A stretch of DNA of 64,000 bases from Zhihengliuella flava (GTDB lineage Bacteria; Actinomycetota; Actinomycetes; Actinomycetales; Micrococcaceae). Under the pieces are notes generated by a model. It saw only the letters and a list, made by a program, of their open reading frames with translations. It was not told where the DNA came from and ran no database searches. The stretch covers positions 1,984,001-2,048,000 of the forward strand of contig NZ_JADOTZ010000001.1 in assembly GCF_015751895.1 (NCBI RefSeq), given 5' to 3'. The position numbers and the translations under genes were made by a program. Positions within the stretch are counted from its first letter, which is position 1. Each line of letters begins with the position of its first letter. Positions 1 to 64,000 of this stretch are shown piece by piece.

Positions 1-915
1 GAAACCGGAAATGGCGCCGCACGCAATGGTGACGAAGAGCAGCGGAATGATGGACGGCGTTCCGTCCGGCACGTTGTGGTTGATGGCCGGCGCCACCATG
101 GTAGGGCCGGAGATGATGATGGCCGTGTACAGGATGCCGAGGGCAATGAACAGCTGCAGGCCGTTGATGTAGTCGCGCGGCTGCAGGAGCATCCATACCG
201 GCAGCAGGGACGCGATGCCCGCGTAGATGAACAGCACTACGATCCAGAAGGCGCCGGCGCTCAGGCCCATGATGGTGTCCGGCAGGACGATCGGGTAGGC
301 ATCGCCCAGCAGCATCAGCGCGTACAGGGCGACGACGCCGACAATCGAGACGATCGGCAGGGACCACTTGAGCTTGTAGATCGCCTGGCCAATCAGCAGC
401 GCCACGATCACGGCGCCCCACGCGGGGATGACGGCGGTCGGCGTGGAGACCAGCAGGCCGGAGATCACGACGGCGAAGGCCGCGTTGACCATCAGCAGCA
501 CCAAGAAGATGACCACCAAGAAGAGGTTCCGGCCGTGGCCACCGATGTAACGGCCGGCGAGCGTGCCAATGGACTGGCCCTTGTGCCGGTTGGACGCCCA
601 CAGCGCGCCGAGGTCGTGCATGCCAGCGAAGAAAATAGTGCCGAGGGTGACCCACAGCAGGGCGGGCAACCAGCCCCAGATGACGGCGATCGCCGGGCCG
701 ACGATGGGCGCCGCGCCCGCCACGGACGTGAAGTGGTGGCCCCACAGCACGTACTTGTTGGTGGGGACGTAGTCGACGCCGTCCGCCAGCTCGTGGGCCG
801 GGGTCTTGTATCCGGCGTCGAGACTGTAGACCTTCTTGGCGAGGAATTTGGAGTAGAGCAGATAGCCCGCGATGATCATCGCGATGCCTATCAGCGCTAG
901 AACAACGGAGTTCAC
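1..915 (-). CDS. cstA: Carbon starvation protein CstA, N-terminal part (3' end outside window)
   Basis: The minus strand from a GTG at 915 reads 305 codons without a stop to the window edge. GAGAAGG lies six bases before the GTG and serves as ribosome binding site. The protein opens with a hydrophobic helix and then carries the CstA hallmark GHHFTSVAGAAPIVGPAIA, followed by WLPALLWVTLGTIFFAGMHD. CstA proteins are multi-pass membrane transporters, about 700 residues in E. coli, linked to pyruvate or peptide uptake during carbon limitation; roughly the first 40 percent is present here. The glyoxylate genes and lutABC further along fit a lifestyle of scavenging small acids, but no direct link is visible. 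Confidence 0.93.
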   Translation of the reverse strand, partial: MNSVVLALIGIAMIIAGYLLYSKFLAKKVYSLDAGYKTPAHELADGVDYVPTNKYVLWGHHFTSVAGAAPIVGPAIAVIWGWLPALLWVTLGTIFFAGMHDLGALWASNRHKGQSIGTLAGRYIGGHGRNLFLVVIFLVLLMVNAAFAVVISGLLVSTPTAVIPAWGAVIVALLIGQAIYKLKWSLPIVSIVGVVALYALMLLGDAYPIVLPDTIMGLSAGAFWIVVLFIYAGIASLLPVWMLLQPRDYINGLQLFIALGILYTAIIISGPTMVAPAINHNVPDGTPSIIPLLFVTIACGAISGF

Positions 916-1016
916 GGCAGACCTTCTCTCAAAGCGTGGTGCGTGGCGGTGGCTGGCGGCGGCGAGTGATGGGCCGCGCCGGTCAGGCCGTCAGCGAGTG
1001 TGATGGTGCTCGCCAC

Positions 1017-1022
1017 ATTCTA
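1017..1022 (-). promoter_or_regulatory. Candidate -10 element of cstA
   Basis: TAGAAT on the minus strand lies about 100 bases upstream of the cstA start. TGTGAC sits 17 bases further upstream as a weak -35. Nothing else in the 235-base gap between cstA and the next gene looks like structure. Confidence 0.3.
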
Positions 1023-1150
1023 GGCTAGACGTGCCCCCGGTCACAGGGCTGGGTGAGGTGTCTGCGCTGGCCGGTCGAAGTGGTCGGTGAGCGGTGGGGC
1101 GCAGGAGTGATGGTGTGGCGTCTTCGTGACGATCCGGCTGACTCGGCGGG

Positions 1151-2023
1151 TCACTCGTTGGGCAGGGGCAGGGCTTCCGCCACCGCGAGGAGGCGTGCGC
1201 GCAGCACGTCGGACCGCTCCGCGAAGTTCTTCTGCTGCCGCACGTAGCTGGCCTTGCCCTCCGGCGTCTCGATCCTGATGGGCTCATACCCCCACTCGGC
1301 CAGATCATAGGGGGAGGCCTGCATGTCCATGGTCCGGATCTCCCAGGCGAGCTCGAAGCAGTCCATGACGAGTTCGCTCGGTACCGCCGGCGTGAGCTTG
1401 TATGCCCACTTGTAGAGGTCCATGTTGGCGTGGAGGCAGCCGGGTTGCTCCAGGTGCCGCTGGGTCTCGCGGCTCGGCTGCAGTTCATTTAGCGGCACCG
1501 CCTCCGGCGTATAGAACCGGAACGCGTCAAAGTGCGTGCACCGGATGCGGTGCTCCTCAACCACCCGATCCGTGCCGGATGCACCGAGCCGCAGCGGCAG
1601 GTACTCGTGCCGGATCCCGTTGGATTCCGATTTATACGCCATCGCCCATTCGTGCAGTCCGAAGCACGCGAACTGGCCCGGACGGCTCGCCGTACCCGCC
1701 AGAATCATGCGGGCAAACCGGACGGCCTCAGCCCGAGCGGCGCTGAACGCATCCACATCAAGACCCACACCGCCGTCGTGCTCCGTGTAGAACTTCCAGC
1801 CGCGGCGTTCCGCCGCCGCTTGACCCTCCAGTACGACGCCGGCGCCCGGGTGCCAGCGCTGCAGCTGGCCGGGCTTCTGGGTGTAGTAGGTGAAGAGGAA
1901 GTCCTCGACGGGATGCTTGCGCTGCGTCCGGCGACGCTCCAAGAACGGCGCGGCAAAGCGCTCTACGCGCGCACGGTGAGCGGCGGCGCGCGGCAGCCAC
2001 GCGGATTCGGGGAGGGAGAGCAT
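1151..2023 (-). CDS. Putative 3-methyladenine DNA glycosylase-like protein (actinobacterial family)
   Basis: The 290-residue protein opens LSLPESAWLPRAAAHRARVE and contains HPVEDFLFTYYTQKPGQLQR followed by WHPGAGVVLEG, a pattern I recall from actinobacterial proteins that automatic pipelines name 3-methyladenine DNA glycosylase. No helix-hairpin-helix motif or catalytic aspartate can be identified with confidence, so the activity remains an annotation tradition rather than something the sequence shows. There is no signal peptide or membrane segment. A -10-like TAAAAT ends eight bases before the ATG with no clear ribosome binding site, which suggests a leaderless transcript. It is a single gene. 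Confidence 0.6.
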   Translation of the reverse strand: MLSLPESAWLPRAAAHRARVERFAAPFLERRRTQRKHPVEDFLFTYYTQKPGQLQRWHPGAGVVLEGQAAAERRGWKFYTEHDGGVGLDVDAFSAARAEAVRFARMILAGTASRPGQFACFGLHEWAMAYKSESNGIRHEYLPLRLGASGTDRVVEEHRIRCTHFDAFRFYTPEAVPLNELQPSRETQRHLEQPGCLHANMDLYKWAYKLTPAVPSELVMDCFELAWEIRTMDMQASPYDLAEWGYEPIRIETPEGKASYVRQQKNFAERSDVLRARLLAVAEALPLPNE

Positions 2024-2058
2024 CGCCTCTATTTTAGGGCAGTGCGCTCGCGTTCACA

Positions 2059-2132
2059 TGGCCCCGTTCTTGGTGCCGCAAAGGTCCGCCTGCCCTGAAT
2101 TTCCGCAAGCGGGCCAGCGAAGAACGGGGCCA
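2059..2132. repeat. 74-nt palindromic element, copy 1
   Basis: A perfect 13-base terminal inverted repeat (TGGCCCCGTTCTT at 2059-2071, its complement at 2120-2132) closes a 74-nt unit. Two other units of exactly 74 nt with the same ends occur at 48112-48185 and 49173-49246. Read on the minus strand, copy 1 shares its first 18 bases with the 48112 copy and the internal GCGGAAATTC with the 49173 copy. It fills part of the 207-base gap between the glycosylase-like gene and aspartate kinase. Confidence 0.75.
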
Positions 2133-2230
2133 AATGGACGGGATCAGCCCCAGCGGCCCCAGCGGCGGCAGGGATGAGCAGCTTGGCCTGGGGGATGAGT
2201 CCCACCGGCCCGGGCCACGCGAGGGAGTGG

Positions 2231-3517
2231 CTAGCGGCCCGTCCCGCCGTAGACGGTGGCCTCGACGTCGGTGTCCAGCCCGAACACCGCGTGGACGGCC
2301 CGCACCGCGTCGTCCAGCTTGTCCGCGTGCGTCACCACGGAGATGCGGATCTCCGAGGTGGAGATCATGTCTACGTTGACGCCGGCCTCGTGCAGGGCCT
2401 GGAAGAACTTGTAGGAGACGCCCGGGTTGGATCGCATGCCTGCGCCGATCAGGGACAACTTGCCCACCTGGTCGTCGTACTCAATGGCCTCGAAGCCCAC
2501 GCGGCTCTGGGCATCACGCAGCGCGTCCAGCGCCTCCTTGCCCTCCACGATAGGCAGGGTGAAGGAGATGTCCGTTTTGTCCTTGCCCGCGGTGGAGACG
2601 TTCTGAACAATCATGTCGATGTTGGAGTGCGCACCCGCGATCACGCCGAAAATCTCGGCGGCCTTGCCGGGCACGTCGGGGACGCCGACGACGGTGACCT
2701 TGGCCTCGGAGCGGTCATGTGCAACGCCGGAGATGATGGGCTGTTCCAAGGGTTCTCCCTCTTGAATCTTGATCTTGTCGTCTTCGCTGGGCAGCACCCA
2801 CGTGCCCTCGTGCTCGCTGAAGGAGGACCGCACGTGCAGCGGCACCCCGAAGCGCCGCGCGTATTCCACGCAGCGCAGGTGCAGGATCTTGGCGCCGGAG
2901 GCCGCGAGCTCCAGCATTTCCTCGCTGGAGATCGTGTCAATCTTCTGGGCCGCGGAAACGATGCGCGGGTCCGCCGTATACACGCCGTCGACGTCCGTGT
3001 AGATCTCACACACGTCCGCGTTCAGTGCCGCCGCCAGCGCCACCGCCGTGGTGTCCGAACCGCCGCGGCCCATGGTGGTGACGTCATTGCTGTCCGGGCT
3101 CATGCCTTGGAACCCGGCCACGATCGCCACGTATCCGCGATCCACCGCCTGGCGCACGCGCTGCGGGGAGACGTCGATGATGCGGGCCTTGCCGTGCACG
3201 GCGTCGGTCATCATGCCGGCCTGGCTGCCCGTGAAGGACACGGCCTTTTCCCCGGCGCCGTCGATGGTCATGGCCAGCAGGGCCATGGACATGCGCTCGC
3301 CGGCGGAGAGGAGCATGTCCATCTCGCGGGCGGGCGGGTCGTCCGTCAGCTGCCCGGCCAAGTCCAGCAGCTCATCCGTGGTGTCACCCATGGCAGAAAC
3401 CACCACGACGACGTCGTTCCCCGCCGCCTTGGTGTCCATAATTCGGCGGGCGACGCGTTTGATGCCCTCGGCATCCGACACCGACGATCCGCCGAACTTC
3501 TGCACAATCAGGCTCAT
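2231..3517 (-). CDS. lysC: Aspartate kinase
   Basis: Phosphorylates L-aspartate with ATP, the first step toward lysine, threonine, methionine and diaminopimelate. The 428-residue protein starts [20 protein letters not shown], containing the KFGGSS nucleotide/aspartate motif, followed by [20 protein letters not shown] and [16 protein letters not shown]. The C-terminal third carries two ACT repeats (near [20 protein letters not shown] and [19 protein letters not shown]), the site of lysine/threonine feedback in this family. Actinobacterial lysC genes often express a separate beta subunit from an internal start; I did not fix one. asd, which usually follows, does not: an unrelated gene lies downstream. 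Confidence 0.97.
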
Positions 3518-3629
3518 GCCGTAGCACTCTCCCAGGGGTTGGTCTGTTTGGGGCGCCGATCAGCGGCGCGGCGTCACGGAGGACACTGCCGAACAGTGTA
3601 GCCATCGGGTGAGTTGGCACCGCGATTTC

Positions 3630-3647
3630 GTGACCGTCAGAGGTCAC
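3630..3647. promoter_or_regulatory. Small palindrome between lysC and the ABC genes
   Basis: GTGACC, six bases, GGTCAC form a perfect inverted repeat in the 248-base divergent gap between lysC and the ABC transporter. It has the size of a dimeric repressor site. No regulator gene lies beside it, so the assignment is tentative. Confidence 0.25.
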
Positions 3648-3765
3648 ATTCTGCGCGGCCGATTTCATCCCACGGGAGGTACTGCCCGCGCCCGGTTGAT
3701 TCCTACAGTAGAGGTCAGGAAGGGGCAGCGGACGTGCTGCCACGGTTCACCTGAGGAGGTCCGCT

Positions 3766-4812
3766 GTGCCAAACACCACAGCGCCGGGTCTGTCCGGCGA
3801 GGGCACGCCACCACCGGGGCCGCAGCGCTCCGGGCACGACGCCGGCGTGGTCGCCGAGGGATTGTCCCGCACCTTTGGCGCGGTGCAGGCGGTGCGCCAC
3901 ATCGACTTCGTGGCGCGCCCGGGCGAGGTGACGGCCCTCATCGGGCCCAACGGCTCCGGCAAGACGACGCTGCTGCTCATGCTCGCGTCCCTGTTGCGGC
4001 CGGACACCGGTTCGGTGCGGATCGGCAGCGTGGACGTCGCGGCGGATCCGCGCGCGGCGCGGGAGCTGATCGGCTGGATGCCGGACACCCTGGGCGTGTG
4101 GGAGACGTTGACTTCCCGCGAGATCCTCACCTCCATGGGCCGCCTCTACGGGATGGAGAAGGCCTCGGCGGCGGCGCGCGCCGACGAGCTGCTGGAGTTG
4201 GTCAAGCTCACGGAACTCTCCGGCCAGCCCTCCCGCGTCCTGTCTCGCGGCCAGCAGCAGCGGCTGTCCTTGGCCCGCGCCCTGATGAATGATCCGCAGG
4301 TGCTGCTCCTCGACGAGCCGGCGTCCGGGTTGGACCCGGGAGCGCGGATTGACCTGCGCAACCTGCTGCGGCGCTTCGCCGCGGAGGGGCGCACCGTCGT
4401 GGTGAGCTCCCACGTCCTTTCCGAGCTGGATGAGATTGCCGACGCCGCCGTGTTCGTGGCGGCGGGCTCCAGCGTGCGGACGCAGACGCTCGCCGAGGCG
4501 GACACGCAGACCCGCCGCTACAGCGTGCGCGGGCTGGACCATACGGCCCTCCTGGAGGCGCTGAATCAGCAGGGCATCGCCTACACGGTGCCGGCGGCCC
4601 AACGCCGCACCGAGGCGCTGATCGACGTCGCGTCCGAGGCGGAGGCGGCCACGGTGCTGCGCGCCCTCGTCGAGGCCGGCGTCGCGGTCGCGGCGTTCGC
4701 CCCCACGGTGGGCGCGCTGGAGGAGACGTACATGAGCTCGGTGTACGCGCAAGAGTCCGGAGGAATCGGCACCGCCAGCGCGGACGCCAAGGATGGGAGG
4801 GATCAGGCATGA
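3766..4812 (+). CDS. ABC transporter ATP-binding protein
   Basis: ATPase of a two-component ABC system, probably an exporter. The 348-residue protein has Walker A GPNGSGKTT (residues 60-68), an ABC signature in the variant form LSRGQQQR (about 159-166) and Walker B VLLLDEPASGLDP (about 176-188), then the H-loop in VVVSSHVLSELDE. The first 30 residues are a Pro/Gly-rich extension and about 120 residues follow the ATPase core, as in CcmA/drug-exporter-type subunits. The GTG at 3766 is chosen because GAGGAGG precedes it. The stop overlaps the permease start by four bases (ATGA), so the two are translationally coupled. The substrate is unknown. Confidence 0.9.
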   Translation: MPNTTAPGLSGEGTPPPGPQRSGHDAGVVAEGLSRTFGAVQAVRHIDFVARPGEVTALIGPNGSGKTTLLLMLASLLRPDTGSVRIGSVDVAADPRAARELIGWMPDTLGVWETLTSREILTSMGRLYGMEKASAAARADELLELVKLTELSGQPSRVLSRGQQQRLSLARALMNDPQVLLLDEPASGLDPGARIDLRNLLRRFAAEGRTVVVSSHVLSELDEIADAAVFVAAGSSVRTQTLAEADTQTRRYSVRGLDHTALLEALNQQGIAYTVPAAQRRTEALIDVASEAEAATVLRALVEAGVAVAAFAPTVGALEETYMSSVYAQESGGIGTASADAKDGRDQA

Positions 4813-5993
4813 ACCTCGGATACGTCGCGGGCGTGCGCGCCGTCGTGGACCTCGAGCTGAAGCAGCGCCTGCGCTCCAAGAGCTGGTACGTCATGTTGAT
4901 CGTGTGGTTCGCCGTGATTGGGGTCGTCACCGCGCTGGCCGCCTACACGTCCTCGGCCAGCTGGAACGGCGGCCTCGCGGACGAGGGCACCGGGCAATTG
5001 ATGTTCGAGCTGGTGGTGGGGTTCGTCCTGCTCTTCGGCTTGCTAGTCACCCCCGCTCTGAGCGCCAACTCCATCACGGGCGACCGCGCCGGCGGCACGC
5101 TAGCCATCCTGCAGAACACCCTGCTCAGCCCGGGGCAGATCCTCTGGGGCAAGTGGCTGGCCGCTTGGATCGCGGCGCTCGCCTTCCTGCTGGTCACGCT
5201 GCCGATGATCGCGTGGGCCATGTCCTACGGCGACGTTTACCTGCCGGCGGTCCCGGTGATCCTGCTCATGTGCGCGGTGGAGCTCGGCGTGGCCTGCGCC
5301 ATCGGGGTGGGCATCTCGGCCCGCTCCTCCCGCCCCCTGTTCGCCGTCGTGACCTCCTACCTGATGGTGGCGCTGCTGACGGTGGGCACGCTGATCGCCT
5401 TTGGGCTCAGCCTGCGATTCACCCAGGAGGAGATCGTGGATTACGAGGTCGTTAACCCCAAGGATCCGTGGTCCCAGGTGGAGTACGACTCGGAGACGGG
5501 ACGCATGCTGGGCGAAGACGGCGAGCCCCTGAGCATGGCTGAGGAGGAGGAAGCGTACCGCGAGCTGGACGAGCAGTCCCGCGGCTTCGTCTACAACCCG
5601 GCGGACGAGGTCTGCACGGAGCGCGCGTATACGCGGACCATCCTGCACACGGAGCGGACCGCGTGGCTGCTGGCCGCGAACCCGTTCGTCGTCACCGCGG
5701 ACGCGGTCCCGCTGGACCCCGCGGACCGGGAGGGCATGGCGAGCCCGGACGGTCCTATCGGACTCATTCAGCTCGCCGTCCGGTCCGCCCAGGCTGGCGC
5801 GGAGGGCCCGGATTGCGTGGACGGCGAGCGTCAGGTCGATGCCTACGAGTCCGCCGCGGCCGGCGACTTGCCGCCGATGTGGCCCCTCGGGCTGGGGGTC
5901 CAGCTGGTGATCGCGGCTGCGCTGATCATCAGCGGACGACGCCGGTTGGTCACCCCGGCCGGGCGCCTCGCCACCGGCACCCGCGTGGCTTAA
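4809..5993 (+). CDS. ABC transporter permease
   Basis: Membrane partner of the preceding ATPase, 394 residues. The N-terminus (LELKQRLRSKSWYVMLIVWF) leads into a first helix, then a large external segment, several helices between about residues 60 and 205 (VVGFVLLFGLLVTPALSANS, then AFLLVTLPMIAWAMSYGDVY), a long acidic extracytoplasmic loop (about 210-350) and a last helix near the C-terminus. This matches ABC-2-type permeases whose loop lies between the last two helices. GDRAGGTLAILQNTLLSPGQ is typical of this family. A GC-rich hairpin at 5999-6027 follows the stop. Confidence 0.88.
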   Translation: MNLGYVAGVRAVVDLELKQRLRSKSWYVMLIVWFAVIGVVTALAAYTSSASWNGGLADEGTGQLMFELVVGFVLLFGLLVTPALSANSITGDRAGGTLAILQNTLLSPGQILWGKWLAAWIAALAFLLVTLPMIAWAMSYGDVYLPAVPVILLMCAVELGVACAIGVGISARSSRPLFAVVTSYLMVALLTVGTLIAFGLSLRFTQEEIVDYEVVNPKDPWSQVEYDSETGRMLGEDGEPLSMAEEEEAYRELDEQSRGFVYNPADEVCTERAYTRTILHTERTAWLLAANPFVVTADAVPLDPADREGMASPDGPIGLIQLAVRSAQAGAEGPDCVDGERQVDAYESAAAGDLPPMWPLGLGVQLVIAAALIISGRRRLVTPAGRLATGTRVA

Positions 5994-5998
5994 GCCCT

Positions 5999-6027
5999 GC
6001 GCGCCGCGGGCAGTGCTCGCGGCGCGC
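5999..6027 (+). terminator. GC-rich hairpin after the ABC permease
   Basis: GCGCGCCGCG and CGCGGCGCGC pair over ten bases around a nine-base loop, beginning six bases after the permease stop. There is no U tract, as is common for terminators in high-GC actinobacteria. Confidence 0.5.
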
Positions 6028-6072
6028 TGTGGGTCCCTTCCCCGGATCCGACTCGGGCGCTAGTCTCAGCTC

Positions 6073-6681
6073 ATGATGACCGAAGCCGAGATCCTCCAGC
6101 GGTACCTGCAGGACCAGCGCGAGGCGCTGCTATGGAAGCTCGACGGCGTGAGCGAGTTTGAGGCACGCCGCCCCCTGACCGCCACCGGCACGAACCTGCT
6201 CGGCTTGGTCAAGCACGTGGCCACCATGGAGATCGGCTATTTCGGCGAGGTGTGCGGGCGGCCGAACGCGGCCCCAACGCCCTGGATCGAGCCGTCGGCC
6301 GCGCCGAATGCGGACCTCTTTGCCACGGCGGAGCAGAGCCGCGAGTGGGTCGAGGACCTGTACCGGACCGCATGGGCAGCCACAGATCAGACCATCGCCG
6401 AGCTGGGGCTGGACGGCGCGGCGCTCGTCCCCTGGTGGGGAGAGAAGATCCGACACACCACCGTGCGCCGCTTGGTGGTGCACCTAATCGCGGAGACGGC
6501 CCGGCATGCGGGGCACGCGGACATCCTGCGTGAAGAGATCGACGGCGCCGCGGGGCTCTATCCGGGGGTCGAAAACCTGCCGGAGGAGAGCCCGGCCTGG
6601 TGGGCCGATTATCGCGCCACCGTGCAATCCGTGGCGGACCAGTTTGTTCCGGAGGGGCCGGCCGGCGGCGGAGAACGGTAG
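6073..6681 (+). CDS. DinB-fold (DUF664-type) protein
   Basis: A 202-residue four-helix-bundle protein of the DinB/YfiT type. Metal-ligand positions are visible: His in LVKHVATME (about residue 37) and the pair in VVHLIAETARHAGHADI (about 136-147), where HAGHADILRE is typical of DUF664. Actinobacterial relatives include mycothiol-dependent transferases, but nothing here fixes the substrate. The start is probably leaderless: TAGTCT (6061-6066) ends six bases before the ATG and there is no Shine-Dalgarno. A second ATG follows immediately and cannot be excluded as start. It is a single gene facing recR across 24 bases. Confidence 0.85.
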   Translation: MMTEAEILQRYLQDQREALLWKLDGVSEFEARRPLTATGTNLLGLVKHVATMEIGYFGEVCGRPNAAPTPWIEPSAAPNADLFATAEQSREWVEDLYRTAWAATDQTIAELGLDGAALVPWWGEKIRHTTVRRLVVHLIAETARHAGHADILREEIDGAAGLYPGVENLPEESPAWWADYRATVQSVADQFVPEGPAGGGER

Positions 6682-6705
6682 CCGGTGGCGGCTAGCCCGT
6701 GACCG

Positions 6706-7305
6706 CTAACCGGTGACGCTGCGGCGGCCCTCGAAGGCGCGGCCGAGCGTGACCTCGTCCGCGTACTCCAAGTCGCCGCCAACGGGCAGTCCGGAGGCTA
6801 GGCGCGTGATCTTGATGCCCAAGCTGCCGAGCATGCGGGCCAGGTAGGTCGACGTGGCCTCGCCCTCAAGGTTGGGGTCCGTAGCGATGATGACCTCCTC
6901 GATGGTGTCATCCTGCAGGCGGGTCAAGAGCTCGCGAATGTGCAGCTGATCGGGGCCGACGCCCGCGATCGGGTTAATCGAGCCGCCGAGGACGTGGTAG
7001 CGGCCTCGAAAAGTGCGCGTACGCTCCACGGCCATGACGTCCTTGGACTCTTCCACGACGCACAGGAGCAACTGGTCCCGCTTCGCGTCCCGGCAAATGT
7101 TGCACAGGTCCTGCTCGGAGACGTTGAAGCAGACCTCGCAGAACTTCACCTTGTCCTTGACCACGCGGATCGCATCGGCGAGCCGGTTGATGTCCTCCCG
7201 GTCGGCCTCGAGCACGTAGAACGCAATCCGCTGAGCGGACTTCGGGCCGATGCCCGGGAGGCGACCAAACTCGTCGATCAAGTCTTGAACTGCGCCTTCG
7301 TACAC
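6706..7305 (-). CDS. recR: Recombination mediator RecR
   Basis: Works with RecO/RecF to load RecA at gaps. The 199-residue protein has the usual length and order: an N-terminal HhH ([17 protein letters not shown]), a four-cysteine zinc finger (C56, C59, C68, C71 in FCEVCF and LCNICRD), and a Toprim domain beginning [17 protein letters not shown]. The start is a GTG with GAGG just upstream. It follows dnaX by 52 bases on the same strand. ybaB, which sits between dnaX and recR in many bacteria, is absent; a small GCCGCC/GGCGGC hairpin (7333-7349) lies there instead. Confidence 0.97.
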
Positions 7306-7357
7306 GTAACCTCACGTTCGCTGCTCGGCGGGGCCGCCGCTGAGGCGGCGTCCAACA

Positions 7358-10300
7358 TCAGGGGTGGTTGATGGGGGTTCCGTCGTGATGGCGTTCCTCG
7401 ATCATGCGCCCGTTGAGGATGCGCTCGATCGCGGCTCGGCCGATCACGGTGGAGTCCTCAATCGCGATGTCGTCGTCGCTGGGAACAAAGTCCGCGTCGT
7501 CAACGGCACCGTAGGACGAGTTTACGGCCCCGCGGCCCGCGGCACCGGAATTCGCGGCGCCCTGCGGTTGGTTCGGTGCCTGACCGGACTCCGCGCCGGG
7601 CGCAGGGGCGGTAGATGCGGCGCCGGCATTCGGCGCTGGCGTCCCAGCGTGCCCCCAACCGTCGGGCGCAGCATCGGGGCGGGAGCCAGCGGCGGGCGGC
7701 GCCCCGTCGGCCGGAGTGCTGGCGCTGGCGGCTGACCCGCTCTCCGCGCCCGCGGCAGCGGAAGGCTGGCCGGTGGGGCGGGGTGATCCGCCGGGCCATC
7801 CGCCGCCGGAAGGTCCACCGTTTTCCGCCTCGGCCTGGGCCAGCAACTGCTGGTAGCGGCTCAGTTTCTTGGCCGGGTCGCGTCGTTCCGGCGCGGGGGC
7901 CGCAGGCTTTTCCTGTGACTGCTGGCGCATGGTGGACGGTAGGGCGGAACCGGCCCACGAGGGCGGCGGGGGAGTCGGTCCAGCCGGTGCAGGAGGAATC
8001 ACGGGAGCTGCTGGGCTCGGGGCCGCCGAGGCAGCTGACGCTGCCGAGCCGGCCGTGGCCGCAGATCCACTCGAACCGGACGTCGTGGCCGAGGTGCCGG
8101 ATGCGGACGATGCCGGTGCCTCGCTGGCGTGATTCCAGCTGGGATCCTCGGCGTCGTACGGCTCGTCATACTCCGGCGGTTCCTCCGGCGGGATCCACCC
8201 GTCGTCGGGCTCGGTAGTGGAGGGCGCTGGCGCCGGCTGTGGCGCTGCCGCTGGTGCTGATGCGGCCGAGCGTTCCGGTGCTGCTGAGTTTTCCGGCGCG
8301 GCCGCGTCGGCTGATGCGGCGGAGGAGGCCGAGTGCGCGGAGGCCGCGGACATGGCCGAGTGGGACGAGTGGCCCTTGGTCCCGGCCGCCTCGACGGGCG
8401 AGACAGCGGAGGCACGGTTTCCCTCGAACGTCGGCTCCGTGGGAGTCGAAGCGCTCGCGGAGTCCGCCGACGTGGTGGCGCCGGCATCGGGCGCTGACTC
8501 CTCCGACGACTCGGCCGCTGACGTGGCGGAGGAGGCGTCGATAGGCGGGAAGTCAGTCCACTGCGGTGCTTCCGGCCGTTCGTAGTGCTCCTGCCGTTGC
8601 GGGGTGGGCTGGAACGGTTGCGGGGCCGGGCGTGAGGCGGCTTCCGGCCGGGGCACGACGCCAGGGTCAGGGTTCGCGGACCGCCCGGAGGTCGGCGCCG
8701 GGCGGCCGGTAGCGGGACGGGCGGAGTCGGAGCCTGCGGACGCCGGCTGGGGCCGGCGATCAGCTTTTGGGCCCGAACCACCCGCGTCAGCGGACCCTCC
8801 CGCGACGACGTCGATCCCGACCTGAACGCCCAGGACCTGATGGACGGCCCATTGCACGAGGGCGACGTTGTCATTGAGGCGCTGGAAGTTGGCCATGGCA
8901 CCGGGGTGGGCGAAGCCGAGGGCCAACGTTCGGCCGTCGAACCCGGTCAGTGACGCGTTCTGTTGGAGGTTCATCCAGACGACCTTGCGCTCGTTCTTGA
9001 TGACCTCGAGGACCTCCGGCCAAGCGCGCCGGAACATCTCAATGGACCCGGCGCCACCCGACGCCGCCCCACCGGATTGCGGTGAGGGCGCTGGCTGGGG
9101 CGCGGCCTGCTCCTGCGGCCCAGACGGTTGCTCGGCGGGCTGTTGAGCTTGGCCCACGCGCGGGCCTGTCTGTTCGGCGGACGGCTGAGGATTTTGCGGG
9201 GCCTGCCGCTGCGGCTCGGCTTCCGGGGCGCGGGCCGGTTCCTGCGGCACGGCAGCCGGCGCAGCGGATTCCTGCTGGGCTGATCGCTGGTCCGGCTGCT
9301 GCTCGGCGGCCTGCTGGCGTGCGGGCTCCTGCTGCGGCTCGGGTGCCACTGCGGTGGACCCCAGCGCGTCGGCATCCGGCACCGTCCAGGCCCCACCCCA
9401 GTCCGCGGTGGGCTCCTCCTGGTGCCGCGGCTCCTGCCGCTGCGGCAGGCGGGACGCGAGCTCCTCGGCCGTCTTGGGAAACGCGGCCTGAGCGGTGCTG
9501 CGCGGCGCGCCGGATTCCGCGGAGTCGGCGGAGGATTGCGCGGCCTCGGCGGCGCCGGAAGAAGCTGCCTCCGCCGGGTTGGCCTCGGGCGCCGGTGCCT
9601 GATGGGACTCCTGCCGTTGCGCCGAGGACTGTTCTGGTGCCTGCGGCTCAGGTTCCGCCACTTGCGGCGCGGAGGGCTGCTCGCGTTCCGGTTGGGCGGG
9701 TGCCTGCGGCTGAGGCTCCGTCACCTGCGGCGCGGAAGGCTGCTTCTGTTCCGCCTGCACGGCCGGTGCGTCGGCCGCCGGCTCCTGCTTAGCCTTGGCC
9801 GCGCGCAGGGCCTCCCGCACGGCCGCCGCGCCGGTGGCGCCCGCCTCCGCACCCGGGTGGACCGCGGTCCCGGACTCGTCCTGATTGGCAGTGCCCTGAC
9901 CGCCCGTGCCGTCGGTCAGCGGTTCCGTGCCGCCGTACGTCAGGCGGCGTTCGATCCGGTCCACGCGCGCGCCGATGCCGCGCTCGCCGGGGTCAGAGGA
10001 GGGCAGTAGCAGCCGGGCGCAAAGGAGCTCGAGGTGCAGGCGCGGGCTGGTGGCGCCCGTCATCTCCGTCAGTGCTTGATTGGTCACGTCGGCCGCGCGG
10101 CTGAGCTCCGCCTGGCCCAAGATGGCGGCCTGCTGCTGCATCCGGGCCAGCTGATCGGCGGGGACGCCGCGGAGGATCTGGGCCGCCGCATCCGGCATGG
10201 CCTTGACGATGATGAGGTCCCGCAGCCGCTCCAGCAGGTCCTCGACGAACCGGCGCGGGTCATGGCCGGTCTGGATGACTCGATCCACCGCGGAGAACAC

Positions 10301-11095
10301 CGTGGCCGCATCCTGAGCGGCCAAGGCATCCACAACGTCGTCGAGCAGCGCCGCGTGCGTGTAGCCGAGCAGGGACACCGCGAGCTCGTAGTCCAGTCCC
10401 TCCGAGCCGGCGCCGGCCATCAGCTGATCGAGCACCGAGAGCGTGTCACGCACGGACCCGCCGCCGGCGCGCAGCACGAGGGAGAGGACGCCCGGCGCCA
10501 CCGGCACGTTCTCCTGCTGGCACAGGCGCTCCAAGTACTCCATGAGCGTCTCCGGCGGCACTAACCGGAAGGGGTAGTGGTGCGTGCGGGAGCGGATGGT
10601 CCCGATGACCTTGTCCGGTTCCGTGGTGGCAAAGACGAACTTGATGTGCTCCGGCGGCTCCTCAACGATCTTGAGCAACGCATTGAAGCCGGCGGACGTG
10701 ACCATGTGGGCCTCGTCAATAATGAAAATCTTGTAGCGGTCCCGCGTCGGCGCAAAGGTGGCCCGCTCGCGCAGATCACGCGCATCGTCGACGCCGCCGT
10801 GGCTGGCCGCGTCGATCTCGATGACATCTAATGAGCCCGGTCCGCCCGTGGCGAGGTCCCGGCAGCTGGCGCACTCGCCGCAGGGGGTATCCGTGGGGCC
10901 CTGCTCACAGTTCAGGCAGCGGGCCAAGATGCGGGCGCTGGTGGTTTTGCCGCAGCCGCGCGGTCCGGAGAAGAGGTAGGCGTGGTTGACGCGGTTCTTA
11001 GACAGCGCCGCCATCAGCGGGGTGGTGACATGCTCCTGCCCGATGACGTCCGCAAAGCTGTCCGGCCGGTATCGGCGATAAAGGGCTGTACTCAC
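7358..11095 (-). CDS. dnaX: DNA polymerase III subunit gamma/tau with very long low-complexity linker
   Basis: Clamp-loader ATPase of the replisome. I start it at GTG 11095 (VSTALYRRYRPDSFADVIGQ), preceded by GGTAGGG; an in-frame TTG at 11113 adds six residues. The AAA+ part (about 1-370) has Walker A GPRGCGKTT (about 44-52), a four-cysteine zinc module (CLNCEQGPTDTPCGECASC), a DEAH-type Walker B in FIIDEAHMVTSAG and the sensor TIRSRTHHYPF. After that come about 300 residues rich in Ala/Gln/Pro/Glu, a folded island (about 680-760, SIEMFRRAWPEVLEVIKNER), some 350 more low-complexity residues rich in Ala/Ser/Pro, and a conserved-looking C-terminus (DDADFVPSDDDIAIEDSTVI). At about 1245 residues it is long for the family. 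Confidence 0.96.
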   Translation of the reverse strand: MSTALYRRYRPDSFADVIGQEHVTTPLMAALSKNRVNHAYLFSGPRGCGKTTSARILARCLNCEQGPTDTPCGECASCRDLATGGPGSLDVIEIDAASHGGVDDARDLRERATFAPTRDRYKIFIIDEAHMVTSAGFNALLKIVEEPPEHIKFVFATTEPDKVIGTIRSRTHHYPFRLVPPETLMEYLERLCQQENVPVAPGVLSLVLRAGGGSVRDTLSVLDQLMAGAGSEGLDYELAVSLLGYTHAALLDDVVDALAAQDAATVFSAVDRVIQTGHDPRRFVEDLLERLRDLIIVKAMPDAAAQILRGVPADQLARMQQQAAILGQAELSRAADVTNQALTEMTGATSPRLHLELLCARLLLPSSDPGERGIGARVDRIERRLTYGGTEPLTDGTGGQGTANQDESGTAVHPGAEAGATGAAAVREALRAAKAKQEPAADAPAVQAEQKQPSAPQVTEPQPQAPAQPEREQPSAPQVAEPEPQAPEQSSAQRQESHQAPAPEANPAEAASSGAAEAAQSSADSAESGAPRSTAQAAFPKTAEELASRLPQRQEPRHQEEPTADWGGAWTVPDADALGSTAVAPEPQQEPARQQAAEQQPDQRSAQQESAAPAAVPQEPARAPEAEPQRQAPQNPQPSAEQTGPRVGQAQQPAEQPSGPQEQAAPQPAPSPQSGGAASGGAGSIEMFRRAWPEVLEVIKNERKVVWMNLQQNASLTGFDGRTLALGFAHPGAMANFQRLNDNVALVQWAVHQVLGVQVGIDVVAGGSADAGGSGPKADRRPQPASAGSDSARPATGRPAPTSGRSANPDPGVVPRPEAASRPAPQPFQPTPQRQEHYERPEAPQWTDFPPIDASSATSAAESSEESAPDAGATTSADSASASTPTEPTFEGNRASAVSPVEAAGTKGHSSHSAMSAASAHSASSAASADAAAPENSAAPERSAASAPAAAPQPAPAPSTTEPDDGWIPPEEPPEYDEPYDAEDPSWNHASEAPASSASGTSATTSGSSGSAATAGSAASAASAAPSPAAPVIPPAPAGPTPPPPSWAGSALPSTMRQQSQEKPAAPAPERRDPAKKLSRYQQLLAQAEAENGGPSGGGWPGGSPRPTGQPSAAAGAESGSAASASTPADGAPPAAGSRPDAAPDGWGHAGTPAPNAGAASTAPAPGAESGQAPNQPQGAANSGAAGRGAVNSSYGAVDDADFVPSDDDIAIEDSTVIGRAAIERILNGRMIEERHHDGTPINHP

Positions 11096-11126
11096 GGGGT
11101 CAACCCTACCCAACGCGGCTGACGCA

Positions 11127-11182
11127 TTGCATGCCGCGGCTCAGCGCGTGGGGGCGGGCGCAAAGGTTGTGGACGGAGAGTC
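11127..11182. repeat. Left direct repeat: duplicate of the gluQ 3' end
   Basis: These 56 bases match 12026-12081 at 53 positions. Read on the minus strand they encode DSPSTTFAPAPTR and a TGA, against DSPSATFASARTR and TGA in the intact gluQ. The copy lies 45 bases upstream of dnaX, where the true gluQ end would stand without the insert. I infer that the segment between the copies was inserted and brought its own gluQ tail. Confidence 0.85.
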
Positions 11183-11292
11183 AAATTGGCATTTAATCAA
11201 CTATTCAACCGCTTCGGGTTCAGTTTCTGTGGTTTCGTTTCCAAGGTTTCGTAGTAGAATTGCCACTGCATGCGATTCGAGGGGGAGAACTC

Positions 11293-11973
11293 GTGGAGCA
11301 CCTAGGTGAAAACGTTCGAGCTGGAAAATTTGGATTTCTACTGACGCGTGAGAAGTATGCCATTCCAAATAGCCGTTCTTCCTTTTACTCAAGCCAGTTC
11401 GATGTGGGGGAGGCCGAGGAGTGGCAGGGTACTTACACTGACGAATCTCGACGCTTCTACACCGAGGAGTGGTGTGTGCGACAGCGCGCTAGAGCCTTGG
11501 CGAACTTTGATCTCAATATGCGCTACTTTGAGCAGTTGGGCGGTGCCCATTTTGGGCAAGCCGTTAATCAACTGCTTTCGATCTCACCACGACTGCGATT
11601 TGTCGATGACCTTAAGGCACTTGATGGTGTTGAAGGCGTTTATCTCATGATCCTTGATGACTACAAGCAAATTTATGTTGGTCAGGCGGATGATATGAGG
11701 AAGCGGATCAAGCAGCACTGGAGCGGTGCCAAGCAGTTTGACCGCCTCCTTTTTGGGCCAGTTGAAGTTTCAATACTCTCGATCGATTCATTTCGTGCGC
11801 TGGATACTACTCGAGTGATTGCAGCAAAAACCCGAGCCACTTCGGCGTTAGAGCAGAAGGTTGAGGAAGCCGTGCCAGCGAGTTTCAGGCTAAATCGGCT
11901 TAGTGGAGGTCGTCTCGACTGGATGGAGGAGACTGGCCGTGTGCCATATGGCTTCGGAAGAAGGCTGCAATAG
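11293..11973 (+). CDS. GIY-YIG domain nuclease-like protein in a low-GC insert
   Basis: A 226-residue protein starting at GTG 11293, chosen because GAGGGGGAGA lies six to seven bases upstream. The core is a GIY-YIG-like block: GVYLMIL (about 117-123), then QIYVGQADDMRKRIKQHW, giving the paired G-x-Y and Y-V-G motifs and the basic residues expected of the catalytic arginine region. A glutamate-containing helix (SALEQKVEEAV) follows. The N-terminal 110 residues are unrecognised. GIY-YIG enzymes include homing and restriction nucleases. The gene is on the opposite strand to gluQ and dnaX, its GC content is near 50 percent against about 70 around it, and it lies between 56-bp direct repeats, all signs of transfer. 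A defensive or homing role is only inference. Confidence 0.78.
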   Translation: MEHLGENVRAGKFGFLLTREKYAIPNSRSSFYSSQFDVGEAEEWQGTYTDESRRFYTEEWCVRQRARALANFDLNMRYFEQLGGAHFGQAVNQLLSISPRLRFVDDLKALDGVEGVYLMILDDYKQIYVGQADDMRKRIKQHWSGAKQFDRLLFGPVEVSILSIDSFRALDTTRVIAAKTRATSALEQKVEEAVPASFRLNRLSGGRLDWMEETGRVPYGFGRRLQ

Positions 11974-12025
11974 GGAAATTCTGCGTCGAAGCGGATGATG
12001 TTGGGCTTAGTCAAGGTCCCAAAAT

Positions 12026-12081
12026 TTGCATGCCGCGGCTCAGCGCGTGCGGGCGGACGCAAAGGTTGCGGACGGAGAGTC
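12026..12081. repeat. Right direct repeat, the working gluQ 3' end
   Basis: The second copy of the 56-bp repeat, covering the last 14 codons of gluQ with its TGA (12040-12042). It differs from the left copy at three positions. Together the two copies delimit an 843-bp insert. Confidence 0.85.
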
Positions 12082-12975
12082 CAGCACCCACGGCTCGCGC
12101 GGCAGAGCCGCGGGATCGAAGGCGTCGACCGCCTGGGCCAACGGGCCCTGCGGCAGGCCCAGGGACGCCAACAGGACATCGCGCACCCGGGCTGCCGTGA
12201 CGGCGTCGTACTCCACCGCATCGACCGTGCGTGGGGCCGACAAGTCCGCCAGCGTCACCGCCCCGTCCCGCTTAGCCAGCCGCTGGCCCGCTGCGTTCAG
12301 CACCAGCGGCACGTGCGCATACTCGGGCAGCGGGACCCCGAGCAGGCCAGCGAGGTAGGCCTGACGCGGGGTGGACGGCAGCAGGTCGTCGCCGCGCACC
12401 ACCTGATCGACCCCCTGCAGCGCGTCGTCGACCACCACCGCAAAGTTGTAGGCAAAGGTGCCGTCGTTGCGGCGGATCACGAAGTCGTCCACCACCCCCG
12501 TGTAGGCCCCGGCGAGGGCGTCCGTCACCGTGAACTCCTCGGCCTCGGCGCGGAGCCGCCACGCGGCGGGACGGGTCCGACGGCGGTCGGCCCGCTCGGC
12601 CTCGGAGAGAGCGCGGCACGTGCCGGGGTAGGAGCCGGGCGCGGCGTGCGGGGCGCGCGGGGCCTCGGCGATATCCCGGCGGCTGCAGAAGCATTCGTAG
12701 AGCAGGCCCGCGTCGGAGAGCCGACCAAACGCGGCGTCGAACCCGGCGAGCCGGTCCGTCTGACGGACGACGTCACCGTCCCAGTCCAGCCCGATCGCGG
12801 CGAGGTCCCGCAACTGCTCCGCCTCGGCCCCGGCGCGGGCACGGTCCAAGTCTTCAACGCGGAGGAGAAACTCGCGGCCGGTGGAGCGGGCGAACAACCA
12901 GGCCAGCAGGGCCGTGCGGAGATTGCCGACGTGCAGCTCACCGGACGGGCTCGGGGCGAATCGACCAGCCGGCAT
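12040..12975 (-). CDS. gluQ: Glutamyl-Q tRNA(Asp) synthetase
   Basis: Charges glutamate onto the queuosine base of tRNA(Asp). The 311-residue protein lacks the anticodon-binding half of GluRS, the usual GluQ-RS layout. It has the HIGH-like signature (RFAPSPSGELHVGNLRTALL), the class I VEDLDRARAG block and the KRDG form of KMSKS (QRLAKRDGAVTL, about residue 230). A zinc cluster is suggested by Cys residues near ECFCSRRDIA. The frame stays open upstream to 13275, but that stretch crosses the SRP RNA gene; ATG 12975 with GAAAGGA in front is the start. The 3' end is the copy bordering the GIY-YIG insert. Confidence 0.93.
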   Translation of the reverse strand: MPAGRFAPSPSGELHVGNLRTALLAWLFARSTGREFLLRVEDLDRARAGAEAEQLRDLAAIGLDWDGDVVRQTDRLAGFDAAFGRLSDAGLLYECFCSRRDIAEAPRAPHAAPGSYPGTCRALSEAERADRRRTRPAAWRLRAEAEEFTVTDALAGAYTGVVDDFVIRRNDGTFAYNFAVVVDDALQGVDQVVRGDDLLPSTPRQAYLAGLLGVPLPEYAHVPLVLNAAGQRLAKRDGAVTLADLSAPRTVDAVEYDAVTAARVRDVLLASLGLPQGPLAQAVDAFDPAALPREPWVLDSPSATFASARTR

Positions 12976-13039
12976 GTGCGTCCTTTCGTGCGGCACGGAC
13001 CGCGTGCGGTGCTGCCACACACGGTGCAGAAAAGTAAAA

Positions 13040-13127
13040 GACCCCTCATGCACCTGCCAGAGCCCACTTACCCTTGCTACCTTCCGGTCCTGGGGGAGTT
13101 CAGCGAGATGACACCACATGAGGGGCC
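13040..13127 (-). ncRNA. ffs: Small signal recognition particle RNA (4.5S type)
   Basis: On the minus strand the segment reads CCAGGACCGGAAGGTAGCAA, the conserved domain IV core that binds Ffh, flanked by arms that close as a long hairpin. The outer stem pairs GCCCCTCATG near the 5' end with CATGAGGGGT near the 3' end. The size (about 88 nt) fits the small bacterial form. It lies upstream of gluQ and dnaX in the same direction, in keeping with the known scr-dnaX-recR neighbourhood of Gram-positive genomes. Confidence 0.93.
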
Positions 13128-13135
13128 AAGAAAAG

Positions 13136-13166
13136 AGTGTAGCGGACGCGCCCCCATCAGAGACAA
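13136..13166 (-). promoter_or_regulatory. Candidate SRP RNA promoter
   Basis: TACACT (13141-13136) lies about nine bases before the RNA 5' end, and TTGTCT (13166-13161) lies 19 bases further upstream. The -10 position fits the RNA start; the spacer is longer than ideal. Confidence 0.4.
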
Positions 13167-13298
13167 TCGGGGCCCGCCGCGGCGGCGGGAACCTGAGCCT
13201 GACCACCACCGGGGCTCCCGATTGGCGCCCGGCGCGGAGCATCAGGTAAGGTGGAGCCTGCTCAATTTGCAGCATTAGCTGTGGGTTGGAGCGCGACT

Positions 13299-13383
13299 GG
13301 AGGATTCGCCTAGCGGCCTATGGCGCACGCCTGGAACGCGTGTTGGGTTCACGCCCTCAGGGGTTCAAATCCCCTATCCTCCG
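13299..13383 (+). tRNA. tRNA-Ser (GGA)
   Basis: A class II tRNA folds cleanly: acceptor stem GGAGGAT/ATCCTCC, D stem GCC/GGC, anticodon stem CACGC/GCGTG with loop CTGGAAC (anticodon GGA at 13333-13335), a variable arm closed by GGG/CCC, and a T stem AGGGG/CCCCT with loop TTCAAAT. The discriminator is G, as usual for serine. The CCA end is not encoded. Confidence 0.97.
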
Positions 13384-13388
13384 CCGAT

Positions 13389-13419
13389 CGAACGGCCCCG
13401 GAATCTCCGGGGCCGTTCG
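13389..13419 (+). terminator. Terminator of tRNA-Ser
   Basis: A perfect 14-bp stem (CGAACGGCCCCGGA with its complement) around the loop ATC, starting five bases after the tRNA, followed by CGTTT. Confidence 0.85.
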
Positions 13420-13505
13420 CGTTTAATCTCCGGCCGCTCCGCGGTGAGCGCATCTCATCCCGCAGGCTGATGACACCCTGAGTCACCTCGGCTTAGCGTG
13501 GAGGC

Positions 13506-14063
13506 ATGACGACTTCTACCGATCGCCCGCGTTCGTTCGATCCGTATTCGCCCGCTTCCGGAGCCGTCCAAGCGCTGGCCAGCGGCGCCCTGGCCCTCAT
13601 CAATCCGGCCGATTACCGGCTCGCCACGCGCCGCTGGGTGCGGGCGGGCCTGTCCGCCGGCACCGGCCTCATCGCGGGGCTCGCCATCCGCTCAGGCATC
13701 AAGCGCGGTGTCGAGGACACCCGGCCCGACGACGGCGCCACACCGGAGCCGGGCGACGCGCCCGGCGTCGAACCCGCCGGCGTAGAACCCTCCAGCGCCG
13801 AGGCCACAGCCCAGAAGGCCTCCACCGCCATGGCCGTCACCCTTGGGGCCGCCTTCGCCGTGACGTGCTACGGCACGTTCGTGGTCAGCGAATGGGTGGA
13901 TGCGCGCATCCACCACGCCTTGGTGCGCCGCGGCGTCTCACACCCGCGCACCGTCATGGCCGTCGGTACAGCCGTGGTGAGCTACGGGCTCTTCGAACTC
14001 GACCGGCGCACCCGTGACGCGGACGCCTCCGACGCAGAAGCGCTGTCCGCACAGCACGCCTAG
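13506..14063 (+). CDS. Hypothetical protein with Gly/Ala-rich hydrophobic segments
   Basis: I do not recognise this 185-residue protein. It has an N-terminal hydrophobic stretch (AGLSAGTGLIAGLAI, about 46-60), an acidic Pro/Glu/Ala-rich linker (about 70-100), and a C-terminal part with two more hydrophobic segments (AMAVTLGAAFAVTCYGTFVV and TVMAVGTAVVSYGLFELD). It is probably an integral membrane protein. GGAGG precedes the ATG. It lies alone between tRNA-Ser and glmS, 68 bases before the latter. Codon use is ordinary for the window. Confidence 0.65.
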   Translation: MTTSTDRPRSFDPYSPASGAVQALASGALALINPADYRLATRRWVRAGLSAGTGLIAGLAIRSGIKRGVEDTRPDDGATPEPGDAPGVEPAGVEPSSAEATAQKASTAMAVTLGAAFAVTCYGTFVVSEWVDARIHHALVRRGVSHPRTVMAVGTAVVSYGLFELDRRTRDADASDAEALSAQHA

Positions 14064-14131
14064 CGGCCCCTACACTCCGCGTCAGCAGCGTCACAGCGCG
14101 CCGCTGGTCCAAGCCCGGTACCCTTGAGCGC

Positions 14132-16006
14132 ATGTGTGGAATCGTTGGTTATGTTGGCGGTGCGTCGAAGTCTTCTGGTGCTCATGGTGCTGTGGATGTG
14201 GTGTTGGAGGGTTTGCGCCGGTTGGAGTATCGGGGCTATGACTCGGCTGGTGTTGCGGTGTTGGGTGATGGTGGTCTTGAGTTTCGGAAGAAGTCGGGCA
14301 AGCTGACGAATCTGGTGGGGGCGATTGAGGCTTCCCCGTTGCCGGTGTCGTTGACGGGTATTGGTCATACGCGGTGGGCGACTCATGGTGGGCCGTCGGA
14401 TGAGAACGCGCATCCGCATGTGGCTGATGAGGGCCGGTTGGCGTTGATTCATAACGGGATTATTGAGAATTTCGCGGAGATCAAGCAGGAGTTGCTGGCC
14501 GCGGGCCATGAGTTCGCCTCGGAGACGGATACTGAGGTGGCTGCGGTGTTGCTCGCGGAGGTGTATCGGGGTGAGGCTGCCGGGGATTTAACGCGGGCGA
14601 TGGAGTTGGTCTCGCAGCGGCTTGAGGGTGCGTTTACGTTGTTGGCGGTGCATGAGGAGCATCCTGGTGTGGTGGTTGCTGCGCGCCGGAACTCGCCGTT
14701 GGTGGTGGGTTTGGGTCAGGGGGAGAACTTCCTGGGCTCGGATGTGTCCGGGTTTATTGATTTCACGCGGCGTGCGGTGGAGTTGGGTCAGGATCAGATC
14801 GTGACGATTACTCCGGAGTCGCATCGGATCACTGATTTTGAGGGCAACCCTGCTGAGGGTAAGGAATTCACGGTGGATTGGGATGCTGCCGCGGCGGAGA
14901 AGGGTGGTTTTGCCTCGTTCATGGAGAAGGAGGTCCATGATCAGCCGGCCGCGGTGGCGGATACGTTGTTGGGTCGGTCGGATTCTGCGGGCCGGTTGAC
15001 TCTGGACGAGCTGCGCATTGATCCGGGCCAGCTTAAGCGGGTGAAGAAGATCATTGTCTTGGCGTGTGGGACGTCGGCGTATGCGGGGTCGGTGGCGAAG
15101 TACGCGATTGAGTCGTGGTGCCGGATCCCGGTGGAGGTGGAGCTCTCTCATGAGTTCCGGTACCGGGAGCCGATCGTGGATGCGGACACGTTGGTGGTGT
15201 CGATCTCGCAGTCGGGCGAGACGATGGATACGTTGATGGCGGTCCGGTATGCGAAGGAGCAGGGGGCGAAGACCCTGTCGATCTGTAACACGAATGGGTC
15301 CACGATCCCGCGGGAGTCGGATGCGGTGTTGTATACGCATGCGGGTCCGGAGATCGCGGTGGCTTCGACGAAGGCGTTTTTGGCGCAGATTGTTGCGACG
15401 TACATTCTTGGCCTGTATTTGGCGAGTTTGCGGGGGAACCTGTTTACCGGTCAGATCCGGGACATCATGGCGGATCTGAATAAGATTCCGGGCAAGATCA
15501 CGGACATCCTGGACCGCGAGGACGAGATCAAGGAGTTGGCTCGTTCGATGAAGGACGAGGCCTCGGTGTTGTTCCTGGGCCGGCATGTGGGGTACCCGGT
15601 GGCGATGGAAGGGGCGTTGAAGCTTAAGGAGATCGCGTACATTCACGCTGAGGGTTTCGCGGCGGGCGAGTTGAAGCACGGGCCGATCGCGTTGATCGAT
15701 GACGGGCAGCCGGTGTTCGTCGTCGTCCCGTCCAAGCGGGGCCGGGACTCGTTGCACGCGAAGGTCGTTTCGAATATTCAGGAAGTTCGGGCGCGTGGGG
15801 CGAAGACCCTGGTCATCGCGGAAGAGGGTGACGAGGCGGTGCGGGAGTATTCCGAGTTCGTGTTCTATGTCCCGGAGACCCCGACGCTGCTCATGCCCCT
15901 GCTGACCGTGGTCCCTCTACAGATCTTCGCCTGCGAACTCGCCTCCGCGAAGGGCTACGACGTGGACCAGCCTCGCAACCTCGCCAAATCCGTCACCGTC
16001 GAATAA
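14132..16006 (+). CDS. glmS: Glutamine--fructose-6-phosphate aminotransferase (isomerizing)
   Basis: Makes glucosamine-6-phosphate for peptidoglycan and other cell-wall precursors. The 624-residue protein begins MCGIVGYVGG, with the catalytic N-terminal cysteine after removal of Met. The glutaminase domain contains HTRWATHGGPSDENAHPH; two SIS domains follow (ACGTSAYAG, then SISQSGETMDT, and GRHVGYPVAMEGALKLKEIA), and it ends in the typical DQPRNLAKSVTVE. TACCCT (14119-14124) ends seven bases before the ATG and no Shine-Dalgarno is seen, so a leaderless mRNA is likely. Third codon positions are G/T-rich and C-poor over the first two thirds and become C-rich near the 3' end, unlike the neighbours. 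Confidence 0.97.
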   Translation: MCGIVGYVGGASKSSGAHGAVDVVLEGLRRLEYRGYDSAGVAVLGDGGLEFRKKSGKLTNLVGAIEASPLPVSLTGIGHTRWATHGGPSDENAHPHVADEGRLALIHNGIIENFAEIKQELLAAGHEFASETDTEVAAVLLAEVYRGEAAGDLTRAMELVSQRLEGAFTLLAVHEEHPGVVVAARRNSPLVVGLGQGENFLGSDVSGFIDFTRRAVELGQDQIVTITPESHRITDFEGNPAEGKEFTVDWDAAAAEKGGFASFMEKEVHDQPAAVADTLLGRSDSAGRLTLDELRIDPGQLKRVKKIIVLACGTSAYAGSVAKYAIESWCRIPVEVELSHEFRYREPIVDADTLVVSISQSGETMDTLMAVRYAKEQGAKTLSICNTNGSTIPRESDAVLYTHAGPEIAVASTKAFLAQIVATYILGLYLASLRGNLFTGQIRDIMADLNKIPGKITDILDREDEIKELARSMKDEASVLFLGRHVGYPVAMEGALKLKEIAYIHAEGFAAGELKHGPIALIDDGQPVFVVVPSKRGRDSLHAKVVSNIQEVRARGAKTLVIAEEGDEAVREYSEFVFYVPETPTLLMPLLTVVPLQIFACELASAKGYDVDQPRNLAKSVTVE

Positions 16007-16051
16007 CGACGGCGGGGCCCGCGTCCGCCAGCGGGGTGGCCGAGCACATCG

Positions 16052-16092
16052 AAGGGCGGTGGGATGCGTGAAACACGCATCCCACCGCCCTT
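16052..16092. terminator. Bidirectional terminator between glmS and the oxygenase gene
   Basis: A perfect 19-bp stem with loop AAA (AAGGGCGGTGGGATGCGTG and its complement) lies between two convergent genes, so it can serve both. Confidence 0.88.
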
Positions 16093-16125
16093 CCCTTGTT
16101 CAGGTGCCTCGAGCAACCGCCTCGG

Positions 16126-17172
16126 TTAGGCGGCGTGCGACGTCGTCGTCAGCTCCGGGTAGAACTTCTCCGCCGTCTCCGGGTGCGCTCGCAAGAAGCC
16201 CTTGAGCATATTGGCGCCGTAGGAGCAGAGCATGGGATTCTGCGGGTCGTCCGAGGCGCCGCGGGCCTCGGCGGCGAGCTCGGCCGGAAGCTCCACAGGA
16301 TCGATGACGGCGTCGAGCCGAGGGGACCAGAAGAACGGGACCGAGTAGCGGTCCACGCCCGCCGGGGGCGCGGTCACGCGGTGAATGGTGGCCATCAGGT
16401 AGCCGTTGGTGGCGACCTCCAGCATCTCGCCGAGGTTGACCACCAGCGCACCCTCGAGGGGCTCGACGGTGATCCACTCCTCCTGCCCGTAGGGCTGGAC
16501 CTCGAGGCCGCCGACGGCGTCCTGCAGCAGCATGGTGACGAACCCGTAGTCCGCGTGGGCTCCCACGCCCTGCGTACCGGCCTCCGGCACCTGGCCGCCG
16601 ACGTAGTGCACCAGCTTGCCCATCCACGCGGGCGTCCCGGCGAACGGCTCGGCGAAGTGGTCCTCCTCAAGGCCCAACGCCACGGAAATCCCGGCCAGCA
16701 GCTCGCGGCCCACCCGGCTCATCAGGTCGGCCCATTCCATCGCCACGCGTTCCAGCTCCGGGAATTCCGTGGGCCACTGGTTGGGGCCCTGCAACTTCAT
16801 GAAGGACTGGCCCTCGGGGACCTCGGCCAGCGCCTCGCGTTCAGGGCCGAAGTCGATTTGCTCGCGGGAGTCGGCGCGTCCCTGCGTGATCTCCTTGCCC
16901 AAGCGGGTGTAGCCGCGGAATTGGGCCGAATTGCGGTTATCCAGCTCGAGGCGCTCGTCGAGCGGGCGCTTGAAGAACTCGGCGACCGTGTCTAGCAGCT
17001 CGGCCGGTTGCCCGTCGCGCGCACCGTAGCCGGTGATCTGGAAAAAGCCCACGTTGTGAGCGGCGTCGCGGAGGGCGTCGATGAACTCAGGGTTGAAGCC
17101 ACCGTCGTCCGTCCGCGCGGTCGACAGGTCAAGGACCGGGACGGAAGTTCGAATCGTCATAGAAGTGACCAT
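16126..17172 (-). CDS. 2-oxoglutarate/iron-dependent oxygenase, isopenicillin N synthase-like
   Basis: The 348-residue protein has the DIOX_N plus 2OG-FeII_Oxy layout. The iron triad is His206 and Asp208 (GVGAHADYG) and His264 (ATIHRV); the 2-oxoglutarate-binding R-x-S is RYS at 275-277. The N-terminus VPVLDLSTAR and GFFQITGYG fit the same family, which covers hydroxylation, desaturation and ring closure of many substrates. No biosynthetic neighbours point to a substrate. The start at ATG 17172 or the in-frame ATG at 17160 are both possible. Confidence 0.85.
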   Translation of the reverse strand: MVTSMTIRTSVPVLDLSTARTDDGGFNPEFIDALRDAAHNVGFFQITGYGARDGQPAELLDTVAEFFKRPLDERLELDNRNSAQFRGYTRLGKEITQGRADSREQIDFGPEREALAEVPEGQSFMKLQGPNQWPTEFPELERVAMEWADLMSRVGRELLAGISVALGLEEDHFAEPFAGTPAWMGKLVHYVGGQVPEAGTQGVGAHADYGFVTMLLQDAVGGLEVQPYGQEEWITVEPLEGALVVNLGEMLEVATNGYLMATIHRVTAPPAGVDRYSVPFFWSPRLDAVIDPVELPAELAAEARGASDDPQNPMLCSYGANMLKGFLRAHPETAEKFYPELTTTSHAA

Positions 17173-17407
17173 AAGACCGAATGTTTCGCCGCGCCGAACG
17201 ATTATGACGCTGGTTTGACGTGTATGACGCCCCGTGTCGCGCCTCTTGACGTCGGTGCGCTATGGGGTGGGCTGCCGCCGCGGGCGTCGTCGTTCCTGTC
17301 AGGGCCCGACGACGCACTGAGCGGCCACGGCCCTCACCAGCGGCTTGATATGTTGGAGCGCACCGCAGGGGAGAGGACCCGCGGCGTGCTGAGATGCAGG
17401 GGAGCGC

Positions 17408-18043
17408 ATGAAGAACGAAGACCCGCAGAAGTGGCAGGGCAGCCGGATCGTCACCGAAGACGATCTGATGCAGCTCAAGGCCGAAACGCACGACCCGGAG
17501 CTGGTGGATAGCCCCGAGCACTTCCGCACGCGCCTGCGTCACGGGATCGTCCTTACTCTTGTTCTGCTCCTCGTGGCCGCCGTCGGCGTCACCGCCTACT
17601 TGGTGCTGACCCGCAAGGTGGAGCTGCCGTTCTTGCCGATGGGGCCCACGGAGACGGTCGCAGCAGAGGCGACGGAATGCCCGGCCGGGAACTTCACCTA
17701 TCAGGACCCCTCCACCATCACCGTGGACGTCTTCAACGGGACGCTGCGCGCGGGATTGGCCACCACCGTCCGGGACGGGCTCGTCGAGCGAGGGTTCGTC
17801 GAGGGTCGGGTGGGCAACCAGCAGCTGAGCAACCGCGGCGCCATTTCTGCGCTGGTGGTCAGCGGCGAAGAGGGGCGGGACGAGGCCCTCACCGTCCAGC
17901 GGCACCTGCCGGGCGCCGAGTACGCCTTCGACGCGCGCCTCGGGGACGGGCACGTGGTGGTCATCGTGGGCGAGGCATACGAATCCCTGCAGGCCACCCC
18001 CTATGTACAGGCCGAGGACGGGCCGCTGAACTGCTCGCAGTAG
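17408..18043 (+). CDS. LytR C-terminal-domain membrane protein
   Basis: The 211-residue protein has a cytoplasmic N-terminus, one transmembrane helix (about 46-67, IVLTLVLLLVAAVGVTAYLV) and an extracytoplasmic LytR_C domain (about 95-195) with the typical VDVFNGTLRAGLATTV and VVVIVGEAYE. It lacks the LCP catalytic domain, so it is a stand-alone LytR_C protein, a type found in actinobacteria and suspected to help attach wall polymers. AGGGGAG precedes the ATG. The 235 bases upstream hold no clear structure. Confidence 0.82.
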   Translation: MKNEDPQKWQGSRIVTEDDLMQLKAETHDPELVDSPEHFRTRLRHGIVLTLVLLLVAAVGVTAYLVLTRKVELPFLPMGPTETVAAEATECPAGNFTYQDPSTITVDVFNGTLRAGLATTVRDGLVERGFVEGRVGNQQLSNRGAISALVVSGEEGRDEALTVQRHLPGAEYAFDARLGDGHVVVIVGEAYESLQATPYVQAEDGPLNCSQ

Positions 18044-18199
18044 GGCCGCGGGGCGGAGCGAATAACGCCCGGTGACGGGGTGAGTTCGCCCACAGGCTGC
18101 GGTGCGTAAGCCCGGGATCATCGGGATCGGCGCGGCGAGTTCCCGCACGGGACTGTGATGCTGTTCTCGGTATCACCATTCGTCGGTAGCATGGCCGCC

Positions 18200-19636
18200 A
18201 TGTCTGACGCATCAGTATCGAATCCTCACAAGACGCCGAAGAAGGTGGTCGGCGTCGCGATCGCCGCCGCCATCGGCGGTTTCCTGTTTGGCTTCGACAG
18301 TTCCGTCATTAACGGAGCCGTCGACGCCATTGAGGGCGAGTTCTCGCTCGGCCCCGTCCTGCTCGGCTTTGCCGTCTCCTGCGCCCTGCTCGGCGCCATG
18401 GTGGGCGCCTGGATCGCCGGCCCGTTCGCTGACCGCCAGGGCCGCGTGCGCGCCATGGTCCTCGCGTCCGCGCTCTTCACCGTCTCCGCCATCGGTTCCG
18501 GCTTCGCCTTCGGTGTGACCGACCTGATCATCTGGCGCTTCCTCGGCGGCGTCGGCGTGGGCATGGCCTCCGTGCTCGCCCCGGCCTACATCGCCGAGGT
18601 CTCCCCGGCCCACAGCCGTGGCCGCCTCGCGTCCCTGCAGCAGCTCGCCATCGTCATCGGCATCTTCGCCGCCCTGCTGACCGACGCCGTGATCGCCGAC
18701 GCGGCCGGCGGCGCCGCCCAAGAGGGCTGGTTCGGCCTCGAGGCCTGGCGGTGGATGTTCCTCTCGGAGACCATCCCCGCCGTCATCTACGGCGTGCTGG
18801 CCCTGCGCCTGCCGGAGTCGCCGCGCTACCTGGTGGCCAAGAGCGACTACGCCCGCGCCGGCAAGGCCCTGGCCGAGGTCGTGGGCATCACCAGCAAGGA
18901 AGGCGTCGAGGAAAAGATTGCCGAGATCAAGGCAACCATCAACGTCGAGACCAAGCAGGGGCTGCACACCCTGGTGGGCGGCCGCGCCTGGCTGCTGCCG
19001 ATCGTCTGGGTCGGCATCCTGCTCTCGGTGTTCCAGCAGTTCGTCGGCATCAACGTGATCTTCTACTACTCGACCACCCTGTGGCAGTCGGTCGGCTTCG
19101 CGGAGGAAGATTCGTTCGCCATCTCCGTCGGTACCTCCATTCTGAACATCGTGGTGACCATCTTGGCCATCTTGCTCGTCGACAAGATCGGCCGTAAGCC
19201 GCTGCTGATGATCGGCTCCACCGGCATGTCGATCGGCCTGTTGACCATGGCCATCTCCTTCGCCCAGGCGATCGTCACCCCGGCCACCGAGCCGGGCGGC
19301 GAGGCCACCGTGTCCCTGCCGGGCGCGTGGGGCGTGATCGCCCTGATCGGCGCCAACCTGTTCGTCGTCGCCTTCGGCATGTCCTGGGGCCCCGTGGTCT
19401 GGGTCCTGCTCGGCGAGATCTTCCCGAACCGGATGCGCGCCGTCGCCCTGTCCGTGGCTGCGGCCGCCCAGTGGCTGGCCAACTTCGCGATCACCCAGTC
19501 GTTCCCGTCGCTCGCGGACGCCTCCTTGGTGCTCGCCTACGGCATCTATGCGGGCTTTGCGATCCTCTCGCTGCTCTTCGTCTGGCGGTTCGTCGAGGAG
19601 ACCAACGGCAAGGAGCTGGAGTCCATGCGCTCCTAA
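18200..19636 (+). CDS. Sugar porter, major facilitator superfamily
   Basis: Proton-coupled sugar uptake transporter of the SP family with 12 predicted helices. Hallmarks are GGFLFGFDSSVINGA at the N-terminus, ADRQGRVRAM between helices 2 and 3, RFLGGVGVGMASVLAPAYIA, PESPRYL after helix 6, QQFVGINVIFYYS in helix 7 and VDKIGRKPLL between helices 8 and 9. The substrate is not fixed by sequence; glucose, xylose, inositol or arabinose are all plausible. I start at ATG 18200 because TAGCAT (18187-18192) ends seven bases upstream and there is no Shine-Dalgarno, which suggests a leaderless transcript; longer starts at 18155 and 18191 are possible. Confidence 0.93.
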   Translation: MSDASVSNPHKTPKKVVGVAIAAAIGGFLFGFDSSVINGAVDAIEGEFSLGPVLLGFAVSCALLGAMVGAWIAGPFADRQGRVRAMVLASALFTVSAIGSGFAFGVTDLIIWRFLGGVGVGMASVLAPAYIAEVSPAHSRGRLASLQQLAIVIGIFAALLTDAVIADAAGGAAQEGWFGLEAWRWMFLSETIPAVIYGVLALRLPESPRYLVAKSDYARAGKALAEVVGITSKEGVEEKIAEIKATINVETKQGLHTLVGGRAWLLPIVWVGILLSVFQQFVGINVIFYYSTTLWQSVGFAEEDSFAISVGTSILNIVVTILAILLVDKIGRKPLLMIGSTGMSIGLLTMAISFAQAIVTPATEPGGEATVSLPGAWGVIALIGANLFVVAFGMSWGPVVWVLLGEIFPNRMRAVALSVAAAAQWLANFAITQSFPSLADASLVLAYGIYAGFAILSLLFVWRFVEETNGKELESMRS

Positions 19637-19650
19637 GCCACCACACACAC

Positions 19651-19689
19651 CGAGGGCCGGCCGACGTCGTCAACGTCGACCGGCCCTCG
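19651..19689. terminator. Terminator between the sugar porter and the DsbA-like gene
   Basis: CGAGGGCCGG pairs with CCGGCCCTCG, extended by CGACG/CGTCG inside and by flanking ACACA/TGTGT. It separates convergent genes. Confidence 0.82.
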
Positions 19690-19717
19690 CTGTGTCTGTA
19701 GGCCTACTCCTGTAGGC

Positions 19718-20455
19718 CTACTCCTCGTGGCAGCCCTCGGGTCCGCACGCGGCGCCGTCGGTGCCCGGCGAACCTGTGGTGCCCACCATGGTCAGCGGCG
19801 TCAGCTCCGCGGCGGCCTGGGTCAACGCCTGGGCAAACACCTCTACCGGTTGCGCCCCGGAGAGCCCGTACTTGTTGTTCAGCACGAAGAACGGCACCCC
19901 GGTGATGCCTAGCCGCCCGGCCGCCGCGATGTCCGCGCGGACGGCGTCGGCGTGCTCGTCGGAGTTCAGGACGCGTTCGACGGCGTCGCGCGGCACCCCC
20001 GCGCCGACGGCCACGTCGGTGAGGTCGCCGGCGGCGCCGATATCGAGGCCGCGCTCAAAGTGCGCGGACAGCAGCGCCTCCTTCAACGCCCCGGCCACAC
20101 CGTGCTCGGCGGCCAGGTGCAGGAGGCGGTGCGCCGTGAAGGTATTCGCCACGCGCAGCCGCTCGAAGTCGTAGGAGAGGCCTTCGCCGGCGGCCTGCTG
20201 CGTGACGTGTTCAAACATCTGGGCCACCGTTTCGCGCGGCATGAATTTGCGCTCGGCGAGGTAGTCCAGCTCCGTGCCCTCGTAGTGCTCGGGCAGGGCG
20301 GGGTCCAGCTGGTAGCTGTGCCACGTGATGTCGACCTGGCCGGCCAGGCCGGTCCGGTCCACAGCGGCCTCAAACCGGCGCTTGCCGATGTAGCACCACG
20401 GGCACGCGACGTCGGACCAAATGTCCACGCTCAGGCGGGAAGAAGAATCAGTCAT
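19718..20455 (-). CDS. DsbA-family (FrnE-like) thiol oxidoreductase
   Basis: The 245-residue protein has a thioredoxin fold with the active site CPWC (C18-C21 in SDVACPWCYIGKRRFE), an all-helical insert and the cis-proline region GITGVPFFVLNNKYGLSGAQ, the pattern of FrnE and 2-hydroxychromene-2-carboxylate isomerase relatives. There is no signal peptide, so it acts in the cytosol. The tail ACGPEGCHEE carries two extra cysteines, also known in FrnE proteins. The ATG at 20455 overlaps the stop of the upstream MFS gene by four bases (ATGA), implying coupled translation. Confidence 0.9.
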   Translation of the reverse strand: MTDSSSRLSVDIWSDVACPWCYIGKRRFEAAVDRTGLAGQVDITWHSYQLDPALPEHYEGTELDYLAERKFMPRETVAQMFEHVTQQAAGEGLSYDFERLRVANTFTAHRLLHLAAEHGVAGALKEALLSAHFERGLDIGAAGDLTDVAVGAGVPRDAVERVLNSDEHADAVRADIAAAGRLGITGVPFFVLNNKYGLSGAQPVEVFAQALTQAAAELTPLTMVGTTGSPGTDGAACGPEGCHEE

Positions 20456-21675
20456 GACTGTGTCAACCGCTCCGCGTCCTGAGCCATTCCGGGGCCCCGG
20501 GGACGCAGCAGCCAGAAGCACAGCGCGCCGACGCCCACCAGCGCCGCGGCGACCCAGTACACGCCGGTATAACCGGTCACGGGGACCAGCGAGCCGAAGA
20601 GGACCGGCCCCAGCCCCGTGCCCAGGTCGAGGGCGAGGAAATAGGTGGAGACGGCGACGCCGACCCGGTGCTCCGGCGAGGCGGCCACGGCGATCGCCTG
20701 CGCGGAGGGGACGATCACTCCGAACCCGAGGCCGCACAGCACACCGGCGAGCAACATCGTCGTCGTGCTCGCCGAGACGGTGAGGGTGATGAGCGAGGCC
20801 GCGAACATGGCAAACGCCGGCCACAGCACCACCCCGGGCCCCCACCGGTCCTGCAGCCGGCCGGCGAAGAGCCGCGGCACCACCATGGAGACCGCGTAGG
20901 CACCGAAGAACCAGGCGCTGGATCCCGGGTGCCCGTCCGCGGCCGAGTAGGCCGAGGCCAGGGCCAGGATGGACGAGTAGGCGGCGCCGCAGAAGAGGGA
21001 GACGACGGCGATGGGCACGGCCCGCGCCTCGACCATCGTGGCCGGCCGCAACCACTGGACGTCGCGGGCGCGGGGCCGGCGCTCGGCAGGAAGCTCCGGC
21101 GGGCGCAGAATGAGCGCCACCACGAGCCCGCCGGCGGCGCTGGCCGTGCTGAGCCAGAACATCTCGAGGTAGTGCCCGCCCGCGGCCAATTGGACGGCGA
21201 TCAGCGGGCCCACCGCGATGGACAGGGACGTGGAGAGCATGAAGTAGCCGGTGCCCTCGGCGCGGCGTGCTGGCGGCAGCAGTGCCTGGACGCTGGCGGA
21301 GACTGCCGTGTTACCGAGGCCGAAGGCGACGCCGTGCAGCAGCCGGACGGCGATGAGCATTCCCAGCGAATCGCTCGGGAGGTAGAGGAAGGACAGGATG
21401 ACGTAGGCGCCTAGCGCCACCAGCAGCGTCCGGCGGCGGCCGGCCACATCCACCAGAGTCCCGCCGACGAAGCGGGACGCGATGGCGCCGACGACGAACG
21501 AGCTGGCCGTGAACCCCGCCGTGGAATCGGCGGCGGAGAAGCGGTCGATCGCGTACAGAGCGATGGACGTGGTGAGCAGGTAGAAGACTAGGGAGATCGC
21601 CAAGTTGGCCCCGATGCACAGGAAGAACTGGCCGGTCCAGACGGAGGGGGCCGGCTGATCGCGTGGCGTCGTCAT
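20452..21675 (-). CDS. MFS transporter, probable efflux type
   Basis: The 407-residue protein has 12 predicted helices and an MFS signature between helices 2 and 3 (GGTLVDVAGRRRTLLVALGA). RLLHGVAFGLGNTAVSAS in helix 4 resembles drug/metabolite exporters rather than sugar porters. The ATG at 21675 is chosen because AAGGA lies five bases before it; the frame is open to 21741. It is the first gene of a two-gene operon with the DsbA-like protein. The substrate is unknown. Confidence 0.87.
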   Translation of the reverse strand: MTTPRDQPAPSVWTGQFFLCIGANLAISLVFYLLTTSIALYAIDRFSAADSTAGFTASSFVVGAIASRFVGGTLVDVAGRRRTLLVALGAYVILSFLYLPSDSLGMLIAVRLLHGVAFGLGNTAVSASVQALLPPARRAEGTGYFMLSTSLSIAVGPLIAVQLAAGGHYLEMFWLSTASAAGGLVVALILRPPELPAERRPRARDVQWLRPATMVEARAVPIAVVSLFCGAAYSSILALASAYSAADGHPGSSAWFFGAYAVSMVVPRLFAGRLQDRWGPGVVLWPAFAMFAASLITLTVSASTTTMLLAGVLCGLGFGVIVPSAQAIAVAASPEHRVGVAVSTYFLALDLGTGLGPVLFGSLVPVTGYTGVYWVAAALVGVGALCFWLLRPRGPGMAQDAERLTQS

Positions 21676-21941
21676 CGAGGTCCTTGCTGCTGTCAACATC
21701 GGGGTTTTCGGCGCAGCGGGCCTGCGCCGCCCCATCGGCACCGATCATTTCATGCCCTGTGTGCCATCAATGCTGGTGTGACGCGCGGCGACGTGCGCGG
21801 ACGGCGTCGTGCGTCGCACCCAGTTGCCGGGCCGCGCGCGGCTCGCATACTGTGCAGAATGGCTCTGTGGGTGTGGGGACCCGCGGTGCGTCCGCCGCGC
21901 CTTGGCGCGCCCCGCTCGCTCTGGTTCCTGAAAGGGGCCTC

Positions 21942-23996
21942 ATGACCCTGACCGCGCCCACCACCGGCACGGCACCTAGCCGCCGAGCCTCCGCCCGCGC
22001 CCGCCTGCTGGCTGCCGCCGCTTCCTTCACGCTGGCCCTCGCCGGCGCGCTGCCCGCCGCCGCGGCCCCCACCCCGGACCCTGACCCGCGCACCGACCCC
22101 GACGTCGCGGCGCTGGCCGAGGCGGTGGAGCGGGATCTCGGCACGTCGCTCGATCAGTTCCTCGCCTCCGGCGAGCTGACGCGCGTGGCTGCCCAACTGC
22201 AGAGGGAGCTTGAGGCAGCGGGTCTGGCGGCGAGCGTCGCGGTGCAGGGCGGCCGCGTCAGCGTGCGCGCCGCCGATGGCGAGCGCGACGCCGTCGTGCG
22301 CCTGGTCCGCGGGTCGGCGCCGCGGGCACTGGACGACGGCGGAGTGGTGGTGCACGGTCCCGCGGCCGCGGAGCCCGCCCCGGAGGATGACCCGGTGGCC
22401 GCCGAGCGCACGGCCGTCTCCGCCCGGGAGCTCGCCCGGGAGTACGTCGCCCAGTTCGGGCCCGCCCACGTCCATTCGGTGACGCAGGAGCCGGGCGGAT
22501 TCGTCATCAGCACGGCGGACGTCGCGACGGAGCCGGCCGCCGTGGAGCGGTTCGCGGCGGGCTACACCAACGTGCGCGTCGAGGCCGCTGCAGGACCGGC
22601 CGTCAGTTACGCGGCGGACGACGTCGTCGGCGGGATGCCGTACGGGCACACCACCAACGGGGTGGATTACGAGGTGTGCAGTACGGGATTCGCCGCGTTC
22701 AGCCCGCAGGGGCAGCCCGCGGTCCTGTCCGCCGGGCATTGCACGGTGGACGGCTCCATCACGCAGCCGCTGTCCCTGCTGGATCAGGGCGGGATCCCTG
22801 GCACCATGGTCGGGACGGCCCAGCGGTTGGGGACGTTCGGCTTCTCCCAGTTCGGCGGCGTGTCCAACTCCTCGTCCTCGCTGGCCGGGGACAACGTCGG
22901 CACGGACGTGTCCGTCATCGAGGCCATCAACCCTGAGCTGACGCTGCTGCCGCGGGCCTCCGACTGGTCCGCGGCGCCGGAGATGACCACGGCGGGCCCG
23001 TGGGTGACGGACGTGGCCGACCCGGTGGCGGGGGCCGAGGTGTGTAAGTCGGGACGCGCCACGGGGTGGACGTGTTCCACCATTACCGAGGTGGGGGTGT
23101 TCTTCCTTTATGGGCACCAGTTTCCGCAGGATCCGGAGGACATCCGGGCCTCCTACGGGTTCATTGCCGAGGGGCTGGAGTCCGCGCAGGGCGATTCCGG
23201 CGGGCCGATCGTTTCCGGGACGGTGGGTGTGGGCTTGCTCAGCGGGGGCCCGGCGAACCCGGATGATGGCGCCTACTCGCTGGGCACGTCCCTCACCGAC
23301 GCGTTGAGCTACACCGGCGGGTACACCGTGCACCTGCATCTGCCCGCACCCGTGCTGGAGGCAGGCGTGGAGTACGACGCCGGGGCTCCCGTGGGCGGCA
23401 CCGTCTCCGGTGCCGCCGCGGGGACCCACGTGCGGGTTGAGGCCGGCGGCCGGGAGTTGGGCACCGTCCCGGTTGGCGCGGACGGGGCCTTCGTCTTCGA
23501 CGCCCCGGCCGATCCGGGCGAGTACGCGCTGATCCTGCGCGCGGTCAACGGGTATAGCGAGTCGGAGCCGGTGACGGCGTCGATCGTGGTGGCCGGCAGC
23601 ACTGCCCCGCCCACGCCGGATCCGACCCCCACGCCGGAGACGTCGACCACGGCCCCACGCCCGACTCCCGGGCCCTCGTCGACCACGGAGCCGGCGGAGT
23701 CGGCCCGCCCGACGCCCACCGGTTCCGCGAGGCCGAGCACGACGCCGACGGGCGCCCCGTCTGAGACGCCGGCGAGTGCGCCGAGCTCGTCGCGGCCCAC
23801 CCTGGCCGGCATCGAGACGGCCTCGGACGCGCCCGGCGACGAGCCGCCCGCGGTACTGGGTCAGGGCCCGCACCTGCCGGGGACCGGCACCGCCACCGTG
23901 GTGCCGTTGACCGCGTTCGGCGGCGCCGCCGTCGTCCTGGGCCTGCTGGTCCTGCTCCTCGCGCGCGGCCGGTACCGCGGCCGCCACGCGGGCTAA
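21942..23996 (+). CDS. Secreted S1-family serine protease with sorting signal
   Basis: The 684-residue protein has a signal peptide (twin-basic start, then ARLLAAAASFTLALAGALPA), a propeptide-like region (about 45-225) and a chymotrypsin-fold domain with His in VLSAGHC (about 266), Asp in GTDVSVI (about 321) and Ser in AQGDSGGPIV (about 417). Three segments follow: an Ig-like domain (about 470-545), a Thr/Pro/Ser-rich spacer (about 550-640), and LPGTG (about 645-649) with a hydrophobic helix and basic tail. That is a sortase-type wall anchor. GAAAGGGG precedes ATG 21942. It should act on the cell surface, probably on proteins or peptides. Confidence 0.92.
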   Translation: MTLTAPTTGTAPSRRASARARLLAAAASFTLALAGALPAAAAPTPDPDPRTDPDVAALAEAVERDLGTSLDQFLASGELTRVAAQLQRELEAAGLAASVAVQGGRVSVRAADGERDAVVRLVRGSAPRALDDGGVVVHGPAAAEPAPEDDPVAAERTAVSARELAREYVAQFGPAHVHSVTQEPGGFVISTADVATEPAAVERFAAGYTNVRVEAAAGPAVSYAADDVVGGMPYGHTTNGVDYEVCSTGFAAFSPQGQPAVLSAGHCTVDGSITQPLSLLDQGGIPGTMVGTAQRLGTFGFSQFGGVSNSSSSLAGDNVGTDVSVIEAINPELTLLPRASDWSAAPEMTTAGPWVTDVADPVAGAEVCKSGRATGWTCSTITEVGVFFLYGHQFPQDPEDIRASYGFIAEGLESAQGDSGGPIVSGTVGVGLLSGGPANPDDGAYSLGTSLTDALSYTGGYTVHLHLPAPVLEAGVEYDAGAPVGGTVSGAAAGTHVRVEAGGRELGTVPVGADGAFVFDAPADPGEYALILRAVNGYSESEPVTASIVVAGSTAPPTPDPTPTPETSTTAPRPTPGPSSTTEPAESARPTPTGSARPSTTPTGAPSETPASAPSSSRPTLAGIETASDAPGDEPPAVLGQGPHLPGTGTATVVPLTAFGGAAVVLGLLVLLLARGRYRGRHAG

Positions 23997-24029
23997 CCGG
24001 GCTGTCCCGGCAGGCGGGCGGACAACGCA

Positions 24030-24062
24030 GTGCGGGGCGCCCCGCCAGGGGACGCCCCGCAC
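24030..24062. terminator. Hairpin after the protease gene
   Basis: GTGCGGGGCG and CGCCCCGCAC pair over ten bases around a 13-base loop, 33 bases after the protease stop and before the convergent aceB. Confidence 0.65.
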
Positions 24063-24212
24063 CACTGCTCTGCTCTGCTGTGCTTGCGGTGCGCCGGGGC
24101 TCCATCTGCCGCCGGCGCGCCGATATTTAGTTGTTCCCCCCGGGGAACCGGACGGGGTGTCACTCCAGCAGCAGCACCGCCACCCGGCTCACCGGAAGTC
24201 AGATCCCTCCGC

Positions 24213-25850
24213 CTACGCCGCCTGCAATTGCTGCTTGCGGGTGCGGCAGAGGTAGGTCTCGTACGCCGGCAGCGTCAAGAAGTCGGGGAAGTCCTCGCCG
24301 AGCGCGGAGGCCTCGAAGATTTCCCGCGCCTCCGTGAACCGGTCCTCCTCGAAGCGCTGGATGCGGGCGAACTCCTCATCCGTCAGCTCCTGCACGTACT
24401 CGCGGGTGATGATCTCCCCGTCGTCCGTCACCGCGCCCTGGGCGATCCACTGCCACAGCTGGGACCGGGAGATCTCCGCCGTGGCGGCGTCCTCCATCAG
24501 GTTCTGCAGGGCCACCGCGCCGTTGCCGCGCAGCCAGGACTCGATGTAGCGGATGCCGATCGCGATGTTGGAACGCACGCCCGTTTCCGTGATGAGCCCC
24601 TGCGTCCCGGCAATGTTCAGCAGCGCCGCGTCGTCCGGGGTCACGTCCTCGCGGGTGCGGTCCCGCTGGTTCGGTGCGGAACCGAGCACGCCGTCGAACA
24701 CCTCCCGCGCCACGGGCACCAGGTCCGGGTGCGCCACCCACGAGCCGTCAAAGCCGTCGTTCGCCTCGCGGGACTTGTCCGCGCGCACCTTCTCAAACGC
24801 GACGGCGTTGGCGGCCTCGTCCCGGCGGTTCGGGATGAACGCGCTCATGCCGCCGATCGCCATGGCCCCGCGGCGGTGGCAGGCCCGCACCAGCTGCTCC
24901 GTGTAGGCCCGCATGAACGGGGCCGTCATGGTCACCATGTTCCGGTCCGGCAGCACAAACCGTGGGCCGCGCTCGCGGAAGTTCTTGATGACGGAGAAGA
25001 TGTAGTCCCAGCGGCCGGCGTTGAGGCCGGAGGCGTGGTCCCGCAGCTCGTAGAGGATCTCCTCCATCTCAAAGGCCGCGGTGATGGTCTCGATCAGCAC
25101 CGTGGCGCGGATGGTGCCCTGCGGCATACCCACGTAGTCCTGGGCGAAGACAAACACGTCATTCCACAGCCGCGCCTCCTCGTGGCTCTCCAGCTTCGGC
25201 AGGTAGAAGTACGGTCCGCGGCCCTGATTGATCAGGCGCTGGCCGTGGTGGAAGAAGTGGAGCCCAAAGTCCACCAGCGCGCCGGCGATCGGGGTCTCGC
25301 CGATGCTCAGGTGCTTCTCCGGCAGATGCCAGCCGCGCGGGCGGACCACGATGGTCGGCAGGTCCGTCAGGCGCTCGCCGGTGAGTCGGTATTCGCGGCC
25401 CTCATCGGTGGTGAAGTCGATGTCCCGGTCCAGGATGCGGCCCAGGTTCAGCTGACCCTTGATCATGTTCTTCCACGTCGGCGTGGCCGAGTCCTCCAGG
25501 TCCGCCAGCCACACCTTAGCCCCGGAGTTCAGGGCGTTGATGGCCATCTTGCGGTCAGTGGGGCCGGTGATCTCCACGCGGCGGTCCTCCAGGCCCGGCG
25601 CGATCGGGGCGACCTGCCACGAGCTGTCCTCGCGGATGTGGCGCGTCTCCGGCCGGAAGGTCGGGTCCGTGCCGCGGGAGATCTTCTTGCGGCGCGTTTC
25701 CCGTGCCGCGAGCAACTCTTGCCGGCGCTCCTCGAACCGCTCGTGCAGGGCCGTCAGGAAGTCGATGGCCTCCGGGGTCATGATCCGCTCCTGATGGCAC
25801 ACGGGCGGGCCGGACAAGGTCATCCTGTTGATCGTGATGGGGGAGTTCAT
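24213..25850 (-). CDS. aceB: Malate synthase A
   Basis: Condenses glyoxylate with acetyl-CoA to malate, the second step of the glyoxylate shunt. The 545-residue length is typical of isoform A. Conserved blocks include DLEDSATPTWKNMIKGQLNL, VVRPRGWHLPEKH (with the catalytic Arg), GPYFYLPKLESHEEARLWND and GRWDYIFSVIKNFRERG. ATG 25850 is chosen because AAAGGA lies at proper spacing; the ATG at 25859 touches that site. aceB follows aceA by 100 bases in the same direction, with a strong hairpin between that may lower its expression relative to aceA. Confidence 0.97.
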   Translation of the reverse strand: MNSPITINRMTLSGPPVCHQERIMTPEAIDFLTALHERFEERRQELLAARETRRKKISRGTDPTFRPETRHIREDSSWQVAPIAPGLEDRRVEITGPTDRKMAINALNSGAKVWLADLEDSATPTWKNMIKGQLNLGRILDRDIDFTTDEGREYRLTGERLTDLPTIVVRPRGWHLPEKHLSIGETPIAGALVDFGLHFFHHGQRLINQGRGPYFYLPKLESHEEARLWNDVFVFAQDYVGMPQGTIRATVLIETITAAFEMEEILYELRDHASGLNAGRWDYIFSVIKNFRERGPRFVLPDRNMVTMTAPFMRAYTEQLVRACHRRGAMAIGGMSAFIPNRRDEAANAVAFEKVRADKSREANDGFDGSWVAHPDLVPVAREVFDGVLGSAPNQRDRTREDVTPDDAALLNIAGTQGLITETGVRSNIAIGIRYIESWLRGNGAVALQNLMEDAATAEISRSQLWQWIAQGAVTDDGEIITREYVQELTDEEFARIQRFEEDRFTEAREIFEASALGEDFPDFLTLPAYETYLCRTRKQQLQAA

Positions 25851-25881
25851 GGGAATCATCCTTTGCGCTGGGGGTGGGGAC

Positions 25882-25909
25882 GACGACGGCGGTGAGCACC
25901 GCCGTCGTC
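25882..25909 (-). terminator. Hairpin between aceA and aceB
   Basis: A perfect 12-bp stem (GACGACGGCGGT and its complement) with loop GAGC and no U tract. It may act as an attenuator or stabilise the 3' end of an aceA message. Confidence 0.5.
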
Positions 25910-25950
25910 CCGCACCAAAACTGTGGGTGAGCCGGGCAGGGCGCCCGGTG

Positions 25951-27255
25951 TTAGTGGAACTGGCCCTCTTCGGTGGATCCCACCAGGGCGAGCGTGGACG
26001 CTTCGGGGTTGAGCGCCGTGGAGATGGCGTCGAAGTAGCCGGTGCCGACTTCGCGCTGGTGCTTGGTGGCGGTGTAGCCGCGGGCCTCGGAGGCGAATTC
26101 CCGTTCCTGCAGGTCCACGTAGGCGCTCATCCCGTGCCGGGCGTAGCCGTGGGCCAGGTCGAACATCTCGTGGTTCAGGGCATGGAATCCGGCCAGGGTG
26201 ATGAACTGGAACGTAAAGCCCATGGCGCCGAGCTCGCGCTGGAACTTGGCGATGGTGGCCTCGTCCAGGTGCTTGCGCCAATTGAAGCTCGGCGAGCAGT
26301 TGTAGGCGAGCATCTGATCCGGGTGCTCGGCCTTGACCGCCTCGGCGAACTGTCGGGCCAGCTCCAGATCCGGGGTGCCCGTCTCCATCCAGATGAGGTC
26401 GGAGTAGGGGGCGTAGGCCTTGGCGCGGGCGATGCAGGGTTCGATGCCGTTGCGGACCTTGTAGAAGCCCTCCGAGGTGCGCTCGCCGGTGAGGAACTCT
26501 TGGTCCCGCTCGTCGACGTCGGACGTGATGAGGGTGGCGGCCTCCGCGTCGGTGCGGGCGACGATGACGGACGGGGTGCCGGCGACGTCGGCGGCGAGCC
26601 GGGCCGCGTTGAGGGTGCGGATGTGTTGGCCCGTGGGGATGAGCACCTTGCCGCCCAGGTGTCCGCACTTCTTCTCGCTGGCCAGCTGGTCCTCCCAGTG
26701 GATGCCCGCGGCGCCGGCGGCGATCATGGATTTCATGAGCTCGTAGGCGTTGAGCGGGCCGCCGAAGCCGGCCTCGGCGTCGGCGACGATCGGCACTAGC
26801 CAATCCTCGACCGTGCGGGTGCCCTCGGCGTGCTCAATCTGGTCGGCCCGCAGCAGCGCGTTGTTGATGCGGCGGACCACCTGTGGGACGGAGTTGGCCG
26901 GGTAGAGCGACTGATCCGGGTACGTGTGGCCGGAGAGGTTGGCGTCCGCGGCTACCTGCCACCCGGAAAGATAGATGGCGCGCAGGCCGGCCTTGACCTG
27001 CTGGACGGCCTGGTTGCCGGTGAGGGCGCCCAACGCGTTGGTGTAGCCGCCGGAGGGGGCCTCGCTGGTGAGCTGGTCCCAGAGCTTTTCGGCACCGCGG
27101 GTGGCCAGGGTGTGCTCCTCGCGGACGGTGCCCTGGAGCTTGACGACGTCGGCCGCGGTGTAGTCGCGGGTGATGCCGCTCCACCGCGGGTTGGCGGCCC
27201 ATTCCAGTTCCAGCTGTGCGGCGCGGTCGGCAGTGTCCGGGAGGTTCTGGCTCAT
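25951..27255 (-). CDS. aceA: Isocitrate lyase
   Basis: Splits isocitrate into succinate and glyoxylate. The 434-residue protein matches actinobacterial isoform 1. The catalytic loop [13 protein letters not shown] is present, as are [10 protein letters not shown] just before it, [15 protein letters not shown], and the N-terminal [16 protein letters not shown] precedes the ATG by eight bases. The divergent RamB-type gene starts 143 bases upstream, and the gap holds a 5'UTR hairpin (27282-27301). Confidence 0.98.
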
Positions 27256-27398
27256 CGTGGTGCTCCTTCAGTGACTGGCGTGGAAGACCTCGGCGTCTTC
27301 CGTTGTTTTCGCCGTGCACCACACTTTTCCCGGTCCGCAACCCCAAAAATAGAGGTTTCTGGTGGAAATATTGGCGATTCTTCGCATAAGCTAAAAAT
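27256..27398. promoter_or_regulatory. Divergent control region of aceA and the RamB-type gene
   Basis: This AT-richer gap holds GGAAGAC/GTCTTCC as a 7-bp hairpin (27282-27301) in the aceA leader, an imperfect palindrome AACC...GGTT around AAAAATA near 27339-27358, and TAAGCT (27387-27392) six bases before the ramB GTG. A convincing copy of the corynebacterial RamB box was not seen. Confidence 0.4.
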
Positions 27399-28886
27399 GT
27401 GACTGAATCAACTCCAGAACGCGCGCGGGCCGCCGCGCAGGAACCCCCGGCGGGCAGCGACGAGGTGGACGTCATCGCGCTCGGACGCCGGTTGCGCCAC
27501 GCGCGCAAGGCTGCGGGACTGACGCTGGGCGCGCTGAGCGAGGTGTGCGGCACGGCGCCCAGCCAGCTCAGCCTGATCGAGAACGGCAAGCGGGAGCCCA
27601 AGCTCAGCCTGATCGCGCGCCTCGCCGCGGCCGTGGGCACGACGACGGATGAACTGCTCGGCGCGGAACCGCCCACGCGCCGGGCGGCGCTGGAGATCGA
27701 GCTGGAGCGGGCCCAACGCGGGCCCCTCTACGCATCGCTCGGCCTGCCCCGGGTGCGCGTGTCCTCGCGCCTGCCCAGCGAGGCGCTGGAGTCCTTGGTG
27801 GGGCTCCAGCGCGAGTTGGAGCGGCGGATGGAGGAGCAGGCCGCGACGCCCGAGGAGGCCCGGCGGGCCAATACGGAGCTGCGGGCGGAAATGCGCGCGT
27901 GCAACAACTACTACCCGCAGTTGGAGGCGCAGGCCCAGGAGCTGCTGGACGCCGTCGGCCACCGGGACGGCCCGTTGTCCCACCACGTGGCTGCGGACTT
28001 GGCGGATCACCTCGGCTTCAGCGTGCGGTTTGTGCCCAACCTGCCGCATTCCACGCGTTCGGTCACGGACCTGAAAAAGCGCCGAATTTTCCTCACGCAG
28101 TCCGGTGCGGTGGACCACGACGCCCGCACGGTGCTCCTCCAGGCGCTGGGGCACTACATGTTGGGGCATGAGGCACCCGCCGACTACTCGGAGTTCCTCC
28201 GCCAGCGCGTGTACACCAACTATTTCGCGGCGGCACTGCTCATGCCGCAGCGGCAAACCGTCGATTTTCTGCAGCGGGCCAAGGCCGGGCGGGAACTGGC
28301 CATCGAGGACCTGCGGGACGCGTTCGCCGTCTCCTACGAGTCCGCCGCGCACCGCTTCACCAACCTCGCCACGGAGCACCTAGGCCTCACCACCCACTTT
28401 CAGAAGGTGCACGCCTCCGGCATCATTCACAAGGCGTACGAGAATGACGGGGTGAACTTCCCGGCGGACCACCTGGGTGCCATCGAAGGACAGACCATTT
28501 GCCGGTATTGGACCAGCCGGGCCGTCTTCGACGTGCCGGACAAGTTCCGCGCTTACGAGCAGTACACGGATACTCAGGCCGGCACGTTCTGGTGCACCGC
28601 GCGCACGGAGCGGCACTCGGCCGGGCTGTTCTCCCTGTCCATTGGCGTCCCCTTCCAGCACGTGAAGTGGTTCCGCGGGCGGGACACCAGCGAGCGCTCG
28701 CAATCCCGCTGCCCGGACGAGGACTGCTGCCGGCGCCCACCGGCTGACCTCGCCGCGGCGTGGCAGGGGAAGGCATGGCCGGCCGCGCGTGCGAACACGC
28801 ACCTGCTCGCGGCCATGCCCTCCGGAGCCTTTCCCGGGGTCGACGAGACGGAGATGTACGCCTTCCTCGAGTCTCAGCCGGACTAG
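27399..28886 (+). CDS. ramB: RamB-type regulator of acetate/glyoxylate metabolism
   Basis: The 495-residue protein has the architecture of the short-chain fatty acyl/RamB regulators: an XRE helix-turn-helix (about 27-82, LRHARKAAGLTLGALSEVCG, then APSQLSLIENGKREPKLSLI), a helical linker, an IrrE/ImmA-like domain lacking a clear HExxH (LLQALGHYMLGHEAP), and a Cys-containing C-terminal domain (SQSRCPDEDCCRRPP). RamB represses aceA/aceB in Corynebacterium; here the gene is divergent from aceA, which supports the same role. The GTG has no Shine-Dalgarno and follows TAAGCT by six bases, so it is probably leaderless. Its TAG shares the tetranucleotide CTAG with the katE stop on the other strand. 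Confidence 0.88.
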   Translation: MTESTPERARAAAQEPPAGSDEVDVIALGRRLRHARKAAGLTLGALSEVCGTAPSQLSLIENGKREPKLSLIARLAAAVGTTTDELLGAEPPTRRAALEIELERAQRGPLYASLGLPRVRVSSRLPSEALESLVGLQRELERRMEEQAATPEEARRANTELRAEMRACNNYYPQLEAQAQELLDAVGHRDGPLSHHVAADLADHLGFSVRFVPNLPHSTRSVTDLKKRRIFLTQSGAVDHDARTVLLQALGHYMLGHEAPADYSEFLRQRVYTNYFAAALLMPQRQTVDFLQRAKAGRELAIEDLRDAFAVSYESAAHRFTNLATEHLGLTTHFQKVHASGIIHKAYENDGVNFPADHLGAIEGQTICRYWTSRAVFDVPDKFRAYEQYTDTQAGTFWCTARTERHSAGLFSLSIGVPFQHVKWFRGRDTSERSQSRCPDEDCCRRPPADLAAAWQGKAWPAARANTHLLAAMPSGAFPGVDETEMYAFLESQPD

Positions 28887-30985
28887 CTGGCCGCCGCGGG
28901 GGAGTCGAACCTCTCCCAGACGCGGTGCTGGGCTACGAGCCCGCTGATCTGTCCGATCGCCTCCGCCACGTCGCAGTGGAGCAGGCCCGGGCCGTCCGCG
29001 GGGAGCCCGGCCGCGCCGAACGTCTCGGCCGACGGGCCGGCCAGGGCGATCGGCTTGGCCTGCCGGTAAGTCTCCTGCAGCAGGAGCACGAGGCGGGGAT
29101 CCAACCCCTCGCCCGGCTTCGGGGTGCCCGCCTTGCCGTCGAGGTCCGGGTGTGCGTCCGGCCCGGCCGCGGGCGCGGCCGCCAACACGACGGCGTCGAA
29201 CTCCACCGAGCGGGCCGTGAGGAAGGTGGCCCCGACGGCGGAACCATCGGCGAGTTCGCCCCCGGTCGGTGCGACGAACACGGGGCTCATCCCCGCGTCC
29301 TCGACGTCGCTGGCCAGCCGCTGGAGCGTCTCGGCCGGCGTCGAGCGCTCGACCACAAGACCCACGGACCGGCCGGAGACCGGCCACGTGCCGCCCACCT
29401 GGGACAGCGCGGCGCTCGTCTCCACGTCGGGAACTTCGCGGTCCGGCTGGGGCGCCTCCAAGCCCAACGCCTCCGCGACGCCGCGGCACAGGTCGGCGTC
29501 GATGTTGGCCAGGGCTTGCAGCTGCCGCGCCCGAATCGCCGGATCCGTGCACTTGCCCAGCTCGAAGGAGTAGGCCTGCTGCACGTGGAGCTGCTCCCGG
29601 CCGGTCAGGCTCCGGTAGAACAGGCGTGCCTGCGAGAAGTGATCGTCAAAGCTCTGCGCCTGACGGCGCTCCTTGGCGGAGGCGGCGATCGGCTCCGGCA
29701 CGTCGATGAACGCCGTGGCGTCGTTACCCTCGCCCGCCATGAACGGGCAGCCGCCGTCCACCGAGTTCGGGTGGTACGGGGCCTTGCCCTCATGAATCCG
29801 GTGCTGATGGAGGCCGTCCCGCTGCATGTCATTGACCGGGGAGTGCGGCTGATTGATGGGCAACTGGGAGAAGTTGGGGCCGCCGAGCCGGGTGATCTGC
29901 GTGTCGATGTAGGAGAAGAGGCGCGCCGCCAGCAGGGCGTCATTCGTGACGTCGATGCCGGGAACCAGATGGCCGGGATGGAAGGCCACCTGCTCGGTTT
30001 CAGCAAAGTAGTTGCTGGGATTCCGGTTGAGGGTCATCTTGCCGATGGGTTCCACCGGGGCGAGCTCCTCGGGCACGAACTTGGTGGGGTCCAAGAGGTC
30101 GATGCCCGCGAACATCTGCTCCTCGGTATCGGGGAAGACCTGCACGCCGAGCTCCCACTCCGGGTAGGCCCCGGCCTCGATGGCCGCGGCCAGGTCCCGG
30201 CGGTGGAAGTCTGGGTCCGCCCCGTTGATCATCAGCGCCTCTTCCCACGTCAGCGAGTGGACGCCGAGGGCTGGCTTCCAGTGGAACTTGATCAAGCAGC
30301 TCTCACCCTCGGCGTCGACGAACCGGAAGGTGTGCACGCCGAAGCCCTCCATCATCCGGTAGGAGCGGGGGATGCCGCGATCGCTCATATTCCACATCGT
30401 GTGGGCCTGCGCCTCCGTGTGGAGGGAAACGAAGTCCCAGAACGTGTTGTGCGCGCTCTGGCCCTGAGGGATCTCCAGGTCCGGTTCCGGCTTGACCGCG
30501 TGGACCACGTCGGGGAACTTGATGCCGTCCTGGATGAAGAACACCGGGATGTTGTTGCCGACCAGGTCGAAGACGCCCTCCGACGTATAGAACTTGGTGG
30601 CGAAGCCGCGGGTGTCACGGACGGTGTCGGCGGACCCGCGCGAGCCGGCCACCGTGGAGAACCGCACGAAGACGGGGGTCTCGACGTCCTTCTGCAGGAA
30701 GGCCGCGTTGGTCAGCCGGGACGCGGTGCCGTAGCCCGTAAACGTTCCGTGGGCGCCGGCACCGCGGGCGTGCACCGCGCGCTCGGGGATGCGCTCGTGA
30801 TCGAAGTGGGTGATCTTTTCCCGCAAGTGATGGTCCTGCAGGAGCACCGGTCCGCGAGGACCGGCTTTGAGGGACTTATTCGTCTCCCGCAGCGGTACTC
30901 CCTGGCTGGTGGTGAGGACTTCGCTGCGTTGCGGTTGTGCGTCGGCGCCGCCGGCGCGTGGTGCCTGGTGTGGTTCCGTGCTCAT
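28883..30985 (-). CDS. katE: Large-subunit catalase (clade 2, HPII type)
   Basis: Decomposes hydrogen peroxide. The 700-residue protein has the catalytic His72 ([18 protein letters not shown]), the distal Asn pair at 144-145 ([17 protein letters not shown]), and the haem-ligand Tyr in [20 protein letters not shown] (about residue 358). A C-terminal flavodoxin-like domain of about 150 residues ([20 protein letters not shown] onward) is typical of large catalases. AGGAGG precedes ATG 30985; the frame is open further up but that part crosses the promoter. It converges on ramB with overlapping stop codons. Confidence 0.96.
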
Positions 30986-31027
30986 GGTGTTCCTCCTGAT
31001 CAGGACGACCGTGGGGCTGGTAGGGCC

Positions 31028-31055
31028 AGCGTAGTTCGCTGCGCAGTGGTGACAA
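31028..31055 (-). promoter_or_regulatory. Candidate katE promoter
   Basis: TTGTCA (31055-31050) and TACGCT (31033-31028) are separated by 16 bases, about 45 bases before the katE ATG. Confidence 0.5.
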
Positions 31056-31178
31056 GGGGATGGTTCCTTGGAATGTGCTGTGAGGAGGTGGTGCGGGAAC
31101 GATTTGCGTGGCTGACGAGTTTTTAAAGCAACAGACGAGGCGCCGCCGGCGCCAGGTTCGACGACGAGGAGGCCACCC

Positions 31179-32000
31179 GTGGCGATGTTCGACAAGCTAA
31201 TCCGCAAGGGCAAGCAGATGGCGGGGGACTACGTCCGCGAGCAGCTGAGCCAGCGCAGCGCCGGTCAGGGGGCCCAGCCGCGTGCCGGGGGCGCGTCCGG
31301 TCCGTGGTCATCCCAGCCCGAACGGCCGCAACCCGGCGTCCCGGGTGGGGCGGACGGCCAGGTGCGTCAGCCGGCGTCGTCTCCGCAGGGCGACCCGGTA
31401 GCGGCCCGGGGTGCCAGCAGCGAGGATCAGGCCGCGATCGCCAAGTACAAATACATGTTGAAGACGGCGCCGCCGGAGGACATGGAGCGGGCGCACCGGG
31501 AGGCCTTCGAGCGCCTTACGCCGGAACAGCGCCGGCTGCTGCAGCAGGAACTCTCCGGCGAGTTGCCGGACGCCGAGCGCCCGGCCACGGACCAGCCGCA
31601 GGATTTGGCCCGGGCCGCCACGCGCGCCGAGGTGTCCCGTCCCGGGTTTATGGAGAAGATCCTGGGCGGCGGAGCGGGCCGTGCCGGCAAGGGCGGTCTG
31701 GCCGCTGGCGCGATGGGCGGCCTGGGCGCGGGCCTGCTGGGCGGCGTCGCCGGTGCGTTCATCGGCACCGCGATCGCCGGGCCACTCTTGGACGGCTTTT
31801 CCGGTCTCGGTGAGGGCCTCTCCGGCGCGGCCGAGGGGCTGTCCGACGGCGTGGCCGGCGCTGGCGAAGAACTCTCAGCGGCCGGTGAAGGCCTCATGGG
31901 GGAGTCGGAAGGACTGCTGGGCGGGCTATTCGGCGGCGATGGCGGCGGCTTCGGCGGGTTCGGTGGCGACGGCGGAGGGTTCGGGGACTTCGAGCTCTAG
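31179..32000 (+). CDS. Gly-rich hypothetical protein, actinobacterial family
   Basis: The 273-residue protein has three parts: a basic N-terminus with Pro/Gln/Gly-rich linker, a conserved-looking helical block (about 85-150, AIAKYKYMLKTAPPEDMERA and AFERLTPEQRRLLQQEL, then LARAATRAEVSRPGFMEKIL), and a Gly-rich C-terminus with one hydrophobic helix (GGLGAGLLGGVAGAFIGTAI). Similar actinobacterial proteins are often labelled cation-transporting ATPase, but no P-type ATPase motif is present and I do not adopt that name. GAGGAGG precedes the GTG at 31179; an ATG lies two codons on. It is divergent from katE. Confidence 0.7.
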   Translation: MAMFDKLIRKGKQMAGDYVREQLSQRSAGQGAQPRAGGASGPWSSQPERPQPGVPGGADGQVRQPASSPQGDPVAARGASSEDQAAIAKYKYMLKTAPPEDMERAHREAFERLTPEQRRLLQQELSGELPDAERPATDQPQDLARAATRAEVSRPGFMEKILGGGAGRAGKGGLAAGAMGGLGAGLLGGVAGAFIGTAIAGPLLDGFSGLGEGLSGAAEGLSDGVAGAGEELSAAGEGLMGESEGLLGGLFGGDGGGFGGFGGDGGGFGDFEL

Positions 32001-32032
32001 GGCTGGTTGAGCGCTGCGGGCGCCGCGGCCGC

Positions 32033-33010
32033 CTACGGCGTGACGCCCGAGCGCGGAGAGCCGCTGGCCTCCGCTCCCAGCGCCTCGGCCGCCAGCGCCA
32101 GCACCGCCTCGGCGCGTGGCGTCAGGCGGACCGTCTCCGGCCAGATGGCCACGACGGACGTCTGACCCACGCGCGGGAGAATCGGCCGGATCGCAAAGGG
32201 GCGTCCCTCGAGGCTGTAGTCGTGCTCGCGCGGGCGGGACATTTGGACGGTGTAGCCGACGCCGCGGGCCACCAGCTCGCGCGCCAGAATCATTTGGGGG
32301 ACGGCTAAGGCCACGTGCGGGCGCAGGCCCTGGGCCTCAAACGCGGACAGCACCGTGGCCGTGCTCGGGTTGGTCTCATAGAGCGTCAGCTCTTCGTCCG
32401 CGAGGTCCGTCAAGGACACCGAGCGCCGGGTGGCGAGCGGATGGTCAATGGGTAGCACGGCCTCGAGCTGCGTGGAATACAGGTGGCGGCGGGCTAGGCC
32501 GTGGGGGAGCTGGAGGTCGTAGGCCAGCACGGCGTCGAGGTGCCCCGAGTTGAGCCGCGGCAACAGCTCGTCGTGCGTGCCCGCCGTGACCTGCAGGTCG
32601 AGCTCCGGGTGCTGGGCCCGGGCCTCGCTCAGGATGGGCGGCAGCAGATGCGGGGCCAGTGACGCGAAGCACCCGAGGTGGACCGGGCCGCGCAGAGACT
32701 GCCCGGCGCGTGAGGGATCCAGCGTGAGCTCATCGGTCGCCCGCAGGATCTCCTTGGCTTGGCGGGCGAAGTGCCGGCCCGCAGGGGTGAGTCGCAATCC
32801 CTGGCCCTTGCGCCGGACGCACAGCTGATCGCCCACCAGATGCTCCACCTGCGTGATGGCTTGGGATAGGGCCGATTCTGAGATGCGCAGGGCCGCCGAC
32901 GCGGAGGACAGGGTGGCGTGCTCCGGCAGCACACTCATCATTTCCAGCTGGCGAATGGACACCCGACGGTGACCGACCGTTCGGTTGCGTCCCTGCGAGT
33001 TCTCCGGCAT
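32033..33010 (-). CDS. LysR-family transcriptional regulator
   Basis: The 325-residue protein has the LysR winged helix at about 17-76 (SASAALRISESALSQAITQV, then RRKGQGLRLTPAG) and a two-lobed effector domain (PVHLGCFASLAPHLLPPIL onward). GGAGG precedes the ATG. It is divergent from the MHS-family transporter, and the 176-base gap holds the palindrome CTGCA-ATAA-TGCAG (33104-33117). The usual LysR arrangement suggests it controls that transporter. Confidence 0.9.
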   Translation of the reverse strand: MPENSQGRNRTVGHRRVSIRQLEMMSVLPEHATLSSASAALRISESALSQAITQVEHLVGDQLCVRRKGQGLRLTPAGRHFARQAKEILRATDELTLDPSRAGQSLRGPVHLGCFASLAPHLLPPILSEARAQHPELDLQVTAGTHDELLPRLNSGHLDAVLAYDLQLPHGLARRHLYSTQLEAVLPIDHPLATRRSVSLTDLADEELTLYETNPSTATVLSAFEAQGLRPHVALAVPQMILARELVARGVGYTVQMSRPREHDYSLEGRPFAIRPILPRVGQTSVVAIWPETVRLTPRAEAVLALAAEALGAEASGSPRSGVTP

Positions 33011-33103
33011 CCGGAACCTCCACTTCAGTTGAACTTCAATGATTTGCCACTTCTATCCAATTTACCCGAGGTGGTGAGGTGTGCCACACTCTACTGTGAC
33101 GCA

Positions 33104-33117
33104 CTGCAATAATGCAG
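33104..33117. promoter_or_regulatory. Candidate LysR operator
   Basis: CTGCA, ATAA, TGCAG form a perfect 14-bp palindrome 70 bases before the transporter start, in an AT-richer divergent gap. LysR proteins commonly bind such short dyads. Confidence 0.45.
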
Positions 33118-33186
33118 TTCACATTCATCACTTGAGATCGTCGAAGACGACGGCGGGGGCGATGGTTCGCCGCCGAGGAGTACACC

Positions 33187-34566
33187 GTGAAAACCCAAAA
33201 GCACCATTCCGAGAAGGCGAACCAGCGCCGCGTGGCGATGGCCACCCTCGTGGGTACCACCGTTGAGTGGTACGACTACTTCATCTACGCCATGGCCGCC
33301 GGCCTGGTGTTCTCGCAGGCCTTCTTCGAGCCGGTCGGCTCCGAGCTCAGCCTGCTGATTTCCTTCGCCTCCGTGGGCATTAGCTTCCTCTTCCGCCCGC
33401 TCGGCGCCTTCCTCGCCGGCCACTACGGTGACAAGATTGGCCGCCGCGCCATGCTGGTGCTGACGCTGGTCCTCATGGGTGGCGCCACCACCGCCGTCGG
33501 CCTCCTGCCGACCTACCAGGAAGCCGGCATCATCGCGCCGATCATCCTGCTGCTCCTGCGCATCCTGCAGGGCCTGTCCGCCGGTGGCGAGTGGGGCGGC
33601 GCCGTCCTCATGGCCGTCGAGCACGCCCCGAACAACCGCCGTGGCCGCGCCGGTGCCTTCCCGCAGCTGGGTGCGCCGCTGGGCCTCGTGATGGCCTCCG
33701 GCATGATGGCCCTCATGTCCGGCGTGATCGCCCCGGGTGATGCCTTCGCCGAGTGGGGCTGGCGCATCCCCTTCCTGTTCTCCTTTGTCCTGATCATCCT
33801 TGGCTACATCGTCCGCCGCGCGGTCGACGAGTCCCCGGTGTTCCAGGAGATCGCGGAGAAGAAGCAGCAGTCCTCCGTCCCGGTCATCACGCTGTTCCGC
33901 AAGCACGCCCCGCTGGTCATCGTGGCCGCCCTGGTCTTCGCCGCCTGCAACGCCGCCGGCTACATGGCCACCGGCGGATTCATCCAGAACTACGCCGTCG
34001 AGAGCGTGGGGCTGGACCGCACGGACGTCCTCAACGCGGTGACCTATGGTGCCGTGATCTGGGCCGCTGCGACGTACGTGACCGCGGTTGCCTCCGACCG
34101 TTGGGGCCGCGTCCGCGTGTACCAGATTGGCCACGTGGTGCTGGCGCTGACCATCTTCCCGCTGTTCTGGCTGCTCAACACCGGCCAGATTGAGATGTTC
34201 TACCTGGGCCTGACCCTGTTCGCGCTGGGCCTCGGCGGAACCTACGGTCCGCAGGCAGCCCTCTATTCGGAGATGTTCCCCGCCTCGATCCGCTTCTCCG
34301 GCGTGTCCATCTCCTACGCGATCGGCTCCATCATCGGTGGCGCGTTCGCGCCGACGATTGCCGCCTTCTTGGTGCAGCAAACCGGTACGACGACGTCGGT
34401 TTCCTTCTACCTGTTGGCTCTGACGGTGGTCTCGCTGGTGGCCGTCTCCCTCATTCGGGACCGCAGCGGGCTCAACCTGTCCATCAACAACGAGGCCGAG
34501 CAGGCGGTGGGCGCCCTCGTCACGGACAAGCGCCCCATCCCGGCCCCGGTCAAGGAAACGGTCTAA
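33187..34566 (+). CDS. MFS transporter, metabolite:H+ symporter (MHS) family
   Basis: The 459-residue, 12-helix protein opens with the MHS signature GTTVEWYDYFIYAMAAGLVF and carries GHYGDKIGRRAMLVLTLVLM between helices 2 and 3, RILQGLSAGGEWGGAVLMAV in helix 4, and ASDRWGRVRVYQIG. Relatives carry citrate, proline/betaine, shikimate, alpha-ketoglutarate or aromatic acids; the sequence does not choose among them. GAGGAG precedes the GTG. A strong hairpin (34592-34634) follows. Confidence 0.92.
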   Translation: MKTQKHHSEKANQRRVAMATLVGTTVEWYDYFIYAMAAGLVFSQAFFEPVGSELSLLISFASVGISFLFRPLGAFLAGHYGDKIGRRAMLVLTLVLMGGATTAVGLLPTYQEAGIIAPIILLLLRILQGLSAGGEWGGAVLMAVEHAPNNRRGRAGAFPQLGAPLGLVMASGMMALMSGVIAPGDAFAEWGWRIPFLFSFVLIILGYIVRRAVDESPVFQEIAEKKQQSSVPVITLFRKHAPLVIVAALVFAACNAAGYMATGGFIQNYAVESVGLDRTDVLNAVTYGAVIWAAATYVTAVASDRWGRVRVYQIGHVVLALTIFPLFWLLNTGQIEMFYLGLTLFALGLGGTYGPQAALYSEMFPASIRFSGVSISYAIGSIIGGAFAPTIAAFLVQQTGTTTSVSFYLLALTVVSLVAVSLIRDRSGLNLSINNEAEQAVGALVTDKRPIPAPVKETV

Positions 34567-34591
34567 CGTTCGGGAAAGTCACGCTCCACTC

Positions 34592-34634
34592 ACGCGTCCG
34601 CGAGTCCAGCTTGGTGCTGGGCTCGCGGACGCGT
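34592..34634 (+). terminator. Terminator after the MHS transporter
   Basis: A perfect 13-bp stem (ACGCGTCCGCGAG and its complement) with an inner CCAGC/GCTGG pairing, 26 bases after the stop. Confidence 0.82.
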
Positions 34635-34735
34635 TATAGGGTCAGGGGCGTGGGTGGCGGCATTCTCACGGGACGGCGCCTCAACATAGGGTGGGGCGCA
34701 ACCGGTACCCCCGTCAGGAACAGCGCAAGGAGAAC

Positions 34736-34960
34736 ATGGTGGCGAAGAAGAAGAGCTTCTCAGAACTGACCAATAGCGAAAAGTGGCGCGTGATCGTCCT
34801 CGGCACGGCGCAGGTGGCCCTGCAGTTTGTGGCGCTGAAGGACTTGGCCGAGCGCCCGCAGTCGGAGGTCCGCGGGCCGAAGGCGGCGTGGGTGGCCGGT
34901 AGCTTCCTGAACTTTATTGGCCCGCTGGCCTACTTGGTGGCCGGCCGCATTAAGCGCTAG
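34736..34960 (+). CDS. Small PLDc_N-like membrane protein
   Basis: A 74-residue protein, start ATG 34736 with AAGGAG three bases upstream. After a Lys-rich N-terminus there are two short hydrophobic segments (WRVIVLGTAQVALQFVALKD and AWVAGSFLNFIGPLAYLVAG) joined by a polar turn; FIGPLAYLVAGR is the end motif of the PLDc_N domain, a small two-helix module. Its role is unknown. It converges on the LacI gene across eight bases. Confidence 0.75.
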   Translation: MVAKKKSFSELTNSEKWRVIVLGTAQVALQFVALKDLAERPQSEVRGPKAAWVAGSFLNFIGPLAYLVAGRIKR

Positions 34961-34968
34961 GACCGCCC

Positions 34969-35970
34969 TCAGCGGGGAGTCGAGCTGGCGCGCGCGATGA
35001 GCTCCGGCTCAAAGACCGTGCGTTCGCTGGCCGTATCTCCCAGCAACATCCGTACCGCCGTCTTGCCGAGTTGTTCGGCGGGGCGGCGGATGGTGGTTAA
35101 CGGCACGATCGCGCTGGAGGCGAACTCGATGTCGTCGTACCCCACCAACGCCACGTCCTCCGGGATGGAGTAGCGGCCATCCATGATGAAGCCCTGCAGG
35201 GCACCGGTGGCGAGGAGGTCGTTAGCGCAGAAGATCGCGTCCGGCAGGCGGTCCCGTTGCACCAGGTCTAGGATGGCCGCCCGGCCGCTGAGGGTGGTCA
35301 GGGCGTCTGCCTCGAGGCGTTCGAGGCTCACGTCCCGGCCGTCCGCGGTGGCCGCGGCCACCGCTTCCTGCGCGCCGCGCCAGCGGTCCGCCACCTGACG
35401 CAGTTCGCTGCGCGCCGCGAGGAACGCAATGCGCGTCCGGCCCGTGTTGATGAGGTGTTCGACGGCGATCCGGCCCCCGTGGACGTCGTCCACCGATACG
35501 GAGCCGTAGTCCTGCGTTTCGGCATCGCGGTCCACGAGCACCGTGTTGACGCCGTGGTGCGCCAGATCGGTCACCCGCGGGGCGCTCTCGCCCACCGGGC
35601 TGAGCAGGATGCCCTGCACCCGCTGCTCCTCAAAGAGATCGAGGTAACGCGCCTCGCGGCGAGAGTCCTCGAGGCTGCTGGCGAGGAGGAGGGAGAAGTT
35701 GTGCGCGGTGGCCTCTTCTTCGGCGCCGCGGGCGAGCGCGGCATAGAACGGGTTGGACGCATCCAACACCACCAAGCCGATCGTGCGGCTGTGCCCGGCC
35801 CGGAGCTGGCGGGCGGCGTCGTTCCTGACAAAACCCAGCTCGGCGATGGCCCCCTGGACCCGCTCGCGTGTGTGCTCGGAGACCCGGTCCGGGTTGTTGA
35901 GCACGTTGGAGACGGTGCCGACGGACACGCCGGCGCGGTCCGCGACGTCTTTCACGCTCGCTGTTCTCAC
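34969..35970 (-). CDS. LacI-family repressor of the rhamnose genes
   Basis: The 333-residue protein opens VRTASVKDVADRAGVSVGTV, the LacI helix-turn-helix, with the hinge helix RNDAARQLRAGHSRTIGLVV and a periplasmic-binding-protein-like effector domain. GTG 35970 is chosen for the AAGGAG nine bases upstream. It is divergent from rhaI, and the gap carries two operators of the form TGAAACG(A/T)(T/C)T(C/A)A. The same motif lies upstream of rhaM 12 kb away, so this protein probably represses both rhamnose transcription units and itself, with rhamnose or a derivative as inducer. Effector identity is inference. Confidence 0.92.
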   Translation of the reverse strand: MRTASVKDVADRAGVSVGTVSNVLNNPDRVSEHTRERVQGAIAELGFVRNDAARQLRAGHSRTIGLVVLDASNPFYAALARGAEEEATAHNFSLLLASSLEDSRREARYLDLFEEQRVQGILLSPVGESAPRVTDLAHHGVNTVLVDRDAETQDYGSVSVDDVHGGRIAVEHLINTGRTRIAFLAARSELRQVADRWRGAQEAVAAATADGRDVSLERLEADALTTLSGRAAILDLVQRDRLPDAIFCANDLLATGALQGFIMDGRYSIPEDVALVGYDDIEFASSAIVPLTTIRRPAEQLGKTAVRMLLGDTASERTVFEPELIARASSTPR

Positions 35971-36027
35971 TGAACATCTCTCCTTGAGGGGGCGCCCCTT
36001 GACAGCAGGTGTGCTCCATCCTACATT

Positions 36028-36052
36028 TGAAACGTCTAAGTGAAACGATTCA
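36028..36052. promoter_or_regulatory. Two tandem LacI-type operators before rhaI
   Basis: TGAAACGTCTAA (36028-36039) and TGAAACGATTCA (36041-36052) are spaced 13 bases centre to centre. TGAATCGATTCA and TGAGACGTTTCA upstream of rhaM are the same motif. The pair covers the divergent LacI/rhaI promoter region. Confidence 0.75.
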
Positions 36053-36176
36053 AGCTGGATTGTTCGGCTCACGCTGAGGATCTGGGTCATCGGCACAGAC
36101 TGACCACCACCAACCGCACGCGGGAGAGGATGGGCGCAACGCCGCATCCATCCGCCCACACCAGGAGGCATGCGCA

Positions 36177-37343
36177 ATGACCGACCTGTCCGCCATCGAA
36201 GAGCAGCTGAACCGCCTGGAGATCGAGGTCCCGTCCTGGGCCTACGGCAACTCCGGCACCCGCTTCAAGGTCTTCGCGACCGAGGGCACGCCGCGCACCG
36301 TCGAGGAAAAGATCGCCGACGCCGCCCAGGTGAACCGCCACACGGGCCTCGCGCCCGCCGTCGCGCTGCACATCCCGTGGGACAAGCACGACGACTACGC
36401 CGGCCTGCGCCAGTACGCGGCGGATCTGGGGGTGCAGATCGGCACCATTAACTCCAATACGTTCCAGGACGATCAGTACAAGTTCGGTTCGCTGACCCAC
36501 CATGACCCGGCCGTGCGCCGCGCAGCGATCGACCACCACCTCGAGTGCATCGAGATCATGACCGCCACCGGGTCCAAGGACCTGAAGATCTGGCTGGCCG
36601 ACGGCACCAACTACCCGGGCCAGCAGGACATGCGCCAGCGCCAGGACAGCCTGACCGAGTCGCTCGAGGAAATCTACGCCGCGCTCGGCGACGAGCAGCG
36701 CATGGTGCTCGAGTACAAGTTCTTCGAGCCGGCGTTCTACCACACCGACGTTCCGGACTGGGGCACCTCCTACGCTCAGGTGGCCGCGCTCGGCGACAAG
36801 GCGAAGGTGTGCCTGGATACCGGCCACCACGCGCCCGGAACCAACATCGAGTTCATCGTCATGCAGCTGCTGCGCCTCGGCAAGCTCGGCTCCTTCGACT
36901 TCAACTCGCGCTTCTACGCGGACGATGACCTGATCGTCGGCGCCGCGGATCCGTTCCAGCTGTTCCGCATCATGGTGGAAGTGGTGCGCGGCGGCGGCTT
37001 GGACGAGGGCAGCGACCTCGGCCTCATGCTGGACCAGTGCCACAACATCGAGGAGAAGGTCCCCGGCCAGATCCGCTCCGTGCTCAACGTGCAGGAGATG
37101 ACGGCCCGGGCCCTGCTGCTGGACCAGGAGGCGCTCTCCGCCGCCCGCCAGAGCAATGACGTACTGGCTGCGCACCAGATCTTCATGGACGCGTTCTACA
37201 CGGACGTTCGCCCGGCCCTCGCGGCCTGGCGCGAATCCCGCAACCTGCCGGCCGACCCGATGGCCGCTTACCTCGCCTCCGGCTATCAGGACACGATCCG
37301 CGCCGAGCGCCAGGGCGGCCAGCAGGCCAGCTGGGGCGCGTGA
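36177..37343 (+). CDS. rhaI: L-rhamnose isomerase (RhaI type)
   Basis: Converts L-rhamnose to L-rhamnulose, first step after mutarotation. The 388-residue TIM-barrel protein belongs to the RhaI group found in Bacillus and actinobacteria. Metal and substrate residues lie in GTINSNTFQDDQYKFGSLTH, LKIWLADGTNYPGQQD, MVLEYKFFEPAFYHTDV, CLDTGHHAPGTNIEF and FDFNSRFYADDDLIVGA. AGGAGG lies eight bases before the ATG. First gene of the rhaI-esterase-rhaEW-rhaB operon, under the two LacI-type operators. Confidence 0.96.
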   Translation: MTDLSAIEEQLNRLEIEVPSWAYGNSGTRFKVFATEGTPRTVEEKIADAAQVNRHTGLAPAVALHIPWDKHDDYAGLRQYAADLGVQIGTINSNTFQDDQYKFGSLTHHDPAVRRAAIDHHLECIEIMTATGSKDLKIWLADGTNYPGQQDMRQRQDSLTESLEEIYAALGDEQRMVLEYKFFEPAFYHTDVPDWGTSYAQVAALGDKAKVCLDTGHHAPGTNIEFIVMQLLRLGKLGSFDFNSRFYADDDLIVGAADPFQLFRIMVEVVRGGGLDEGSDLGLMLDQCHNIEEKVPGQIRSVLNVQEMTARALLLDQEALSAARQSNDVLAAHQIFMDAFYTDVRPALAAWRESRNLPADPMAAYLASGYQDTIRAERQGGQQASWGA

Positions 37344-37348
37344 TCTAG

Positions 37349-38266
37349 GTGCCAGGGCTCCAGGCCGCCGCCGTGCGGGAGCAGGTGCTTGCCGGCCCGC
37401 ACGGTGATCTCACCGTGCGGGTGTACGGGGTGAATGCGCCGACGACGCCGCCCGCCGGGGAGTCCGCCCCGCGCCCGGCCCTCGTGTGGGCCCACGGCGG
37501 AGCCTTTGCGGCCGGCGACCTGGACATGCCCGAGGCCGATTGGGTTGGTCACGAGCTGGCCGGCCGCGGCGTCGTCGTCATCTCCGTCGACTACCGGCGG
37601 GCACCAATGAACGGCCAAGAGCGCTGGGGTGGTGAGGTGCGCGCCGGCGTGCACTACCCGGTGCCGCACGACGAGCTGGAGTTCGCCTGGGCCTGGGTCC
37701 GCGAGCACGCGGCCAGCCTCGGCGTCGACCCGGACCGGGTGGCGATCGGCGGCGCCAGCGCGGGGGCCAACCTCGCCGCCGGGGCCACCGTGGCGATGCT
37801 GCACGACGGCGCCCGCCGGGCCGCCGTCGGCGCGCTCCCGTGGCAAGTCCTGCTGGCCTACCCGACGCTGCACGCGATTCAGCCTCCCGTGCCCGCAGAC
37901 CTGGCCCAAGCCCTGGCCGGGGCGGGGCTGAGCGAACAGTTCGCCCCCGACGCCGTCCGCGGGTTCTACGAGAACTACCTCGGCGCCGCCGGTCCCGCCG
38001 AGCGGGCCCCGCTGAAGGCGGTCCCGGGGACCGCCGGTCCCGGCCAGCTGGCGGGCTTTCCGCCGACCGTGATCGACGCCGCCGAGCTGGACGAGCTGCG
38101 CGTTTCCGCCGCCGCGTTCAGCCACACGCTGGGGCGGGCGCGGGCCGACGTCGTCCTCACCACCGAGCCCGGGGCAACCCACGGCTACCTGAACCGACCC
38201 GACGAGGAACCGGCGGCTGCGCGGACGATCGCACGGTTTGCCCAACGCCTCACCCACCCCTCCTGA
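37349..38266 (+). CDS. Alpha/beta hydrolase, HSL-type esterase, in the rhamnose operon
   Basis: The 305-residue protein has the oxyanion motif AHGGAFAAGDL (about 49-59), nucleophile GASAGANLA (Ser near 137) and the acid/His region ending GATHGYLN. The gene starts GTG, six bases after the rhaI stop, inside the rhamnose operon. Most rhamnose operons lack an esterase; removal of acetyl groups from acetylated rhamnosides is one possible role. No signal peptide, so it acts in the cytosol. The substrate is inference. Confidence 0.87.
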   Translation: MPGLQAAAVREQVLAGPHGDLTVRVYGVNAPTTPPAGESAPRPALVWAHGGAFAAGDLDMPEADWVGHELAGRGVVVISVDYRRAPMNGQERWGGEVRAGVHYPVPHDELEFAWAWVREHAASLGVDPDRVAIGGASAGANLAAGATVAMLHDGARRAAVGALPWQVLLAYPTLHAIQPPVPADLAQALAGAGLSEQFAPDAVRGFYENYLGAAGPAERAPLKAVPGTAGPGQLAGFPPTVIDAAELDELRVSAAAFSHTLGRARADVVLTTEPGATHGYLNRPDEEPAAARTIARFAQRLTHPS

Positions 38267-38312
38267 CCTCACCCGTACACCCACGGACCACGAACCGATG
38301 AAGGAACACCTC

Positions 38313-40355
38313 ATGAGCACGCAGAACCAAACTGTTGCTGACCTGATCGCCCGCTCCAACCGGCTGGGCGCCGACAAGCGCAACACCAATTACGCCGGCG
38401 GCAACACCTCCGCCAAGGGCACCGAGCAGGATCCGGTGACCGGAGAAAACGTCGAGCTGCTGTGGGTCAAGGGCTCCGGCGGCGACCTCGGCACGCTGGC
38501 CGAAAAGGGCCTGGCGGTGCTGCGGCTGGACCGCATGCGCGCGCTGGTGGACGTTTACCCCGGCGTCGAGCGCGAGGACGAGATGGTGGCGGCGTTCGAT
38601 TACTGCCTGCACGGCAAGGGCGGCGCCGCGCCGTCGATCGATACGGCGATGCATGGGCTCGTCGATGCCGCGCACGTGGATCACCTGCACCCGGATTCGG
38701 GCATCGCGATCGCCACTGCCGTGGACGGGGAGAAGCTGACGGCCGAGATCTTCGGCGACAAGGTGGTGTGGGTCCCCTGGCGCCGCCCCGGTTTCCAGCT
38801 GGGCCTGGACATTGCCGAGATCAAGCGTGCCAACCCGCAGGCGATCGGCTGCATCCTCGGTGGCCACGGCATCACCGCGTGGGGTGAGACGGCCGAGGAG
38901 TCCGAGGCCAATTCGTTGCACATCATCCGCACCGCCGAGCAGTACATCGCGCAGAACGGCCGCAAGGACCCGTTCGGCGCTCCGAAGGCCGGCTTTGGGG
39001 CGCTGCCGGAGGCCGAGCGCCGCGCCAAGGCGGCCGCGCTGGCCCCGGTGATCCGCGGGCTTGCCTCGGCCGACAAGCCCCAGGTCGGCCACTTCACCGA
39101 TTCCGAGGAGGTCCTCGAATTCCTCGGTTCCGAGCGCCTCGCGGAGCTTGCGGCCCTGGGCACCAGCTGCCCGGACCACTTCCTGCGCACCAAGGTGAAG
39201 CCGATGGTGCTGGACCTGCCGGCCGACGCGTCCATCGAGGACGCTAAGGCCCGCTTGGCTGAGCTACACGCCGCCTACCGCGAGGACTACGCCGCGTACT
39301 ACAACCGCTACGCGGACGATGCCTCGCCGGCCATGCGCGGTGCGGACCCGGCCATTGTGCTGGTGCCCGGCGTGGGCATGTTCAGCTTCGGCAAGGACAA
39401 GCAGACCGCCCGCGTCGCGGGGGAGTTCTACGTCAACGCGATTAACGTGATGCGCGGCGCCGAGGCGATCTCCACCTACGCCCCGATCGACGAGTCAGAG
39501 AAGTTCCGCATCGAGTACTGGGCGTTGGAGGAGGCCAAGCTGGCGCGTATGCCGAAGCCCAAGCCGCTCGCCACGCGCATCGCGCTGGTCACCGGCGCCG
39601 CCTCCGGGATCGGCAAGGCCATCGCCGAGCGCTTGGCCGCCGAGGGCGCCTGCGTGGTCATCGCTGACTTGGACCTCGAGAAGGCGCAGGCCGTCGCCGC
39701 GGAGATCGGCAGCACCGACGTGGCCGTCGGCGTCCGCGCGGACGTCACCAACGAGGATGAGGTCGCCGCCGCCATCCAAGAGGCCGTGCTGGCCTTCGGT
39801 GGCCTGGATCTGGTGGTCAACAACGCTGGCCTGTCCCTGTCCAAGGCGCTGTTGGAGACCTCGGTCAAGGACTGGGACCTGCAGCACAACGTGATGGCCA
39901 AGGGCTCCTTCTTGGTCTCCCGCGAGGCGGCCCGCGTCCTGATCGACCAGCAGATGGGCGGCGACGTCGTCTACATCTCCTCCAAGAACTCCGTCTTTGC
40001 GGGACCCAACAACATTGCCTACTCGGCCACTAAGGCGGATCAGGCCCACCAGGTGCGGCTGCTGGCGGCCGAGCTCGGCGAGCACGGCGTCAAGGTCAAC
40101 GGCATCAACCCGGACGGTGTGGTGCGCGGCTCCGGCATCTTCGCCGGCGGTTGGGGCGCCAAGCGTGCCGCCGTCTACGGCGTGGAGGAAGAGGATCTGG
40201 GCAAGTTCTACGCCCAGCGCACCCTGCTCAAGCGCGAGGTCCTGCCGGAGAACGTGGCGAACGCCGTGTTCGCGCTCTGCAGCTCCGACCTGTCCCACAC
40301 CACCGGCCTGCACATCCCGGTGGACGCCGGCGTGGCCGCCGCGTTCCTGCGCTAA
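38313..40355 (+). CDS. rhaEW: Bifunctional rhamnulose-1-phosphate aldolase / lactaldehyde dehydrogenase
   Basis: The 680-residue fusion has a class II aldolase domain (about 1-430; zinc ligands in VDHLHPDSGIAIA and LGGHGITAWG) and a short-chain dehydrogenase domain (about 435-680; TGAASGIGKAIAER, NNAG, YSATKADQ). RhaEW fusions are described from Bacillus and other bacteria: the first half cleaves L-rhamnulose-1-phosphate to DHAP and L-lactaldehyde, the second oxidises lactaldehyde to L-lactate. ATG 38313 has AAGGA seven bases upstream; ATG 38298 is less likely. The gene overlaps nothing and is followed by rhaB after 11 bases. Confidence 0.95.
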   Translation: MSTQNQTVADLIARSNRLGADKRNTNYAGGNTSAKGTEQDPVTGENVELLWVKGSGGDLGTLAEKGLAVLRLDRMRALVDVYPGVEREDEMVAAFDYCLHGKGGAAPSIDTAMHGLVDAAHVDHLHPDSGIAIATAVDGEKLTAEIFGDKVVWVPWRRPGFQLGLDIAEIKRANPQAIGCILGGHGITAWGETAEESEANSLHIIRTAEQYIAQNGRKDPFGAPKAGFGALPEAERRAKAAALAPVIRGLASADKPQVGHFTDSEEVLEFLGSERLAELAALGTSCPDHFLRTKVKPMVLDLPADASIEDAKARLAELHAAYREDYAAYYNRYADDASPAMRGADPAIVLVPGVGMFSFGKDKQTARVAGEFYVNAINVMRGAEAISTYAPIDESEKFRIEYWALEEAKLARMPKPKPLATRIALVTGAASGIGKAIAERLAAEGACVVIADLDLEKAQAVAAEIGSTDVAVGVRADVTNEDEVAAAIQEAVLAFGGLDLVVNNAGLSLSKALLETSVKDWDLQHNVMAKGSFLVSREAARVLIDQQMGGDVVYISSKNSVFAGPNNIAYSATKADQAHQVRLLAAELGEHGVKVNGINPDGVVRGSGIFAGGWGAKRAAVYGVEEEDLGKFYAQRTLLKREVLPENVANAVFALCSSDLSHTTGLHIPVDAGVAAAFLR

Positions 40356-40366
40356 GGGCGCCGGTA

Positions 40367-41875
40367 GTGAGTACGACGACGCAGGGCGCTGCCGCCGGTG
40401 CCGGCGTGATGATCGCCGTGGACATCGGCGCATCCTCGGGCCGCGTCATCATCGGGCGGTTGCCGGACGCGACCAGCGGCGCGGAGCCCGGCCAGCTGGC
40501 CATGGAGGTGGTGCATCGCTTCCCGAACGGGGTGAGCGAGGTGGACGGCTCTCTGCACTGGGACGCTGAGGGCATCTTCGCCGAGGTGACCGCCGGCCTC
40601 AAGGCGGCCGCCGCCGTCGTCCGGGAAACGGGCGAGCGGGTGCTCTCCATCGGCATCGACACGTGGGCCGTGGACTACGGACTGCTGGACGCCGACGGCC
40701 GACTCGTGGGGCCACCGCATGCCTACCGGGACTCGCGGACGGACGCGACGATCGATCGCGTGCACGCCGCCATCAGCCCCGAGCGGTTGTATGCCGTGGG
40801 CGGCATGCAGTTCCTGCCGTTCAACACGGTGTACCAGCTGGCGGCCGAGCAGGATCTGGCGGGCCAGCGCGCGCTGCTGATCCCGGACCTGTTGGCCTAT
40901 TGGCTCACCGGCGTGGAGCGGACCGAGGAGACCAACGCGTCCACCACCGCGCTGTTTGATGCGCGGGAGGTGGCGTGGTCCGCCGAGGTGTTCGACGCCG
41001 TCGGCGTCCCGCAGTTGTTCGCTGAGCTGATTGCCCCGGGGCAGGCCTACGGAACCCTGCGCACGGAGGTGGCTGCCGCGACCGGGCTGGCCGCCGACGT
41101 CCAGGTGGTGGCGGTGGGATCGCATGACACGGCCTCCGCCGTGGCGGCGGTGCCCGCGGCCGACGCCCACTTCGCCTACGTGTCCTCGGGGACCTGGTCC
41201 CTGGTGGGGCTTGAGCTCGAGGAGCCCGTCTTGAGCGAGGCGAGCCGGGCGGCGAACTTCACCAACGAGCGCGGTGTGGACGGCACGATCCGGTACCTGC
41301 AAAACGTGGGTGGGCTGTGGCTGCTGCAGGAATCCATGCGGGACTGGGCCGAGCAGGGGCGCGAACGCGAGCTGACGGACCTGCTGGCCGCGGCGGCCGA
41401 GCTGGACGCTGGCCCCGTGGTGGATGCCAACGCCGCGGAGTTCATTGCGCCAGGGCAGATGGCCGGGCGGATCCGTGCCGCCGTCGAACGCGCCGGTGAC
41501 ACCCTGCCCGCGGCTCCGGGCGAGGCCGACGCGCTGGGTGCGGCCTCCGGCGTCGACCCCGATCAGGCCGCCACGGTGCGCTGCATCATGGACAGCCTGG
41601 CGGCCGGATACGCGGCCTCGCTCGCCGCGGCGGCTGAGCTGTCCGGCCAGCGCCCGCAGGTGGTGCACATTGTGGGCGGCGGTTCGCAGAACACGTTGCT
41701 GTGCCAGCTGACCGCTGACGCGACCGGGCTGCCCGTGCTCGCCGGGCCGGTCGAGGCCACGGCGCAGGGCAACCTGCTGGTGCAGGCCCGGGCGGCGGGG
41801 CTGATCTCCGGCGGACTGGCGGAGCTGCGCCGGGCCGTCGCCGCTGATCTGGTGCGGTACCAGCCGCGGGCCTAG
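40367..41875 (+). CDS. rhaB: L-rhamnulokinase
   Basis: FGGY-family kinase that phosphorylates L-rhamnulose. The 502-residue protein has the N-terminal phosphate loop DIGASSGRVIIGRL, WAVDYGLLDADGRL, GGMQFLPFNTVYQL, and the C-terminal VHIVGGGSQNTLLCQLTADA. The start GTG (VSTTTQGAAAGAGVMIAVDI) is preceded by AAGGG. It is the last gene of the rhaI operon; terminator A (41892-41932) follows immediately. Confidence 0.95.
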   Translation: MSTTTQGAAAGAGVMIAVDIGASSGRVIIGRLPDATSGAEPGQLAMEVVHRFPNGVSEVDGSLHWDAEGIFAEVTAGLKAAAAVVRETGERVLSIGIDTWAVDYGLLDADGRLVGPPHAYRDSRTDATIDRVHAAISPERLYAVGGMQFLPFNTVYQLAAEQDLAGQRALLIPDLLAYWLTGVERTEETNASTTALFDAREVAWSAEVFDAVGVPQLFAELIAPGQAYGTLRTEVAAATGLAADVQVVAVGSHDTASAVAAVPAADAHFAYVSSGTWSLVGLELEEPVLSEASRAANFTNERGVDGTIRYLQNVGGLWLLQESMRDWAEQGRERELTDLLAAAAELDAGPVVDANAAEFIAPGQMAGRIRAAVERAGDTLPAAPGEADALGAASGVDPDQAATVRCIMDSLAAGYAASLAAAAELSGQRPQVVHIVGGGSQNTLLCQLTADATGLPVLAGPVEATAQGNLLVQARAAGLISGGLAELRRAVAADLVRYQPRA

Positions 41876-41891
41876 GTCCGGACGGCAACCC

Positions 41892-41932
41892 AAGGGCGTG
41901 GCCCCGCACAACGTGTGCGGGGCCACGCCCTT
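41892..41932 (+). terminator. Terminator of the rhaI-rhaB operon (copy A)
   Basis: A perfect 19-bp stem (AAGGGCGTGGCCCCGCACA and its complement) with loop ACG, 16 bases after rhaB. The stem and 42 bases downstream are repeated at 45884-45967. Confidence 0.9.
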
Positions 41933-41974
41933 TCTGTGTTGGGTGACCGCGTGATTGGGCCGCGGCCGTGGCGA
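41894..41974. repeat. Left direct repeat of the IclR/fusion/permease cassette
   Basis: 81 bases (terminator stem plus TTTCTGTGTTGGGTGACCGC and following bases) match 45884-45967 with three or four base changes and three single-base length differences. It ends six bases before the iclR stop, so the cassette begins here. Confidence 0.85.
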
Positions 41975-41979
41975 TTTAG

Positions 41980-42729
41980 TTACATTTGCTCACCGATGGT
42001 CCGCGTGGCGTTCATCAGTTGAGGTCGCAGTTCCGTCATTTCTTCCGGGGAAAGGGTGTCATCGTGGGCCACGATGTTCACGGCACCAGCGATCTCGCCG
42101 TCGACCGTTCGGATTGGCGCGGTCAAACTGACAGTTCCGAGGTGTCGTTCGGACACGCTGAGATAGTAGCCGCGCGTGCGAATCACATCGATTTCGCGCT
42201 CGAGATCTTCTCGAGTTTGATTCCGGCCGTTGGCTAGTTCCTGGCTGTGAAAGCCCTCCATGACCTCCTGAAAGTCAGCCTCCGGGAGAAAAGCGAGCAG
42301 TACCTTGCCACCGCCGCGAGTGAGCTCGAGTCGATGGCCGATCGGGAGTTGGTAGCGCAGGGGCTGAGGCGCCTCGACCCGGCACGTCAGCACGCGGGAG
42401 TCTCCGGTGCGGACGTAAATGGAGGACGTCAACCCCGAACTGGCCGTCAGCCCTTGCAAGACGGGGAATGAGGCGACGCTCAGCCGGTCTTGAAGCGTGA
42501 AGGCGCGCGCCAAGGACAGCACCGAGGGGCCGACGACGTATCCGGCATCTGTGGTGCGCAGGTATCCCCGACCAACCAGCGTCGCGGCAATGCGCTGGGC
42601 CGTGGCAAGGTGCAGGCCCGTTTCGCGAGAAATCTGACTCAACTTCACGGGACTGCGAACCGTGCTGACGTAATCAACGATGTCCAGTGCTCGCTCGACG
42701 GTTCGTCCTCTGTTGGTGCCGTCTGTCAT
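41980..42729 (-). CDS. IclR-family regulator of the cassette
   Basis: The 249-residue protein has the IclR winged helix at about 9-75 (TVERALDIVDYV, then KLSQISRETGLHLATAQRIA) and the GAF-like effector domain (LTRGGGKVLLAF, RGYYLSVSERHLGTVSLTAP, GAVNIVAHD). ATG 42729 follows GAGAGG; a longer start at 42765 is less likely. It is divergent from the dehydrogenase-aldolase fusion gene (175 bases), the normal place for an IclR regulator of a catabolic operon. GC content is visibly lower than in rhaB. Confidence 0.9.
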   Translation of the reverse strand: MTDGTNRGRTVERALDIVDYVSTVRSPVKLSQISRETGLHLATAQRIAATLVGRGYLRTTDAGYVVGPSVLSLARAFTLQDRLSVASFPVLQGLTASSGLTSSIYVRTGDSRVLTCRVEAPQPLRYQLPIGHRLELTRGGGKVLLAFLPEADFQEVMEGFHSQELANGRNQTREDLEREIDVIRTRGYYLSVSERHLGTVSLTAPIRTVDGEIAGAVNIVAHDDTLSPEEMTELRPQLMNATRTIGEQM

Positions 42730-42903
42730 GCGTTGCCTCTCGCTTAGTGGGTGCTCAACCTCCATTGTGGCAAGGATTATCCGCTAGCTGAATGTTCTCT
42801 GTCCTCATGCGCCGCTTGACATCACTGTGTGTTGCGCCACTATGATGAGTTCTCGATCTCACAGAGTGAGAGTAGCAATCAACCAACGATAGGAGCACTC
42901 GTT

Positions 42904-44271
42904 ATGCGAGTAGCGGTATTGGGCCTAGGCGAGGCCGGTCGAGTCTTCGCGGAGGGTTTTGCTGATCGTGGTCACGATGTGGTGGGTTTTGACCCTGCGG
43001 ATGTCAGCGTGGACACCCGGATTCAGCGCAGCCGATCGGTCGCAGAGGCCGTCACGGGGGCGGACGTCATTCTGAGCCTCACGACGGCGGCACATGCGGT
43101 CACCGCGGCGACTGAGGCCGCCCAGGGCGCGCGTAGTGGCGCGATCTACATCGATGTGAATGCGGGAGCGCCAGCCCTGAAGGAGGCAGTCCGCGACGCC
43201 ATCCAACGTCCTGACGTCAGCGTTGTCGATGGTGCCGTCATCGGGTCTGTGCGGAGTTTGGGTGTTGGCGTTGAAGTCTTGCTGGCCGGCTCGGCCGCCG
43301 AAGAAGCGGCACAACAGCTGACTCTCTTGGGTGGTAACCCGAATGCCATAAGCGACGTTCTGGGCGATGCGTCGCGCCGCAAGTTGCTGCGCAGCGTGTT
43401 CATGAAAGGCCTTGGCGCGTTAATTAGCGAGTCGATGGACGCCGCTGACGCAGCAGGCGAGCACGATTGGATGGAATTCCAGATCGCCGAGGCCCTGGCC
43501 GATGGGGTAGCAGGTGTCGAGCGATTGCACACAGGCACCCATCTGCACGCAGCGCGTCGCGCGCGGGAACTGTCGGACAGCCTTGCGGGGCTCGGTGGGT
43601 CCGAGTCAGCCTGGCCCATGACGAGCGCCGCGCGAAACTACCATCTGCGGTCGTCCCATTCGACGATGGATCTCTCGGTTCGACTCGCGGCCATTCCGAC
43701 GGCCGCGTTGGGCGACGCCGGTGATCGGCTGGGACTTTTGCACTCCGCAGTCAAGCCGGTATGGGAGGCGCCAGCGGTCGCAGGCCGGGCCCTGACTGTG
43801 TGGACCAGGCCGGGAGACAATGCGGCGGTCCATCAGGCGCTAGAGCAAGCCCGCCCCGGGGATATCCTGATGGTTGCTGGTGGTGGTCATCTTGAACGAG
43901 CGCTCATGGGCGAACTGATTGGAGAGCGCGCGGTGTCGAAGGGGATCCGCGCGTTTATCACGGACGGAGCTGTTCGAGATGCCGAAGAACTAGCCCGAAT
44001 TGGCTTCCCCGTGTGGTCCGCGGGGGTTTCGCCAGCGGGGCCGTACAAAGACGGTCCGGGACGCGTGGATGTTCCGATCTCAATCGGTGGTGTTGTCTGC
44101 CTTCCGGGAGACTATGTTGTGGCGGACGCGGACGGGGTGATCGTGATTCCGGGCGCGCAGGCCGAAACTCTTGCCGCACGCGGAGAAGCAGTCCTCGAGG
44201 ATGAAGCTCGTCGCCGGCGGGAGATCCTGCGGGCGCGTGAGTCAGGAGAAACGTCATGCCCACAGCGCTGA
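42904..44271 (+). CDS. Fusion of a 6-PGDH-like dehydrogenase and an RraA-like aldolase
   Basis: The 455-residue protein joins two enzymes. Residues 1-250 form an NAD(P)-binding dehydrogenase of the beta-hydroxyacid type (GLGEAG at 7-12; VDGAVIGSV at 108-116; catalytic-Lys region SVFMKGLGALISES with K168; DUF1932-like helical part). Residues 255-445 form an RraA/HMG-aldolase-like domain (PTAALGDAGDRLG, GGGHLERALMGELIGERAV, then TDGAVRDAEEL with R358-D359 matching the catalytic pair, and VCLPGDYVVADADGVIVIP). These activities are usually separate genes in degradation of branched dicarboxylates. ATG 42904 has AGGAG nine bases upstream. Its 3' end overlaps the permease gene by 16 bases. The substrate is unknown. 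Confidence 0.86.
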   Translation: MRVAVLGLGEAGRVFAEGFADRGHDVVGFDPADVSVDTRIQRSRSVAEAVTGADVILSLTTAAHAVTAATEAAQGARSGAIYIDVNAGAPALKEAVRDAIQRPDVSVVDGAVIGSVRSLGVGVEVLLAGSAAEEAAQQLTLLGGNPNAISDVLGDASRRKLLRSVFMKGLGALISESMDAADAAGEHDWMEFQIAEALADGVAGVERLHTGTHLHAARRARELSDSLAGLGGSESAWPMTSAARNYHLRSSHSTMDLSVRLAAIPTAALGDAGDRLGLLHSAVKPVWEAPAVAGRALTVWTRPGDNAAVHQALEQARPGDILMVAGGGHLERALMGELIGERAVSKGIRAFITDGAVRDAEELARIGFPVWSAGVSPAGPYKDGPGRVDVPISIGGVVCLPGDYVVADADGVIVIPGAQAETLAARGEAVLEDEARRRREILRARESGETSCPQR

Positions 44272-45605
44272 TCGCACTCTTCGTTTTCGTTGCGGTCATC
44301 GTCGTCTGGAACGTGATCGTCAAACGCAATATGGGCGAGGCGATGATTCTTGGTTTCCTGTCGACGCTCATTTTTGCCGGAACGGCGGCTCCGTCGGTTG
44401 CTGCGGAGTCATTGGTAGAAGCCACAGAATCTGAAGTGTTGTATGCCGCCGCGGCCTTCGTTTTTATGACCTACTTCGTGGAGAAGGTCGGTGTCATTGG
44501 AAAGCTCGTGGGCATTCTCTCGTCGGCACTGGGGCGCTTCCGCGGTGGTCCGGCGCTCGTCGATACGGTCACCTCTGGTGTCATGGGTGCGTTGGCTGGC
44601 GGCTCGAACACGGGCAATGCCGCGGCATCAGGTTCGATCACTGGGCCTTGGCTGATCAAGGCGGGTTGGACGCGGTCGCGCGCTGCCACGGTCATTGCTG
44701 GCAACGCCGGATTGGGTGCCGCGCTTCCGCCAAGCGCATCCATGATCATCATGATTGGCTTCGCAGGGTCCATGGTGACGACGAGCCAGGTCTACGTGGC
44801 CCTTTTGGTGGCGGGTCTCTATCAAGTGGCGTGGCGCATTCTGCTGACTCTCTGGTTCGTGAGGAAAGACGGCATTCCGGCCAATGCTATGAACGGGGCG
44901 GGTGCGGTCTCGCAGAACTGGCGTACCGGCTGGACCTCGACGCTCATATTCCTCGGCGCTTTGATTCCTATCTTCGTAACGGTTGGCCCGTTGGCCGATG
45001 CTTTGCGGTCAACCGGGCGCTATGGCGAATCTCTCGACGAGATCTCACTGATTGTGTGGATTCCCATCCTGATTATTGCCATTAGTGCTGCGGTGGGTTG
45101 GCGCGAACTGCCGCGCTCCGTGGCCGGGTGGTGGTCGTTCTTCCGCGATAGCGTGCCGCACTTTTTCACGATCGGTGTTTTGCTGTATTTCGCGATCGCA
45201 GCCAGCCAGGTCCTCGACCGGCTGGGACTGGCCGCGGACGTTGATCAAGTGATCGGGGGCCTGAACATCCCGGCATGGCTCTTGGTCACCGTCGTGGGAT
45301 TCATGGTGGTTTTGGTGGCTGGCCCGCTGTCATCAACGGCGACGCTGTCCGCGGTTGGTCAGGTCTCACTGGTGACGCTCGTGGGCGCCGGTATTGATCC
45401 GCTTCTGGCCGTCATTGCCCTCCTCGTTTTTGCCTCGACCGAGGGTGCTTCGCCCCCGGCGTCGGGGTCGATCTTCGTCGCTTGCGGTATCACTGGTGCC
45501 AAACCGGAGAGCACTTTCATCCCGCTCATCATTTACTACGTGCTGCCGATCACGCTACTGGGCGTGCTCATTGCCACGGGTGTCGTGCCCGTGCCTCTTA
45601 GCTAG
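44256..45605 (+). CDS. DctM-like (TRAP large subunit) permease
   Basis: The 449-residue protein has about 12 helices and DctM-type features: GALAGGSNTGNAAASGSITG with WLIKAGWTRSRAATVIAGNA, GLGAALPPSASMIIMIGFAG, and a second-half repeat (GPLSSTATLSAVGQVSL, STEGASPPASGSIFVACG). TRAP systems normally need a periplasmic binding protein and a small membrane subunit; only a tiny membrane protein follows and no binding protein is seen in the window. It should import the substrate of the fusion enzyme, perhaps a carboxylate. AGGAG lies seven bases before the ATG. Confidence 0.8.
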   Translation: MPTALIALFVFVAVIVVWNVIVKRNMGEAMILGFLSTLIFAGTAAPSVAAESLVEATESEVLYAAAAFVFMTYFVEKVGVIGKLVGILSSALGRFRGGPALVDTVTSGVMGALAGGSNTGNAAASGSITGPWLIKAGWTRSRAATVIAGNAGLGAALPPSASMIIMIGFAGSMVTTSQVYVALLVAGLYQVAWRILLTLWFVRKDGIPANAMNGAGAVSQNWRTGWTSTLIFLGALIPIFVTVGPLADALRSTGRYGESLDEISLIVWIPILIIAISAAVGWRELPRSVAGWWSFFRDSVPHFFTIGVLLYFAIAASQVLDRLGLAADVDQVIGGLNIPAWLLVTVVGFMVVLVAGPLSSTATLSAVGQVSLVTLVGAGIDPLLAVIALLVFASTEGASPPASGSIFVACGITGAKPESTFIPLIIYYVLPITLLGVLIATGVVPVPLS

Positions 45606-45614
45606 GAGTTAGAA

Positions 45615-45857
45615 ATGCGTCAAACGATGAATCAGGTTCTGACCTCACTGTATGCAGTGGCGATGATCGTCTTCCTCGTGCTGGCCTTCGGGCTGGTACT
45701 GACCCAGGCCGCCGGGCTCTTCTTCGGCCAAGGACAGTGGATCGCTGGCGCCTCGGAAGCGTTGCTTCGACCGGCCATTATCACGGCTGTCGTCGCGGGT
45801 CTCTTTGGTTTCGCTGTGTTCAATGTCCGTGGCACGTCCGAAAAGGAACAGGACTAG
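45615..45857 (+). CDS. Small two-helix membrane protein, probable permease partner
   Basis: An 80-residue protein nine bases after the permease stop, with AGGAG before its ATG. It consists of two hydrophobic helices (LYAVAMIVFLVLAFGLVLTQ and AIITAVVAGLFGFAVFNV) and a charged tail (RGTSEKEQD). It is smaller than a usual DctQ subunit (about 150 residues, four helices). A role as accessory subunit is inferred from position only. Confidence 0.75.
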   Translation: MRQTMNQVLTSLYAVAMIVFLVLAFGLVLTQAAGLFFGQGQWIAGASEALLRPAIITAVVAGLFGFAVFNVRGTSEKEQD

Positions 45858-45883
45858 GAGGCCATTTCAGGCTGTTCACGAGG

Positions 45884-45967
45884 GGGCGTGGCCCCCGCAC
45901 AACGTGTGCGGGGGCCACGCCCTTTCTGTGTTGGGTGACCGCGTGGATGGGACCACGGCCGTGGCGA
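45884..45967. repeat. Right direct repeat of the cassette, with terminator copy B
   Basis: 84 bases matching 41894-41974. The stem here is GGGCGTGGCCCCCGCACA with its complement (18 bp, loop ACG); compared with copy A both arms carry one extra C/G, a compensated change that keeps the stem perfect. It lies 26 bases after the small membrane-protein gene and can end the cassette transcript. Confidence 0.85.
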
Positions 45968-46098
45968 CTGCCGTGAGTGCAGATGGGCGCTTGGCGCCGC
46001 GCACGGTCACGGCGCGGCGTAGATCTGCTGCGCCAGCTCGATCATCGCCTGCGCGCCTGCCGACTCACAGCTGTAGCGCACCGTAAATCAGGCAGCGA

Positions 46099-46156
46099 AA
46101 AGCCCCGGTACCAACCAGCCTGAGGGGAAAGGGGGCGTGGTTGGGACCGGGGCTTT
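46099..46156 (-). terminator. Terminator of the rhamnose transporter operon
   Basis: AAAGCCCCGGTACCAACC pairs with GGTTGGGACCGGGGCTTT with a single mismatch. On the minus strand the arm ends in GGGGCTTTT, a usable U tract. Confidence 0.88.
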
Positions 46157-46170
46157 GCGATCCGCCGGAC

Positions 46171-47499
46171 TTACTGCCTGTCGGCGGTGGTCTGCTGGGC
46201 GGTGGCCTGTGGGGCCTCGCCCGGTGCGGCGCCGTAGCGCTCGGCCTCAATCTCCTCGAGGGTGCGTCCGCTGGTGTTGGGTGCGCCAATCCAGCCGATG
46301 ATCATCGCGGCAACCAGCAGGGCGATCATGATGACGCCCACGAAGGCGACGCCCTGTTCGGCCAGCATGGTCGGGAACCAGTAGCTGAGCACGCCCACCA
46401 AGATGCGTGCCACGAAGAACAGCACGCCCTGGGCGCTGGCCCGGTACTTGGTGGCGAACATTTCTGCGGCCCACAGCGCGTAGAAGGCCTGGGCGCCGAT
46501 GCCGGCGGAGACGCCCCAGAGGACGGCGAAGAGGATGAGCATCGGCATGGTGATGTTGGCGAAGACCAGCAGGATCCATGCGGCGATGCCCAGAATCGCA
46601 CCGATGACGTAGAGCTTGCGGCGGCTCATCCGGTCCGCAAACTTCATGAAGCCGAAGTAGGTGGCGGCCACCGTGCAGGTCCACAGCAGCACCTGCAGCA
46701 GGTTCTGCTGCGTGCCGGACTCGACACCGGCGGACTCGTAGACGCGCGGCATGAAAATGCCCATTTGCCCGGCCACCAGGTTCCAGAGGGCGTAGACGCC
46801 GGTGAGGAAGAGCAGGGCCTTGACGTTGTTCTTGTTCAGCAGCAGCTCGCGGTAGTTGCGGCGCTTGATGCCCGTGGACGCCTCCGTGGCCAAGCGTTCT
46901 TCGTTGGACTTCTTCCACGTGTTCGATTCGCCGAGGCCGCGCCGGACCCACCAGGTGATGAACGCGACCACAAAGAGGTGCGCAAAGATTATGCGGGAGC
47001 CGAGCAGACCCAGCGGGACCACGAGTGTGGCGAAGAGGAACACCAAGGCCGGGCCGAGGGACCAGGCCAACTGAGCCGAGCCGACGTGCTTGGCGCGGTC
47101 CGTGGCCGGGGCTTCCTCCGCAATGTAGGTCCAGGCCACGGGGACACCGGCGCCGACGGCGATGCCGGTCAACACCACGCCGGTCAGCAGCATGGCTGGG
47201 TGGGTGGCGAAGACCACCAGCAGCGTGCCCAGCATGTAGACCACTAGGTCATAGGTGTAGATGAACTTGCGGCCGAAGCGGTCTCCGGCCCAGCCGCCGA
47301 GCAGGGCGCCGACAGCGGCGCCGAAGGCGTTGGCGCTGATGGCGGCGACGAGGCCGATGATCAGGTTGGAGAAGCCGAAGTACTCCTGCCAGAAGCCGAG
47401 GGAGGTGGCCAGAGCGATGATGGAGCCGGCTTCGATGTAGTTGGACATGGCGACGGCGATGGTCGCCTTCCAACCAGTGACCTTGGGTTTGGTGGACAT
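46171..47499 (-). CDS. MFS transporter, probable L-rhamnose uptake
   Basis: The 442-residue protein has 12 predicted helices with GGWAGDRFGRKFIYTYDLVV between helices 2 and 3 and YAAEMFATKYRASAQG-like features (WAAEMFATKYRASAQGVLFF) in the second half, typical of sugar/metabolite MFS carriers. AAAGGAA lies five bases before the ATG. It follows rhaM by 55 bases in the same direction and shares its operators, so rhamnose is the likely substrate. This is context inference; no RhaT- or RhaY-specific motif is used. Confidence 0.87.
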   Translation of the reverse strand: MSTKPKVTGWKATIAVAMSNYIEAGSIIALATSLGFWQEYFGFSNLIIGLVAAISANAFGAAVGALLGGWAGDRFGRKFIYTYDLVVYMLGTLLVVFATHPAMLLTGVVLTGIAVGAGVPVAWTYIAEEAPATDRAKHVGSAQLAWSLGPALVFLFATLVVPLGLLGSRIIFAHLFVVAFITWWVRRGLGESNTWKKSNEERLATEASTGIKRRNYRELLLNKNNVKALLFLTGVYALWNLVAGQMGIFMPRVYESAGVESGTQQNLLQVLLWTCTVAATYFGFMKFADRMSRRKLYVIGAILGIAAWILLVFANITMPMLILFAVLWGVSAGIGAQAFYALWAAEMFATKYRASAQGVLFFVARILVGVLSYWFPTMLAEQGVAFVGVIMIALLVAAMIIGWIGAPNTSGRTLEEIEAERYGAAPGEAPQATAQQTTADRQ

Positions 47500-47554
47500 C
47501 AGGTTCCTTTGGGACAGGTGCGAATCCGGCGGCGTCGATGCCCCCGGAAGCGAT

Positions 47555-47917
47555 TTATGCGAGTCGGAAGTAGGGCAGCAGCGCCTCTTGGACGCTGCCT
47601 TCGACGAAGTACTGGGCCATCTCGGCTTGCCAGCGGGTGTTCACCGGATCGGCGCCCATGGCGGCTTGGGCCGCGGCGACGTCGTCGGCCTCGAAATAGC
47701 CGACGACGAGGCCGTCCTCCTCGCGGAGGAAGAGGGTGTAATTACGCCAGCCGTGGCGGCTCAGGGCCTCCAGCATCTCCGGCCACACGCGCTGGTGGAC
47801 GTCGACGTACTCGGCGAGCTTGTCCGGACGCACGTGCAGCAGGAACGCCGCGCGGGTGCCGGTCACCTCGCTGGAGAGCTGGACCAGATCCTCGAGGGAG
47901 CTGTTGTTCGTGCCCAT
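47555..47917 (-). CDS. rhaM: L-rhamnose mutarotase
   Basis: Interconverts the anomers of L-rhamnose. The 120-residue dimeric ferredoxin-like protein contains the family motif HQRVWPEMLEALSRHGWRNY followed by TLFLREEDGLVVGYFEADD, and near the C-terminus the region MAQYFVEGS. AAAGGAG precedes the ATG. First gene of a two-gene operon with the transporter, under two LacI-type palindromes. Confidence 0.95.
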   Translation of the reverse strand: MGTNNSSLEDLVQLSSEVTGTRAAFLLHVRPDKLAEYVDVHQRVWPEMLEALSRHGWRNYTLFLREEDGLVVGYFEADDVAAAQAAMGADPVNTRWQAEMAQYFVEGSVQEALLPYFRLA

Positions 47918-47941
47918 GTCGACTCCTTTGCAGTCATGGGA

Positions 47942-47953
47942 TGAATCGATTCA
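47942..47953. promoter_or_regulatory. LacI-type operator, rhaM proximal
   Basis: TGAATCGATTCA is a perfect 12-bp palindrome 25 bases before the rhaM start, the best match to the motif found before rhaI. Confidence 0.78.
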
Positions 47954-48025
47954 AAGCGTATGCCGAACCGCCGCATTGCGTGCGTCATCACGTGGCCGTG
48001 TGATGCCTATCGCTGTGACACATCT

Positions 48026-48053
48026 ATCCTACTCCCATTTTGAGACGTTTCAA
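48026..48053 (-). promoter_or_regulatory. rhaM promoter overlapping an operator
   Basis: TTGAAA (48053-48048), 16 bases, then TAGGAT (48031-48026) on the minus strand. The operator TGAGACGTTTCA (48041-48052) covers the -35, a layout that lets a bound repressor block RNA polymerase. Confidence 0.7.
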
Positions 48054-48111
48054 CCGAGCTGTCCGGTCCCTCACCTGACCTGCGGGGATGGGCTAAGACG
48101 CGTCGATCATT

Positions 48112-48185
48112 TGGCCCCGTTCTTCGCTGCTTCGTCGCCGTCGATGTGCCGCTCTGCGGGTTCTGCGGCACGGACAACGGGGCCA
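48112..48185. repeat. 74-nt palindromic element, copy 2
   Basis: TGGCCCCGTT (48112-48121) and AACGGGGCCA (48176-48185) close a 74-nt unit, the same length as copies 1 and 3. Its first 18 bases equal those of copy 1 read in reverse, and TGCGGCAC is shared near the other end. It lies 103 bases downstream of the DUF559 gene. Confidence 0.75.
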
Positions 48186-48288
48186 TGTGGCGCAGAGCGT
48201 GACTGCAGCCGCGGGCGCCCGGCCACGTGACGCTGCGCGTGGCAGCGCGTGACCGGCCGGCCGCCCACCGGCCATGCGGCGCACACGG

Positions 48289-49101
48289 CTAGCGCAGCCG
48301 GGCCAGCACCGCGGCCACCTGCGCCTTGACGCCGTCCGGGTCATTCCAGATCTGCTCGGCCCGGAAGCGCAGCGTCACGAAGTGGCCGGCGGACGCCTGG
48401 TTGGTCCGGTCCATGTCCCGGCGCCACTGCTCCCGGTTGCCATGAAACTCGTAGCCGTCCGCCTCGATGATGAGATACCCCTCGACGAGGAAATCCACGC
48501 GCCCGATTCCCGGCAGGTGGGCCTGGGCCACGTAACGGACGCCCAGTTCCTCCAGCAGCAGCCTGAGGTTGACCTCGAGGATGGATTCCGATGTGCCCCG
48601 AACGCGCCTCAGATACCGGCGGGCCGGCCCGGTCTTCGTGCCGAGGAGGGGGAGGACATCCGCGGTGCTGAGGCCGAGTGTCACCACGGCCGATTCGACG
48701 AGGGGAATGCTCTCCGCCGGTGGCAGGCAGCCGAGCGCGTGGGCGCAAACCTCGGCGAGTGGTAGCACGAGTGCGCCCCGGATACCGCGGTCTGCGTACC
48801 GGCGGTGGGCGATCACTGCGCCCGGCGTCGGATCGCCCTGAATCACCGCGACGTGCGCCTGACGGGGCGTGCGCCGCACCCACAGCCCCAGGCGCGCGGC
48901 CGCGGAAACACACGTGAGCGCGCCACCCAGCGAGGCCGCGGCGCGCACGTCCGGGGGCGCCTCGCGGTGGGCGAGGACGCCGTGCCGCACGCGGTCATGC
49001 TCGCGCTGCAGGCGTTGGTACTGGCTTGGGGTGAAGCCCTCCGCGAGGAAGTCTCGGCGGCGCACCACGAGCCGGCGAGTCAAGAATTCTTCGGGTTCCA
49101 T
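48289..49101 (-). CDS. DUF559-domain, Vsr-like endonuclease fold protein
   Basis: The 270-residue protein has an N-terminal part with a possible winged helix (FLAEGFTPSQYQRLQREHDR, then VRHGVLAHR), a middle region, and a C-terminal DUF559 domain (about 185-268) with the PD-(D/E)xK-like core: E near SESILEVNLRLLLEE, IGRVDFLV, then YLIIEADGYEFHGNREQWRR and an Arg/Asp-rich helix. Such proteins are frequent orphan genes in actinobacteria and their function is not established. The gene is bracketed by two 74-nt palindromic elements (48112 and 49173). A nuclease role is inferred from the fold only. Confidence 0.82.
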   Translation of the reverse strand: MEPEEFLTRRLVVRRRDFLAEGFTPSQYQRLQREHDRVRHGVLAHREAPPDVRAAASLGGALTCVSAAARLGLWVRRTPRQAHVAVIQGDPTPGAVIAHRRYADRGIRGALVLPLAEVCAHALGCLPPAESIPLVESAVVTLGLSTADVLPLLGTKTGPARRYLRRVRGTSESILEVNLRLLLEELGVRYVAQAHLPGIGRVDFLVEGYLIIEADGYEFHGNREQWRRDMDRTNQASAGHFVTLRFRAEQIWNDPDGVKAQVAAVLARLR

Positions 49102-49172
49102 GCCCTCATCATGGGTCCGAGGCCGCGGCGGTGCCGGGCCACCCGGCCGAGATGTGGAGGGCTAGGCCTACT

Positions 49173-49246
49173 TTGCCCCGTTGTGGACGGCAGGTCCGGC
49201 GGCTTGCCGCGGAAATTCGGGCCTGCCGCCGTCGACAACGGGGCAA
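49173..49246. repeat. 74-nt palindromic element, copy 3
   Basis: TTGCCCCGTTGT (49173-49184) and ACAACGGGGCAA (49235-49246) form a perfect 12-bp terminal repeat. An inner GACGGCAGG/CCTGCCGCCGTC pairing with one bulge extends the stem. The loop contains GCGGAAATTC, also present in copy 1. It lies 71 bases upstream of the DUF559 start and 13 bases beyond the lutC stop. Confidence 0.78.
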
Positions 49247-49258
49247 CATGGCGGACGG

Positions 49259-49921
49259 CTACGCGTCGGTGACAATCACCACGTCAAGCACGCGCGGTCC
49301 ATGCACGCCCTCGACGCGCTCCAGCTCGATGTCGCTCGTCGCGCTCGGCCCGGAAATCCACGTTTGGGGGCTGGTGACGTCGAGCCGCGGCAGGGCTTCG
49401 GGCAGCAGCTGCACAATGGTCGACGCCGGCACCACGCACACGTGATGGTCCGGCACCAGCGAAATCGCCCGCCGCCCCTGCGCGCGGGAGCCATCCAGAA
49501 TGATCGTCCCGGATTCCGCCACGGAGACCGCCGAGGACGTCACCACGGCATCGATCGCATCGAGCTCTTCGACGCTGAGCGGCGCCTCGCGCGAGTCCCG
49601 GTAGCACCGCACCCCGTCACCGAGGTCCGCCAACCAGGCGTCGTCCAGGCCGTCCGGAACCACGCACGACGCCGCCGCGGACAGCCGCGCCGCGACCGTC
49701 GCCGGGACCTCGGCGGAGGGGACGACGTCGACGCGCGCCTTGTAGTCGATCAGCCGGTCCGTGAGGAGGTCCATGAGTTCGTCAGGCCCCAGTGTGGAGG
49801 TGCGCCGGTACTCGCGCGGCACGTCCGGAACCGGCGGGGCATCGGCCAGCGCGGAGCGAATACGGCCAAAAATTTCCTCGCGGGCACTCACCGCGCCTTG
49901 CGACTTCTCTGGCGCGCTCAT
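49259..49921 (-). CDS. lutC: Lactate utilization protein C (LUD domain)
   Basis: The 220-residue LutC/YkgG-type protein belongs to the iron-sulfur lactate oxidation complex that converts L-lactate to pyruvate. The LUD domain shows TSSAVSVAESGTIILDGSRA and ISLVPDHHVCVVPASTIVQ, with TWISGPSATSDIELERVEGV near the end. The ATG overlaps the lutB stop by four bases (ATGA). The frame is open much further upstream but that part is the overlap with lutB. Confidence 0.94.
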   Translation of the reverse strand: MSAPEKSQGAVSAREEIFGRIRSALADAPPVPDVPREYRRTSTLGPDELMDLLTDRLIDYKARVDVVPSAEVPATVAARLSAAASCVVPDGLDDAWLADLGDGVRCYRDSREAPLSVEELDAIDAVVTSSAVSVAESGTIILDGSRAQGRRAISLVPDHHVCVVPASTIVQLLPEALPRLDVTSPQTWISGPSATSDIELERVEGVHGPRVLDVVIVTDA

Positions 49922-51402
49922 CCGCGGCCCTCCTTCTTCCACCAGTCCCGGAAGGACTGGGCGGGCGGGGCCGGGATGTCGCGCGAGGACGTCCACGCGC
50001 CCGCGAGCTTGCCCGGAAGCTTCTTGATTTTCTTCTGCCTCCCCGCGGCCAAGCGGCCCACCGGGAGCGCCTTCTCCATGAGGTTGAGCACCTTGCCAGA
50101 GGACAGTGCGATCTCGGCACCCTTCATGAGCAGGTCCATCTCGCTCGGGAGCTTGCGCTGCTGGTGCTGGGCCGCCACGTCCTCGCCGCGCAGGTGCACC
50201 AAGATGTCGGGGATGTTGATCTTGACGGGGCATGCGTCGTAGCAGGCGCCGCAGAGGCTGGAGGCGTAGGGCAAGGAACCGTTGTCCTCGGCCTCGATGC
50301 CGGTCATGAGCGGGGAGAGGATCGCGCCGATCGGGCCCGGGTAGGTGGATCCGTAGGCGTGCCCGCCGGTGCGCTCGTAGACCGGGCACACATTCATGCA
50401 GGCCGAGCAGCGGATGCAATTCAGGGCCGTGCGCCCGTACTGATCGGCCAGCGCGTTGGTGCGCCCGTTGTCGATCAGGACGATGTGCATGTTCTTCGGC
50501 CCGTCGCCCTCCGTCACGCCGGTCCAGACGGAGGTGTACGGATTCATGCGCTCGCCGGTGGAGGAGCGCGGCAGTAGCTGCATGAAGACCTCGAGGTCTT
50601 GGGCGGTGGGCAGGACCTTCTCAATGCCCATGACCGTGATGAGGGTGTCCGGGAGGGTCAGGCACATGCGTCCGTTGCCTTCGGATTCGACGACGCCGAG
50701 CGTGCCCGTATCGGCGAGGGCAAAGTTGGCCCCGGAGATGGCCACCTGGGCGGAGAGGAACTTCTTGCGCAGGTGGGCGCGGGCGGCCATGGCCAGCTCG
50801 GGCGGGTTGTCTGTCAGGTCCGGGTCCACCTGCGGCATCTGGCGCAGGAAGATGTCCTTGACCTCGGTGCGATTCTTGTGGATCGCTGGCACCAGAATAT
50901 GGCTCGGCTTGTCCTCGCCGAGTTGGACGATGAGCTCGGCCAAGTCCGTCTCGAACGCCGCGATGCCCTCCGACTCCAGGTGCTCGTTGAGCCCGATCTC
51001 TTGGGTGGCCATGGACTTGACCTTGACCACTTCGTCGGACCCGGTCTGGCGCACCAGGTCGGTGACAATCCGGTTGGCTTCCTCCGCGTCCCGTGCCCAG
51101 TGGACCACGCCTCCGCGGGCCGTGAAGTTCTTCTCGAACTCTTCCAGCAGCGCCGGCAGGTTGGCCATGGCCGCGTTCTTCGTGGCGGCTCCGGCGTCCC
51201 GCAGCGCCTCCCAGTCGTCGAGCTCGCCGACCACCTTGAGGCGCTTGTCCCGAATGGTGTGGGTGGCGTGGCGCAGGTTGGAGCGTAGCTGCGCGTTGCC
51301 CAGCTCCCGGGTGGCGGCCTGGGGGAAAGGCTCACTCGCATGCAAGTTTCCGTGGCCGGCCGTATCCCGCACGGCCGGCATGCCCATGAAGGTGGTGCTC
51401 AT
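49918..51402 (-). CDS. lutB: Lactate utilization iron-sulfur protein B
   Basis: The 494-residue protein has an N-terminal LUD domain (ISGANFALADTGTLGVVESE is its hallmark) and a C-terminal ferredoxin-like part with two [4Fe-4S] motifs: CIRCSACMNVCPVYERTGGH and CGACYDACPVKINIPDIL. It is the electron-transfer core of LutABC. Its ATG overlaps the lutA stop by four bases and its stop overlaps the lutC start, so the three genes are translationally coupled. Confidence 0.96.
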   Translation of the reverse strand: MSTTFMGMPAVRDTAGHGNLHASEPFPQAATRELGNAQLRSNLRHATHTIRDKRLKVVGELDDWEALRDAGAATKNAAMANLPALLEEFEKNFTARGGVVHWARDAEEANRIVTDLVRQTGSDEVVKVKSMATQEIGLNEHLESEGIAAFETDLAELIVQLGEDKPSHILVPAIHKNRTEVKDIFLRQMPQVDPDLTDNPPELAMAARAHLRKKFLSAQVAISGANFALADTGTLGVVESEGNGRMCLTLPDTLITVMGIEKVLPTAQDLEVFMQLLPRSSTGERMNPYTSVWTGVTEGDGPKNMHIVLIDNGRTNALADQYGRTALNCIRCSACMNVCPVYERTGGHAYGSTYPGPIGAILSPLMTGIEAEDNGSLPYASSLCGACYDACPVKINIPDILVHLRGEDVAAQHQQRKLPSEMDLLMKGAEIALSSGKVLNLMEKALPVGRLAAGRQKKIKKLPGKLAGAWTSSRDIPAPPAQSFRDWWKKEGRG

Positions 51403-52199
51403 CGCGTGGCTCCCGTCGTCGTGTCTGTGGCCGCGGGGGCGGGCGCAGGGGAATCGATGGTGGAGGCGAGGATTTCTGCGAGGTGGAGCGTGCCCGCAGC
51501 GTCGCCGGCGCGGGAGAGGCCGCCGCCGATGTGCATCAGGCAGGAGGCGTCGCCGCCGGAGCACAGGCTGGCTCCGGTGGATCGGATGCTCGCGGCCTTG
51601 TCCTCGAGCATCGCGGTGGAGACTTGGGAGTTCTTCATCGAGAACGTGCCGCCGAACCCGCAGCACTGATCCGCGTCGGGGAGTTCGACGACGTCGATGC
51701 CACCGACCGTCTTGAGCAGGTCCAGTTGCCGGTCGCCTAGGCGGAGCAGGCGCATGCCGTGGCAGGACGGGTGGTAGGTGATGGTGTGGGGGAAGTAGCT
51801 GCCGAGCTGCTCGGCGGCGTTGGTGACGCCGAGGACGTCGACGAGCAATTGGGTGAGCTCGTAGGTGGTGGCGCCGACGGCGTCAGCGCGCTCAGCGAGG
51901 TCCGTATCCCCGGCGCGTTCGGCCAGCATGCGGTGCTGGTGGCGCACCGAGGCGACGCAGGAGCCCGAGGGGGCCACGGCGACGTCGTACTCCACCGCCT
52001 CGAACGCGTGCACGTGGTTCTCGGCGACCTTGCGGGCGGCGTCGAAGTAGCCGGAGTTGGTGTGCATCTGCCCGCAACAGGCCTGGCCTGCGGGGAAGAC
52101 GACCTCGTGGCCGAGGCGTTCCAGGATTTGCACGGTGGCGCGGGCGACCGAGGGGTACATGGCGTCGACGATGCACGTGGCGAACAGTGCGATTTTCAT
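51399..52199 (-). CDS. lutA: Lactate utilization protein A (CCG-motif protein)
   Basis: The 266-residue protein carries two cysteine-rich CCG domains: FPAGQACCGQMHTNSGYF and PDADQCCGFGGTFSMKN, each preceded by conserved Cys/His (ATCIVDAMYP; YHPSCHGMRLLRLG). It opens MKIALFATCIVDAMYPSVAR. ATG 52199 with GGAGC upstream is chosen; the frame is open to 52322 but that part covers the promoter and operator. First gene of lutABC. Confidence 0.95.
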   Translation of the reverse strand: MKIALFATCIVDAMYPSVARATVQILERLGHEVVFPAGQACCGQMHTNSGYFDAARKVAENHVHAFEAVEYDVAVAPSGSCVASVRHQHRMLAERAGDTDLAERADAVGATTYELTQLLVDVLGVTNAAEQLGSYFPHTITYHPSCHGMRLLRLGDRQLDLLKTVGGIDVVELPDADQCCGFGGTFSMKNSQVSTAMLEDKAASIRSTGASLCSGGDASCLMHIGGGLSRAGDAAGTLHLAEILASTIDSPAPAPAATDTTTGATR

Positions 52200-52222
52200 G
52201 CTGCTCCGTTGCGGAAGTGGTG

Positions 52223-52262
52223 TGGTCTGACCATAGTAGGCGGCGATCCGGCATGGCGTCCA
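52223..52262 (-). promoter_or_regulatory. lutA promoter with LldR-type operator
   Basis: TGGTCTGACCA (52223-52233) matches the FadR/LldR-subfamily consensus TNGTNNNACNA. It sits directly downstream of, and touches, TACTAT (52238-52233 on the minus strand); TGGACG lies 18 bases further upstream as -35. This is where a lactate-responsive repressor would act. Confidence 0.68.
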
Positions 52263-52292
52263 GCGTGTGAACCCGGCCGGGGTGGCAGGCGC

Positions 52293-52329
52293 GGCGCCCG
52301 TGAGCGACGTCGGTAGGCTCACGGGCGCC
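52293..52329 (-). terminator. Terminator of the glycosidase gene
   Basis: GGCGCCCGTGAGC pairs perfectly with GCTCACGGGCGCC over 13 bases around an 11-base loop, 24 bases after the stop at 52354. It insulates lutA from the gene upstream. Confidence 0.85.
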
Positions 52330-52353
52330 TGCCTGCTGCTGTGCCCGCCGCCG

Positions 52354-53478
52354 TTAGCCCGCGCGGTCCGCGAGCACGTGGAACACCTCTCGCCCGGACG
52401 GGGTATCCGTGAGGCGCCAGTCAGTTTCCTTGTTGGTGTGGAAGTAATTGACGAACGAGGCTCCGGCGTCCGCCGCGCGCAGGATCATCATTCGGGTCCA
52501 TCCCTCTTGGGTCACCCAGTCGTCCGCCACCTGTTCGTAGGGCGGGTTCTCAGGGTAGTCAAAGACCCACGTGCCCCACGCGGAGTAATTCGCACCGCCC
52601 GGGAGGAAGGACGCGGGATCGTCGGGCGCGGACGCGACCTCAGCAATGCCCCACGGTTTGTCTCCGGCAAGTGCCGCGAGGCGGGTGATCGGGCCGTCGG
52701 CGCGCGAGAAGCCGAACACGTCGTCGGGACTCTGCCAGCCGGGCGCGGCCGGGGCGGCGTGGTCCCAGTTGAAGCCGTCCAAGGCCAAGGTGTCGACGTA
52801 CTCGGACCCCGGGAAATAGTCCTCGAAGGGCGCGGGGCCCGCCCCGTAGTTCAGGGGGTTCCACATCAACATGACGTCCGGGGCGTGCACCTCTTTCAGG
52901 GCCGCGACGTGCCGCCACATGTCCACATAGTCCGACGGCGACGAGCCGGGGTGTTGCGCCGTAGCGGGCAGCGCTGACCAGGGCCGGGCCGTGTCATTCA
53001 TCTCCGGGGCAAGGCGGACGATCACGTTGAGGTCCTCGGCGTAGGTCTGCGCCGTGCTGAGCCAGTCCCGGAGGTGGTCATCCCAGGCTCCGGCGGCGAT
53101 GTTCTGCGGGGCGAATTCGGGCTGCTCATCGAACGCGGCCGCCCAGTCCCAGGGCTCCCAGGCAATGAGGAGCGCCGCGCCTCGAGTGCGCGCCGCCTCG
53201 GCGTACGCGGCGGGGAAGTCAGGCTGTTGCACAAAGTCGACGTACGTCGACAGCATGTCGTTCGTCGTCCCGAACGCGGCCTCCTCGGCCTCCATGGTGG
53301 CGAGGTCGTGCGAGGCCCAGCCCAGGATGAGGTCCGTGTCCGGGTCGCGGAGGTCGGTGGTGGTGCGCGTGGCTGGGGTTGGCGAGGCCGATGCCGCCGC
53401 GGGCTGGAGCGAGAGGGCCAGAGCGAGCGTCACCAGCCCTCCGAGAGCGCGGGCGGTGAAGGGGAATGGTCGGGGCAT
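52354..53478 (-). CDS. Secreted glycoside hydrolase, GH26-like
   Basis: The 374-residue protein has a signal peptide (RALGGLVTLALALSLQPAAA, cleavage near ASASP) and a TIM-barrel glycosidase domain. Likely catalytic glutamates are E159 (VIVRLAPEMND) and E280 (PWGIAEVASAP), with WNPLNYG and LDGFNWD between, as in GH26 enzymes such as beta-mannanases. There is no carbohydrate-binding module or wall anchor. AGGAG lies eight bases before ATG 53478. It is divergent from the GntR regulator by 105 bases. Mannan or another beta-glycan is a possible substrate, not shown. Confidence 0.8.
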   Translation of the reverse strand: MPRPFPFTARALGGLVTLALALSLQPAAASASPTPATRTTTDLRDPDTDLILGWASHDLATMEAEEAAFGTTNDMLSTYVDFVQQPDFPAAYAEAARTRGAALLIAWEPWDWAAAFDEQPEFAPQNIAAGAWDDHLRDWLSTAQTYAEDLNVIVRLAPEMNDTARPWSALPATAQHPGSSPSDYVDMWRHVAALKEVHAPDVMLMWNPLNYGAGPAPFEDYFPGSEYVDTLALDGFNWDHAAPAAPGWQSPDDVFGFSRADGPITRLAALAGDKPWGIAEVASAPDDPASFLPGGANYSAWGTWVFDYPENPPYEQVADDWVTQEGWTRMMILRAADAGASFVNYFHTNKETDWRLTDTPSGREVFHVLADRAG

Positions 53479-53583
53479 GGTGTAACTCCTCGGGGGATCA
53501 GGCCTGTCGAGTGACGGCATGCCCAGCGTGACGAGGCCCTGCGGGGGCGTCAAGAACGGGCGCCAAGACTAAGGTGGGAGACC

Positions 53584-54312
53584 ATGAGTACTCATCCTCG
53601 TTCGGCCTCGCCCAAGGCGTACCAAGCGGTCCTCGACGCGATCGAGGCCGACCTGCGCGCCGGACGCCTGCGGGTCGGTGAGCAGCTGCCGGGCGAACGC
53701 GCGCTCGCCGAGCAGCACGGCATCTCCCGCGCCTCGGTGCGGGACGCGATCCGGATTCTGGATGTCATGGGAGTGGTGCGCACGTCCACGGGCTCCGGGC
53801 CGAAGGCCGGCGCCGTGCTGATTTCCGAGCCCGCCGCGGGGATTTCCACGGCGCTGCGCATGCACGTGGCCTCGGCGTCGCTGGGCGTGGAAGACATCGT
53901 GCAAACGCGCATCCTCTTGGAAACGTGGGCGGCCCGCGCCGCGAGTGAGCTCGCTGCGGAGCCGGTCGCCGGGGCGGAGGGCATCCTGGCTGAGGCGGCC
54001 CGTCTGGTGGAGGGGATGGAGGACGACGGCGTCGGCCGCCAAGAGTTCCACGACCTCGATGCCCGGTTCCACGTGGTCCTGGCCTCTTTGTCCGGCAATG
54101 CGGTCATCACGGCCATGATGGAGTCGCTGCGCCTGTCCATCCGGGATTACGTCTCCGAGGCCATGTCCTCACGCGGCGAGTGGGACTCCGTCGCGTCAGT
54201 GCTTAAGGAGCAGCATCGGCGCATCTTGGCGGCCGTGGCGGAGCGCCGCGGCGACGATGCGGCCGAGCTATTGCGCGAGCACATCGAGTGGTTCCACCGG
54301 GAGGTCGGCTAA
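53584..54312 (+). CDS. GntR-family regulator, FadR/LldR subfamily
   Basis: The 242-residue protein has a GntR winged helix (about 15-75: LRVGEQLPGERALAEQHGIS, then RASVRDAIRILDVMGVV) and an all-helical FCD domain with metal-ligand positions (Asp and His in HDLDARFHVVLASLSGN; His in KEQHRRILAAVAERR; His in REHIEWFHREV). This is the subfamily of LldR, the lactate-responsive regulator. lutABC lies two genes away and its promoter bears the matching operator, so LldR function is likely. TAAGGT lies eight bases before the ATG. Confidence 0.88.
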   Translation: MSTHPRSASPKAYQAVLDAIEADLRAGRLRVGEQLPGERALAEQHGISRASVRDAIRILDVMGVVRTSTGSGPKAGAVLISEPAAGISTALRMHVASASLGVEDIVQTRILLETWAARAASELAAEPVAGAEGILAEAARLVEGMEDDGVGRQEFHDLDARFHVVLASLSGNAVITAMMESLRLSIRDYVSEAMSSRGEWDSVASVLKEQHRRILAAVAERRGDDAAELLREHIEWFHREVG

Positions 54313-54315
54313 CCT

Positions 54316-54396
54316 CTTGTGTCATCGGATTGACACAAGTTCGGCGGCCCGTCAGGATGAGCACAGCGCTTGTATTGCCAAGGTGATACAAGCGCT
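54316..54396. promoter_or_regulatory. Promoter with two CTTGT-N14-ACAAG palindromes
   Basis: Site 1 is CTTGTGTCA-N6-TGACACAAG (54316-54339). Site 2 is AGCGCTTGTAT-N10-ATACAAGCGCT (54365-54396). In both, CTTGT and ACAAG span exactly 24 bases (54316-54339 and 54369-54392), 53 bases apart. A promoter TTGACA (54330-54335), 17 bases, CAGGAT (54353-54358) lies between, so site 1 overlaps the -35 and site 2 the expected start point. The genes downstream are a membrane protein and a YtrA-like GntR regulator. Confidence 0.75.
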
Positions 54397-54425
54397 CCGA
54401 GTCATCGACCACTGAGGAGCCGGAC

Positions 54426-55511
54426 GTGTTTTCACCCCTGGTCATTATCGCCGGCGGCGTGCTGTTGCTGGTGTTGCTGGTGGCCATCCTCCGCGGCTTG
54501 GTGTCCCGGCAAACGCCGCGGCTGACGGACCTCATTGAGCCGAGCTGGCGGGCCAGCCACGGGCACCGCCCCGAGCTCCTGCGCCACGTGCGCCGCAGAT
54601 TCATCGGGCTCATCGTGGTGGCCGTCCTCGCCGCGGCCTCCTGCCTGATCTGGCAAGCGGCCGCGCCGCGCCTCGGCGGGCTGCCCGTCGTCGTCCTGCC
54701 GGTCATGGTGTGGCTGGCCGTTATGGTGGCCTGGTCCGCGTGGCCGTGGCCGGCACCGGATGCGGATTCGGCCGTGACGCACGCGGCCACCGCGGAGGCG
54801 GCAGCAACGTCACCCTCCGCCCCGCCGCAGACCCACGCGGACCTGCTGCACCGGGGGTGGACCACGTTCGGCCCCAAGTGGTCCTTCCTGTTCCCCGGGG
54901 CGTTGCTGGCCCTGCTGGTGTTCGGTCTGACTGCGGCGGGCCTCACGTCCGTCGAGGACGAGTCCGGCCGCCTCCGCCAGCTCGGGTATCGCTCCTTTGG
55001 CGGTGCGGAGCTGGACGAATCCGGACTGGTCACCCAGGTACTGCAGAGCGTCGGCGCCACCGGGCCGTACCCGGGCTGGTACTACGGCGTGGTGATTCTG
55101 GCGCTCGCGTTCGCTGCCGCCGCTGCCTCCCTGATCGTGCTCTGGCGCAACACCCGCCGGGTGCGCCCCTACGATTACCGACTCTTCCGGTTGGACAACG
55201 GCGTCCGCGCCGCCGTGGCCTACACCGTGGCCACGCTCTCCGCCGCGTTCATCTCCGCGCAGGCCGCCGTGGTGGCGCTCATGACCGCCACGGCGCAGTT
55301 CTCCGCGGCGCAGCGCACGCGCTTCGTCGTCGGCCAGCCCATCGACGCGGCCAACCTGACGTTTGACCCCCAATTTCTCACCGCCGCCATCATGATGCTC
55401 GCCATCGCCGTGGTGCTGACCGTGGTCGCCGTGCTGCTGGCGGCGTCCTGTGTGCGGCGCATGCGGCAGGCGTTCGGGACGGCGGCACCGCAGCCGCGGG
55501 ATCACGCATGA
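54426..55511 (+). CDS. Multi-pass membrane protein paired with a GntR regulator
   Basis: I do not recognise a named family with certainty. The 361-residue protein has about seven hydrophobic helices (LVIIAGGVLLLVLLVAILRG near the N-terminus; FIGLIVVAVLAAASCLIW; VVVLPVMVWLAVMVAW; WSFLFPGALLALLVFGLTAA; GVVILALAFAAAAASLIVLW; ATLSAAFISAQAAVVALM; the last near 325-347), an Ala/Thr-rich loop around residue 120, and an external loop around residue 180-215. GAGGAG precedes the GTG. It overlaps the regulator gene by four bases (ATGA). Membrane proteins coupled to YtrA-type regulators often handle cell-envelope stress, but that role is inference. Confidence 0.75.
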   Translation: MFSPLVIIAGGVLLLVLLVAILRGLVSRQTPRLTDLIEPSWRASHGHRPELLRHVRRRFIGLIVVAVLAAASCLIWQAAAPRLGGLPVVVLPVMVWLAVMVAWSAWPWPAPDADSAVTHAATAEAAATSPSAPPQTHADLLHRGWTTFGPKWSFLFPGALLALLVFGLTAAGLTSVEDESGRLRQLGYRSFGGAELDESGLVTQVLQSVGATGPYPGWYYGVVILALAFAAAAASLIVLWRNTRRVRPYDYRLFRLDNGVRAAVAYTVATLSAAFISAQAAVVALMTATAQFSAAQRTRFVVGQPIDAANLTFDPQFLTAAIMMLAIAVVLTVVAVLLAASCVRRMRQAFGTAAPQPRDHA

Positions 55512-55891
55512 TCACGGTCTCCCGCGAGAGCCCGCTGGGCCCGGCGGAGCAAATCCGCAGCCAGCTCGAGGCCCTCATCCGCGCCGGCGCTCTGGCGGCC
55601 GACGCCCGTTTGCCGAGCGTTCGCCAGCTCTCCGCCGACCTGCGCGTGGCGCCCGGAACGGTGGCTCGGGCGTACAAGGAACTCGAGGACGCCGGGTTGG
55701 TGCGCGCCGCCCGCGCCGCGGGCACGCGCGTCAATCCCGGGTACGACGCCGGCGCGCTCGGTTGGGTAGAGGCGGACCGCCTGGTGCGGGCCGCACGGGG
55801 CCAGGGACTGGGTCTAGCCGAGGTGCAGGGCCTCGTGGCCGCGGCCTGGGCGGCGCAGGAAGCGGACCACCGGCCGGCGGGCGGGTCCTAG
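55508..55891 (+). CDS. YtrA-like GntR regulator
   Basis: The 127-residue protein is a bare GntR winged helix (SPLGPAEQIRSQLEALIRAG, then RLPSVRQLSADLRVAPGTVA, RAYKELEDAGLVRA) with a short C-terminal helical dimerisation tail, the YtrA arrangement. It is the second gene of an operon with the preceding membrane protein and probably represses it through the two CTTGT-N14-ACAAG palindromes. Its TAG and that of the convergent HtaA gene share the tetranucleotide CTAG. Confidence 0.9.
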   Translation: MITVSRESPLGPAEQIRSQLEALIRAGALAADARLPSVRQLSADLRVAPGTVARAYKELEDAGLVRAARAAGTRVNPGYDAGALGWVEADRLVRAARGQGLGLAEVQGLVAAAWAAQEADHRPAGGS

Positions 55892-56415
55892 GCCGCGGGC
55901 TTGGCCACGCGGGCCACCAGCTCGTCCATCATCTGCCCGCTGGGATACTGCTTGCCGAATAGCGTGGCGCCCTCGTCCGTGAGCAGAACGGTGCTGGCGC
56001 GCCATTCGAGGGCGTCGCCCTGATCGGCGAACCCTCCGGCGTACATGCGGGCGATGACGATCCGGGCCTGATCCGGTTCCGTGCCCTCCACGGTGTCCGC
56101 CGCGACGGTCAGCTGCGCGTGGCTGCCCAACAGGTCGATCGCCGGGTCCAGCAGGCGCACGTGCATCATCCCGTCGTGCCCGGAGAGGATCACGTCCCCG
56201 GTGAACGCGAGGGTGCCCGTGGCGAGGTCCTCGGCCAGATCTACGCGATGCACGCCGAAGGAGAAGCCGCCGTCGTCCGTCGTGAGCGCGCCGCTGCGGG
56301 CCGTAATGGATCCGTCCGCGATGGAACCGACGTAATCCACGAAGCTCTTCTTGATGCCCCAGGCCAGGCCGTGGGGTTGCGAGGGAAGTGGTGTATCCGG
56401 CATGGACACCATCAT
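55888..56415 (-). CDS. Stand-alone HtaA-domain protein without signal peptide
   Basis: The 175-residue protein is essentially one HtaA domain: LAWGIKKSFVDYVGSIADGS near the start, then GGFSFGVHRVDLAEDLATGT, VILSGHDGMMHVRLLDPAID and PDQARIVIARMYAGGFADQG. HtaA domains bind haem in corynebacterial uptake proteins, where they are exported; here no signal peptide or membrane anchor is seen. The ATG at 56415 overlaps the EamA stop (ATGA), which favours it; ATG 56403 (MPDTPLPSQ) is the alternative. Haem binding is not shown: the Tyr/His ligands were not verified. Confidence 0.8.
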   Translation of the reverse strand: MMVSMPDTPLPSQPHGLAWGIKKSFVDYVGSIADGSITARSGALTTDDGGFSFGVHRVDLAEDLATGTLAFTGDVILSGHDGMMHVRLLDPAIDLLGSHAQLTVAADTVEGTEPDQARIVIARMYAGGFADQGDALEWRASTVLLTDEGATLFGKQYPSGQMMDELVARVAKPAA

Positions 56416-57272
56416 AGGGGTGGGCGCGTGCGCACCGCTCCGGCGCAGGCCAGCATGACGCAGCCGATCGCCACGAGGTCCACCCACACCAGCGCCTGGC
56501 CCAACACCACGAACGCGGTGAGCGCCGCCATCGCGGGGGAGAGGCAGGTCAGCATGGCAAAGGTCGACGCAGGCATCAGCCGGAGCACGTGGGTTTCGAT
56601 GCCGTAGGGAATGGCCGAGGAGAGCAGAGCGATCCCGACGCCCACGGCGATGACCCACGGGTTGAGCAGTTCGGTGCCGCCCGTGGCGATCCCGAAGGGC
56701 GCGGCCACCGCGGTGCCCGCGCACATGGCCAGCGCCAGCCCGGCGACGCCGGGGAAGTGCCGCCCGGCCTCCCGGTTCATCAGGATGAACCCGGCCCAAC
56801 AGGCGGCGGCGCCGAGCGCGAAGAGCACGCCCACCGGGTCGAGCCCGCCGGCGGAGAATCCGTCCCGCCCCAGCAGCACGATCCCCGTGAAGGCGAGCGC
56901 GGCCCAGAGCGCGCCGACCCACCGCCGGCCAGCGATCACGGACAGGGCCAGCGGGCCGAGGGCCTCGATCGTCACGGCGACACCCTGCGGGATGCGATTG
57001 AACGCCTCGTAGATCATGAGGTTCATGCCGGACATGGTGATGCCCAGCCCAATAATGGTGCGCCACTGGGATGGGCCCAGCCGGGCGATCGAGGGGCGGA
57101 GGATGGCGACCATGATCACAGCGGAAAACAACAGGCGCATCAGGACCACGCCCTGGGGGCCCACGCGGTCGAACTGGGTGGCACCTAGGGACGCGCCGAG
57201 CTGCTGGCCCAGGATGCTGGCCAGCACCAACAGGATGGGGAAAAACGTCGACGACGCCGCGCGCTGGATCAC
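56412..57272 (-). CDS. EamA/RhtA-type metabolite exporter
   Basis: The 286-residue protein has ten predicted helices in two EamA repeats; GPLALSVIAGRRWVGALWAA and FAMLTCLSPAMAALTAFVVL with GQALVWVDLVAIGCVMLAC are characteristic of RhtA-like threonine/homoserine exporters. The substrate is unproven. The start is a GTG with TATGCT six bases upstream and no Shine-Dalgarno, so probably leaderless, with the promoter lying in the end of the tetR gene. Its stop overlaps the HtaA gene. Confidence 0.86.
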   Translation of the reverse strand: MIQRAASSTFFPILLVLASILGQQLGASLGATQFDRVGPQGVVLMRLLFSAVIMVAILRPSIARLGPSQWRTIIGLGITMSGMNLMIYEAFNRIPQGVAVTIEALGPLALSVIAGRRWVGALWAALAFTGIVLLGRDGFSAGGLDPVGVLFALGAAACWAGFILMNREAGRHFPGVAGLALAMCAGTAVAAPFGIATGGTELLNPWVIAVGVGIALLSSAIPYGIETHVLRLMPASTFAMLTCLSPAMAALTAFVVLGQALVWVDLVAIGCVMLACAGAVRTRPPL

Positions 57273-57290
57273 CCAGAAAGCATAGGTGTT

Positions 57291-57914
57291 TCAGGGCGCG
57301 GCGGGCGATTCCTGCCCGTGCGTGGCGTCGGTTCCAACAGGGGTGCGGATGGAGGCGAACACCACGTCAATGGCGGCGCCGATGCGCTGCTGCGATTCCG
57401 GCGAATTCCAGTCCCCGCGCACCACGCCCTGGTAGTAGGCGGCCCCGTTGATGAGGTCCAGCACCACCTCGAGGTCCGCGTCGGCGCGCACCTCGCCGCG
57501 GTCCTGGGCGGCGCGCAGGGCGTGGAGGACGGAGGTGCGGCGCCGGAGCACGTGACGTTCCCAATAGGAGCGCTGCACGTGCGGATCCCGCAGGCCTTGG
57601 ATGAGGCGTTGCTTCAGCAGCGATAGCGCGTCCTCGTCGAGCAGCGCCACGCCCGTTTGGTACTCGCTGCGCAGCGTTTCTAGGAGGGTGCCCCGCGGCG
57701 AGAGGGCCAGCGGCGCGCGATTCGTGTCCAACGCCGCGACCACCACGTCCCGGCGCCCTGGCCAGCGGCGATAGATGGCGGCCCGGGACACCCCCGATCG
57801 CTCCACGAGGTCCCGCATGGAAAAGTCGTCCGCGCGCTCTTGGAGAAGTTCGACGGCGGCGCGGAGGACTTTGGCCTCGATCGTCGCGTCGCGGGGGCGC
57901 CCCGGGGCTGGCAC
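57291..57914 (-). CDS. TetR-family regulator, last gene of the phn operon
   Basis: The 207-residue protein has a TetR helix-turn-helix (about 8-57: ATIEAKVLRAAVELLQERAD, then RDLVERSGVSRAAIYRRWPG) and a helical ligand domain. Its GTG shares one base with the phosphatase stop (TAGTG), so it is cotranslated with the phnDCE-phosphatase genes and probably regulates them and itself. The ligand is unknown. Confidence 0.87.
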   Translation of the reverse strand: MPAPGRPRDATIEAKVLRAAVELLQERADDFSMRDLVERSGVSRAAIYRRWPGRRDVVVAALDTNRAPLALSPRGTLLETLRSEYQTGVALLDEDALSLLKQRLIQGLRDPHVQRSYWERHVLRRRTSVLHALRAAQDRGEVRADADLEVVLDLINGAAYYQGVVRGDWNSPESQQRIGAAIDVVFASIRTPVGTDATHGQESPAAP

Positions 57915-58711
57915 TAGCCCACCAGCTTCTGACGCAGGGCCGCGGTGAGCTCGGCATCCAATCCGGCGGCCTCGAGGATGTGCGGCAGACCCCCGTCGCG
58001 GTCCAGGTCCTCGAGCATGGCCTCCATGGAATCGGCATGGGCGCCCATCATGGGGTGGTCTGCCGGCGGGAGCTGGTGGCGGGCGATCGCCGAGGACTCC
58101 ACCGCGGCGTGGTTGCCGCTGGTCAGTCGGCCCATAATGGCCGTCATGGCAGCACCAGTGGCCGCGTAGTCGGCGACGATCGCGTCGCGCTCCGCGCCGA
58201 GCACGCTCAGGATGGAAGCCGCGAGCACGCCGGTGCGGTCCTTGCCTGCCGCGCAGTGGAAGAGGACGCCGCCGTCGGTCTCGGCGACGAGGCGCAGCGC
58301 GGCGACCACGTCGGTGGCGCGATCCCGCAGGAGCGCGGCGTACCACCGGCCCACGCCCGCGACGCTGTCCGTCTGCCGCATGACCTCGGCCAACGCCTGC
58401 GGATCGGCCACGTCCTGGGTGAAGGGCAGGTGGTGGTGACTGATGCCGTGCTCGGCGGAGAGGCGCGCGGTCAGCGCGGGGCCTCCGGTGGCGGCGAGCT
58501 CGGCCGGGGAGCGCAAGTCGATCACGGCGCGCAGCCCGCATTCGGCCAAGTCGGCCAGCTCATCGGCGGGGGACAGGGCAATGTCATCGGCCCGCCAGAG
58601 CAGGCCGTGTTTCAGGTGTCCGCCCGCCACGGGCGTCCCGCCGAGATCGCGGAGGTTGACCAGGGGTGTGAAGGCGGGCGCCGAGGCCGTGGTGGAGGTC
58701 GTGTCAGTCAT
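57914..58711 (-). CDS. Tyrosine-phosphatase-type protein in the phn operon
   Basis: The 265-residue protein has the Cx5R active site HCAAGKDRTG (C153, R159) with K157-D158, the atypical bacterial phosphatase class that includes phosphatases of lipids, phosphotyrosine and small phosphomonoesters. The N-terminal NLRDLGGTPVAGGHLKHGLL is typical of this class. No signal peptide. Its ATG shares one base with the phnE stop (TAATG). Next to a phosphonate-type importer it may free phosphate from an imported organophosphate; that is inference. Confidence 0.88.
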   Translation of the reverse strand: MTDTTSTTASAPAFTPLVNLRDLGGTPVAGGHLKHGLLWRADDIALSPADELADLAECGLRAVIDLRSPAELAATGGPALTARLSAEHGISHHHLPFTQDVADPQALAEVMRQTDSVAGVGRWYAALLRDRATDVVAALRLVAETDGGVLFHCAAGKDRTGVLAASILSVLGAERDAIVADYAATGAAMTAIMGRLTSGNHAAVESSAIARHQLPPADHPMMGAHADSMEAMLEDLDRDGGLPHILEAAGLDAELTAALRQKLVG

Positions 58712-59550
58712 TAGGAGAGCTTCTTTCGGATCAGGGCGGAGCCGCGGTCGATGAGGGTGACGAGGACGATGATGGACAGCACGATGGCGAACATATGCCC
58801 GTAGTCGTACATGCGCATGGCATTGGTCAGTTCGAGGCCGATGCCGCCGGCGCCGACGAGACCGAGCACCGTGGCCCCGCGGACGTTGCCCTCGAACAGC
58901 AGCAGCGTGTAGCTCACCAAGAGTGGGGAGGCTTGCGGGAGGACGCCGAAGCGGATGATCTGGCCGCGGGAGGCCCCGGTGGAGCGTAGCGCCTGCAGCG
59001 GCGGCTTGGGGACGGCCTCCATGGACTCGGCGTACACCTTGCCGATGGAACCGACGGAGCCCACGATGATGGCGAGCACGCCAGCGAACGGGCCGAGGCC
59101 GACGGCGGAGACAAACATCAGGGCAAAGATCAGCTCGGGGATGGAGCGGAGGATGTTGAGCACCATGCGGGTGATCGTGTAGAGCCACTTGGGCGCAATA
59201 TTGCTGGCCGCGCCGAAGGCGATGACGAGGGACAACAGCGCGCCCAGCAGCGTGCCGATGACCGCCATCTGGAGGGTCTCGATCAACAGCTCAACGATGA
59301 TGCCGATCTTCTCAAAGTTGGGTGGCCACATCCGCGAGACGTAGTCCGCCATGCGCGGAGCGCCGTCGATCAACTTGGCCAGGCTAAACCCGGCCCCGTT
59401 GACGGACCAGAGCAGTACCCCGGCGACTACTACGAGGGAGAGGATCCCAGAGACCCCCGGGGCTTGGAAGGGGCGGGACAGCCGCAGGCGATCCGCTTCG
59501 GTCATCTGGTGCGGCCGGGTTTCCGTACCGACGTGCGTCTTAGTGTCCAC
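58711..59550 (-). CDS. phnE: Phosphonate-type ABC importer permease
   Basis: The 279-residue protein has about six helices and the permease EAA loop (SMEAVPKPPLQALRSTGASR, then GQIIRFGVLPQASPLL). Its sequence order IETLQMAVIGTLLGALLSLV and NILRSIPELIFALMFVSAVG is that of PhnE. It overlaps phnC by 11 bases. Confidence 0.93.
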   Translation of the reverse strand: MDTKTHVGTETRPHQMTEADRLRLSRPFQAPGVSGILSLVVVAGVLLWSVNGAGFSLAKLIDGAPRMADYVSRMWPPNFEKIGIIVELLIETLQMAVIGTLLGALLSLVIAFGAASNIAPKWLYTITRMVLNILRSIPELIFALMFVSAVGLGPFAGVLAIIVGSVGSIGKVYAESMEAVPKPPLQALRSTGASRGQIIRFGVLPQASPLLVSYTLLLFEGNVRGATVLGLVGAGGIGLELTNAMRMYDYGHMFAIVLSIIVLVTLIDRGSALIRKKLS

Positions 59551-60388
59551 TGGTGGCCTCGCTATACATGTCCGGGCCGTAAATGTCTGCCACGGCTGCG
59601 TCGGTCAGGGAGTCGGCGGCACCCCGCCGGGTGATGCGGCCGCCGTCGAGCGCGATGAAGCGGTCCGCGTAGCGCCGGGCGAGCTCCACCACATGGAGGG
59701 AGACCACCACGGGAATCCCGTCCTCGGTGGCGATCTCCCGCAGCAGGGAGAGCACGGACCCCGCGAGCCGCGGGTCCAGCGAGGCCACGGGTTCGTCGGC
59801 CAGGATCAGTTGCGGCCGTTGCATGAGCGCCCGGGCAATGGCCACGCGCTGCTGTTGTCCGCCGGAGAGGCTATCGGCGCGCTGCTTGGCCTTGTCCGCC
59901 AGCCCCACCCGCTCGAGCAGGGAGAGGGCGCGCTCGCGGTGAGCGCGCGGGAACAGGCCGAGCGATCCGAGCGCGCCGGCGTCGTGCAAACCTCCAGTGA
60001 GGACGTTGGTGAGCGCGGACAGCTGGGGCACCAGATTGAAGTGCTGGAAGACGAACCCGATCTGGGCGCGCGCGGCGCGCAGTTCTCGGCCGGAGGCGCG
60101 GGTGAGGTCGATCCCCGCGACGGTCAGTTGGGTGGCCGTCACCGGGGCTAGACCCGTGGCCGCCTTCATGAACGTGGACTTGCCGGAGCCGGAGTGGCCC
60201 AGCAGGGCCACCACCTCGCCCGGCCGGACATCCAGCGTGAAGTCGGACAGGGCCTGATGCCCGTCCTCGTAGGTGACGGACACGTCCTTGGCGGCGAGGA
60301 CCGCGGGCGCGAGGCCCAGGTCCTCTGCCGCGGTGCGGCGCGCCGGCGTGCTGGCCGGACGCTGGGTCGAGGGGACGCGGCGGCTCAT
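59540..60388 (-). CDS. phnC: Phosphonate-type ABC importer ATPase
   Basis: The 282-residue protein has Walker A GHSGSGKST (64-72), Q-loop FVFQHFNLVPQLSALTNVLT, signature LSGGQQQRVAIAR (about 163-175), Walker B LILADEPVASLDP and H-loop VVVSLHVVELAR. The first 30 residues form a polar extension. Its ATG shares one base with the phnD stop (TAATG). Confidence 0.94.
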   Translation of the reverse strand: MSRRVPSTQRPASTPARRTAAEDLGLAPAVLAAKDVSVTYEDGHQALSDFTLDVRPGEVVALLGHSGSGKSTFMKAATGLAPVTATQLTVAGIDLTRASGRELRAARAQIGFVFQHFNLVPQLSALTNVLTGGLHDAGALGSLGLFPRAHRERALSLLERVGLADKAKQRADSLSGGQQQRVAIARALMQRPQLILADEPVASLDPRLAGSVLSLLREIATEDGIPVVVSLHVVELARRYADRFIALDGGRITRRGAADSLTDAAVADIYGPDMYSEATSGH

Positions 60389-61278
60389 TAGCGCATGTCC
60401 TCGAGGTTGAGGCCGACGGCGTCGGCGGCGTCCAGCAGCGGCTGGAAGGGTTCCAGCCCCGGTTCCAGGATGTATTCGTCGTTGCCGCCCAAGGAGGTTA
60501 GGTCCGGGTTGCCGGTGATCGCCTCCGGCAGGTGCTCCAGAAGCGCGGTCCGCGTGGCCTCATCGAGGTTGGGGCTGACGACGACGGCGATGCCCACCGG
60601 GATCGGATCCGTCTGGCCGATCGCTTGGAAGTCATCCGGATTGACGGTGCCGGCCTCTCCCAGCATGTCCATGATGGAGGAGCAGGCGACGTCGACTGAG
60701 CCGTTGGCGACGGCCAGCAGGGCGGAATCGTGGCCGCCCGCGAACGTCGACTCGTAGTCTTCGCCGTCCGTCAGGCCCGCCTTGGACAGCAGGGCTGCGG
60801 GCATGAAGTACCCGGTGGTTGACCCCGGGTCGACGAAGGCCACCTGTGTGCCGGCGACATCCTCAACGGTGTCGATGCCGGACTCCTTCAAGGAGTAGCA
60901 CGTCGAGGCCGGGTCATCGGAGGCCTTCCACACGACCAGGGGGTCCACGGACCCGTTCTTGATGGCCAATGAGGTGGCGAAGGGGCTCAGGATCGCCACG
61001 TCCACGTGGTCCTGGCGCAGTGCCTCCACCACGCCGAGGTAGTCGGCGGGCATCTCTTCCTGTACCGGCCGCTCCGTGGCTTCGCCGATCATGTCCTGAA
61101 GCAGCTCGAACTCCTTCAGAATGTTGGGATCGTCCGTCCCAGGCGGCATGGCGAAGACGATGGGTTCTTCGGCCGGGTTCTGAGCGGCTTCCGTGGATCC
61201 GCCGCAGGCGGTCAGGCTCAACGCTGCTGCGGCAAGCGTCACGCCGGCGGCGAGGCGGCGCGGGGTGAGTGGGGACAT
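60388..61278 (-). CDS. phnD: Phosphonate/phosphite-type substrate-binding lipoprotein
   Basis: The 296-residue protein has a lipobox (SLTAC, Cys25 after the hydrophobic GVTLAAAALSL), then a PhnD-type binding fold: FAMPPGTDDP, VDVAILSPFATSLAIKNGSV, AFVDPGSTTGYFMPAALLSK and VDVACSSIMDMLGEAG. It captures the substrate outside the membrane for PhnCE. First gene of the five-gene operon. ATG 61278 is preceded by GAAAGG. Phosphonate, phosphite or a phosphate ester are possible ligands. Confidence 0.93.
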   Translation of the reverse strand: MSPLTPRRLAAGVTLAAAALSLTACGGSTEAAQNPAEEPIVFAMPPGTDDPNILKEFELLQDMIGEATERPVQEEMPADYLGVVEALRQDHVDVAILSPFATSLAIKNGSVDPLVVWKASDDPASTCYSLKESGIDTVEDVAGTQVAFVDPGSTTGYFMPAALLSKAGLTDGEDYESTFAGGHDSALLAVANGSVDVACSSIMDMLGEAGTVNPDDFQAIGQTDPIPVGIAVVVSPNLDEATRTALLEHLPEAITGNPDLTSLGGNDEYILEPGLEPFQPLLDAADAVGLNLEDMR

Positions 61279-61514
61279 GGCGATGCCTTTCGGTGACGAG
61301 TGTGGCGGCCGCGGCTTCCGTGGCGGCGCGGTTCCACTGTGCTGGCCCAAACTTGCCGTCAATTAGGAGAACGCCGGACTCGAAATGAAGCGCACGTAAA
61401 CACTGGGAGATACCGGTGAGTAGGCGGGGAACTTTGAGTGATCCCGCCCACACTCTTGTCATGGGCCGGCGGAGGTGGTGCTCTGAGAGGACCAAGACCG
61501 CAGAGGAGGCCGTT

Positions 61515-62186
61515 ATGAAAATCGCCATCATCGGAGCAGCAGGGCAGGTCGGCCGACGCCTGGCCCGCCGCCTCATCGAGCACGGGGATGACGTCACCGG
61601 CCTCTTTCGGCGTCCCGAACAGGCCGAGGTGGTCACCGCCGCCGGGGCCACGCCACACGTCTTCGACCTCACCGTGTCCACGCCAGAGGACCTGGCCCAA
61701 GCGCTGCGTGGGCACGACGCCGTCGTGTTCTGTGCCGGCGCCCACGGCACCGGGATGGATCAAACCAGCCTCATCGACGGCAAGGGCGTGGAGAAGGCGA
61801 TCATCGCGGCCGATGCGGCCATGGTGCGGCGCACGATTCTGGTCTCCGCCATGCCGGAGGCGGCCAGCGGGCGTGAGGTGAGCGAGGACTTCGCCCACTA
61901 CCTCACAGTGAAGAAGGAAGCGGAGCAGGTGCTGGCCGGCTCGGGGCTGGATTGGTTGATCGTGCGCCCCGGGCACCTCACGGACGACGACGGCAACGGG
62001 CGCGTTCGGGCCGGGCTCGCCGAACCGTACGGGCAGATCCAGCGCGACGACGTGGCCGCGTTCCTCCTGGAGGTGCTGCACGAGCCGCGGCTTAGCCGGC
62101 ACATCATCGAGTTAGTGGACGGGCCGTCAACGATCCCGGAGGCCGTGGACACGCTGGTGGAGCTGTACGGAACGCCGCACCTCTAG
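61515..62186 (+). CDS. NAD(P)-binding (atypical SDR) protein
   Basis: The 223-residue protein has an N-terminal Rossmann motif (IGAAGQVGRRLARRLIEHG), NADP-like GLFRRPEQ after beta 2, VVFCAGAHGTGMDQTS, and an atypical active site region (ILVSAMPEAA, YLTVKKEAEQVLAGSGLDWL, IVRPGHLTD). It resembles the YwnB/NmrA-like group of NAD(P)H-binding proteins. GGAGG precedes the ATG. It is divergent from phnD; no functional link is evident. Confidence 0.85.
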   Translation: MKIAIIGAAGQVGRRLARRLIEHGDDVTGLFRRPEQAEVVTAAGATPHVFDLTVSTPEDLAQALRGHDAVVFCAGAHGTGMDQTSLIDGKGVEKAIIAADAAMVRRTILVSAMPEAASGREVSEDFAHYLTVKKEAEQVLAGSGLDWLIVRPGHLTDDDGNGRVRAGLAEPYGQIQRDDVAAFLLEVLHEPRLSRHIIELVDGPSTIPEAVDTLVELYGTPHL

Positions 62187-62528
62187 CTAGCCCGCGCCCC
62201 GTCCCTCCGGCGGCCCGGACCAGCGCTGATGGTCCTCGAGGGGCCATTCGTTGATTCCCGGCCGTTCCTTTCGCTACGTCATCTGCGGCTTCCGTGATCC
62301 GCTCCTGTGGGCAGCTCTCTGGCTCAGCAGGTCGCTCGGCTGTGGGGAAATCCCCGGGCTGAGGACCTGTGATGACAGGGGACCAGCCGAGACGAGAGGG
62401 TCACGGTGAGGCGGACATTTGTGGCGCACTGAGTGCTGGCCCTAGGCTCACGGTATGTGATGCAGAACACGTTGGGGGCGTGTTCTGCTCCAGTTCACTG
62501 ACGAACTCGACCGACCAAGGACTTCACT
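62187..62528. other. 342-base gap before the carboxypeptidase gene
   Basis: Besides a possible promoter TTGTGG (62419-62424), 18 bases, TAGGCT (62443-62448) and a 10-bp palindrome at 62462-62488, the gap holds no gene or repeat that I can support. Confidence 0.5.
62462..62488. promoter_or_regulatory. Perfect palindrome in the leader of the M14 gene
   Basis: GCAGAACACG and CGTGTTCTGC pair over ten bases around TTGGGGG, 40 bases before the ATG and just after the expected transcription start. It can be an operator or a leader hairpin. Confidence 0.5.
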
Positions 62529-63689
62529 ATGACTCTGTATCCTGCCCAGTCACCGCGCCGCAGGGCCCATGCACGACGCCGGTTTGCCGCCGTCGCAGCG
62601 ACGGCGAGCCTGGCGCTCGCCACCCCCGTCGCCGTCGGACCCGCAGCGGTGGCCGACGCCCAGTTCCCCTCAACGGAGGGAAATACCAACACTGCCAGCC
62701 TCATGACTTATGACTCGATGATCGCCGAGCTGGAGAAGATTGAGCAGACGTCCAAGCATGGGGTGGACGTGTTCACGCTGGCCGAGGCAGGAACCGAGTT
62801 CACCGTCTCCGAGCAAGGGCGGGACCTCTATGTGGCGACCGTGGGAGACGGGCCGGAGGATGTCTGGCTGCAGGGGCGCATCCACGGCAACGAGCCGTAC
62901 GGCGGTGAATCGCTGATGGCCCTGCTCAAGCAGCTGGGTTCCAACAACTCCGCCACCTACCAACAACTGCGGCAGGCCTACACGTTCCACATCATTCCGA
63001 TGTACAACCCAGATGGATCCGAGGCGAACATTCGTCACACTGTCCTCCAGGACGGATCGGAGGAACGGATTGACTTGAATCGGGACTGGATGGAGGGCAA
63101 GTTCGCCGCCGTGGAATCGGAAGCGTTCTACGAGTACTGGACCATGGTTGACCCGGACTTTGGCGTGGACATTCACCATCAGGGCTTGAAGACGGAATAC
63201 GGGACGGGCGACGACGTGACGCTCTCCCTGGGAATCTCCCTCGCGCCGGGAGGGCCCACGCTCCCGACCCTCGCCGGCGGGGAGTATGACGTGCTGACGC
63301 GCCAGATGAACGTGCACGTGTTCGACGAGTTGTCCAGGTATGGCTCCATCAACATCGACCGGTATCAGGTCAGCGGTAGCTATGAGATCGATATCCGCGG
63401 CGGTGTGGTCTCCGCGATGATGCTCGGCCTGAACCACCGCGGGCTGAACCCGGAGGGGCACTCCAATCCGATGGTGTTTTTCGAGACCAGTGGCAACTCG
63501 AGCGACGGCAGCCTAGGACAGAAGGCGCGGGGCAAGTCCATCCAGCAGAACCTGCGCGGACTAGAAGCACTGCTGACCGGCATGGCCTCCGGCGAGGTGC
63601 AACAGGAGGACCCGGAGCGCTGGGAAGAGATTCCGCACGCCCCGACCACGGGCTACCTGACCGACGATGGCATCATTCCCGTCGGCTAG
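62529..63689 (+). CDS. Secreted M14-family zinc carboxypeptidase
   Basis: The 386-residue protein has an Arg-rich signal peptide (about 1-44; RRFAAVAATASLALATPVAV) and a carboxypeptidase domain with zinc ligands H119 and E122 (GRIHGNEPYGGE) and H216 (VDIHHQG), the substrate-binding N184-R185 (IDLNRDW) and a catalytic Glu near 319 (VFFETSGN). M14 secreted enzymes trim peptides or peptidoglycan stems. AAGGA lies seven bases before the ATG. The stop shares CTAG with that of tmk on the other strand. Confidence 0.92.
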   Translation: MTLYPAQSPRRRAHARRRFAAVAATASLALATPVAVGPAAVADAQFPSTEGNTNTASLMTYDSMIAELEKIEQTSKHGVDVFTLAEAGTEFTVSEQGRDLYVATVGDGPEDVWLQGRIHGNEPYGGESLMALLKQLGSNNSATYQQLRQAYTFHIIPMYNPDGSEANIRHTVLQDGSEERIDLNRDWMEGKFAAVESEAFYEYWTMVDPDFGVDIHHQGLKTEYGTGDDVTLSLGISLAPGGPTLPTLAGGEYDVLTRQMNVHVFDELSRYGSINIDRYQVSGSYEIDIRGGVVSAMMLGLNHRGLNPEGHSNPMVFFETSGNSSDGSLGQKARGKSIQQNLRGLEALLTGMASGEVQQEDPERWEEIPHAPTTGYLTDDGIIPVG

Positions 63690-64000
63690 CGCGCCAGCGC
63701 GGTGCCGCCGTCGAGCGCGGCGCGGATGATCGCGTCCAGCTGGGACAGCACACGCTCCGGGTCCGCCTCGGCATCGATCACCGTCCAGCCTTCCGTTAAG
63801 GCGCAGGCGAGGTAGGCGTTGCGGGCGTCTTCGAAGTAGGACAGCGATTCCGAGTCGAGGCCGCGGGCGTCGACGCGTGAGAGCGCGGTCTCCGCGGAGA
63901 CGTCCAGCAGCACCGTGACGTCCGGATCCCGCAAGCTCCGGCGCAGCCACCGAAGCCCGCGGGCGAGGACTCCATTCGGGTCCAGCCCGCGGGTCTGCCG
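63686..64000 (-). CDS. tmk: Thymidylate kinase, C-terminal part (5' end outside window)
   Basis: 105 codons run from the window edge to a TAG at 63686. The visible part contains RDPDVTVLLDVSAETALSRV, typical of the dTMP kinase region after the lid, a SLSYFEDARNAYL helix and the C-terminal VIDAEADPERVLSQLDAIIR. It makes dTDP from dTMP. The N-terminal P-loop lies beyond the window. Confidence 0.88.
   Translation of the reverse strand, partial: RQTRGLDPNGVLARGLRWLRRSLRDPDVTVLLDVSAETALSRVDARGLDSESLSYFEDARNAYLACALTEGWTVIDAEADPERVLSQLDAIIRAALDGGTALAR

What the first reader, a model, noticed from the sequence alone, without database searches (positions are those of the whole stretch)
11127..12081. 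GIY-YIG nuclease island carrying its own gluQ 3' end
An 843-bp, roughly 50 percent GC segment with one GIY-YIG-like gene lies between 56-bp direct repeats (53 of 56 identical). The repeats are two versions of the gluQ C-terminus; both encode an intact ending (DSPSATFASARTR and DSPSTTFAPAPTR). The intact gene uses the copy next to it, while the other lies 45 bases from dnaX, where the ancestral end would be. This is the pattern of an element that inserts at a gene's 3' end and restores it. No integrase or transposase is present, so the nuclease itself may drive spread, as in homing.
Basis: partly seen in the sequence, partly recalled or inferred. Interest (0 to 1): 0.78.

Follow-up and report, generated by a model that had tools for sequence, protein, structure and literature searches.

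The report
Defence gene wedged into gluQ tail
A single gene for a nuclease of a phage-defence family has been inserted right at the end of a bacterial housekeeping gene, leaving two copies of that gene's last codons so the gene stays intact, and the same arrangement turns up around a relative of the nuclease in another genus at a different gene.

Summary
Two 56-bp copies of the gluQ 3' end (53/56) flank an 843-bp, 50% GC segment with one GIY-YIG gene; no third copy was found in the genome. All 4 held genus mates have empty sites: gluQ is followed directly by dnaX.

The gene is not a recognised homing nuclease. It matches the single-gene anti-phage family Uzume (PADLOC UzuA, E 1e-76), also found on plasmids and in viral contigs.

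A second, independent case appeared. In another genus (G639), uzuA lies between two copies (30/38) of the 3' end of a small gene between umuC and a DNA ligase. In 3 of 20 related loci the ligase follows that gene directly. Again the unit is uzuA alone, without an integrase.

Of 36 uzuA loci scanned, 32 show no flanking repeat, and similar repeats flank some non-nuclease genes. So insertion with gene-end restoration is well supported, but nuclease-driven spread is not shown. My preferred reading is an integrase-free single-gene defence insertion through a gene-tail repeat; homing-like spread by UzuA is the bold rival.

The parts
11127..11182 (-). Left (dnaX-side) copy of the gluQ 3' end; relic of the ancestral end (DSPSTTFAPAPTR*), no longer attached to gluQ
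   Evidence: stop codon 45 bases from the dnaX start, comparable to the 34-48 bp empty sites of genus mates; downstream junction GCGTTGGGTAGGGTTG shared with 3 of the 4
11183..12025 (.). Inserted unit, 843 bp, 50.1% GC, absent from the site in the 4 genus mates
11293..11973 (+). uzuA: Uzume-family GIY-YIG protein, 226 aa, GTG start after GGGGGAG; convergent with gluQ
   Evidence: Pfam GIY-YIG 27.3 bits; PADLOC UzuA E 1e-76; family-invariant residues present
12026..12081 (-). Right copy of the gluQ 3' end, used by the intact gene (DSPSATFASARTR*)
12040..12975 (-). gluQ (tRNA glutamyl-Q(34) synthetase), host gene of the insertion, intact
   Evidence: NCBIfam equivalog
7358..11095 (-). dnaX, ancestral downstream neighbour of gluQ

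Best explanation
This is a single-gene defence insertion. A uzuA (Uzume) gene entered the 3' end of gluQ without an integrase or transposase of its own. Shown: the unit is uzuA alone; the site is empty in genus mates; the gene end is present twice; gluQ now reads through the copy next to it, while the other copy is stranded beside dnaX; and a uzuA homologue in another genus sits the same way at another gene. Inferred: the incoming DNA carried uzuA joined to a copy of the gene's tail (from a conspecific that already had the element, or as an excised circle). It entered by recombination in that short tail, giving tail-uzuA-tail, so the insertion leaves the host gene intact. Recombination between the two tails could remove or re-circularise it. 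UzuA would be carried and kept for phage defence rather than for homing.
For: Repeat and unit. Empty sites in 4/4 held genus mates. UzuA family. Family members on plasmids and in viral contigs. Second independent 3'-end insertion with uzuA alone between the copies. Repeats of local sequence also flank non-nuclease units: an 81/84-bp repeat round a 4-kb regulator/transporter cassette in this window, whose genes were not found after rhaB in 11 relatives, and genes beside uzuA in L114 and L102. This suggests a general short-repeat route. The genome has 4 matches to the tyrosine-recombinase family PF00589, none in the window, and no further copy of the 56-bp site.
Against: No strain-level empty site was available, so the donor tail cannot be traced. 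The primary event that first joined uzuA to a gluQ tail is not explained by simple recombination. In the second case too, uzuA alone is the unit, which fits a self-moving gene at least as well. 0 of 317 other genes tested in 464 kb of this genome have such close flanking repeats, so the route is rare for ordinary genes here. The 4-kb cassette has no clean empty site: its far neighbour was not found after rhaB in relatives either. Phage defence was not tested.
Confidence: 0.5

Rival explanations
1. Homing-like spread driven by UzuA itself. The GIY-YIG nuclease cuts near the 3' end of a target gene in uzuA-less cells and repair copies uzuA together with a replacement gene tail, as fungal mitochondrial mobile ORFs do.
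For: The unit is a single GIY-YIG gene in both clear cases, at two unrelated genes in two genera, both times convergent with the host gene. Family-invariant GIY-YIG-type residues are kept. The best PDB neighbours of the model include the UvrC GIY-YIG domain and, more weakly, I-TevI (none with E <= 0.001). Mitochondrial mORFs, one of them GIY-YIG in atp9, insert with a replacement C-terminus (PMC3630166, passages read).
Against: 32 of 36 uzuA loci scanned lack a flanking repeat above their shuffles. The family is annotated as defence, not homing. Two single genes beside uzuA and a 4-kb cassette without a nuclease also have flanking repeats. No shared target motif between the two sites was tested for.
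Confidence: 0.27
2. Site-specific integration by a recombinase acting in trans or since lost; the 56-bp repeats are att sites overlapping a gene's 3' end.
For: Direct repeats at a gene 3' end that restore the gene are the classical anatomy of such islands (general knowledge). The genome has 4 PF00589 matches; the two read in full (L137, L138) have phage-integrase domains.
Against: No recombinase in the 843-bp unit or between the G639 repeats. No third copy of the site in the genome. Two 24-base patterns from the repeat have no exact match in IMG/VR, and the 1-kb region has no match in the phage collection. The G639 repeat has a different sequence. Serine recombinases and transposases elsewhere in the genome were not searched for.
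Confidence: 0.15
3. Local rearrangement only: the gluQ tail was duplicated by chance during an illegitimate insertion of uzuA DNA, with no recurring mechanism.
For: 32 of 36 uzuA loci have no repeat above their shuffles.
Against: The second case has the same geometry and an in-frame, stop-anchored repeat. None of 10 other enlarged gluQ-dnaX intervals shows a repeat of the gluQ end (one scored just above its shuffles, but that match lies inside the gene body).
Confidence: 0.08

Closest known systems
Uzume anti-phage system (UzuA, PADLOC PDLC03975)
   Same: Near-full-length match of the protein, E 1e-76; relatives on chromosomes, plasmids and viral contigs
   Different: Placement at a host gene's 3' end with a restored gene tail is not mentioned in the Uzume passages I read; defence not tested here
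Fungal mitochondrial mobile ORFs (mORFs) with C-terminal duplication (Glomus atp6/atp9/cox2/nad3, Allomyces atp6)
   Same: Nuclease gene between two copies of a host gene's C-terminal end, the host using the inserted copy, the native end downstream (PMC3630166, passages; C-terminal duplications near nuclease ORFs also in PMC6279837, one passage)
   Different: Here bacterial, nuclease gene convergent with its host gene, protein of a defence family, cleavage and mobility untested
Integrase islands in tRNA or gene 3' ends (general knowledge)
   Same: Direct repeats restoring the gene end
   Different: No integrase in the unit and only one cargo gene

Membership tests
Uzume (UzuA) | Near-full-length match to the UzuA profile | tested here: met
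   256 bits, residues 8-220 of 237 (counted from the TTG) to profile 48-252 of 277; PADLOC output gives no curated cut-off
Uzume (UzuA) | Protects against phage | not testable with these tools
   needs an assay
GIY-YIG superfamily | GIY-YIG domain above Pfam cut-off with conserved residues | tested here: met
   27.3 vs cut-off 22.6 bits; family-invariant Y, G, H and E residues present
Homing endonuclease / mobile ORF | Absent from cognate empty alleles | tested here: met
   4 of 4 held genus mates empty; genus level only, not strain level
Homing endonuclease / mobile ORF | Cuts the empty site specifically | not testable with these tools
   needs purified protein
Homing endonuclease / mobile ORF | Recurrent gene-end duplication around family members | tested here: inconclusive
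   2 of 36 loci clear; 1 marginal in-frame candidate (L031, reached by 4 of 2000 shuffles)
Tyrosine-integrase island | Integrase within the element | tested here: not met
   none in the unit; the 4 PF00589 matches of the genome all lie outside the 64-kb window

The most novel reading that the evidence does not exclude
UzuA-family GIY-YIG proteins are both phage-defence nucleases and gene-end homing elements of bacteria: they invade the 3' ends of housekeeping genes as one-gene units and pay the host back with a replacement gene tail, the bacterial counterpart of mitochondrial mobile ORFs.
Probability: 0.22. Interest if true: 0.85.

Novelty: new variant of a known kind. Interest (0 to 1): 0.55.

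Why it matters
Single-gene defence systems are scattered across genomes, and how they move without an integrase or transposase is often unclear (general knowledge). Two independent insertions of the same defence family into gene ends, each leaving the host gene intact, give a concrete, testable route. If the nuclease drives it, defence and selfish homing could be one activity.

Tried and rejected
Phage and plasmid origin of the whole island: the 1-kb region has no DNA match in phages and one weak coding match in plasmids; two 24-base patterns from the repeat have no exact match in IMG/VR. A hotspot at gluQ-dnaX: 10 other family genomes with intervals of 766-2588 bp carry other reading frames and no repeat of the gluQ end. 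One (L159) scored 15.5 against a shuffle maximum of 14, but the match lies about 100 bp inside gluQ, so I do not count it.

L007/L027 (G114): the 420-bp repeat beside uzuA is an internal repeat of the neighbouring long gene, not a flank of uzuA. L063 (G671): a perfect 33-bp repeat flanks uzuA, but the locus holds transposase-like ORFs (by eye), so it is not counted as a gene-end case. L004: uzuA between mraY-like and ftsW-like genes (by eye) ends in a hydrophobic tail that might be an old mraY end; no family hit for the 31-aa peptide and no relatives reachable. L005: uzuA is convergent with an asnS-like gene (by eye), no tail copy seen. Structure: AlphaFold model, mean pLDDT 81.4; no PDB match with E <= 0.001. 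Pfam gave no family for the small host protein in G639 and none for its UzuA at E <= 0.01, although PADLOC gave UzuA. Weak UzuA matches in L025, L026, L055, L056 and L100 were not scanned for repeats. Literature: no held paper has both Uzume and GIY-YIG; 'UzuA' gave 22 papers, nearly all off topic in the 20 listed, one on phage defence (PMC13335696, listing only). Homology-facilitated illegitimate recombination was seen in a listing only.

Full report
Check of the observation. The two 56-bp repeats (11127-11182, 12026-12081; 53/56) are real. No shuffle of 2000 reached their score (first-order Markov resampling of both flanks), and a degenerate pattern with up to 3 mismatches finds only these two copies in the genome. 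Between them lie 843 bp at 50.1% GC, in a window of 68.1% GC. gluQ (12040-12975, minus strand; NCBIfam GluQRS equivalog) ends in the right copy. The left copy also ends with a stop codon, 45 bases before dnaX. The gene between them reads best from GTG 11293 (226 aa).

The site in relatives. In all 4 other held genomes of the genus, gluQ is followed directly by dnaX, with 34-48 bp between the gluQ stop and the dnaX TALYRR codons. The stretch GCGTTGGGTAGGGTTG before dnaX is shared by three of them and by the left copy's side of the window. In the family, a reading by eye of two place lists, each cut at its end and so incomplete, gives dozens of genomes with gaps of about 20-90 bp. I re-examined 11 with longer gaps: 10 intervals of 766-2588 bp and one of 157 bp. 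The 10 long ones hold other reading frames and no repeat of the gluQ end; one scored slightly above its 100 shuffles, from within the gluQ body. At the one tail site that can be compared with relatives, the left copy keeps the residue of three genus mates (PST) and the right copy differs (PSA). This fits the left copy being the old end.

What the gene is. Pfam gives GIY-YIG (27.3 bits, cut-off 22.6). PADLOC gives UzuA, the Uzume protein, over most of the length (256 bits). NCBIfam and PHROGs give only weak hits, most of them to GIY-YIG proteins such as UvrC or to families of unknown function. 15 of 395 genomes in the family sample matched the profile, at least two of them only weakly and one with a broken gene; 6 of 269 in a second family, one weakly. 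Uzume is listed among systems of unknown mechanism enriched in Actinobacteria (PMC10482375, one passage read) and as mostly plasmid-borne in the B. cereus group (PMC11811056, two passages). That Uzume was validated against phages is recalled, not read here.

A second insertion of the same kind. I scanned the flanks of 36 uzuA loci for direct repeats (23, 5, 8; these include two nearly identical viral loci, one truncated gene, one broken gene and one partial match). Four exceeded all of their 100-200 shuffles: the window, L061 (G639), L063 (G671) and L031 (G055). With 2000 shuffles the first three were still never reached, and L031 was reached by 4, which is not significant over 36 loci; its repeat is in frame with the end of the convergent reading frame. 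L063 has a perfect 33-bp repeat beside transposase-like ORFs and is a different type. L061 is the important one. The order there is umuC, a 103-aa gene, uzuA, DNA ligase, with uzuA convergent with the small gene (coordinates are those of the reverse complement of L061). The repeat (30/38) starts at the small gene's stop codon in both copies and reads in frame: EQWLLESISDD* in the gene and EQRLVESTGDD* beside the ligase. One search looked at 21 loci with this small gene, one of them G639 itself. Of the 20 others, 3 (L067, L070, L078) have a ligase match beginning 31-47 bp after the start of the stop codon, an empty site; L077 has it 684 bp downstream; 4 have a ligase-like hit only upstream; 12 have none in the 1.5 kb held. 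The used copy agrees better with the relatives' endings and the stranded copy has drifted, as expected if only the first is under selection. Pfam confirms the umuC-type and ligase neighbours and gives no family for the small protein. PADLOC confirms UzuA there.

Controls. With a narrower window and no per-gene shuffles, 318 genes from 464 kb of the window's genome gave one score of 18 or more, namely this uzuA. 285 genes from the relatives' loci (uzuA genes included) gave four: the L061 uzuA and three others. Two of those three are genes directly beside uzuA with repeated upstream leaders (L114, about 140 columns; L102, 41 bp); the third lies within a long reading frame in L103. A repeat search of the same 464 kb (35 bp or more, 78% or more, spacing 300-4000) gave three pairs: this one, one inside an ABC-transporter-like reading frame, and an 81/84-bp repeat with a terminator-like hairpin in the window (41894-41974, 45884-45967) that flanks a 4-kb cassette of an IclR regulator, an oxidoreductase/RraA protein and a DctM transporter. 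The roughly 1.5 kb after rhaB in the 11 relatives inspected, 4 of them genus mates, holds none of these genes, but neither does it hold the gene that follows the cassette, so this is not a clean empty site. So integrase-free insertions flanked by local repeats are probably not confined to nuclease genes.

Mechanism. Shown: an integrase-free, single-gene insertion at a gene 3' end with restoration of the end, twice in one protein family. Inferred: how it moves. Recombination through the tail copy explains tail-uzuA-tail and the spread of an existing element, but not the first joining. Homing by UzuA would explain the recurrence and has a close structural precedent in mitochondrial mobile ORFs (PMC3630166, passages). 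However, 32 of 36 uzuA loci lack the footprint and I found no report of cleavage in the few passages and listings seen. I put the passive defence-cassette route at 0.5, homing at 0.27, a trans-acting recombinase at 0.15 and a one-off rearrangement at 0.08.

Structure. An AlphaFold model from 11 sequences (mean pLDDT 81.4) has the UvrC GIY-YIG domain as best PDB neighbour, then a plant glutaredoxin N-terminal domain and I-TevI, but no match with E <= 0.001. Pfam names no domain in the stretch before the GIY-YIG match.

Noticed in passing
window 41894-41974 and 45884-45967: An 81/84-bp direct repeat (93%) holding a terminator-like hairpin (by eye) flanks a 4-kb IclR-RraA/oxidoreductase-DctM cassette after rhaB; none of the 11 relatives inspected has these genes in the roughly 1.5 kb after rhaB.
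   Followed up: partly
L004 4445-5170: uzuA sits between mraY-like and ftsW-like genes (by eye) in a Bacilli MAG and ends in a hydrophobic tail outside the UzuA profile match (1-204 of 241), possibly an old mraY end fused in frame.
   Followed up: partly
L114 3153-3291 and 3849-3988; L102 4572-4612 and 5506-5546: uzuA and the gene before it share similar upstream leaders, as if single accessory genes were added behind repeated leader sequences.
   Followed up: no
L031 (reverse complement) 7503-7525 and 8603-8625: A 23-bp repeat (87%) flanks uzuA in G055; it reads in frame with the end of the convergent reading frame (GSCWCGQ vs GGCRCGE), a marginal third gene-end case.
   Followed up: partly
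L034 (G382) and L060 (G587): Other GIY-YIG-like genes (by eye, not scanned) lie next to uzuA, suggesting clusters of such nucleases.
   Followed up: no
L027 8752-10689: The long gene convergent with uzuA in G114 carries a 420-bp internal repeat at 99.5% identity, and uzuA's frame runs into its 3' end.
   Followed up: no
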